A model generated the notes under the pieces. The model did not search any database, was not told the DNA's origin, and was given only the letters and a program-made list of their open reading frames with translations. This document shows, piece after piece, positions 1 to 38,759 of a stretch of DNA of 38,759 nucleotides. Location: NCBI GenBank assembly GCA_024641855.1, contig JAHECG010000017.1:1-38759 (forward strand). Direction: 5' to 3'. Position 1 is the first letter of the stretch. Every line of letters starts with the position of its first letter. Made by a program: the position numbers and the translations under genes. This stretch comes from Betaproteobacteria bacterium (GTDB lineage Bacteria; Pseudomonadota; Gammaproteobacteria; Burkholderiales; Thiobacteraceae).

Positions 1-11
1 CACCGCGAATA

Positions 12-617
12 ATGATCGAACGCGTCCTTTGGCTAGGGATCTATTTCGGCGTGCTGATCTGGTCGGGCATTGCGCCGAAAGACGGCTTTACTTGGTTGCT
101 CGAAGTCTTTCCGGCGGTGCTTGGTTTAGTACTTATCGTAGTCACTTATCGACGCTTTCCATTAACGCGCATGGCGTATTGGTTGGTGCTCGTGCATTGC
201 GCGATTCTGATGATTGGGGGCCATTACACCTATGCTGAAGTCCCGTGGTTTGATTGGCTCCGCGATGTGATGCATTGGCAGCGCAATAATTACGACAAGG
301 TCGGGCATTTTGCCCAAGGCTTTATCCCGGCCATTGTGGCGCGCGAAATTTTACTGCGGCTGAATGTGGTGCATGGGCGCGGCTGGCTTGCCTTTATTGT
401 GATCTGCATTTGCTTGGCGTTGAGCGCGACCTATGAATTGCTGGAATGGGGTGTAGCGCTTGCATCTGGCGATTCTGCGGTGGCGTTTTTAGCTACGCAA
501 GGCGATCCTTGGGATACGCAATCGGATATGGGGTTTGCGCTAGTGGGGGCAGTCCTCGCCTTGACCTTGTTGCGCAAATGGCATGATCGGCAGCTAGCGC
601 GTTTCAATGCAGAATAA
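12..617 (+). CDS. YjdF-type (DUF2238) inner-membrane protein
   Basis: This 201-residue, strongly hydrophobic protein has several predicted membrane helices. It carries the blocks typical of the DUF2238/YjdF family: GGHYTYAEVPWFDW near residue 70, NNYDKVGHFAQGF near 92, a YELLEWG block near 144 and TQGDPWDTQSDM near 161. The length fits the family. The function of the family is not established; the conserved His, Asp and Glu residues inside or next to membrane segments hint at an enzyme or metal-binding role, but that is inference. The ATG at 12 lies only 11 bases from the window edge, so its ribosome binding site and promoter cannot be judged. The next gene starts 57 bases downstream on the same strand, which suggests co-transcription. 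The family call is from remembered motif patterns. Confidence 0.85.
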   Translation: MIERVLWLGIYFGVLIWSGIAPKDGFTWLLEVFPAVLGLVLIVVTYRRFPLTRMAYWLVLVHCAILMIGGHYTYAEVPWFDWLRDVMHWQRNNYDKVGHFAQGFIPAIVAREILLRLNVVHGRGWLAFIVICICLALSATYELLEWGVALASGDSAVAFLATQGDPWDTQSDMGFALVGAVLALTLLRKWHDRQLARFNAE

Positions 618-674
618 GCAGTAAAAATGGTAAGCTTTAAAAAATTAAACCTAAAAATTTGGAGGTGGGCGGAA

Positions 675-878
675 ATGGATAAACTGATTTCGTTGGTTGG
701 CACTATTGTAGGTTTGGCCGGAGTGTTATTGACTAGCGTGGCTGGCATTGCGCGCGTAACGAGCCATTACTATTTGGGTGGGTTCGAGGTGATGACGTTA
801 TTTGTGGGTGGGATGGGGTTGATGCTGATAGGCAGTTTCGCGAAATTACACATTTTGACCAACCAGCACGGCAAATGA
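675..878 (+). CDS. small two-helix membrane protein, unknown function
   Basis: This is a 67-residue hydrophobic protein with two likely membrane helices (about residues 5-25 and 37-56) and a short basic tail. The reading frame is open from 627, but the ATG at 675 is preferred because a strong Shine-Dalgarno GGAGG lies at 661-665, nine bases upstream, while the earlier start has none. I do not recognise the family. It lies between the YjdF-type gene and maf, with a 27-base gap to maf, so it is probably part of the same transcript. Nothing in the sequence points to a partner. The good ribosome binding site and clean membrane pattern support a real gene. Confidence 0.65.
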   Translation: MDKLISLVGTIVGLAGVLLTSVAGIARVTSHYYLGGFEVMTLFVGGMGLMLIGSFAKLHILTNQHGK

Positions 879-905
879 TCTGTCCTTGCGGGAGCTGACC
901 AAAGT

Positions 906-1499
906 ATGCCGGCGACGGTTCAACTCTATTTGGCGTCTCAATCGCCGCGCAGACGCGAGTTGTTACAGCAAGTGGGCGTGCGTTTTCGCGTGTTGGTGCC
1001 AGATGTCAATGAAGCACCACTAGCGCGTGAAGCGCCCGAAGCTTATGTAGCGCGCATTGCACGCATTAAAGCGGAGGTGGCATGGATGCGTATTGCTGAA
1101 CGGCGCATGAAGCGGTATCCGGTTTTGGCGGCAGATACCGCCGTAATTCTGGGCCGTCGTATTCTCGGCAAACCGGTTACCGATGCAGCGGCGCAGGCGA
1201 TGTTGAAAGCCTTATCCGGCCGCACGCATCGCGTACTCACGACGATTGCGATGGCGTACGAAAATCGATTACAGCTCGCGACCTCTATCAGCAAAGTAAA
1301 ATTTCGCCGCTTATCGGATGCAGAAATCAAGCGTTATGTCGCCAGCGGCGAACCGCATGACAAGGCCGGTGGATATGGTATTCAAGGACTGGCCGCAACC
1401 TTTATCGCGCATATCGAAGGCAGTTATTCCGGGGTGATGGGGCTGCCCTTATTCGAGACGGCGCGCCTTCTTAAGACTTTTGGTGTTCAGGTGCTATGA
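906..1499 (+). CDS. maf: Maf-family nucleoside triphosphate pyrophosphatase (YhdE type)
   Basis: This is a 197-residue Maf/HAM1-fold pyrophosphatase. The family hydrolyses non-canonical or excess NTPs to the monophosphate and pyrophosphate in the cytoplasm. The N-terminal phosphate-binding motif SQSPRRRELL is at residues 11-20, AADTAVILG at 75-83 carries the expected catalytic Asp77, GKP is at 88-90, and EPHDKAGGYGIQG is at 149-161. The Lys within EPxDKAG and the overall motif set match the YhdE branch, which is known for dTTP/UTP activity, rather than the m7GTP-specific YceF branch. Substrate is inferred from that branch. The stop codon overlaps the rng start as ATGA at 1496-1499, so the two genes are translationally coupled; maf-rng adjacency is common in beta- and gammaproteobacteria. 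Confidence 0.93.
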   Translation: MPATVQLYLASQSPRRRELLQQVGVRFRVLVPDVNEAPLAREAPEAYVARIARIKAEVAWMRIAERRMKRYPVLAADTAVILGRRILGKPVTDAAAQAMLKALSGRTHRVLTTIAMAYENRLQLATSISKVKFRRLSDAEIKRYVASGEPHDKAGGYGIQGLAATFIAHIEGSYSGVMGLPLFETARLLKTFGVQVL

Positions 1500-2959
1500 G
1501 CGAGCAAATTCTAATCAATATCACGCCGCAAGAAACGCGCGTGGCGATCATGCAGCAAGGCGTTGTACAAGAGCTGCACATTGAGCGCGCCTCCAGTTAT
1601 GGTTTGGTCGGCAACGTGTATCAGGGTCGGGTGTGCCGCGTGTTGCCGGGCATGCAATCGGCGTTCGTCGAAATTGGATTAGAGCGCGCTGCATTTTTAC
1701 ATGTAGCCGATATCTGGCAGCAAAAGCCGGAACCGGATAAATCCGCTGAAGAAAAACCGATCGAAAAATTACTGTTTGAAGGGCAGACGATTGTAGTGCA
1801 AGTGATTAAAGACCCGATTGGTACCAAAGGGGCGCGCTTGTCTACTCAAGTTAGTATCGCGGGGCGCTTGCTGGTGTATTTGCCGCAGGAGGCTCACATT
1901 GGGATTTCGCAGCGCATCGAAGATGAACATGAGCGCGAATTGCTGCGCAGTAAATTACAGCAATTGGTTCCAGCGACGGTGAAGGGGGGGTTTATTGTAC
2001 GCACCAGCGCCGAGACCGCGACGGATCATGAGTTGTTGTCGGATGTGGAATATCTACAGCGCATCTGGAGCAATATTGTTGAACAAGCGAAAATCGCGGC
2101 GCCACAGACCTTGCTGTATCAGGAGTTGAATTTAGCGTTACGGGTTTTGCGCGATTTTGTGAATGACGACATTGATCGCATCATCGTCGATTCGCGTGAA
2201 ACGTACGGCAAACTACAATCGTTTTCTGCCAACTATATGAGCGGCGTGGCCTCGCGCCTAGAGCATTATCAGGGCGAACGCCCACTGTTCGATTTGTATC
2301 AAGTTGAGGATGAAATTGAAAAAGCCCTAGCACGTAAAGTGGAGTTAAAGTCCGGTGGATATTTGATCCTCGATCAGACGGAAGCGTTAACGACCATGGA
2401 CGTTAACACCGGAGGGTTTGTCGGCGTACGCAATTTCGACGATACAATTTTTAAAACCAATCTGGAAGCAGCGCACGCGATTGCGCGGCAATTACGGCTG
2501 CGCAATTTGGGCGGCATTATTATCGTTGATTTTATCGATATGGATAACGCAGAGCATAAGTCGGCGGTGTTGGAAGAGTTTAAAAAAGCGTTAACGCGAG
2601 ATCGCACGCGTATGACGGTAAGTGGATTTTCCACCTTGGGGCTGGTGGAGATGACGCGCAAGCGTACGCGGGAAAGCTTGGCACATGTGCTGTGTCAGCC
2701 CTGCCCCGTCTGTAAAGGGCGCGGCGAATTGAAAACGCCGCAAACCGTCTGCTATGAGATTTTGCGTGAATTGTTGCGCGAAGCCCGCCAGTATAATGCG
2801 CGGGCATTTCGCATTTTGGCCGCACAGCAGGTGATCGATTTATTTTTAGATGAGGAGTCGCAAAGCCTCGCGCAGCTGGCAGACTTTATTGCCAAACCCA
2901 TTTCACTGCTAGTTGAAACGGAATATAACCAAGAGCAGTTCGATATTGTGTTGATGTAA
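1496..2959 (+). CDS. rng: ribonuclease G
   Basis: This 487-residue cytoplasmic endoribonuclease belongs to the RNase E/G family, which processes the 16S rRNA 5' end and takes part in mRNA decay. The S1-like RNA-binding domain covers roughly residues 38-118. The catalytic Mg-binding region shows MDVNTGGFVG at 301-310 and VDFIDM at 344-349, with the two expected catalytic aspartates. The zinc-link cysteines appear as CQPCPVC at 400-406, followed by KGRG. The length matches RNase G (about 490) and there is no long C-terminal scaffold, which excludes RNase E. It is translationally coupled to maf through ATGA. It ends 19 bases before the stop codon of the convergent minus-strand gene, and no clear terminator is visible between them. 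Confidence 0.96.
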   Translation: MSEQILINITPQETRVAIMQQGVVQELHIERASSYGLVGNVYQGRVCRVLPGMQSAFVEIGLERAAFLHVADIWQQKPEPDKSAEEKPIEKLLFEGQTIVVQVIKDPIGTKGARLSTQVSIAGRLLVYLPQEAHIGISQRIEDEHERELLRSKLQQLVPATVKGGFIVRTSAETATDHELLSDVEYLQRIWSNIVEQAKIAAPQTLLYQELNLALRVLRDFVNDDIDRIIVDSRETYGKLQSFSANYMSGVASRLEHYQGERPLFDLYQVEDEIEKALARKVELKSGGYLILDQTEALTTMDVNTGGFVGVRNFDDTIFKTNLEAAHAIARQLRLRNLGGIIIVDFIDMDNAEHKSAVLEEFKKALTRDRTRMTVSGFSTLGLVEMTRKRTRESLAHVLCQPCPVCKGRGELKTPQTVCYEILRELLREARQYNARAFRILAAQQVIDLFLDEESQSLAQLADFIAKPISLLVETEYNQEQFDIVLM

Positions 2960-2978
2960 GGCGCCGGTTAATTTTAGC

Positions 2979-3788
2979 TTAATGCGTTGGCGGTTGTTTC
3001 AGCGTTGGGTCTATGATCAGCGATACGTTGTCTTCGGACGAAGGCTCTTGTGTGGCGGGTGTTGACGGTGCGTTCACGATCGGGCTAGGCGCGTCTGCTG
3101 CAGGTACAGGAGGTGCGGTATTCGCGACAACCGGCTGATGTACTTTAGGTTGGGTCGCGGGCGGTTCGGGCCACCACCGCTGACCAACAAAGATGGCGAT
3201 GCTGATGGCGATCAGCACGATCAACAATATAAAGGCGCGCGTAAACCTGCGCTCGTTCAAATCAAGGCGATAGTTAAAACGCTGTTTCAACGCGGATAGT
3301 GCTGGACGCCAAAGGCGATGCAGTAATTTTGGTCGCCCACAAAGCGCGATATTAATTGGGTAGTTGCTGAGCTGGCGGATGCTCTCGAGCAGCTGGTTTG
3401 AATAGTTGTGCGCGCCCTCGCATAAGAGCACGAAATTTCCATTCGGGGCATTTTCCCGCAAGCGATCCCCTACTTTAGTGGCGACTTGCATGGGCGTTAA
3501 GTTTTGTACCGGGATGTGTAACTGGCTAGCCAGCAAGACAAATAATGCTTGTGCATCAATGGCCGCTTTAATGCGCAATGCGGTGTCAGTGTCCGATACG
3601 GCATGGGTTAATTCAGCCAGAAAGCCCGAAACACGACCGTTGTCGCTACCGGTGATTAGAATCATGACTTGGCGTTCCGCATGCAGCATTAACGCAACTT
3701 GCTCCGCCAGGCTGGGCGCTTCCAATGCCTGCTCGCTGGTGGTGGGTAGCCAGGGGATAGCGCTAGTGGCGGTGATCGTCTCGCTCAC
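2979..3788 (-). CDS. DamX-position membrane protein with a degenerate AAA/ExeA-like domain
   Basis: This is a 269-residue protein of three parts: a cytoplasmic domain (about 1-183), one membrane helix (185-202) and a Pro/Ala-rich periplasmic tail. The N-terminal part follows the layout of ExeA/GspA-type AAA ATPases, but the P-loop position reads GSDNGRVSG (47-55), without the Gly-Lys-Ser/Thr, and the Walker B position reads [10 protein letters not shown] (119-128), where an LxxDEAHN pattern would be expected. ATP hydrolysis is therefore unlikely. Its place downstream of aroB recalls E. coli damX, whose product binds septal peptidoglycan through a SPOR domain, but no SPOR domain is visible here. 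The start overlaps the dgt stop by four bases (ATGA), so the genes are coupled. A role in envelope or septum biology is inferred only from position and topology. Confidence 0.7.
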
Positions 3789-4915
3789 AATTCTTCCACA
3801 GAAAAGAGATGGCGATATTCTTTAATCGCATATCGGTCCGTCATGCCGGCGATGTAATCGGCTATGGTGCGCGCCTGATCTTGCTTTGCCTTGTCTTGAT
3901 ATTGTGGTGGCAACAATTTCGGGTCGTCCATGAAAGCTTCGAATAGCGCTTTGATAATGCGTCGAGCTTTATTGCTCATGCGATTTACGCGGTAATGTTG
4001 GTATAGCTGTGTGCGTAAAAATTGTTTCAATTCACGCTGTTCGGCGCGGACGGTATCGGAGAAACCGATCAACGGTGCGGCGGCGCGTATTTCGTCAATA
4101 TTGCGCGGATTGGCGCGGGCGATATTCTGGCCGCTCTGCGCCACTAAATCGGTGATGAGTGTGTTAATCATGCGCCGCACCGTTTCATGAATTGCGCGCC
4201 GGCCATCGAGCTGCACATAACGGCGCTGAACTTCCTGTAAGTGACGAGCGAATACGGTGACTTGGGATAGCTGTTCTATTTCGATGAGTCCGGAGCGCAG
4301 GCCATCATCGACGTCGTGATTATTGTAGGCGATCTCATCTGCCAGGTTCGCCACTTGTGCTTCGAGCGATGGTTGCAGTTTTTGTAGAAAGCGCGCGCCG
4401 ACGTCTCCGAGTAATTTCGCGTTGGGTAAAGAGCAATGTTTGAGAATGCCTTCGCGGGTTTCGAAGGTAAGATTCAAGCCATCGAATTCGGCGTAACGCT
4501 CTTCCAGGTGATCGACGACGCGGAGCGATTGCAGATTGTGCTCAAAGCCGCCAAATTCGTGCATACAAGCATTTAAGACATCTTGTCCGGTGTGGCCAAA
4601 TGGCGTGTGCCCCAAGTCATGCGCCAAGGCAATGGCTTCCACCAAGTCCTCATCTAAGTTGAGGCTACGGGCAATAGAGCGGCCAATTTGAGCGACCTCT
4701 AAGGAATGCGTGAGTCGGGTACGAAACAAGTCTCCCTCATGATTCACGAAGACCTGCGTCTTGTACTCCAAGCGACGAAATGCGGTGGAGTGAATGATGC
4801 GGTCGCGGTCGCGTTGAAATTCGCTGCGGCCACTGGGGGCGGATTCTGGATGGCGTCGGCCGCGCGAATGTTCGGTTAAGGCGGCATATGCCGCGCGCTC
4901 AGCCATGGCAGGCAT
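3785..4915 (-). CDS. dgt: deoxyguanosinetriphosphate triphosphohydrolase-like protein
   Basis: This 376-residue HD-domain protein belongs to the dGTPase family, which releases triphosphate from dNTPs in the cytoplasm. The metal-binding HD signature is clear: [13 protein letters not shown] with His70, then [16 protein letters not shown] with His99-Asp100. [10 protein letters not shown] upstream and an [13 protein letters not shown] block near the middle carry the remaining conserved metal and substrate residues. The length fits the short bacterial dgt-like group rather than E. coli Dgt (505), so the exact nucleotide specificity is uncertain. An upstream TTG at 4918 is in frame, but the ATG at 4915 is preferred; another ATG lies at 4906. 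The gene start overlaps the end of aroB by about 17 bases and its end overlaps the next gene by four, indicating one operon. Confidence 0.9.
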
Positions 4916-5978
4916 CAAGTGTGGCCGTCAGCGCTGTCGGCGGTGCTTCGCTGACGATCGCATCACCTATGGCTTTGAGTAAGACAAAGCGCAATTTCCC
5001 GCCCTCAACTTTTTTATCTAGCCCCATCAGATCGAGGTATTTTTCGTGGCCAAGATCGGGAGCAACATCCGGGAGCCGGGCTTTCACGATTAAGGCACGG
5101 GTGCGCGCCACATCTTGTGCGCTAATCCAGCCTAGTTGTTGCGACAACACGGCAGCCATGACCATGCCGGTACCGACCGCCTCACCATGCAGCACGTTAC
5201 CATAGCCCATACCGGCTTCAATAGCGTGGCCAAATGTGTGGCCTAAATTCAGAAGGGCGCGCCGCCCGGATTCCCGTTCGTCTGCCGCAACGACATCGGC
5301 TTTGTTTTGACACGAGGTGCGGATGGCATAAGTGAGTGCTTGCGGATCACGCGCCAGAAGGAGTTCCATATTGGCCTCCAACCACTCGAAAAAAGGCAGA
5401 TCGCTAATCAATCCGTATTTGATGACTTCCGCAATGCCGGCTGAAAGTTCGCGGTCAGGAAGGGTGTTCAGTGTTTCGGTATCGGCCAGCACCACTTGTG
5501 GCTGATAAAATGCACCGATCATATTTTTACCTAGCGGGTGGTTGATGCCGGTCTTGCCGCCTACCGAAGAATCAACTTGCGCTAGCAAGGTGGTTGGAAT
5601 TTGGATGAAGGGCACGCCACGTAAATAAGTGGCAGCGGCAAAGCCGGTAAGGTCGCCGATGACGCCGCCCCCCAAGGCAATTAAAGTGCTTTTGCGCTCC
5701 ATGCGGTTTTGTAGCAGGACATCATAAATATGATTGAGCGATTCGCTGTTTTTATACGCTTCGCCATCTGGCAAAACAATTGCGACGACTTTTACCCCAG
5801 CTTGAAGCAGTGTGTTTTGTACCCGCTCGAGGTACAGTGGTCCGACGGTAGTGTTGGTAACGATCGCGACTTGTGGAATTTTTAAGTGCGGGAGCAGCAG
5901 CGCGGGCTGATCAAGTAGCCCATTGCCAATATGGATAGGATAAGCGCGGTCGCCCAAGGCAACGGTTAAGGTTTGCAT
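4899..5978 (-). CDS. aroB: 3-dehydroquinate synthase
   Basis: This is a 359-residue enzyme of the shikimate pathway, which converts DAHP to 3-dehydroquinate using NAD and a divalent metal. The NAD-binding GGGVIGD is at 103-109, and the substrate-binding run [20 protein letters not shown] is at 127-146. The metal ligands appear as Glu184 in GIAEVIKYG, His247 in GHTFGHAIE and His264 in HGEAV. Length and motifs are typical. Downstream, dgt overlaps it. Upstream, unlike the usual aroK-aroB pair, aroB is separated from aroK by two plus-strand genes, so it needs its own promoter. A TATACT -10-like box sits only eight bases before the ATG, and no Shine-Dalgarno sequence is visible. Confidence 0.97.
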
Positions 5979-5986
5979 GGGCAGAG

Positions 5987-5992
5987 AGTATA
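5987..5992 (-). promoter_or_regulatory. possible -10 box of aroB
   Basis: On the minus strand the hexamer TATACT ends nine bases before the aroB ATG. No convincing -35 box is seen at 16-18 bases. If used, transcription would start about two to four bases before the start codon, giving a nearly leaderless mRNA, which fits the lack of a Shine-Dalgarno sequence. Confidence 0.3.
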
Positions 5993-6093
5993 ACCGATGG
6001 CCCTAAAAAACGCAGATTCCAGCCGCAGAAATCAAAACGGCTGAAGCGTTTATGCGTGGGGTTGAGAGGCGCGAGCGCAACTCTTTGATGCGT

Positions 6094-6115
6094 ACGACAT
6101 GTTAGCCAATGTCGT
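6094..6115. promoter_or_regulatory. perfect 7-bp inverted repeat upstream of the DUF6394/channel genes
   Basis: ACGACAT at 6094-6100 and ATGTCGT at 6109-6115 form a perfect dyad with an 8-base centre, ending about 50 bases before the ATG at 6166. The spacing suits an operator for a dimeric regulator. A second, weaker dyad, CAGCCG (6020-6025) / CGGCTG (6038-6043), lies further upstream. Function is inferred only from the symmetry and position. Confidence 0.3.
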
Positions 6116-6165
6116 CTGGGGGCAATTCGGGTTAGACTCTTCTTAATTTCGTAGGAGAAACAACC

Positions 6166-6549
6166 ATGAATCTGGAAAAAGTAATTTTTGCATTTTTTAT
6201 CGTGCTGGCGCTGACGTTGAATTTTGGTTTCTATGTGGGCGAAATCGATAACCCCGTGCATCATAGCGTCTACGAGTTGTATGCCGCATTGGTCGTGAGC
6301 TTGATCGCTACTGTGCTGAAGTTGGGCGATAGAACCCATTTGGGGGCAGTGCTGTTGGCGACGAGTTTGGTCGCGGATTTGCAGTTGATCGCCGCCTCGA
6401 TTGTTTGGGCTTATGCAGACTATGCTGCGGTCGGTGGCGTGACACCGCATATTATGACAGCAATTGTTTCTCTGTCAGGAGGGGCTTTGTTGGCAAATTT
6501 AACCTCAGTGGTTTTATTTATTGCAGAAACCATTGCAATTCGCCGCTGA
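6166..6549 (+). CDS. DUF6394-like four-helix membrane protein
   Basis: This 127-residue, almost wholly hydrophobic protein has four probable membrane helices (about 5-24, 36-55, 60-80 and 97-122). A conserved-looking block, GEIDNPVHHSVYELYAA, follows helix 1, with acidic and His residues between helices. It resembles what I recall as the DUF6394 family of betaproteobacteria; that match is from memory. The ATG at 6166 has a strong Shine-Dalgarno AGGAG at 6153-6157. The next gene, a potassium channel, starts 15 bases after its stop, so the two are almost certainly one transcript. A role as an accessory subunit of the channel, or in sensing membrane or ionic stress, is inferred from this pairing only. 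Confidence 0.75.
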   Translation: MNLEKVIFAFFIVLALTLNFGFYVGEIDNPVHHSVYELYAALVVSLIATVLKLGDRTHLGAVLLATSLVADLQLIAASIVWAYADYAAVGGVTPHIMTAIVSLSGGALLANLTSVVLFIAETIAIRR

Positions 6550-6564
6550 GCACCATTAGGCGTC

Positions 6565-8259
6565 ATGAATAACGTTCTGTTTTTGTTGCTGCGTCGCTTA
6601 CGCACCCCGTTAATTTTGTTAATTGTGGTGTACGCGGTGACTGTGCTCGGCTTCGCGCTAATTCCCGGGGTGGACGATAAAGGGCAGCCTTGGCACATGG
6701 GGTTTTTTCATGCCTTTTATGTCGTGAGTTATACGGCAACCACCATCGGCTTTGGCGAATTACCCTATATTTTCACCAATGCCCAGCGCATGTGGCTGAC
6801 CTTTACTATTTACGCTTCGGTTGTGACATGGATTTATAGCATCGGCGCGGTACTCACGGTCGTTCAGGATCCGGCGTTTCGCACAGTTCGTATAGAAAAT
6901 GCGTTTGGTCGCGCGGTACGGCGCATGCGCGAACCGTTCTTTGTGGTTTGTGGCTATGGCGATACCGGAACATTGCTGGTACGCGCCCTGACTGAGTCCG
7001 GCATCCAGGCGGTGGTGGTCGATATCGATCAAGAACGTATTAACGCCCTGGAATTAGAAGAGCTGACAATGCTTGTCCCAGCCATCCACGGAGATGCGGC
7101 AGAGCCAAACACGTTGCAATTGGCGGGCCTTGAGCATCCGCATTGCATCGGAGTAATCGCCCTTACAGACCGCGACGAAGTGAATTTGAAGATCGCGATT
7201 ACATCCAAGTTGCTCAGGCCGAAGTTGCCGGCGATTTGCCGTGCCGAAACTCAGGATGCAGCCAATAATATGGCTTCCTTTGGTACGGACCATATTATTA
7301 ATGCTTTTAATACGTTTGCCGGCCGCCTAGCGATGGCGCTGCATTCGCCGGGTCTGTATTTATTGTTTGAATGGATGACGGCGGCGCCACATGAGCCATT
7401 AAGAGATCCTATTTTCCCGCCGGTGGGCCGATGGATTCTTTGCGGCTATGGCCGTTTTGGCAAGGCGGTTCATGCGCGCTTGGTGCGCGAAGGCGTTGTT
7501 GCCACGATTATTGAGGCGGACCCTAATTTAACGCAACCACCGGAAGGCAGCGTGATCGGTAGTGGTACGGAAGCGGATACCTTGGAACAGGCCGGTATTG
7601 CACGCGCGGTAGGTATTGTCGCGGGGACGGATAATGACACCAATAATCTCTCCATCATTATGACCGCACACGAGCTCAACCCACGCTTGTTCATGGTTGC
7701 ACGGCAGAATGAGCATCAAAACGATCCCTTATTTCGCGCAGCCCATTTGGATTTGCTGATGCAGCGTGGCAGCGTGATTGCACACAAGATTTTTGCTTTA
7801 CTGACCACACCGTTATTGACAGAGTTTCTAGATTTGGCAAAACAGCAGGGGAATGACTGGGCCAACCAATTGGTTAGTCGTTTAGGTGGAATCGTTGGTG
7901 AAGAAGCGCCAGAAACTTGGGGTTTGGTAATTAACCCGGAAGAGACACCGGCCGTCTACGAAGGCCTGAAGTCTGGAATAATGCTGTCGATTAATGACCT
8001 TTGGCGTGATCCGCGGAACCGTGAGGAACGTTTGCCGGGCATTGTTTTGTTATTGAAACGTGGCGACACCGAGTTTGTGGTGCCGGACGCATTAATGACG
8101 CTGGAGCTTGGGGATCGATTGCTTCTTGCCGGTCGCATTGAAGCGCGCCGCCAGCTGTCCTGGGTTTGCCGCAATCACAACAGCTTCACATACTTAGCTA
8201 CCGGGCGTGAGCGGGCCTCGGGTTTCGTGTGGAAATACATGGTGGGTCAGCGCAAATAA
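6565..8259 (+). CDS. two-helix potassium channel with tandem RCK (TrkA-N/TrkA-C) domains
   Basis: This is a 564-residue ion-channel protein. Residues 14-34 and about 76-100 form the two membrane helices around a pore loop whose selectivity filter reads TTIGFGE (59-65), a variant of the classical TVGYGD. The first RCK domain begins with FFVVCGYGDTG (125-135) and ends its first strand set in the acidic VVDID (151-155). The second begins with WILCGYGRFG (290-299) and has IIEAD at 315-319. A TrkA-C-like region closes the protein (about 480-545). The layout is like MthK but with two RCK units in one chain, as in GsuK and BK channels. It is expected to conduct K+ and to be gated by nucleotides or ions; the ligand is unknown. 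The start codon has only a weak ribosome site (TTAGG). Confidence 0.88.
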   Translation: MNNVLFLLLRRLRTPLILLIVVYAVTVLGFALIPGVDDKGQPWHMGFFHAFYVVSYTATTIGFGELPYIFTNAQRMWLTFTIYASVVTWIYSIGAVLTVVQDPAFRTVRIENAFGRAVRRMREPFFVVCGYGDTGTLLVRALTESGIQAVVVDIDQERINALELEELTMLVPAIHGDAAEPNTLQLAGLEHPHCIGVIALTDRDEVNLKIAITSKLLRPKLPAICRAETQDAANNMASFGTDHIINAFNTFAGRLAMALHSPGLYLLFEWMTAAPHEPLRDPIFPPVGRWILCGYGRFGKAVHARLVREGVVATIIEADPNLTQPPEGSVIGSGTEADTLEQAGIARAVGIVAGTDNDTNNLSIIMTAHELNPRLFMVARQNEHQNDPLFRAAHLDLLMQRGSVIAHKIFALLTTPLLTEFLDLAKQQGNDWANQLVSRLGGIVGEEAPETWGLVINPEETPAVYEGLKSGIMLSINDLWRDPRNREERLPGIVLLLKRGDTEFVVPDALMTLELGDRLLLAGRIEARRQLSWVCRNHNSFTYLATGRERASGFVWKYMVGQRK

Positions 8260-8285
8260 ATTGGATGATTGCCGGGCAAGGAAAA

Positions 8286-8813
8286 TTAAACGGACTGATT
8301 TTCCTTTAGCCGACGTTCGACCTCACGCGCAGCATGCTGCACATTTTGTTGGCCGGAAGTAACTACCAGGTCGGCAATTTCCCGATACAGTGGATCGCGT
8401 TGTGCGAATAATTCGGCTAGCTTGGCTTTCGGGTCGCTGGTTTGCAGCAAGGGGCGGTTTTTGTCGTGCTGGGTTCGCAGCCAAAGATCTTCGACTTTGG
8501 CGTTCAGATAAATTACCGTACCCCTTTGCGCCAAAGCGGCGCGATTTTCTGTACGCAACACTGCGCCGCCGCCAGTGGCTAAAATGATGTCTTGCCGTTG
8601 GGTTAGCTCGTGTATTAAAGCGGCTTCGCGGTCGCGAAATCCAGCCTCTCCCTCTAATTCGAAAATCAATGGAATTTTAACGCCGGTGCGCAATTCCAAT
8701 TCATGATCGGTGTCAATAAAGGTTTTCTTCAGGTGTTTAGCCAGAAGCTTGCCGATGGTGGTTTTACCCGCGCCCATTAGGCCGACTAAAAAAATATTGC
8801 CCGTCTTAGACAT
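8286..8813 (-). CDS. aroK: shikimate kinase
   Basis: This 175-residue P-loop kinase phosphorylates shikimate at the 3-hydroxyl. The Walker A motif GLMGAGKTT is at 11-19, FIDTDHELE at 32-40 carries the Mg- and shikimate-binding acids, FRDREAALI with Arg60 is at 59-67, ATGGGAVL is at 79-86, and the lid arginine region KNRPLL is at 118-123. The length is normal. No other start is possible because the next Met lies inside the P-loop. The gene follows pilQ after 47 bases on the same strand, as in many beta- and gammaproteobacteria. No Shine-Dalgarno sequence precedes the ATG; instead, the start codon sits at the tip of a perfect 13-bp hairpin described separately, so expression may be limited or conditional. 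It lies 26 bases from the end of the convergent channel gene. Confidence 0.96.
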
Positions 8814-8825
8814 AAGACGGGCAAT
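8788..8825 (-). terminator. terminator-like hairpin spanning the aroK start codon
   Basis: Positions 8796-8808 and 8813-8825 form a perfect 13-bp inverted repeat with a 4-base loop. Read on the minus strand, the right arm is followed by one A and then seven T residues (8794-8788), which is the form of an intrinsic terminator. The aroK ATG (8813-8811) lies at the stem-loop junction, and the T run encodes residues 7-9 of AroK. The structure may end the pilus transcript, hide the aroK start, or both. The stem and T run are seen directly; the function is inferred. Confidence 0.7.
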
Positions 8826-8860
8826 TTTAGCGGAATTAGTGAGAAACCGCGATGTGCGAA

Positions 8861-10990
8861 TTAACGCAAGTTAAGCGTGTCTTTGAGAATGCGCGGCGTT
8901 ACAAAAATTAGCAGTTCTGTTTTGTCGTCGCGTTTTTCCGTATTCCGGAACAATATTCCAAGCAGGGGTAGGTCGCCAAACCCAGGAACCTTGGTAACGG
9001 TGGTGCGCTCATCCTGGGTGTAAATGCCGCCGATGACGACGGTGCCGCCATTTTCCACGAGTACTTGCGTGGTGATTTGCTTGGTATCAATGGCCGGACC
9101 GGCTTGCGTATCGGTGCCGCGGCTATCTTTATTGACTTTCAAGTCCATGATCACATTATCATCCGGCGTGATTTGCGGCTTCACTTTAAGGCTGAGTGAG
9201 GCCTTTTTGAACTGCACATTGGTGCCGGATTGTGAGACCGTAGAGTAAGGAATTTCGGTACCTTGCTCAATCGTGGCTTCGGTCTGATCGGATGTCACCA
9301 CGCGCGGGTTGGAAATGATTTTGCCGCGGCCGTCAGCCTGTAAGGCGGAGATTTCCAAATTCAAAAAGCGGCTGAGGGCGGAATTAAACAAGACGAATGA
9401 CAGCGCGCCTGGGCGGAAGCCACCTAAGGCGCCGGATGCCAAGTTCACGTTTAAAGCTTGGTTGTTGAAAGTTGGAACATCCGCAGCTTGTCCCGTGTGG
9501 AATCCAGGGTCTTCAATTTGACCGCCAACGGTTACTCGAGTGTTCCCGCCGCTGGAGACAGGATAACCGTTGCCTCTCTCATGGACACCTAAACGAATAC
9601 CTAAATTTTTACTAAAGCTATCAGTAGCTTCAACAATGCGGGATTCAATCATCACCTGCTTAACGGGGATGTCGACTTGCGCAATTAATTTGCGGATTTC
9701 ATCCATTTTGGATGGGGTGTCTTGAATAAACAGCGTATTGGTTCGCGAATCAATGACCGCACTACCCCGTTTGGAAAGAATGCGCTGCTTATCGTCATTC
9801 AGAATTTTCACAAAATTATCGGCGCGCTGAAAGCGTAGGCGGAAAGTTTCTGTAGATACCGGCTCCAAGTCTAATATTTGCTGTTTGGATTCCAGTTCTA
9901 ATTTTTCTTTGGTGGCGAGTTCGTCCGATGGCGCAATCCAAACCACGGTGCCATTCTTGCGCATGCTCAAGCCTTTGGTTTGCAGAATGATGTCCAGCGC
10001 TTGATCCCAAGGCACATCTTTTAAGCGCAAGGTTAAATTACCAGTGACGGTGTCGCTGGTAATAATGTTCAATCCGGTGAAGTCGGCAATAACTTGCAGA
10101 ACCGCGCGCACTTCGACATTTTGGAAATTTAAGGATAGCTTGTCGCCACTATATTTCTTGGCGCGCAAGGTCTTGGATGGATCTTCGACAATTTGTTTGA
10201 TGTCTACGATGAATTTTTTGTCGCTTTGATAAGCAGAGTGTTCCCATTCACCTTTTGGCTCAATCAGGATGCGCGCGTTACCACCTTGTGCGAAGGTGTC
10301 GACGTTCAAAACGGGCGTGCCATAGTCGGTCACATCCAAACGGCGTTCCAGATTACGCGGAACTGCGGTATTGCTGAAATCGATGGCTAAGAATTTTCCT
10401 TGCTGACGAATATCGATACCCGTCGTGGTATCGGAAAGATCGACAATGATTCGTCCTTCGCCATTTTTACCGCGGCGAAAATCGACGTCGCGCAAACTGT
10501 GGCTGGCCGCATCCTTGGATTCGGCAAATTGCGTCGTGGTATTCGCGATAACGGCCGAAGCAGGCCCGCCTTGTACCGTGATGATGTAGTTGGTGCCATC
10601 CACACGCGTTTCATAAGCAGAGGACCGCGATAAATTCAGTACGAGCCGGGTGCGCCCGCTGGACTGGGCAACATTAATGCTGCGGAGTGCGCCTTCATTA
10701 ATATTAAGACTGTTTTTGCCCCATTGATTGACAGTGCCAACAAAATCTAACGCGATGCGTGGTGGATTATTGATCGTGAATCCAGCGGGTGGGCTTTGCA
10801 GCGCTTGTTTAAGGCCAACGGTAACGACCACTTTTCCGCCTTGTTGCACGGCATAGTCGATCCCCGTTATTTCATTGTTATTGGCGGCCTTTTCTTGTGC
10901 GTGCAACCAAGGCGTGAAAGCGAGTGCCGCAGTCAGCATCAGTGCGCGCAAAGGGTTAAGAAAGGATTGACGGCGCATAAGAGTATTCAT
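8861..10990 (-). CDS. pilQ: type IV pilus secretin PilQ
   Basis: This is a 709-residue outer-membrane secretin, the channel through which the type IV pilus passes. A signal peptide (about 1-31, ending LHAQ) is followed by two AMIN peptidoglycan-binding domains (about 40-140 and 165-260). A short secretin/TonB N-terminal domain follows (about 285-350, with [16 protein letters not shown]), then an N-domain with [18 protein letters not shown], and finally the secretin core ending in [12 protein letters not shown] and [11 protein letters not shown]. The length is typical of PilQ. The ATG at 10990 has a good AGGAG seven bases upstream. The gene is last of the pil set; aroK follows after a hairpin. 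Two AMIN domains match the beta/gamma form of PilQ. Confidence 0.96.
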
Positions 10991-11003
10991 AAGGGCGCTC
11001 CTG

Positions 11004-11525
11004 CTATTTCTTTTTGAGGGATTCTTCGATCAAGCTTAGGCTGGTACTGCGCTCTGCCCAGTCGCCGCCGCTATCTTGGACGATTTCGGTTAGCTTGATT
11101 TCGGTATCGCTGACTTGGGTGATAATGCCAAAATTCTGGCCCATGTAATTACCCTGCTTTACCCGGTATAAATTGTTGTCCGGGGTTTTAATCAGGGCGT
11201 GATTCATATTGTTTTGTTGCAGCGTCCCGACCATTTTCAGTGCTTCTAACGGATAGTTTTCCAAAGCCTGCTTAACGTGATCGCGCGGCGGTTGTAGCCC
11301 GCCTGCTTTGCTGCTACCGGAGGGTGGCGTAAGTTTGCGGGGTTTAAACGGATCCGGTAATTCGCTGGCGGCATAAACAAACGGCTCGTAGGGTTTAACT
11401 TCGGGCAAAGGCTGAACCTTGCCGCGTAAATCTTTACCGGCATTGGCAACGAAAGTGCGCGGATCATCGCCGCCATTACAAGCGGAAAGCACGAGCAAGA
11501 TGGGCAGGAGGCGGAGGGTTTTCAT
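11004..11525 (-). CDS. pilP: type IV pilus inner-membrane lipoprotein PilP
   Basis: This 173-residue lipoprotein has the signal MKTLRLLPILLVLSAC, with lipobox LSAC at 13-16. After a Pro-rich linker that includes LPDPFKPRK (about 56-64), a small beta-rich domain starts near residue 90: LEALKMVGTLQ, then the NHALIKTPDNNLYRVKQGNYMGQNFG block typical of PilP. PilP links the PilMNO platform to PilQ in the periplasm. The start overlaps the pilO stop by four bases (ATGA), and pilQ starts 13 bases after its stop. The N-terminal linker is the part known to bind PilN/PilO in other species. Length and order are standard. Confidence 0.94.
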   Translation of the reverse strand: MKTLRLLPILLVLSACNGGDDPRTFVANAGKDLRGKVQPLPEVKPYEPFVYAASELPDPFKPRKLTPPSGSSKAGGLQPPRDHVKQALENYPLEALKMVGTLQQNNMNHALIKTPDNNLYRVKQGNYMGQNFGIITQVSDTEIKLTEIVQDSGGDWAERSTSLSLIEESLKKK

Positions 11526-12145
11526 TTCTTGGCCCCCTTGGCAGCTTTTTTGTTCTTTTGAAGTTCTTCATCATCCAAGTAGCGGTAAGTTGTGGCCGTT
11601 ACATCCATTACCAAGTTTCCAGTTGGTGTGGGGGTGATGCCAATATTGTTAAGGGTCACAATGCGCGGTAATTGCGCGGTGTCGCTGGCGAAACGGCCTA
11701 GGTCATGGTAGGTCCCCGTGACTCTAATGGTAATTGGGAGTTCGGCATAAAAATCCTTGGCCGTTTCGTTCCCGGGCTTAAATAATTCGAATTCCAGGCC
11801 GCGGCCCAAACCGGCTTGGTTGATGTCGGTTAATAAGGCTTCCATTTCTGACTTGTTCGGCAACTGCCGTAACAGTGTGCCGAAGGCTTGCTCGATTTCA
11901 ATGACTTGCTGGCGGTATACATCTAGATTGATAGCCTGCTGTTTTTTATCCAGAAACTCTGCGCGCAATTTCTTTTCTTCTTGTCGCGATTGATCCAAGG
12001 CGTCGAGTTGGTCTTTCCAGATAAACCAATAACCGCCGAGTAATAGCAGTGCGAATAAAATCAACATAGAGCCGATTTTGATCGGCATTGGCCAAGTGCC
12101 GATGTTTTTTAACGAAAGATTGTTGATGTCGTCGGCTAGGCTCAT
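11522..12145 (-). CDS. pilO: type IV pilus assembly protein PilO
   Basis: This is a 207-residue bitopic inner-membrane protein. A short cytoplasmic N-terminus is followed by a membrane helix (about 25-46, with MLILFALLLLGGYWFIW). A coiled-coil region rich in Glu, Lys and Gln spans about 48-95 (QLDALDQSRQEEKKLRAEF), and a ferredoxin-like periplasmic domain contains LPNKSEMEALLTDINQAG and the PITIRVTGTYHDLGRFA block. The C-terminus is Lys-rich (KNKKAAKGAKK). It pairs with PilN in the pilus alignment complex. Both ends overlap their neighbours by four bases, so pilN, pilO and pilP are translationally coupled. Confidence 0.95.
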   Translation of the reverse strand: MSLADDINNLSLKNIGTWPMPIKIGSMLILFALLLLGGYWFIWKDQLDALDQSRQEEKKLRAEFLDKKQQAINLDVYRQQVIEIEQAFGTLLRQLPNKSEMEALLTDINQAGLGRGLEFELFKPGNETAKDFYAELPITIRVTGTYHDLGRFASDTAQLPRIVTLNNIGITPTPTGNLVMDVTATTYRYLDDEELQKNKKAAKGAKK

Positions 12146-12732
12146 GATTTTTTGCCCTTGGATGCCGCGGGACTGGCCGGCGCGGCTTGCGTTGGCGCAG
12201 ACAGTTTGACGGTTAATGTGAATTCGTTCGCACGCAAATTATTGACCGTGACCGCTTTGACCTCGACGAGATTGGGGGACTCCAGCCAAGGAGATTCTTC
12301 TAAGTTGCGCATCAATGTGGAAACGCGCGCATTGGATTGTGCATAACCTTGCAACGTGATGGATTTCCCGTTTTGTTTGATGGCCTTAAGGTAAATGCCC
12401 TCGGGGAGCTGTCGCACTAATTGATCGAGCAAATGAACTGAGCTGGAGCGGTCGGTTTGTAAATCTTCAACCACTTTTTTGCGATCTAGCAGTGATTTTG
12501 TTTTGTCTTTTAATATTTTAATCTCGGCAATTTCTTTATCGAGCTTACTGATTTCAGTTTTTAGGAAAGCGTTATTTCCATTCTGATATTCAATAATGCC
12601 GGCAATGATGGTGTATCCCAGCAGAACCGATACGATACCGAGAATAGCCACGCCGCCAGCAATGACGCCCATTTGGCGTTTTTGGGCTTGGCGTTTTTCT
12701 TCGCGATGCGGTAGTAGGTTGATGCGAATCAT
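12142..12732 (-). CDS. pilN: type IV pilus assembly protein PilN
   Basis: This 196-residue bitopic protein opens with MIRINLLPHREEKR, the conserved cytoplasmic tail by which PilN binds PilM. A membrane helix spans about 21-44, then a coiled coil and a periplasmic domain with DQLVRQLPEGIYLKAIKQNG. The frame is open further upstream to a TTG at 12762, but the ATG at 12732 is chosen: it overlaps the pilM stop as ATGA, follows a GGAGG site, and gives the canonical N-terminus. The C-terminus is Ala/Pro/Lys-rich. Confidence 0.95.
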   Translation of the reverse strand: MIRINLLPHREEKRQAQKRQMGVIAGGVAILGIVSVLLGYTIIAGIIEYQNGNNAFLKTEISKLDKEIAEIKILKDKTKSLLDRKKVVEDLQTDRSSSVHLLDQLVRQLPEGIYLKAIKQNGKSITLQGYAQSNARVSTLMRNLEESPWLESPNLVEVKAVTVNNLRANEFTLTVKLSAPTQAAPASPAASKGKKS

Positions 12733-13802
12733 TTGTCGAACCTCCGCATCGCTAACCCGCAAGCGATTAGTAGGGCCGGGGCATCCAGCGTCAATTGTTT
12801 GGGCTTGATGCGAGAAGACAGCGCCATGCTGGCAAAGGGGTTGGCGATCATGGTGCTAGATTGGGTTCGCGTTGCAACGATTTCATCCAGACCTGGGATC
12901 ATGGCGCATCCACCAGCCAGCAATACATGGTCGACTTGCGTAAATTGGCTGGATGAGAAAAAGAATTGGATAGCACGTGCGACTTCCAGCGCTAAAGTGT
13001 CCATGAACGGTTGCAGGACTTCAGCCTCATAATTTTCCGGTAAGCCGCCTTGGCGCTTGGCGATTTCGGCTTCGTCTGCGGATAAGCTGTAGCGCCGTTG
13101 AATTTCTTGCGTTAGCTGATTGCCGCCGAAGGTTTGCTCGCGCAGATAAATGGACTGGTCGTTACGCAGGACGTTAACGTGCATCATAGAGGCGCCAATA
13201 TCGACAACCGCTATCGTTTGGTCGCGCCCGGCGTTCGGCAATTGTTGCGATACCATTTCACATGCGGCCTGCGTGGCAAAGGACTCAACATCCATAACCA
13301 AGGCCTTAAGCCCGGCGCTTTCTGCGGCGGCTACGCGATCCTCGACTTTCTCTTTGCGCGAAGCTGCAATCAACACTTCCATGTCATCTGGGCCGCTGGC
13401 GGCGGCACCCAACGCCTGGAAGTCGAGGTTAACTTCATCTAAAGCAAAAGGAATATATTGATTAGCCTCGGTTTCAACCTGAGTTTCTAGCTCGTCTTCG
13501 CGCAATCCAGCGGGGACGATAATTTTTTTGGTGATGACCGCCGCTGCCGGAAGCGCCATGGCGACATGCTTGGTGCGAGTACCCATGCGTTTCCAGGCGC
13601 GGCGCATAGTTTCGGCTACCGCTTCTAGATTCATGATGTTGCCATCAGTGACCGCGTCCTTAGGCAGGCTCTCGATCACGTAGCGCTCGACCCGCAGCAG
13701 ATTTTTGCCTGCTTGCTCAATTTCCACCATTTTCACGGCGGATGAGCTTATGTCTACGCCGATTAACGGCGGTGACTGGGTTTGGAAGAGTTTGGCTAGC
13801 AA
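12729..13802 (-). CDS. pilM: type IV pilus actin-like ATPase PilM
   Basis: This is a 357-residue cytoplasmic actin/FtsA-like protein that forms the inner ring of the pilus alignment complex. The N-terminal phosphate-binding motif LIGVDISSSAVKMVEI is at about 13-28, the second phosphate motif VVDIGASMMHVNVL falls mid-protein, and the adenosine motif LLAGGCAMIPGL is near 290. The start is a TTG at 13802. No ATG gives the conserved N-terminus, and this TTG places the LFQTQSPPLIG segment exactly where other PilM proteins begin, with AAGGGA as the ribosome site upstream. It is the first gene of the pilMNOPQ set and is transcribed divergently from ponA. Confidence 0.94.
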   Translation of the reverse strand: MLAKLFQTQSPPLIGVDISSSAVKMVEIEQAGKNLLRVERYVIESLPKDAVTDGNIMNLEAVAETMRRAWKRMGTRTKHVAMALPAAAVITKKIIVPAGLREDELETQVETEANQYIPFALDEVNLDFQALGAAASGPDDMEVLIAASRKEKVEDRVAAAESAGLKALVMDVESFATQAACEMVSQQLPNAGRDQTIAVVDIGASMMHVNVLRNDQSIYLREQTFGGNQLTQEIQRRYSLSADEAEIAKRQGGLPENYEAEVLQPFMDTLALEVARAIQFFFSSSQFTQVDHVLLAGGCAMIPGLDEIVATRTQSSTMIANPFASMALSSRIKPKQLTLDAPALLIACGLAMRRFDK

Positions 13803-13858
13803 GTCAAAATCCCTTTCAATTTGGGTGGGTTAGCCGAACTTAATATAAATTACTTTAA

Positions 13859-13887
13859 ATCCTAGCAACAACCATATAGCGTGTAAA
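13859..13887 (-). promoter_or_regulatory. putative sigma-70 promoter of pilMNOPQ
   Basis: On the minus strand TTTACA (13887-13882) is followed by a 17-base spacer and TAGGAT (13864-13859). The predicted start is near 13852, about 50 bases before the pilM TTG. Both boxes are close to consensus and the spacing is ideal, but AT-rich sequence around them makes other start sites possible. Confidence 0.5.
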
Positions 13888-13900
13888 GCGTTTTTTTGTA

Positions 13901-13929
13901 TTACCAGGTTTTTCTTTAACGGCTATAAT
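13901..13929 (+). promoter_or_regulatory. putative sigma-70 promoter of ponA
   Basis: TTACCA (13901-13906), a 17-base spacer and a perfect TATAAT (13924-13929) face the ponA gene. Transcription would start near 13936, leaving a leader of about 140 bases. The promoter lies back to back with the pil promoter, so the 276-base gap between pilM and ponA holds both divergent control regions. Confidence 0.5.
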
Positions 13930-14078
13930 GGTTCAACTTTGATACCAGCGCGCGCAAATAAATAAAATTTAATTCCTTTAGCTTAAATTTACGCCTGATT
14001 TTTGCGTTGTGGCATTGGCAATAATTCATCGCTTCCGTATAAACTCACAGCTCTTTCGGAAACCAAGTAAATATCCTC

Positions 14079-16382
14079 ATGAACCGTCGTTGGTGGCTGC
14101 TGCCAATAAAATTTCTAAGCTTTTTCATGGCGCTTTTCTTGTTAATCGCCTTATTGGCCGGGGTATTAACCTACCCGGCGCTGCCCTCCTTGAACATATT
14201 GACCGATTACCAACCTAAACTCCCCTTGCGTATTTTTACTGCGGATGGAGTTTTGTTAGGAGAGTTTGGCGAAGAGCGTCGTTCGGTAGTGAAATACGAA
14301 GCGGTTCCCAAAAAACTCGTGCAGGCGATTTTGTCTGCGGAAGATGATCGTTTTTTTGAGCATGGCGGGGTCGACTATGCGGGGATTGCCCGCGCAGCCT
14401 TAGCGAATATTACGAAGCGCAGAGCGCGTGAAGGCGCGAGCACGATTACCATGCAGGTCGCACGGAATTTTTTTCTATCCCCAGAAAAAACCTTAACCCG
14501 CAAGTTCAATGAAGTGCTGATGACTTTCAAGATCGAGCACAATCTATCCAAGAATCAAATTTTAGAGCTTTACATCAACCAAATTTACCTGGGACAACGT
14601 GCATACGGTTTTGCCGCTGCCGCACAAACTTATTTCGGCAAGCCGATAGACAAGATAACGGTGGCAGAGGCCGCGATGTTGGCTGGTTTGCCGAAAGCTC
14701 CTTCGCGCAATAATCCAGTCGCCAATCCGGCGCAGGCAGCAAAGCGCCAGCACTATGTTCTGGGGCGTATGCTGGAGCTTAAATATCTAACGCCACAGGA
14801 ATACAAAATAGCGCTTGCTGAAAAATTGCGGGTACATCACGACATTGGCACTGCTGAGGTGACCGGGGATTATGTGGCAGAAATGGCGCGCCAATTTATG
14901 GTTGAGCGTTATGGCGATGCGACCTATACCAACGGCTTCAAAATTATTACAACGATACGCAAGCAGGATCAAGATGCGGCGAATTTAGCGGTACGGCAAA
15001 ATGTGATGGATTATGATCGTCGTCATGGTTGGCGCGGCCCGGAGGAGGAGCTACAACTGCTGCCTAACGGCGCACTGAAAGAAGAAGCGCTCGATGAGCT
15101 GTTGCAGGATTTCGACGATGTTGGCGATTTAATTCCAGCATTGGTGTTAGCGGTCGAGCCAAAGAAAGTGAAGGTTTTTGCTAAGAACGAAGGCTTTATT
15201 GAAATTGCCCCTGATGGTCTGCTCTTAGTACAAAGAGCGCTGGCCGAGAAAAATGGCAAATCAAAATTCAAGCCAGGCATTGTGATTCGACTGAACAAAG
15301 ACGCGAAAGGGCATTGGCAGGTAGCTCAATTACCAAACGTTGAAGCAGCCTTGGTGTCGATTAGTCCCGGGGATGGCGCGATTCGTGCACTTGTTGGCGG
15401 GTTCAATTTTTCGCGAAACAAATTTAATCATGTGATTCAAGCTTGGCGTCAACCCGGCTCCAGCTTCAAGCCGTTTATTTATTCAGCCTCCCTGGAAAAA
15501 GGATTGACCCCGGCAACCGTTATTAATGATGCGCCCCTATCGTTCGATGCCGGTCAAACCGGAAGCAAAGCCTGGGAGCCGAAAAATTACGATGGTACCT
15601 ACTCGGGCCCAATCCGAATGCGGACGGCGCTGACCAAGTCTAAAAATTTAGTGTCGATTCGGATTTTACAAACCATCGGCCCACGCTATGCCCAAGACTA
15701 TATAACACGTTTTGGTTTTAATCCGGAACAGCACCCACCCTACCTCACCATGGCATTAGGGGCAGGGTCCGTAACGCCGTTCCAGATGGCCTCGGCTTAT
15801 AGCATCTTTGCGAATGGCGGTTTCCGTGTAAATCCTTATTACATTGAGCGCATTATGGATAGCCATGGCAAGGTATTGGCGCAAGCGAATCCGGTGCGGG
15901 CAGGCGAAAATGCGGAGCGCGCGATTGATGAGCGGAACGCCTATATTATGACCTCCATGATGAAAGACGTTGTGCGTTTTGGCACAGCCGCGCGTGCAAT
16001 GCAATTAGGTCGCGGAGATTTGGCAGGTAAAACGGGAACGACAAATGATCAAGTCGACGCCTGGTTTTGTGGTTTTAACCCGCAGTTGGTAGCCATAGCC
16101 TGGATCGGGTTCGATCAACCGCGCACGCTCGGCGGCAATGAAACCGGCTCACATGCGGCGTTGCCGATGTGGATGACGTATATGGGCAAGGTTTTAAAAG
16201 GGGTGCCGGAAACAGAGCTTCCGATGCCGGATGGAATCGCTGTGGTGAACATCGATAACGCCGGAAAGCGTGCAAGTGACGGCAAGCCGGAATATTTTTT
16301 CCGAGAAAACGTTCCTGAAGAGCGACCAAGTTGGAATGAGGGTAGCGGCACTAAGGACGACGTAAAGAACGAGATTTTTTAG
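14079..16382 (+). CDS. ponA: penicillin-binding protein 1A (bifunctional glycosyltransferase/transpeptidase)
   Basis: This is a 767-residue class A PBP that polymerises and crosslinks peptidoglycan at the periplasmic face of the inner membrane. A signal-anchor helix (about 9-31) is followed by the GT51 domain, with catalytic Glu88 in SAEDDRFFEHGG (86-97), GASTITMQVARNF (119-131) and RKFNEVLMTFKIE (141-153). An OB-like insert follows, and then the transpeptidase with SSFK (catalytic Ser461, Lys464), SKN in TKSKNLVSIRIL, and KTGT (651-654). Length and motifs match PBP1A. The divergent arrangement with pilMNOPQ is the usual one in beta- and gammaproteobacteria. The ribosome site is weak. An adjacent small gene starts eight bases after the stop. 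Confidence 0.97.
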   Translation: MNRRWWLLPIKFLSFFMALFLLIALLAGVLTYPALPSLNILTDYQPKLPLRIFTADGVLLGEFGEERRSVVKYEAVPKKLVQAILSAEDDRFFEHGGVDYAGIARAALANITKRRAREGASTITMQVARNFFLSPEKTLTRKFNEVLMTFKIEHNLSKNQILELYINQIYLGQRAYGFAAAAQTYFGKPIDKITVAEAAMLAGLPKAPSRNNPVANPAQAAKRQHYVLGRMLELKYLTPQEYKIALAEKLRVHHDIGTAEVTGDYVAEMARQFMVERYGDATYTNGFKIITTIRKQDQDAANLAVRQNVMDYDRRHGWRGPEEELQLLPNGALKEEALDELLQDFDDVGDLIPALVLAVEPKKVKVFAKNEGFIEIAPDGLLLVQRALAEKNGKSKFKPGIVIRLNKDAKGHWQVAQLPNVEAALVSISPGDGAIRALVGGFNFSRNKFNHVIQAWRQPGSSFKPFIYSASLEKGLTPATVINDAPLSFDAGQTGSKAWEPKNYDGTYSGPIRMRTALTKSKNLVSIRILQTIGPRYAQDYITRFGFNPEQHPPYLTMALGAGSVTPFQMASAYSIFANGGFRVNPYYIERIMDSHGKVLAQANPVRAGENAERAIDERNAYIMTSMMKDVVRFGTAARAMQLGRGDLAGKTGTTNDQVDAWFCGFNPQLVAIAWIGFDQPRTLGGNETGSHAALPMWMTYMGKVLKGVPETELPMPDGIAVVNIDNAGKRASDGKPEYFFRENVPEERPSWNEGSGTKDDVKNEIF

Positions 16383-16390
16383 TTGGTACG

Positions 16391-17014
16391 ATGAATAGCC
16401 ATAAGGCACGCCATAGCCACCTATCCTCAAATCATTTACGAGAAAGTATTGCACAATTGGCCGCACGACTGATGGCCGAAGGGGTTCAAGATTTTGCCTT
16501 GGCTAAGCGTAAGGCGGCGCGGCAATTAGGGGCGTCAGATACGCAAAACTTACCTAACAATAGCGAAATCGAGCAAGCCTTACGAACCTATCAAACACTG
16601 TATCAAAGCGCGCATCAAAACAGCCTGAGCAACATGTTGCGAACGCAGGCGCTGCGGGTTATGGGCATATTGGCGTGCTTTGATCCGTTGCTGACCGGCT
16701 CAGTGCTGCGCGGTACCGCGACCGAATATTCCGACATTAACTTACTACTGTTTGCGGATAGTCAGAAAGAGGTCGCCCTTTATTTACTTAATCGCGATAT
16801 GGAATATAGGCCCAACGAAAAGCGTTTCCGCTTTAACGATGGGGCGCGCCTTATACCGGTGCTGTTGTTAACTGGTAGCGATGAAGCGGATGTCCAATTG
16901 GCCATTTTTTCAAAGGCGGATCGCAGACATTTACCGTTGAGCCCAATTGATGGGCGGGTGCTACAGGGGGCGCGACTGTCGGAAGTGCGATCGCTTGTGG
17001 AGGAAGACGCGTAG
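16391..17014 (+). CDS. nucleotidyltransferase-fold protein linked to ponA
   Basis: This 207-residue soluble protein has an N-terminal helical region (about 15-90) and a small nucleotidyltransferase-like core. The core shows LLTGSVLRGTATEYSDINLL (100-119): Gly103-Ser104, ten residues, then Asp115-Ile-Asn117. Active minimal nucleotidyltransferases have GS-x10-DxD/E, so the second acidic metal ligand is replaced here by Asn, and activity is doubtful. The rest (residues 121-207) contains a VPVLLL-like strand region and LPLSPIDGR. Its substrate is unknown. The gene starts eight bases after the ponA stop and is likely co-transcribed with it. I recall similar hypothetical genes in related bacteria but no characterised member. 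Confidence 0.65.
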   Translation: MNSHKARHSHLSSNHLRESIAQLAARLMAEGVQDFALAKRKAARQLGASDTQNLPNNSEIEQALRTYQTLYQSAHQNSLSNMLRTQALRVMGILACFDPLLTGSVLRGTATEYSDINLLLFADSQKEVALYLLNRDMEYRPNEKRFRFNDGARLIPVLLLTGSDEADVQLAIFSKADRRHLPLSPIDGRVLQGARLSEVRSLVEEDA

Positions 17015-17101
17015 TTTTGGATACAAATGGAGTCTACTGAAAAATAGTATTTCAGGGGTTGAAAAGATTGCGGATGGTACGATGAATCGACGCCAAAACA
17101 T

Positions 17102-17126
17102 CGTCATCAGCGCTATTGGATGAACG
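17102..17126. promoter_or_regulatory. imperfect dyad, possible enhancer site upstream of the sigma-54 promoter
   Basis: CGTCATC (17102-17108) and GATGAACG (17119-17126) are near-perfect inverted repeats around an AGCGCT centre. The dyad lies about 120 bases before the predicted sigma-54 start, which is the usual distance for an activator binding site. PrsR is the obvious candidate binder, by inference. The rest of the 279-base gap (17015-17293) shows no gene; it holds this dyad, a short CTGAAA/TTTCAG dyad at 17037-17055, and the promoter. Confidence 0.25.
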
Positions 17127-17208
17127 CTATCGGTAAGGGCGGTAGGCGACATAAAACTTAAATTCATGTATTTAAAGGTATATTTTTTCATCCCGTGCGT
17201 CATAATGG

Positions 17209-17224
17209 TGGCACGATGCGTGCT
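17209..17224 (+). promoter_or_regulatory. sigma-54 (-24/-12) promoter of the epsB-prsK-prsR block
   Basis: The sequence TGGCACGATGCGTGCT matches the TGGCACG-N4-TTGCW consensus at every defined position but one (G for the first T of the -12 element). The GG (17210-17211) and GC (17222-17223) are exactly 12 bases apart, as required. Transcription would start near 17235, 59 bases before the ATG at 17294. A sigma-54 activator gene (prsR) lies in the block downstream. Confidence 0.7.
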
Positions 17225-17293
17225 TTAAGTGCGCTGTCATACAAAAAATCTAACTTAGTAAGCGCTACCTAACTAGGCATAACAACTAATCTA

Positions 17294-18685
17294 ATGATTC
17301 GCGTATTTAATTTTTATTTATCCAAAGGCGTGCTCCTGCTGCTCGTGCTGGAGTCTTTGTTGTTGTTTGCAGCCATACCGGTGGGCGTTGAATCGCGATT
17401 CCAGGATTCAATCTGGATGCCGTCGATGAGCACGATTGGAAGTAACGCGATACTGTTTTTGTGTTTGGGTTTAGCGATCATGAGCGCTTTTGGGCTATAT
17501 CGTCGCGATTTCGATGAGGGTCTGGGTAGCATGTTGTTCCGCGTCGGCGCCAGTTTTGTGCTGATTTTGCTGAGCATGGCGGCGTTGTATTATTTATTTC
17601 CCGAAATACATCTCGGACGTGGGGCGCTGGGTATGGCCTGTTTAGTAGGGCTGGCGGCAGTATTGGTAGTGCGTACGATCGTATTTCGTTGGTCCGATTT
17701 AGACATTTTAAAGCACCGCATGCTGGTGCTTGGCACAGGTACACGCGCCGCGAAAGCGATGGAGTTGCTCCATGCCGTTGATACTCGTCGTCGCATCCAT
17801 ATCGTGGGCTTTTTACCACTACAAGGCTTACATCATTTTGTGGATCACAGTTTGATCTTGACGGAACAGGGCGTACTGCCCGAGATTGTAGATAAATATC
17901 AGATTGATGAGATCGTAATTGCGGTACGTGAACGTCGAGGCGGCGGTTTGCCGGTAAATGATTTGCTCGAGTGCAAGCTTAAGGGCGTGCATGTTATAGA
18001 GTTGTCCAGTTTTTTTGAAAGAGAGCGTGGACAAGTGCAGCTGGAATCCTTGAATGCCAGCTGGATGGTTTTATCGGATGGTTTTCAACAAGGGTTTCTG
18101 CGCGATGTAGGTAAACGATTGTTTGATCTAGTGACCAGCCTAAGTTTGTTGGTGCTGACATTGCCATTGATGGTGCTGGCGATAGCGGTGATCGTCATGG
18201 AATCTGGATTCCCCGTACTTTATCGGCAAGAACGGGTCGGATTGGGCGGGAAAATATTTACCATCTATAAATTTAGAAGCATGGTACAAAACGCCGAAAA
18301 AGATGGAGCCCCCCAATGGGCACAAGCTGGGGATGCGCGCGTGACGAAGTTTGGAAATTTTATGCGCAAAGTCCGGATTGATGAGCTTCCACAAATATTT
18401 AATGTGTTGCGCGGTGATATGAGTTTTGTCGGCCCGCGTCCAGAGCGACCCTTTTTCGTCGATCAACTAATCGAGCAAGTCCCCTATTATGCGGCGCGCC
18501 ATAGTATCAAGCCGGGTATAACCGGCTGGGCACAAGTGCGTTACCCATATGGAGCTTCGCTAGAAGATGCGATCGAAAAACTGCAATTTGATTTGTACTA
18601 TGTTAAAAACCACACGCTCTTTCTTGACCTACTAATTATGTTTCAAACTGCGCAAGTGGTTTTGTTTGGCAAGGGGGCAAGATAG
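17294..18685 (+). CDS. EpsB-type sugar transferase (polyprenyl-phosphate glycosyl-1-phosphate transferase), PEP-CTERM associated
   Basis: This 463-residue membrane enzyme should load the first sugar-phosphate onto undecaprenyl phosphate for exopolysaccharide synthesis. It has four or five N-terminal helices (about 10-125), a nucleotide-binding-like middle (MLVLGTGTRAAKAMELL near 140-156) and a C-terminal bacterial sugar-transferase domain (274-463). The C-terminal domain starts KRLFDLVTSLSLL, then has YRQERVGLGGKIFTIYKFRS with FRSM at 327-330, RKVRIDELPQIFNVLRGDMS, VGPRPERPFF and KPGITGWAQVRY. This pattern matches the EpsB subfamily found with PEP-CTERM/exosortase loci. No clear Shine-Dalgarno sequence precedes the ATG. 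The prsK gene starts four bases after its stop. Confidence 0.92.
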   Translation: MIRVFNFYLSKGVLLLLVLESLLLFAAIPVGVESRFQDSIWMPSMSTIGSNAILFLCLGLAIMSAFGLYRRDFDEGLGSMLFRVGASFVLILLSMAALYYLFPEIHLGRGALGMACLVGLAAVLVVRTIVFRWSDLDILKHRMLVLGTGTRAAKAMELLHAVDTRRRIHIVGFLPLQGLHHFVDHSLILTEQGVLPEIVDKYQIDEIVIAVRERRGGGLPVNDLLECKLKGVHVIELSSFFERERGQVQLESLNASWMVLSDGFQQGFLRDVGKRLFDLVTSLSLLVLTLPLMVLAIAVIVMESGFPVLYRQERVGLGGKIFTIYKFRSMVQNAEKDGAPQWAQAGDARVTKFGNFMRKVRIDELPQIFNVLRGDMSFVGPRPERPFFVDQLIEQVPYYAARHSIKPGITGWAQVRYPYGASLEDAIEKLQFDLYYVKNHTLFLDLLIMFQTAQVVLFGKGAR

Positions 18686-18689
18686 CCCC

Positions 18690-20798
18690 ATGACATGGCC
18701 GATTGGCGCGATTAGTTATGGAATAGCGGCGCTGGCATTTGCCGTGCTGACGGTTTTGTTGGTCATTAGCCGACGCGACAAGTTTCACGGGGCGTTACTT
18801 ATTCTGGCGGCGGGTGTTACATGCGGCTGGGCGGTGATCAACGCGTATGCGTTGAATTACACAACACTTGCTGAGTTGCCCGTCCTGTTAGAAATTGCAC
18901 GTGACGGCCTTTGGTTGTTGTTGCTGTGGAAAATATTTGAATCGGGCGTGTGTAAAAATCCAGAGCCGACTCAAGCTTCATTACAGCGGATATTCATTGT
19001 TGGGGTCAGCATAGTTGGCGCAGTACTTTTGTATGCATTGGCGCTGCATGCGCAGGCGCTACCTGCGATTATGGATGGCGGCCCGGCCGGAATAATCATT
19101 GGCCACATTGCACTATCACTACTCGGTTTGGCGTTGGTAGAGCAACTCTATCGGAATGCAGCGGATACGCAGCGTTGGGCCATTAAGCACATTTGTTTAG
19201 GTCTCGGTGGCTTGTTTGCATTTGATTTTTACCTGTATTCCGATGCGTTGTTGTTTAAAGCGATTGACCCCGGTATCTGGAACGCGCGCGGCATAATTAA
19301 CGCACTGATCGTGCCGCTGATCGCCGTATCCGCTGCCCGTAATCCGCAATGGTCGCTAGATATCTCCGTTTCGCGGGGCGTGGTATTTCACTCCGCGACC
19401 TTATTTGGCGCGGGCCTATATTTATTGATCATGGCAGCCGCTGGCTATTACATCCGTCTGTTTGGCGGAAGCTGGGGAGGAATGCTGCAAGCGGTATTTT
19501 TGTTCGGCGCTTTATTGGTGCTACTGCTGTTATTATTTTCTGGTGCGTTGCGGGCGCGCTTGAAAGTTTTGTTGAGCAAACATTTTTTTAGTTACAAATA
19601 TGATTACCGTGAAGAATGGCTGCGCTTTACCTATACGCTGTCCGCCGGAGAGCCCGGTGTAAATTTACACGAACGCTCACTGCGCGCGGTCGCGGAACTG
19701 ATGGATAGTCCCGCCGCCATGTTATGGGTTGAAAGCGAACATACCTTTCATCAAGTCGCGCAGTGGAATATGCCATTAGTCAGCGACAGCGAAGATGCGC
19801 GGGGATCGTTATGCGCTTTTCTATCTGAACGTCAATGGGTGATCGACTTAAAAGAGTATGCGGAACAGTCGGATGTCTATGGAAATTTACAGCTGCCATC
19901 TTGGTTGAATGCGGTGCCGCGTGCTTGGCTAGTGGTGCCGCTTATTTTGCACGAGCATCTCATGGGATTTATGGTGTTGGCGGACGCCCGTAGCGCGCGC
20001 GAATTTAACTGGGAAGATAGTGACTTATTGAAAACGGTTGGGCGCCAAGTCGCGGTCTATATTGCGCAAGTCCAATCGACGGAAGCCCTGGTAGAGGCGC
20101 GTCAGTTTGAATCGTTTAATCGGTTATCAACGTATGTCGTGCATGACTTAAAAAATATTGTGGCGCAATTATCCTTGTTGCTATCCAATGCACAAAAACA
20201 TAAGCACAACCCTGAGTTTCAAGAGGATATGTTATCGACTATCGATAATGCGACACAACGCATGACGCGATTATTAGGGCAATTGCGTGCGGGCTATCAA
20301 TCGGCGCAGCAACAAGCCGCCATCGAGCTAGGGCAGTTGATGGAATTGGTCGTGCTGGAGAAAAGTCTCAGTCGTCCTGCGCCGCGGCTGACCAAGGCAA
20401 ATCAACCACTATGGATTATTTGCGATAAAGAGCGCTTGGTGCGGGTGCTGGGGCATTTAGTGCAAAACGCAATTGAAGCGACTGAAGCGACAGGCACCGT
20501 GAACATAAAACTCAAGGCACAAGGAGCATTCGCGAATATCGATGTAATAGACAGCGGTAAAGGCATGGATGAGGCATTTATTCGTGAAAAGTTGTTTCGT
20601 CCCTTTACTACGACCAAGAGTGGCGGCATGGGTATCGGCGTTTATGAATGCCGTGAATATGTCCGCGAATTAAAGGGTGAAATTAAAGTGGTCAGCACCT
20701 TGGAACAAGGAACGACGTTTACACTTAGCTTGCCATTGCGTAAGTTGATGCAGCCGGAAATAGAATCGCAGTTATCGCAAGGAGCAGATGGTGGCTAA
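18690..20798 (+). CDS. prsK: PEP-CTERM system histidine kinase PrsK
   Basis: This is a 702-residue sensor kinase. About eight N-terminal membrane helices (5-290) are followed by a GAF-like domain (about 320-460) and the kinase core. His485 lies in the phospho-acceptor motif VVHDLKNIVAQL. The ATPase shows the N box LVQNAIEAT, the G1 box DSGKGMD and the G2 box GGMGIGVYECRE near the end. The HDLKN form of the H box and the architecture match TIGR02916 (PrsK). The frame is open to a TTG at 18666 inside epsB, but the ATG at 18690, just after the epsB stop and a GGGGG stretch, is the better start. The 3' end overlaps prsR. The signal sensed is unknown; its output should be phosphorylation of PrsR. 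Confidence 0.93.
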   Translation: MTWPIGAISYGIAALAFAVLTVLLVISRRDKFHGALLILAAGVTCGWAVINAYALNYTTLAELPVLLEIARDGLWLLLLWKIFESGVCKNPEPTQASLQRIFIVGVSIVGAVLLYALALHAQALPAIMDGGPAGIIIGHIALSLLGLALVEQLYRNAADTQRWAIKHICLGLGGLFAFDFYLYSDALLFKAIDPGIWNARGIINALIVPLIAVSAARNPQWSLDISVSRGVVFHSATLFGAGLYLLIMAAAGYYIRLFGGSWGGMLQAVFLFGALLVLLLLLFSGALRARLKVLLSKHFFSYKYDYREEWLRFTYTLSAGEPGVNLHERSLRAVAELMDSPAAMLWVESEHTFHQVAQWNMPLVSDSEDARGSLCAFLSERQWVIDLKEYAEQSDVYGNLQLPSWLNAVPRAWLVVPLILHEHLMGFMVLADARSAREFNWEDSDLLKTVGRQVAVYIAQVQSTEALVEARQFESFNRLSTYVVHDLKNIVAQLSLLLSNAQKHKHNPEFQEDMLSTIDNATQRMTRLLGQLRAGYQSAQQQAAIELGQLMELVVLEKSLSRPAPRLTKANQPLWIICDKERLVRVLGHLVQNAIEATEATGTVNIKLKAQGAFANIDVIDSGKGMDEAFIREKLFRPFTTTKSGGMGIGVYECREYVRELKGEIKVVSTLEQGTTFTLSLPLRKLMQPEIESQLSQGADGG

Positions 20799-22173
20799 AG
20801 CAGAAAAAACGATCGGCGGCGGCCCGCTTCTCATCGTTGAGGATGACGCTGGGCTGCAAAAACAGCTTAAATGGAGCTTTGATGATCTTGAAGTCATTAT
20901 CGCGGGAGATCGTGAATCTGCACTAGTTGCGGTGCGGCGCTACGAGCCTCCAGTGGTAACGCTGGATTTGGGTTTACCCCCGGACGCGGATGGTGCGAGC
21001 GAAGGCCTAGCAACACTGGAACAAATTTTAGCGCTCGCGCCCGCCACTAAAGTGATTGTCGTATCCGGTAACCAAGATCGTGCAAATGCAGTGCAGGCTG
21101 TCGCAGCCGGGGCATACGATTATTACCATAAACCGATTGAGCCAGAAATCTTACGCATGATTGTCAATCGCGCAATGCACCTGCATCAATTGGAAGCGGA
21201 AAATCAACGCTTACAACAACCCCGAGGAGGCGCCTTGGCAGGGGTGTTGACCGGCAGTGTCTCCATGCAAAAAATATGTCGCACCATAGAAAAAGTAGCC
21301 CCGGTAGATGCCACAATATTGTTGCTAGGCGATTCCGGCACCGGTAAAGAATTGTTGGCGCGTGCGTTGCATGATCTTTCGCCACGGGCCAAGGAGCGTT
21401 TTGTCGCGATCAACTGCGCAGCGATTCCGGAAAACCTGTTGGAAAGTGAATTGTTCGGGTATGAGAAAGGCGCCTTCACCGGTGCCAGCAAACAAACCAA
21501 GGGCAAAATCGAGTACGCCAATCAAGGCACGTTATTTTTGGATGAGGTTGGAGACCTACCGTTTTCTTTGCAATCCAAACTGCTACGTTTTTTGCAGGAG
21601 CGGATCGTGGAACGCCTGGGTGGCCGCGAAGAAATCCCCGTCGACGTGCGGGTCGTTTGTGCCACGCACCAGGATCTGCGGCAACAGATTGCAGATGGTC
21701 GTTTTCGCGAGGATTTGTTTTATCGCATTAGTGAAATCACCATCGACATTCCTGCACTCAAAGCCCGCGATGGGGACAGCGTGTTATTGGCGCATGCCTT
21801 TTTGGAAAAATTCTGCAAGCAGTATGATAAAACGCTTAAAGGATTTACCCCCGATGCGCTCTCTGCGATTAAGAATCATGGATGGCCGGGCAATGTGCGC
21901 GAAATGGAAAACTGCGTAAAACGCGCGGTGATCATGAGTGATGATATTCGGATTGCAGCTGCTGATTTAGGCTTGCCACCCGGAACCGCAGAGCCTGAAT
22001 TATTAAATTTGCGCCAAGCGCGTGAAATTGCCGAGCGCGAGGCCGTGAGTCGAGCGCTTGTGCGCGTCAATGGTAATGTAGCGCGCGCGGCGGAGTTGCT
22101 GGGAATTTCACGCCCTACACTCTACGATTTGGTGAACCGGTTCGGCATTCAAGCGAAAGACGAAGTTGAATAA
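20788..22173 (+). CDS. prsR: PEP-CTERM system sigma-54-dependent response regulator PrsR
   Basis: This 461-residue NtrC-type regulator has a receiver domain (13-125) with acidic pair Glu18-Asp19-Asp20, phospho-acceptor Asp60 and Lys115. The AAA+ domain has Walker A GDSGTGKE (181-188), the sigma-54-contacting loop GAFTGA (228-233) and Walker B LFLDEV (249-254). A Fis-type helix-turn-helix lies at the C-terminus (AAELLGISRPTLYDLV). It matches TIGR02915 (PrsR). The AGGAG at 20780-20784 is only three bases from the ATG at 20788 but six from the GTG at 20791, so the true start may be the GTG. It overlaps prsK by about ten bases. All motifs needed for sigma-54 activation are intact, and a sigma-54 promoter stands in front of epsB. 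Confidence 0.95.
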   Translation: MVAKAEKTIGGGPLLIVEDDAGLQKQLKWSFDDLEVIIAGDRESALVAVRRYEPPVVTLDLGLPPDADGASEGLATLEQILALAPATKVIVVSGNQDRANAVQAVAAGAYDYYHKPIEPEILRMIVNRAMHLHQLEAENQRLQQPRGGALAGVLTGSVSMQKICRTIEKVAPVDATILLLGDSGTGKELLARALHDLSPRAKERFVAINCAAIPENLLESELFGYEKGAFTGASKQTKGKIEYANQGTLFLDEVGDLPFSLQSKLLRFLQERIVERLGGREEIPVDVRVVCATHQDLRQQIADGRFREDLFYRISEITIDIPALKARDGDSVLLAHAFLEKFCKQYDKTLKGFTPDALSAIKNHGWPGNVREMENCVKRAVIMSDDIRIAAADLGLPPGTAEPELLNLRQAREIAEREAVSRALVRVNGNVARAAELLGISRPTLYDLVNRFGIQAKDEVE

Positions 22174-22297
22174 TCGTTTAATGCGCATGATGGTCGGCCT
22201 AGCGTTAAAATAGCTTTGATATAGGGTCTTACCGCGCACCTCAGTTCACTGGGTTTTACTACAATTCTTTACATTGAATCCTTTTGGAGAAAATATC

Positions 22298-25084
22298 ATG
22301 TCGAATCGACGCAGCCCCTTCCCGCGAGCTTTGGCCATTGCGCTTGTACTGAGTTTGGTCGTCGCACTAAACGGCTGTGAGCGGTTCAAGTCGGCTGATA
22401 GCTTGTATCGTGACGCAGAAATACGTTACCAAAAAGGCGAGTTCAAAGCGGTTATCATTCAACTCAAAGCGGCATTACAAAAAGACCCAAAACATGGCCC
22501 GTCACGGCTTCTGTCGGCTAAGGCATATAACGATGTTGGAGATTTTGTCGCGGCAGAAAAGGAAGCCAGAAAAGCCCTTGAATTTGGGATGAATGCTGAT
22601 CAGACAGCGTTGGAACTAGCGCGCTCCTTAGCCGGACAAGGGCAATTTCAAAAGGCGTTAGATGAAGCGAAGTTGTCGCCAAGCCTGAATGGGGAAGCCT
22701 TAGCGAAAGTTCTAGTGCTACGCGGTGACGCCCAGATCGCCTTACGATTAACGGATGCAGCCAAAGATTCGTATGCGGCGGCATTAAAAGCGGCGCCAGA
22801 TTACTTTGGCGGTTATCTCGGGCAAGCGCGCTTGGCGGCTGCAAAAAATGATGAGCTTGAAGCCGCACGCCAAATCGACTTGGTGTTACAGAAGTCCCCA
22901 AAATCACTACAGGGATTACTGATGAAAGGCGACTTGCTGATCGCGCAGGGAAAAGTTGATCAAGCCGTGTTGGCGTATCAAGATGCTATCAAGGCTAATC
23001 CAAGTAGTGCGGCGCCCTATTTTAGGCTGGCTAATATTTATCTCGCTCAAAATAAGCCAACTGAAGTCAGTAACGCAGTTCAAGCGGCGCAAAAAACCGA
23101 ACCCGGAAATTTAGAGGCGCAGTACTTGTTAGCGCGAAATGACTTCCAACAAAAAAAATACAATGATGCTCGTGGGCACATCTTGGCGGTATTGCGCGGT
23201 GCGCCAGACCATATGCCGAGTGTCTTGTTGGCAGGTGCAATTTCGGCTGCGCTGGGCGAGACAGAGAACGCGGAGAAAAATTTAAATCGGGTAATTAATG
23301 CGTTTCCTGGTAACGCTTATGCGCGGTCATTGCTGGCGAGTACGTATCTGACCAAAGGCCAGACAGATTTGGCGTTAGAAACCCTGAAACCGGTGTTGCA
23401 AGTCGAGAAGCCGGACGAGCGGATCTTGGCTTTGACGGGGCAAGCGTATTTGGCTAAAGGGGATGTGGCGCACGCAACCGAAATGTTTGAAAAGGCGCGC
23501 ATCGCAAATCCAAATAGCGCCAAAATTCGTACCCGCCTGGGCGCGGCGCGCTTGGCGCAGGGTAACAACGAACTGGCGATTGCAGATCTAGAAGCGGCTT
23601 CCGCAATGGATGTCAAAGAGAATAGCGCCGACATGGTGTTGATCTTAAATTATTTGCAACATAAGAATTTTGACAAGGCCTTGGCGGCAATCGCCGTACT
23701 AGAAAAAAAACAACCTGACAGTCCGGTTCCCATGAATCTGCGGGGAGGAATTTTTCTTGCCAAGGGCGATATTAAGGCGGCGCGTGCTGATTTTGAGCGG
23801 GCTTTGGCCAAGCAGGCGGATTACTTGCCGGCGGCGCAGAATTTAGTGCAGCTGGATTTGCGGGAAAAAAATGTTGCCGCAGCACGAAAGCGTTACGAGG
23901 CGGTGTTAGCGAAGGATAAGCAAAATATTGGCGCGATGCTTGGTCTGGCCCAATTGGCCGCCATTGAGAAAAATGAAAAGGAGTATGGCGATTGGTTGGG
24001 CAAAGCGTCGAGCGCCAAACCAGATGCGATTGAGCCGCGTGCCTTGCTCGCGGATTTCTATTTAAAACAAAAGCGCCCGCAAGACGCCCTACGGATAGCA
24101 TCCGAAGCGCAAAGCGCAAACCCAGATAATCCGCGCGCATTGGAACTGCTGGCGCGCGTGCAGTTTGCGGTCGGCGATAAAGAGAGCGGTTTAAAGAGCT
24201 ATCAAAAGTTGGCGCAACAAAATCCCGACTCCGCGCCAGTGCAATATGGATTAGGGCTGGCGGAAGCGGCTGTGGAACATTTGGATAAAGCTGGCGCCGC
24301 TTTGCGCAAGGCCCTGCAACTGAAGCCATCCTACGCGGAGGCAGCCGCGACTTTGGTTGCGGTGGAAGTTCGTCAACAGCACGCTGAAGAGGCGCTTAAA
24401 ATCGCCAGAGAATTTCAGCGCGTGAATCCAAAGTTGATTGCCGGTTTTGTTTTGGAATCGGATGTGTTTGCGCAACAAGGCAAATTTGATCCTGCGATCC
24501 AGCTGTTGCAGAAAGCACAGAGCCTGCAACCGCAAAGCGAGGTTGCGATGCGCATCCATAAATTGCAAATGGCCGCGAAACGGCCTGCTGAAGCGGATGC
24601 GTATTTGCGGCGCTGGCTGACGGCTCAGCCAAATGACATGGCAGCACGCACCTATTTTGCTGAGAGTAGTTTAGCCCGCAAGCAGAATAAGGTCGCGATC
24701 GAACAATATGAACTAATCCTCAAGGCATACCCAGATAATGTCTTGATCTTGAACAATTTGGCGGCAACGTATCAACAAGAGAAAGACGCGCGCGCACTGC
24801 CAACGGCCGAGCGCGCTTATAAGCTTAAACCGGATGTGCCGCAAATTGCCGATACCCTGGGCTGGATTCTGGTCGATCAAGGTCAGACAGCGCGTGCTGT
24901 TGAAATCTTGCGCAAGGCGGCAACGGCCGCACCGAAGAGCGGCGAGATCGGCTATCACTATGCGGTAGCATTGAATAAAGCCGGTGATAAAGCTGCGGCG
25001 CGCAAACAATTGGAAGCCATTCTTTCCTCAGGTCAGGCTTTCCCACAGCAAGAGCAAGCCAAGGCGTTGTTGAAGCAGATGTAG
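22298..25084 (+). CDS. prsT: PEP-CTERM system TPR-repeat lipoprotein PrsT
   Basis: This is a 928-residue lipoprotein of the PrsT family (TIGR02917). The signal peptide ends in the lipobox LNGC with Cys27, after which the whole protein is made of about 20 tetratricopeptide-like helical pairs (for example LYRDAEIRYQKGEFKAVIIQ at 34-53, and repeated A-x-x-x-Y/P patterns to the end). Such proteins are thought to scaffold assembly or export complexes in the periplasm; no enzyme motif is seen. The frame runs up to a TTG at 22274, but the ATG at 22298 with GGAG at 22286-22289 is the likely start and gives a proper signal peptide. It lies 124 bases after prsR; that gap shows no clear promoter or terminator. 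Confidence 0.93.
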   Translation: MSNRRSPFPRALAIALVLSLVVALNGCERFKSADSLYRDAEIRYQKGEFKAVIIQLKAALQKDPKHGPSRLLSAKAYNDVGDFVAAEKEARKALEFGMNADQTALELARSLAGQGQFQKALDEAKLSPSLNGEALAKVLVLRGDAQIALRLTDAAKDSYAAALKAAPDYFGGYLGQARLAAAKNDELEAARQIDLVLQKSPKSLQGLLMKGDLLIAQGKVDQAVLAYQDAIKANPSSAAPYFRLANIYLAQNKPTEVSNAVQAAQKTEPGNLEAQYLLARNDFQQKKYNDARGHILAVLRGAPDHMPSVLLAGAISAALGETENAEKNLNRVINAFPGNAYARSLLASTYLTKGQTDLALETLKPVLQVEKPDERILALTGQAYLAKGDVAHATEMFEKARIANPNSAKIRTRLGAARLAQGNNELAIADLEAASAMDVKENSADMVLILNYLQHKNFDKALAAIAVLEKKQPDSPVPMNLRGGIFLAKGDIKAARADFERALAKQADYLPAAQNLVQLDLREKNVAAARKRYEAVLAKDKQNIGAMLGLAQLAAIEKNEKEYGDWLGKASSAKPDAIEPRALLADFYLKQKRPQDALRIASEAQSANPDNPRALELLARVQFAVGDKESGLKSYQKLAQQNPDSAPVQYGLGLAEAAVEHLDKAGAALRKALQLKPSYAEAAATLVAVEVRQQHAEEALKIAREFQRVNPKLIAGFVLESDVFAQQGKFDPAIQLLQKAQSLQPQSEVAMRIHKLQMAAKRPAEADAYLRRWLTAQPNDMAARTYFAESSLARKQNKVAIEQYELILKAYPDNVLILNNLAATYQQEKDARALPTAERAYKLKPDVPQIADTLGWILVDQGQTARAVEILRKAATAAPKSGEIGYHYAVALNKAGDKAAARKQLEAILSSGQAFPQQEQAKALLKQM

Positions 25085-25168
25085 AAAACCCAAGTCGAAT
25101 TGCTGCGATGGCGGATGCGGAGTTTCCGGCTATACTCTTTCCCAAAATAAACTAAAGGGGGAGTGAAA

Positions 25169-26491
25169 ATGCAGACCATCGAAGCCTTGGTTGCGACGTT
25201 GTCGGGTTGGGTGTGGGGGCCGCCGATGCTGATCTTGCTGGTCGGCACCGGCCTCTACCTCACCGTTTTACTCAAGGGCATGCAGTTTCGCGTACTGCCC
25301 CACGCCTTCAAACTCATTTTTCATAAAGATCACGGCCACGCTGGCGACATTAGCCATTTTGCCGCGTTGATGACCGCGCTCGCGGCGACGGTTGGTATCG
25401 GTAATATCGTGGGCGTTGCAACGGCAATAACATTGGGCGGCCCAGGCGCGGTATTTTGGATGTGGATGACGGGCCTGGTGGGTATGGCGACTAAATATGC
25501 TGAAGCCGTTCTTGCGGTTAAGTATCGCGAACACGGCGAACATGGCATGCGTGGCGGCCCGATGTATTATTTGGCCAAGGGCGCCAATCTGCCATCCTTG
25601 GCTTGGTTGTTCGCACTGTTTACCGCTTTGGCGACTTTTGGCATTGGGAATATGACTCAAGCCAATGCGGTGGCCGGAAATTTTCAAGCGACCTTCCATA
25701 TCGAACCCTGGGTCACCGGTGTGACCTTGATGTTGTTAACCGGCCTAGTGTTGTTGGGCGGCATTAAATCTATCGGACGTTTCACCTCGGTCTTGGTGCC
25801 ATTCATGATCGTGGGCTATGTTGGTGCAGCCTTGCTAGTGTTGTTTTTGAATGCGAGCGAAATCCCGCACGCTTTTGCGCTGATTTTTAACCATGCGTTC
25901 AGTCCAGCAGCCGCAAGCGGTGGGTTTGCCGGTGCTGCGGTGGCGGCAGCGATACGTTTCGGCGTGGCGCGTGGTGTTTTCTCCAACGAATCCGGTCTCG
26001 GCTCGGCACCGATTGCAGCGGCAGCAGCGCGCACCAACGATCCGGTAAAGCAGGCCTTGGTGAGCATGACGCAAACTTTTATCGATACGCTGGTGGTCTG
26101 CAGCATGACGGCCCTGGTGATATTGACCGCGACGCCGTGGCTGCACGGTGTCAGTGCGGCGCAACTCACTAGCCTCAGCTTTGCCGAAACCTTGGGACCA
26201 AGCGGAGAAATAATCGTCACGGTTGCGACGGGTTTGTTCGCTTATTCCACGCTGATTGGCTGGAGCTACTATGGCGAAAAAGCCGTCGAATATTTATTTG
26301 GCCCGCGCTCGATTCGTATTTATCGGGTGGTGTTTGTCGCGGTGGTGGTGGTTGGTGCCATGATGAAATTGGAGTTTGTGTGGAATTTTTCGGATCTCAT
26401 GAATGGGATGATGGCGGTGCCTAATCTAATCGCGCTGCTCATGTTATCCAAAGTCGTCAAACAAGAAACCGACCGGTATTTCAAACAATGA
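25169..26491 (+). CDS. sodium:alanine symporter (AGCS family)
   Basis: This 440-residue inner-membrane transporter has about ten membrane helices. Family signatures are clear: [18 protein letters not shown] near 75-92, [20 protein letters not shown] near 94-113, YEAV-like [18 protein letters not shown], and [20 protein letters not shown] near 275-294. The family imports alanine or glycine with sodium or protons. A GTG at 25163 is in frame, but the ATG at 25169 lies five to eight bases after a strong GGGGGAG, so it is preferred. A TATACT -10-like box at 25131-25136 may give it its own promoter, though no -35 box is evident. Its stop overlaps the next transporter gene (ATGA). Confidence 0.93.
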
Positions 26492-27849
26492 AAGAGCCAG
26501 CGATTCGTGGTCACTGGAGCGGTCGTTGGGCCTTTGTTGTCGCAACAGCTGGTTCCGCCGTGGGTTTGGGTAATATTTGGAAATTTCCTTATATGGCCGG
26601 TACGAACGGTGGCAGCGCATTCGTGCTGGTTTATCTGCTATGCGTCATCGCGATTGGCCTGCCGTTGATGATGACCGAAATCATGCTGGGTCGTCGCGCC
26701 CAGCGTAACCCGGTGGATGGTATGGCGCATTTGTCGGCGGAATCGCATGCTTCGCGCCTATGGATGGGCGTGGGTTACTTGGGTATTGCGGCCGGCATAC
26801 TTATTCTCTCTTTTTATAGCGTGGTTGCCGGATGGGTGCTGGATTACACGGTTCGCGCGGCAACTAACGACTTTGCTGCGATAACAGCGACCCAAGCGCA
26901 AGCGCAGTTTTCGGCGATGATCGGCAACCCGCAAGAGCTCTTATTGTGGCACACGATATTTTTGTTCCTGACCATGCTGGTCGTCGCGCGAGGTGTCACG
27001 GCTGGTTTGGAGCGAGCCAATAAAATCATGATGCCGACCTTGGTAACGATACTGTTGATTTTGCTCGGGTATAGTTTGGCCGTGGGCGAAGTCAGCCGTT
27101 CGTTAGCCTTTATGTTTCGGGCTGACTTTTCTAAAATCACGCCTGCAGCCATTCTCTCCGCCATGGGCCATGCGTTTTTTACCCTTAGCCTAGGGATGGG
27201 CGCAGTGATGGTTTACGGTTCTTATTTACAACGCCATATCTCCATTGCACGCGCTACTTTTTATGTGGTTGTGGCAGACACCGCAATTGCGTTGGTGGCG
27301 GGCATCACAATCTTTGCCATTGGCTTCGCCAATCAACTGGAGCCGGCCGCAGGCCCGGGCTTGATTTTTCAGACACTGCCAATTGCTTTTGGGCATATGC
27401 CGGGAGGCAGGGTTTTTGCGACCTTGTTTTTTGTCCTTGTGGGGTTCGCTGCTTGGACCTCTTCCATTTCTTTGGTGGAGCCAGCGGTCGCTTGGTTAAT
27501 TGAAAGACGTAAATTGAGTCGTGCACGGGCGGCACTCATCATCGGTGGGCTGATCTGGGTGATTGGCATAGCCGTGTTACTGTCATTCAATGTCTGGAGC
27601 GAAGTAAAGCTGCTCGGCTTTAATATTTTTGATCTGCTAGATAAGCTCACCACCAATATCATGCTGCCTTTGGGCGGCTTATTGATGGCGATTTTTGCCG
27701 TGTGGGTTATGCGTGCAGCGCATGTGAAAGAAGAATTGGGTTTGAACGAACGGCATTATCGATATTGGCGTTTTGCTACTCGTTTCATAGCGCCGGCCGC
27801 CATTATCTTAGTATTCCTAAACTTGCTGGGCTGGTTACCAGGGGTTTAA
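26488..27849 (+). CDS. neurotransmitter:sodium symporter (SNF family) amino-acid transporter
   Basis: This 453-residue transporter has eleven or twelve helices. It opens with the family signature [20 protein letters not shown] (about 19-38), the unwound helix-1 region that binds Na+ and substrate in LeuT, followed by [12 protein letters not shown]. Other family blocks are [14 protein letters not shown] and the helix-6 region [20 protein letters not shown]. The usual substrates are amino acids; the exact one is not predictable from sequence. The ATG overlaps the stop of the AGCS gene by four bases, so the two sodium-coupled carriers are made together. A strong terminator follows 16 bases after the stop. 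Confidence 0.93.
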
Positions 27850-27864
27850 ATTTTTGAGAAAAAC

Positions 27865-27894
27865 AAAAAAGCCGACACTAAGGTCGGCTTTTTT
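27865..27894. terminator. bidirectional intrinsic terminator between the SNF transporter and cytochrome c genes
   Basis: Six A residues plus GCCGAC (27865-27876) pair with GTCGGC plus six T residues (27883-27894) around a 6-base loop. The A and T runs make it work in both directions, for the plus-strand transporter operon and the minus-strand cytochrome gene. Confidence 0.9.
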
Positions 27895-27912
27895 GTAATG
27901 CAAAACATCGGA

Positions 27913-28224
27913 TTACTTAAGAGACAAAACCCAGTGCACGAGGGACTTGATGTCTTCATCTTTAACTTGTGGCGAGTTAGGCGGCATTGGTACTGGACCC
28001 CAAACGCCAGAACCACCTTTTTTAACTTTCTCAATCAATTTTGCTTCGGCAGCCTTGTCGCCTTTGTATTTGGCGGCAACATCTTTAAAAGCCGGGCCGA
28101 CGACTTTTTTGTCGACTTGGTGGCAAGCCATACAGGCGCTTTTTTGTGCCAGCGCTTGGTCAGCCATGGCTTGGGCACCAAACATTAAGCTGGCGGCGGT
28201 GATTGCTACGGTAACTAGTTTCAT
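27913..28224 (-). CDS. periplasmic cytochrome c551-type (class I)
   Basis: This is a 103-residue monohaem cytochrome c. The signal peptide ends in AMA at 19-21. The haem-binding CMACH is at 31-35 and the sixth ligand Met80 sits in GPVPMPPNS, the typical c551/c8 loop. The mature protein is about 82 residues, as expected. Such proteins carry electrons in the periplasm, for example to nitrite reductase or to terminal oxidases; the partner is not encoded nearby, so the pathway is open. An AAGGAG site lies seven bases before the ATG. It appears to be a single-gene unit, bounded downstream by a shared terminator. Confidence 0.95.
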   Translation of the reverse strand: MKLVTVAITAASLMFGAQAMADQALAQKSACMACHQVDKKVVGPAFKDVAAKYKGDKAAEAKLIEKVKKGGSGVWGPVPMPPNSPQVKDEDIKSLVHWVLSLK

Positions 28225-28280
28225 TCAAAGCTCCTTAGATACGATGGTTAAGAATTCTGATTGCGCATATTAGCATATTA

Positions 28281-30296
28281 TTAAACATCCGCCCTCACGC
28301 TACAGAGTGTTATTAACTCGGCAGGCGTGGTAACGGCACTAAGACATTTAACGCCTTTACAAACCCAAGCGTTGACAACGGGCGTTTGGGGTTTGGCAAG
28401 AGCGCTAGGCAAGGCAGTCATTTTATTCGACAAAAAAAGCACCATCGAGTTCGGAAGATATGCCTTTGCCAGGGTTACACGCCAAGCTTCAATACTATCT
28501 GCTGGGCCGCGTACTACCACCATATCGGGTGGTTGGAGGTTTTCCTTAAGCCCGGTCAGCAGCGTAGTGTAAGCAGATGCCTGGTGAGAGGCCTGTGGGT
28601 AAAACAGGGTGAGTGCTCGCTCCGATGCGGTAATATAACTCGGCTCGCCTAGCAGCAGGCCAAGGCGCTGCAAGGCAACTATCGCGACGCCGTTGCCGGA
28701 AGGCGTTGCCTGGTCTGTGCCGGGTTTGGGGCGGTGGATCAAATGCTCGTGATCGTGACTGGTAAAGAAAAAGCCGCCATGCTCAGGATCTTCAAATTGG
28801 CTTAACAGTTGATCGGCCAAGTCTTTGGCAAAAGCCAAGTCTTGTCCTCGGTATTCGGTTTGCATCAGCTCCAGCAGGGCATCGAGCAAAAAAGCATAGT
28901 CATCTAGATAGGCGTTGAGCTTGGCTTGCCCGGCCTTAAAGCTGGCAGATAAGCGTTTCTCATGCCACATATTTGCATGAATGAAATCGAGCGCTTGTTG
29001 CGCAATTTGAGTCCAATCGTGGCGGCCAAAAACGCGCGCTGCTCGCGCCAACCCCTTGATCATGAGCGCGTTCCAACTGACCAATACCTTGTCGTCACGA
29101 CCCGGACGAATACGTTTCTCGCGTTCAGCGAATAGCTTAGCTTTGGCATGCTTAAGCACCGACTCGGCATCTTTGGCCAAGGGTTGGGCCAGAATAAAAT
29201 GCCAATTTTTATCTTCGAAATTTGGGGCTTGGTCTAAGCCATACTGTGGGGCTAATACGGCATACTCATCGGGTGTGAGTACCCGCTTTATGTCCTCAGG
29301 CGTCCAAACGTAGAACTTACCCTCTTCATGTTCTGAGTCCGCGTCCAGCGCCGAGTAAAAACCGCCCTCTGGCGCGCGCATTTCTCGCATCAACCAACCA
29401 ATGGTCTCTTCGCACACCTGACGAAAACGTGGGTCGCCGGTGAGCGCGAAGGCGTCGGCAAACAATCCCAGCAAGGGGCCGTTGTCGTAAAGCATTTTTT
29501 CAAAATGCGGTATTGCCCAACGTTCATCCACCGAGTAACGGCAAAAGCCGCCACCGAGTTGGTCGTAAATCCCGCCTTGCTGCATTTTGTTCAGGGTAAA
29601 CATCGCCATTTCGCCGACCGGAACCGTGCCGCCACTGGCAGCGTAGCGCAACGCGAATTCCAATTCGCTAGGGCGTGGAAATTTAGGTGCGCCGCCAAAC
29701 CCACCCCAAACTGGGTCAAATTGAGCCGCCAAGCCGCGCGCGGCATCCTCAAGCGGAGCCAGGGTTAATTGCACCCCGGCTTGTCGCTGTGGCCCACTGG
29801 CATTGAAAGCGTTGAGCATTTGCGTGTTCTGCTCACTTATTTCGGCTTTGTGGCTGGCGTAAAACTCGGCAACCCGTGGCAATAAATCCAGAAATCCCGG
29901 CATTTGATAACGTGGTTGCTTTGGGAAATAGGTGCCGCTAAAAAATGGCACTTGATTCGGCGTTAAAAACATCGTTAACGGCCAGCCGCCGCCTCGGCGA
30001 GCGAGCATCTGGTGCGCAAGCTGGTAGATTTGATCCAGATCCGGGCGCTCTTCACGGTCGACTTTGATATTGATGAAATGCCGGTTCATTGCAGCGGCAA
30101 CTTCTGCATCTTCAAATGATTCATGTGCCATGACGTGGCACCAATGACAGGACGAATAGCCAATAGAGAGCAGGATTGGTTTATCTTGTTGGCGTGCTAT
30201 AGCAAGCGCTTCATCGCCCCAGGAAAGCCAATCAACAGGGTTGTTGGCGTGTTGCAGGAGGTAAGGACTGGTTTCTTGAGTTAAGCGATTAGCCAT
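28281..30296 (-). CDS. YyaL/SPATA20-type protein with thioredoxin-like domain (DUF255)
   Basis: This 671-residue protein is of the conserved YyaL/spermatogenesis-associated-20 family. The N-terminal thioredoxin-fold domain (about 1-165) begins [20 protein letters not shown] and carries Cys50-His-Trp-Cys53 in [18 protein letters not shown], then [15 protein letters not shown] and [20 protein letters not shown]. The rest resembles an alpha/alpha-toroid (six-hairpin) glycosidase-like fold, with blocks such as [30 protein letters not shown] and [18 protein letters not shown]. Length is typical and there is no signal peptide, so it is cytoplasmic. The biochemical role of the family is not established. 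No partner is obvious; the next gene upstream is 79 bases away. Confidence 0.92.
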
Positions 30297-30375
30297 AAAT
30301 AGCTAAATAATACCCGGTGGTTGTAATCGGCTAGCGGTCGTCTTGATCTGGTGAACTCATGCAACACAAATTTAC

Positions 30376-30807
30376 TCAGTGAAGTTTGGCGCGTTCTTCT
30401 TGTAAAAGTTTTTCGCCATCAATTCCTTTCGACTTTGTGCGCCGGATAAAATCTTCGCGCAATTCAGCCCATCCCGCCGTAGATTTTTTGAACTCGACAG
30501 CCGACATGCTGAGACAACGATTGGTATCGGTGGTGATTTCACGCGCGATATTCTCCGGTGTGCAATCTTCAACCTTCCTGAGTTTATTTTGAATGGCTAG
30601 TTGGCAGACCCGGCGCACATAATCGGCGTAGGAAGTGGCAGCGACCACCGTTGTACAGAACCCCTTTTGATCTTGCGTTTCAACCAAAGCGGATAGATGA
30701 GCAAATGCGCGCATTTCTTCGGTGGGTTCGGCACCCAATACGGGTGTGGTTGTGAAAAGTAATCCGATAGCCAGAAAGACCAACGAACCAAGCGTTTTAA
30801 TAATCAT
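30376..30807 (-). CDS. secreted four-cysteine protein, unknown function
   Basis: This 143-residue protein has a signal peptide (about 1-26, ending PVLGA). The mature part is helical and charged, with four cysteines (51, 68, 82 and 98) that could form two disulfides in the periplasm. A GFCTTVVAATSYADYVRRVC segment and EDCTPENIAREI follow each other. The ATG at 30807 has AAGGGGG upstream. I do not recognise the family. It lies between the YyaL-type gene and a TlpA-like thioredoxin gene on the same strand, with gaps of 79 and 155 bases, so it may be transcribed alone. The 155-base gap upstream (30808-30962) shows nothing certain. Confidence 0.7.
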   Translation of the reverse strand: MIIKTLGSLVFLAIGLLFTTTPVLGAEPTEEMRAFAHLSALVETQDQKGFCTTVVAATSYADYVRRVCQLAIQNKLRKVEDCTPENIAREITTDTNRCLSMSAVEFKKSTAGWAELREDFIRRTKSKGIDGEKLLQEERAKLH

Positions 30808-30962
30808 GAGCGCCCCCTTGTAGATATTGTCGGCCTATTCTGAATCAAGTGTCAGGTTGAATTCGGCCCTTCTTGTTGCTCGACGATGGAATCGCAATCA
30901 CTTGGTCATGCGTTATCCTAAATTTGGCACAGTGCATGTGCTAGTTATGAAGACGATCTGTG

Positions 30963-31535
30963 TTATTCGTGAATGAGTTTACGTATCTCCGCTTCAATTT
31001 CCGGATGGTCGAATTCGCGCCCACCGATGGCGCGGTAGGCGATGCGTCCTTGTTTGTCGATGATGAAACTGCTGGGCAAGCCTGGTACTTTCCATTGCGC
31101 GGAAGCCTCGGCTTTTTGATCCAGCAGGATCGGGAAAGTCGGTGAGGGACTAAGTTCGCCGGTGAAGGCAAACACCAAATCAAAACTCTCATTTTGATCC
31201 GCTGCGAGAATCATGAACGGTTCAGCCTTGAGCTTTAAATAGAGTCGCTCCATTGACGGCATTTCGCGCCGACACGGCGGGCACCAAGTGGCCCAGAAGT
31301 TGAGGAGTAAAACCTTGCCTTTGTAATCGCTGAGCTTGTGTGTTTTGCCGTCCAAATCTTTGAGCGTAAAGTCGGGAGCCGCAGGGCGTGGCTTTAGTGC
31401 ATTCAGTTTGTATGTGAGATCGGGTAAATCGGTTTGCGCTGTGGTGAGCGCGGGTAGCAAAAAAGCGAGGCTAACGAATACCCGAGCCGCTGGGACAAGC
31501 CATGTTTTCCAGTTTACCGCTGAATGTTTTGCCAT
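30963..31535 (-). CDS. TlpA/ResA-like periplasmic thioredoxin
   Basis: This is a 190-residue thioredoxin-fold protein with an N-terminal signal or anchor (about 12-34, LVPAARVFVSLAFLLPALTT). The redox site FWATWCPPCRREMPSM has Cys85-Pro-Pro-Cys88, and VPGLPSSFIIDKQGRI holds the cis-Pro strand. It belongs to the TlpA/ResA/AhpC-TSA group, usually reductants in cytochrome c maturation or disulfide repair. The open frame begins at an ATG at 31550, but the ATG at 31535 with GGAGG four bases upstream is preferred. Either way, its 5' end overlaps the end of the preceding secreted-protein gene by 65 bases or more in another frame, which points to translational coupling. The partner substrate is unknown. 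Confidence 0.88.
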   Translation of the reverse strand: MAKHSAVNWKTWLVPAARVFVSLAFLLPALTTAQTDLPDLTYKLNALKPRPAAPDFTLKDLDGKTHKLSDYKGKVLLLNFWATWCPPCRREMPSMERLYLKLKAEPFMILAADQNESFDLVFAFTGELSPSPTFPILLDQKAEASAQWKVPGLPSSFIIDKQGRIAYRAIGGREFDHPEIEAEIRKLIHE

Positions 31536-32034
31536 TTTTCCTCCATACATAAACCAGATCGAAACGGGTACCCGGCGCTATGCGCGGCGTGGTAAATCCC
31601 TGTGCCCAATCGCCCTCTTCAAACGTGATGTCATCCGGCAAAATCGAGAAACTGAAGTCGGCACCGAGTTTTTTCCACTCGGCGATCCATTCTGATTTGG
31701 TGCGCAGGCGATGCTGTTTGCCATCGGCCGTAATGAAGCGCCATTCTGCTACACGATAGGACAGCGGAGCGCTGGTCTCGTTGCGCGCGATCGTGCCAAA
31801 CACGCAATAGCCACGCATGCTTTCGAAAATTGCTGGCGGCAAGTCGCGTGAGGCGTAGGTGGCTTGTACGAATTCCGGCAGCAGTTGCACGAGCTCCAAG
31901 CTAAAGCCGCGATCAGATTTTTTCCAGGTCTTGAGACCGGTTGCGGAGTTTTGCGTCACGATCGTGTCCGCTGCCAATACCATATGCGCGGTGCTGGTGG
32001 CGAACAGCAAGAGTGTGATCAGCAAGCGGCGCAT
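31471..32034 (-). CDS. secreted protein between ilvD and the TlpA-like gene, unknown function
   Basis: This 187-residue protein has a signal peptide (about 1-21, ending MVLA). The mature domain looks beta-rich, with FVQATYASRDLPPAIFESM, RGYCVFGTIARNETSAPLSY, VAEWRFITADGKQHRLRTKS and a C-terminal RFDLVYVWRKNGKTFSGKLE. Two cysteines (in GYCVFG and ENMACPSG) could form one disulfide. I do not recognise the family. The ATG lies only three bases after the ilvD stop, and the 3' end overlaps the start of the TlpA-like gene by 65 bases, so ilvD, this gene and the thioredoxin gene form one transcription unit. It may be a redox client of that thioredoxin, but that is only suggested by position. Confidence 0.75.
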   Translation of the reverse strand: MRRLLITLLLFATSTAHMVLAADTIVTQNSATGLKTWKKSDRGFSLELVQLLPEFVQATYASRDLPPAIFESMRGYCVFGTIARNETSAPLSYRVAEWRFITADGKQHRLRTKSEWIAEWKKLGADFSFSILPDDITFEEGDWAQGFTTPRIAPGTRFDLVYVWRKNGKTFSGKLENMACPSGSGIR

Positions 32035-32037
32035 GTT

Positions 32038-33894
32038 TTAGCTCTTATGCTCTACTTGCGAAACATCGCGCACCGCACCCGTTGCCGCTGAGGTCGTCAG
32101 CGCCGCATAAGCGCGCAGAGCCGCAGAGACGATACGATTGCGGGCAATCGGCTGCCAGGCTTTTTTGCCTTTGGATTGCATGGCGGCGCGACGTTTTGCG
32201 AGTTCGTCATCGGATACTTTGAGATGAATGCCGCGATTTGGAATATCGATCTCGATGGTATCGCCTTCTTCCACTAGGCCGATAGTGCCGCCTTCGGCTG
32301 CTTCCGGCGAGACATGGCCGATGCTTAAGCCGGAAGTGCCGCCGGAGAAACGCCCGTCGGTAATCAGTGCGCAAACTTTGCCCATGCCTTTGGATTTCAG
32401 ATACGAAGTTGGGTACAGCATTTCTTGCATGCCGGGCCCGCCTTTCGGGCCTTCGTAACGAATGACGACTACATCACCGGCTTTAATCTTGTCGGCGAGA
32501 ATGGCTTCCACCGCATCGTCTTGGCTTTCGAAGATACGTGCAGGCCCGGAGAATTTAAGAATGCTTGCATCCACACCCGCAGTTTTGACGATGCAGCCAT
32601 CGAGCGCGAGATTGCCATGCAGCACGGCCAAACCGCCGTCTTGCGAATAGGCGTGCGCTTTGTCGTGGATGCAACCGTTGACCTCATCGGTGTCGAGCGT
32701 GTCATAGCGTTTGCTTTGTGAAAACGCGACTTGCGTCGGCACATTGCCTGGTGCGGCGCGGAAAAATTCCAGCACCTTCTCATCCTTGGTGCGGCGAATG
32801 TCCCAGTGCTCCAATGCATCGCCCATGGTTGGACTGTGGATGGTGTGCACGTCGCGATGCAAGAGCCCTGCGCGATCGATTTCGCCCAAAATGCGCATCA
32901 CACCGCCGGCACGATGCACATCTTCCATGTGATATTCCTGCGTGGCGGGGGCGACCTTGCTGAGGTTCGGCACTTTGCGCGACATGCGGTCGATGTCTTT
33001 CATGGTGAAATCCACGCCGCCTTCGTGCGCGGCCGCCAAGAGGTGCAGCACCGTATTGGTGGAGCCGCCCATGGCGATGTCGAGCGCGATGGCATTTTCA
33101 AACGCTTCAAAGGTCGCAATGTTGCGCGGCAGCACGCTCATGTCGTCCCGCTCGTAGTGGGAACGCGCAATCGCAACGATCAATCGGCCGGCTTCGAGGA
33201 ACAGCCGTTTCCGATCGGAGTGCGTGGCCAACACGGAGCCATTGCCCGGCAGCGACAAGCCTAAGGCTTCGGTTAAGCAGTTCATGGAGTTGGCGGTAAA
33301 CATGCCGGAGCAGGAACCGCAGGTCGGGCAAGCGGAACGCTCGGTGATGGCGACATCTTCATCGCTCTCTCTGGAATCGGCAGCAGACACCATGGCGTCA
33401 ACCAGATCCAACTTCACCGCTTTGCCCTTTAGCACCGCTTTGCCGGCTTCCATCGGCCCGCCGGAGACGAAGACGGTGGGAATATTGAGGCGCATGGCGG
33501 CCATCAACATGCCGGGCGTAATTTTGTCGCAGTTGGAAATGCACACCAGCGCATCGGCGCAGTGGGCGTTGACCATGTATTCCACACTGTCCGCGATCAG
33601 TTCGCGCGAAGGCAGCGAATACAACATACCGCCGTGACCCATGGCGATGCCGTCATCCACGGCGATGGTGTTGAATTCCTTGGCCACGCCGCCGGCTTTT
33701 TCGATTTCGCCCGCGACCAGTTGGCCGAGGTCTTTCAAGTGCACATGACCGGGCACGAACTGGGTAAAGGAATTGGCAATGGCGATGATGGGTTTGTCCC
33801 AGTCGCCTTCTTTCATACCGGTGGCACGCCATAGGGCGCGGGCGCCGGCCATATTGCGGCCATGGGTCGTAGTGTGGGAGCGGTAACGGGGCAT
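32038..33894 (-). CDS. ilvD: dihydroxy-acid dehydratase
   Basis: This is a 618-residue Fe-S dehydratase of valine, leucine and isoleucine synthesis, which turns 2,3-dihydroxy acids into 2-oxo acids. The N-terminus [20 protein letters not shown] is almost that of E. coli IlvD. Cluster ligands include Cys122 in NCDKITPGM and Cys195 in [18 protein letters not shown], and the Mg-binding [20 protein letters not shown] starts at residue 78. The C-terminal IPNRGI and KKAW blocks match the long enterobacterial type. A TTG at 33906 is in frame, but the ATG at 33894 follows GAGG at seven bases and gives the conserved start. It is divergent from lgt, with 89 bases between the genes. Confidence 0.98.
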
Positions 33895-33941
33895 AATTTT
33901 CCTCAAAAAATATCGGGCGCAGCCAAAGTGCGTGGAACACG

Positions 33942-33947
33942 TATAAT
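33942..33947 (+). promoter_or_regulatory. possible -10 box of lgt
   Basis: A perfect TATAAT lies 36 bases before the lgt ATG. No clear -35 box is found at the right distance, so the promoter is weak or depends on an activator. The 89-base gap must also hold the divergent ilvD promoter, for which no convincing pair of boxes is seen. Confidence 0.4.
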
Positions 33948-33983
33948 GAGCGGCTTATTTTAACTGATTCTGCCGCGCCCCCC

Positions 33984-34754
33984 ATGTTTGTTCATCCCGG
34001 ATTTGACCCTATTGCCATCCATGTTGGCCCGCTTGCGGTGCGCTGGTATGGCTTGATGTATTTGTTGGCTTTTATCACCGTTATTGGGCTGGGCCGACAC
34101 CGAATTAAAACGCGCCCCTCGTCCGGCTGGAATAACCAGATGCTGGATGATGTACTGTTTTTTGGGGTATTGGGTGTGGTGCTGGGTGGGCGGCTGGGTC
34201 ACGTGTTGTTTTATCAGCCCGACTATTATTTGGCGAACCCGTTGCATATTTTATATGTGTGGGAAGGCGGCATGTCGTTTCACGGCGGATTGCTCGGCGT
34301 GTTATTGGCGATGTGGTTTTATGCGCGTCGTGTCGGTATTTCGTGGTTATCGGTGACGGATTTCGTTGCGCCGCTGACGCCGCTCGGACTGGGTTTTGGC
34401 CGCATTGGAAATTTTATCAATGGCGAGCTATGGGGGCGTGCCACGGATGTACCTTGGGGTATGGTTTTTCCAAAGGTCGACGGATTAAGCCGTCATCCGT
34501 CTCAGCTGTATGAATTTGCGCTGGAAGGGTTGGTGTTGTTCACGATTGTTTGGCTGTATTCGAGTAAACCGCGATCTGCTGGTGCCGTATCCAGTGTGTT
34601 TTTGATTGGTTATGGCGTGTTTCGCTTTTTGGTTGAATTCACACGTGAGCCAGACAATGGCTTTCTCTTGCTCGGTATGAGTTTGGGCCAGTGGTACAGC
34701 ATTCCTATGGTGTTGGTGGGTGCGCTGATGTTGCGGAAGTTTTCGCGGACATAA
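33984..34754 (+). CDS. lgt: prolipoprotein diacylglyceryl transferase
   Basis: This 256-residue inner-membrane enzyme transfers diacylglycerol from phosphatidylglycerol to the lipobox cysteine, the first step of lipoprotein maturation. It has seven membrane helices. Signatures are [12 protein letters not shown] (19-30), [10 protein letters not shown] (68-77), MSFHGGLLG with His100 (97-105), [14 protein letters not shown] with Arg140 (139-152), and RHPSQLYE (about 171-178). The length is normal. Its substrates in this window include PilP, PrsT and the DsrE-like lipoprotein. A strong bidirectional terminator follows directly. Confidence 0.97.
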
Positions 34755-34755
34755 A

Positions 34756-34782
34756 AAAAGCCGGGTACTCGCCCCGGCTTTT
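34756..34782. terminator. bidirectional intrinsic terminator between lgt and the DsrE-like gene
   Basis: AAAAGCCGGG (34756-34765) pairs with CCCGGCTTTT (34773-34782) around a 7-base loop. It begins two bases after the lgt stop and ends 18 bases before the stop of the convergent minus-strand gene, serving both. Confidence 0.88.
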
Positions 34783-34800
34783 GATAAGCAGTTGTGCTGC

Positions 34801-35223
34801 TTATGGACGAATATAACTCCAACCCTGCTGCTGTCTAGAGCCGATTTCGATCACGCCAGCGGGAACTACGGAGACACCTGGAACGAGATCGTCTTGCGTG
34901 ACTTTTTGTGCTTTCATTGTGTTGCCGCAGGCCACCACTTTTACGCCGGCTTTTTCTGCGTCTTGAATGCGACCAGCCACTTGCGAGTCGAGTTTCAACA
35001 TGTTGAGACCTGGGCCATAGGCCACGATTTCAACTTCTGAGTTTGCGGCACCGAGGTCATGCTGCACGTTTTTAGCGTTATTCAGCGCCAGATTCCATTT
35101 GGCCGGATCGTTGTCGGTGATCTGGATTACGAAGCTGGTCTTTTCAGGGCGCGGCGGTTGCATTGCGCAACCAGTAGTTAGGGTAACGGTCAAGGCGAGT
35201 AAAACAGCGGATACTAAGCGCAT
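34801..35223 (-). CDS. DsrE-like domain lipoprotein
   Basis: This is a 140-residue lipoprotein. The signal MRLVSAVLLALTVTLTTGC has lipobox TTGC with Cys19. The mature domain resembles the DsrE/DsrF (YchN) fold: KTSFVIQITDNDPAKWNLAL, ALNNAKNVQHDLG, VEIVAYGPGLNML, and AGVKVVACGNTMKAQ with Cys99, in the position of the reactive cysteine of that group, followed by VPAGVIEI. Cytoplasmic DsrE proteins take part in sulfur transfer; a membrane-anchored periplasmic form is less usual and its role is unknown. The frame is open to 35304, but the ATG at 35223 with GAGGA seven bases upstream gives a proper signal peptide. It is divergent from the desaturase gene. Confidence 0.82.
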   Translation of the reverse strand: MRLVSAVLLALTVTLTTGCAMQPPRPEKTSFVIQITDNDPAKWNLALNNAKNVQHDLGAANSEVEIVAYGPGLNMLKLDSQVAGRIQDAEKAGVKVVACGNTMKAQKVTQDDLVPGVSVVPAGVIEIGSRQQQGWSYIRP

Positions 35224-35292
35224 GGGAGTCCTCAGGTTGGTTAAAAAACAAATTAATTGTAGGCCTTTAACCCGAAACTTTAAATCAAAATA

Positions 35293-36117
35293 ATGAATCG
35301 GCATGGCATGGAAGGGCTGCAGCAGGAAAAAGGCACACTGCCAGATCGAGTGTGGGAGAAATATTACAGCAGCGCTGCCGATGCACGTCGTTTAACCAGG
35401 ACACCGTTAATATGCTATGCCTTGCTTTATGGCCTTTTTGCAATTTGCATCGTAGGTAAGCTGCCGATGTGGACGCTTTGGGTCAGCGCACCGATTCTTG
35501 TGGTTCGCTGGCTGTTGGCTACGCACGAACTGATGCATGTGCGCAACGAGCGCGAAGTCGATTGGCTGACCCGCTTGATGCCCTTGTTGCTGACCCCGTT
35601 CTCCCTGGGCTATCGGGAGTATCTGGACATCCATCGGGGACATCATCGCCACATGGCAACACCGCAAGATCCGGAATATTTTCAATTGCGCGGCAATAAG
35701 TTGCAGGGCTTGTTAAACGCGATGACGGCGCCGGAGCAGGCTTTTCTGCGCTGGGTGGTGCGCGAGGGCGTCGATGCAGAATTGATGATGGGCGTGTTTT
35801 TGCGTGCGGGTTTGTTTGTGCTTCTTTGGGCGCTTTCAGGCGTGGCTTTCTGGGGGTTCTGGATTCCGATGCGCCTTGCGTATGGCGCTAGCTATTTCGC
35901 GTTTTTTTATGCATTACACCGACGCGGCAGCAATTATGGTGTTTATCGCGTAACCCTTTCTGCCGGGGTTGAACGATTGTTTACGTTACTGTTTGGACGT
36001 GAAGCCTTACTGGCTACGCGTTACCACGACATTCATCATGGCCAACCGCGCATCAGCGCCTTGCATTTGCCTGCCGTAGCACGGGATTTACCCCAAGAAG
36101 GCTTGCCCTTAAAATAG
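35293..36117 (+). CDS. fatty-acid desaturase-like membrane di-iron protein
   Basis: This 274-residue protein shows the three histidine boxes of membrane desaturases and hydroxylases: HELMH (78-82), HRGHH (114-118) and HDIHH (245-249). Hydrophobic segments lie at about 38-56, 60-76, 95-108 and 170-205, so it sits in the inner membrane with the di-iron site at the cytoplasmic face. The family introduces double bonds or hydroxyl groups into lipids or carotenoids; the substrate cannot be told from the sequence. No Shine-Dalgarno sequence is seen for the ATG at 35293, and the ATG at 35308 is an alternative. The gene ends ten bases before a tRNA gene on the same strand. Confidence 0.87.
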   Translation: MNRHGMEGLQQEKGTLPDRVWEKYYSSAADARRLTRTPLICYALLYGLFAICIVGKLPMWTLWVSAPILVVRWLLATHELMHVRNEREVDWLTRLMPLLLTPFSLGYREYLDIHRGHHRHMATPQDPEYFQLRGNKLQGLLNAMTAPEQAFLRWVVREGVDAELMMGVFLRAGLFVLLWALSGVAFWGFWIPMRLAYGASYFAFFYALHRRGSNYGVYRVTLSAGVERLFTLLFGREALLATRYHDIHHGQPRISALHLPAVARDLPQEGLPLK

Positions 36118-36127
36118 GGCAGAACGT

Positions 36128-36203
<76 letters not shown>

Positions 36204-36217
36204 TAATTGAGATACTC

Positions 36218-36247
36218 AAAGCCCGGCGGATTGCCGGGCTTTTTTCT
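36218..36247 (+). terminator. intrinsic terminator after tRNA-Ala
   Basis: GCCCGGC (36221-36227) and GCCGGGC (36233-36239) form a 7-bp GC-rich stem, flanked by AAA and followed by six T residues. It ends the tRNA transcript and isolates the ATP synthase operon. The following stretch to 36335 shows no gene. Confidence 0.9.
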
Positions 36248-36335
36248 TGTGCGCTTTTGAATCGACGTACTTTGAAAAGAAGTATTGCGCAGTCGCGCCC
36301 TTATTGTTTTGGTGTTTTTCCAGGCCCGCCTTGGT

Positions 36336-36365
36336 TTGACGCTCTTAGCCGAAAGCGACTATAAT
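36336..36365 (+). promoter_or_regulatory. sigma-70 promoter of the atp operon
   Basis: TTGACG (36336-36341), an 18-base spacer and TATAAT (36360-36365) are one mismatch from the full consensus. Transcription should start near 36372, about 58 bases before the atpI ATG at 36430. It also shows that an in-frame ATG at 36364, inside the -10 box, cannot be the atpI start from this promoter. Confidence 0.8.
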
Positions 36366-36429
36366 GCCGGGCTTTTCCAGGGCCATATTGGTTGGAAAGT
36401 GGTGGGTTGGCCCGCGAGGGGAAGGGTTC

Positions 36430-37664
<1,235 letters not shown>

Positions 37665-37694
37665 TTCCGATTTTTGATTATTAAGTAACGTTAA

Positions 37695-37952
<258 letters not shown>

Positions 37953-37976
37953 GACTGACGACTCGGAAGCGAAACC

Positions 37977-38447
37977 ATGAATATTAACGCCACTCTCATC
38001 GGCCAATCGATCACGTTCTTCTTGTTCGTTTGGTTCTGCATGAAGTTCGTGTGGCCGCCCATCATGAGCGCTCTAGCTGAACGCAAGAAGCAAATCGCCG
38101 ACGGCCTAGCCGCTGGCGAGCGCGGTAAGCATGAACTGGAACTGGCTTCCAGGAACGCTGCCGATTCCATGCGTGAAGCCAAGGGCCAAGCTGCGGAAGT
38201 GATCGCGCAAGCGGAAAAACGCGCTGCGCAAATCGTCGATGAAGCCAAAGGCACCGCGAAAGCGGAAGGTGATCGCATGATCGCTGGCGCCAAAGCTGAA
38301 ATCGATCAGGAAGCGACCCGTGCACGTGAAACGCTGCGCGAACAAGTTGCTGCGCTGGCGGTTGCCGGTGCGGAAAAAATCCTCCGCCGCGAAATTGATG
38401 CCAAGGCCCACGCCGACCTGCTCGAAGCCATCAAGAAGGAACTCTAA
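37977..38447 (+). CDS. atpF: ATP synthase F0 subunit b
   Basis: This 156-residue subunit b has one N-terminal membrane helix (about 6-26, [18 protein letters not shown]) and a long Ala-, Glu- and Lys-rich amphipathic helix that dimerises as the peripheral stalk. [20 protein letters not shown] and the C-terminal [17 protein letters not shown] block are typical. Its length equals that of E. coli AtpF (156). A GGAAG site lies upstream. The stop overlaps the atpH start (TAATG). Confidence 0.97.
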
Positions 38448-38759
38448 TGGCTGAACTCGTCACCATCGCGCGTCCCTACGCCGAAGCCATCCTCCGTCTC
38501 GCAAAAGACGGCAATGCGTTCGACGACTGGTCGCGCATGTTGCAGATGGCGGCTGCCGTAGCGCAAGACGCGCAAATGGCGGCGCTCATCGCCGACCCTA
38601 AAGTTGGTTCTGGAGACGTGAGCCGAGTATTCCTCGGCGTGTGCGATTCCAAGCTGACCGAAGCAGGTAAAAATTTCGTCAAAGTGCTGATCGAAAACGA
38701 TCGTCTGTCTGTCCTGTCGCAAATTGCCGCCCTTTATGAAGCGCTCCGGCGCGATCACC
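38447..38759 (+). CDS. atpH: ATP synthase F1 subunit delta, partial (cut by window end)
   Basis: The frame starts at the ATG at 38447, overlapping the atpF stop by one base, and stays open to the window edge, giving 104 residues of about 178. It begins [20 protein letters not shown], the usual N-terminus of the delta subunit, and continues with LIADPKVGSGDVSRVFLGV and GKNFVKVLIENDRLSVLSQI, the conserved N-terminal helical-bundle pattern. It links the F1 head to the b-subunit stalk. The rest of the operon (atpAGDC) is expected beyond the edge. Confidence 0.95.
   Translation, partial: MAELVTIARPYAEAILRLAKDGNAFDDWSRMLQMAAAVAQDAQMAALIADPKVGSGDVSRVFLGVCDSKLTEAGKNFVKVLIENDRLSVLSQIAALYEALRRDH

Follow-up and report, generated by a model that had tools for sequence, protein, structure and literature searches.

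The epsB-prsK-prsR genes encode the sugar transferase, the histidine kinase and the response regulator of a PEP-CTERM system, and a sequence resembling a sigma-54 promoter lies in front of them. We asked which regulator acts through this site. An earlier note on this DNA had proposed direct positive autoregulation, PrsR turning on its own operon with sigma-54, possibly from an upstream dyad. The window, i.e., the whole stretch of 38,759 nucleotides that was analyzed, corresponds to a complete contig from a genome of 3.19 Mb, apparently a MAG of an uncultured organism. The close relatives of this genome are Burkholderiales/Betaproteobacteria MAGs such as RBG_16_58_11. The TIGR scores of epsB, prsK, prsR and prsT are all far above the cut-offs (Table 1). 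PrsR has an intact GAFTGA loop at residues 228 to 233 of its translation, as had been claimed, and the genome encodes one RpoN (rpoN at C91).

Table 1. Features of the epsB-prsK-prsR locus, in window coordinates
Feature	Position	Strand	Basis
Core of the conserved upstream block, GCCAAAACATCGTCAT, candidate enhancer	17092..17107	+	Genus alignments
Dyad TCGTCA...TGAACG, degenerate here (dyad of the earlier note)	17101..17126		Sequence and genus alignment
Region some 45-70 bases upstream of the -24 site with weak matches to IHF sites (1-2 mismatches)	17139..17164		Weak; best window match has 2 mismatches
Sigma-54 -24/-12 element, TGGCACGATGCGTGCT	17209..17224	+	Sequence, one mismatch; conservation in 8 genus genomes, 2 sister-genus genomes and G054
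Predicted transcription start for the 17209..17224 element	about 17235	+	Predicted
epsB, XrtA/PEP-CTERM system sugar transferase	17294..18685	+	TIGR03013, 553.6 bits, cut-off 393
prsK, PEP-CTERM system histidine kinase, overlaps epsB	18666..20798	+	TIGR02916, 840.9 bits
prsR, response regulator with sigma-54 interaction domain, overlaps prsK	20788..22173	+	TIGR02915, 732 bits
prsT, TPR lipoprotein, separated from the end of prsR by 100 bases	22274..25084	+	TIGR02917

A conserved -24/-12 element upstream of epsB

The element is located in a 279-base gap between a 207-residue open reading frame (16391-17014) and the ATG of epsB at 17294, about 70 bases before the latter. It differs from the consensus TGGCACGNNNNTTGCW at one position, its GG (17210-17211) and GC (17222-17223) being the right distance apart, and matches 11 of the 12 positions of the near-consensus pattern TGGCAC-N5-TTGCW. 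Patterns with up to two mismatches are found 11 times in the window versus 10.4 expected, and genome-wide the one-mismatch pattern is about twofold enriched (67 matches versus 30 for the reversed pattern). As the window counts are at chance level, counting does not settle whether the site is a promoter, and conservation is decisive. A homologous site is present 71 to 93 bases before epsB in all eight genomes of the genus and both genomes of the sister genus, and 179 bases before epsB in G054, which belongs to another family; the compared genomes are 66 to 99% complete, and the relatives are not independent of each other. When the eight genus genomes are aligned, conservation in this region is confined to a few places, mainly the promoter, the beginning of epsB and an upstream block, and the rest is unalignable.

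Across the order, sites matching at least 10 of 12 positions were found in 18 of 82 epsB upstream regions, compared with 10 of 406 coding control pieces (Fisher p about 7e-9, for loci that are not independent). Outside the family such sites are uncommon before epsB (8/72), indicating that the promoter is largely a lineage feature. That 64 of the 82 loci have no site at this threshold, and that pattern counts across the window do not exceed chance, might suggest a fortuitous resemblance, with epsB using another promoter. We regard this as very improbable, given that the site has been kept in ten of ten family genomes and in G054 within an otherwise unalignable region. Judged by its sequence and conservation, 17209-17224 is a genuine, evolutionarily conserved sigma-54 promoter, the activity of which we infer. 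The near-consensus match described in the earlier note, including its exact GG-to-GC spacing, thus stands.

In scattered families, other sigma-54-like sites occur before epsB, as in L187 (1865), L209 (2056), L193 (1833), L214 (1712) and L180 to L182, without the genus element; L193 also has a TGTC-N9-GACA palindrome upstream. No site matching at least 10 of 12 positions was found before epsB in an Aquincola record (L370, strain MIMtkpLc11).

The PrsR box and the epsB promoter

Haft et al. (2006) predicted a PrsR site, the 17-base motif 1 ending in TTTACA, located on average 63 bases before the sigma-54 motif 2 (PMC1569441). In the genus and its sister genus, most PEP-CTERM genes have a near-invariant TTGTCG-N7-TTACA box, commonly 62 to 65 bases, about 64, before TGGCAY-N6-TGC; this is the Haft motif, recovered here independently. 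A 22-bit matrix built on 23 distinct sites, all from PEP-CTERM promoters in the two genera, gives scores of 20 to 31 at most PEP-CTERM promoters. The module made of the box and a sigma-54 site occurs 134 times (summed from the per-genome table) in 59 of 80 PrsR-positive genomes, whereas the reversed-pattern control gave no occurrence.

The box is absent before epsB in the 11 relevant genomes, where scores are nearly always at the level of shuffled sequences; G004 has a single isolated score of 10.5, 16 bases from the epsB promoter. In the window, the best full-box score within 250 bases upstream is -1.5, versus at least 22.7 in the training sites. No box of 12 bits or more was found anywhere in the window, nor any at the set threshold in the entire epsB-prsK-prsR segment of the window and its relatives, and the intergenic sequence between prsR and prsT contains neither a box (threshold 12 bits) nor a sigma-54 site. 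At epsB, no box lies 32 to 92 bases before motif 2, the interval expected for the PrsR regulon. Not one of the 82 loci from the order has the box-plus-sigma-54 module ahead of epsB, nor does any of the 78 named-genome loci, two sets that overlap. Judged by the box, the epsB promoter falls outside the PrsR regulon in its present definition. The proposal of direct autoregulation by PrsR is weakened by the absence at epsB of a box that is near-invariant at PEP-CTERM genes.

Several other arrangements were observed among the compared sequences. In PEP-CTERM promoters (L035, L109, L118, L119, L123 and others), 13 of the 23 spacers that separate the PrsR box from the sigma-54 site contain IHF-like sites with at most one mismatch, compared with 2.8 expected from shuffles; these sites mostly start 31 to 33 or 19 to 20 bases before the -24 site. 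In family f16, a good PrsR box is located about 200 bases before prsR (L178, 5233; L179, 5228), with no obvious sigma-54 site, and might represent an autoregulatory site of another type. In L229 (2100-2195; G120), a box and a sigma-54 site precede a small gene that immediately adjoins prsK on its upstream side, and transcription reading through into prsK could make for indirect autoregulation in that genome. In family f10 (L212, L223 and L228), seeming boxes ahead of epsB were rejected, as they fall in the preceding reading frame or at its 3' end and are not accompanied by a sigma-54 site.

The locus resembles the cis-region described by Haft et al. in that a sigma-54 site precedes PEP-CTERM system genes, the genome encodes PrsK, PrsR and PrsT, and an enhancer-like element is found upstream (PMC1569441). 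It differs in that motif 1 is missing at epsB, another conserved element being present about 85 to 115 bases upstream, and in that the target is the regulator operon rather than a PEP-CTERM gene. RpoN dependence of a PEP-CTERM gene is already known in Aquincola: the pepA promoter of A. tertiaricarbonis RN12 is RpoN1-dependent, its start having been mapped by primer extension, and it shares with our site a -24/-12 element, TGGCAC/CTGCTT at pepA, and a PEP-CTERM context, epsB2-prsK-prsR being elsewhere in the RN12 genome (PMC9850573). In contrast to epsB, pepA is a PEP-CTERM gene, reported with a predicted enhancer upstream (PMC9850573). In the part of the literature that was covered, we found no description of epsB-prsK-prsR being transcribed from a sigma-54 promoter; the studies retrieved deal with PEP-CTERM target genes and do not describe the control of PrsK/PrsR.

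A conserved block upstream of the promoter

The block upstream of the promoter reads CCAAAACATCGTCAT in the genus, about 107 to 116 bases before the -24 site. In its core, 15 of 16 columns (17092 and 17094 to 17107) are invariant across eight genomes, and the best 20-base window over the block has 16 invariant columns, versus a median of 2. The genome of the window contains a single exact copy of the 13-mer AAAACATCGTCAT. Further exact matches in G002, G005 and G008 were discarded, as they are inside long open frames and probably coding.

The dyad of the earlier note belongs to this block. In the window it is imperfect, CGTCATC...GATGAACG at 17102-17126 with a degenerate right arm, and it ends about 82 bases before the sigma-54 site. 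A perfect TCGTCA-N14/15-TGACGA is present in six of the seven other genus genomes, with one mismatch in G006, making the copy of the window the most decayed. The dyad is therefore real and conserved across the genus, but the most conserved part begins 9 to 10 bases earlier than had been described. Its sequence differs from that of the PrsR box. Across 1.97 Mb of retrieved sequence, perfect copies of the dyad are found at the epsB promoter only. A homologous element, of the form CGWC-N6-GTCG, is present in the sister genus and in G054. A pattern search for the element with a sigma-54 site, using a gap too short for the genus, matched only the epsB promoters of G008 and G054, and a second such search, which missed the epsB sites, gave matches at background level. 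Of the 30 top-scoring sigma-54 sites retrieved from the genome, the one at epsB alone has the element nearby, with a bare CGTCAT at one other site. Contrary to what had been anticipated, the dyad was not seen before the genome's own PEP-CTERM genes or its best sigma-54 sites, and its conservation supports it as a candidate enhancer-like element. The weak IHF-like matches are at a roughly constant distance from the -24 site across the genus.

This arrangement is reminiscent of NtrC-family sigma-54 activators with upstream dyad enhancers, in that the putative enhancer is about 85 to 115 bases before the -24 site and Fis-type helix-turn-helix regulators are present. It differs in the sequence of the dyad: TCGTCA-N14/15-TGACGA is not known to match any characterized site. 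With the promoter itself being real, the block might instead bind a repressor or another regulator, or mark the 3' end of the transcript that comes from upstream. It lies close behind the stop codon of the upstream gene in sister genomes, some of the genomes having arms that might fold into a hairpin. However, no run of T follows it, the invariant CAAAACA is outside the arms, the arms are unpaired in G009, and the distance to the promoter is typical of enhancers, all of which make such a role unlikely.

Candidate activators and control of the operon

Sigma-54 polymerase requires an activator. We identified six clear enhancer-binding proteins in the genome: PrsR, NtrC, a PilR-like and a FleR-like protein, a C33-type protein adjoining a histidine kinase, and a PrsR/NtrC-like C167-type protein; the names PilR, FleR and MSHA-like rest on gene context and on our judgement. 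Each of the six is represented by an orthologue in the five compared genomes that carry the element or promoter, and co-occurrence can therefore not pick the activator. The gene for the C167 protein heads a group of genes (L324, 7021-12690; G000:C167) that looks like an MSHA-type cluster and encodes an ExeA/MshM-like ATPase, a secretin-like lipoprotein and an MshN-like protein. A perfect sigma-54 site is found 146 bases before a NifH-like gene (L001, G000:C3, around 2669), which makes nitrogen fixation by the organism probable. Among the activators found in the genome, none was recognized as NifA, perhaps because of genome incompleteness.

In the autoregulation proposed in the earlier note, phosphorylated PrsR would recognize a divergent box or half box in the dyad and turn on its own operon with sigma-54. 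Response regulators commonly control their own genes. PrsR is conserved in every genome that has the element. The reverse strand of the element, moreover, resembles the left half of the PrsR box, reading ATGTCGGGTTTTT in G008 (score 16.8) and ATGTCGAATTCTT in G054 (12.2) at the homologous place, where true PrsR half sites score about 16 to 17; in the genus, ATGACGATGTTTT (8.8) is the top half-box match of every genome. None of 400 shuffles reached the G008 score, p was about 0.005 for G054, and the genus genomes taken singly gave p values of 0.055 to 0.175. The resemblance is thus strong in G008 and G054 and weak in the window and the genus, and as the test was chosen after the resemblance had been noticed, we treat it as a lead to possible divergent PrsR sites. 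Against direct autoregulation, the right half TTACA, near-invariant at PEP-CTERM promoters, is missing in 11 of 11 epsB promoters, full-box scores there mostly remain at shuffle level, and both arms of the genus dyad read TGACG rather than TGTCG. Simple self-activation is not the best reading because the DNA tag of the other PrsR targets is missing, and we consider direct control by PrsR doubtful.

We favor as probable, from the sequence comparisons, a sigma-54 promoter that transcribes epsB-prsK-prsR under the control of a dedicated enhancer at 17092-17126, distinct from the canonical PrsR box. A phosphorylated enhancer-binding protein would bind this block, and DNA bending would help it to contact the sigma-54 polymerase at 17209-17224. 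The sugar transferase, the kinase and the regulator would then be made together from the overlapping genes, and PrsR would act on PEP-CTERM genes through its own boxes. Whether the activator is one of the five others (NtrC, PilR, FleR, C33-type or C167-type), which would constitute a cascade, appears to us evenly balanced, although this is the likeliest option; what remains beside these proteins and PrsR is that the block binds something else. A cascade was judged somewhat likelier than autoregulation, mainly because the PrsR box is so invariant elsewhere. Its full form, a two-tier sigma-54 cascade in which a second sigma-54 activator switches on PrsK/PrsR via a dedicated TCGTCA-N14/15-TGACGA enhancer, is put forward tentatively.

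A conserved sigma-54 promoter without a PrsR box and with its own putative enhancer represents a short DNA segment able to separate self-activation from a cascade, and its analysis yields a short list of candidate activators. If true, the two-tier cascade would link a signal related to nitrogen, pili or flagella, or another two-component signal, to the initiation of exopolysaccharide synthesis and to the sorting of surface proteins.
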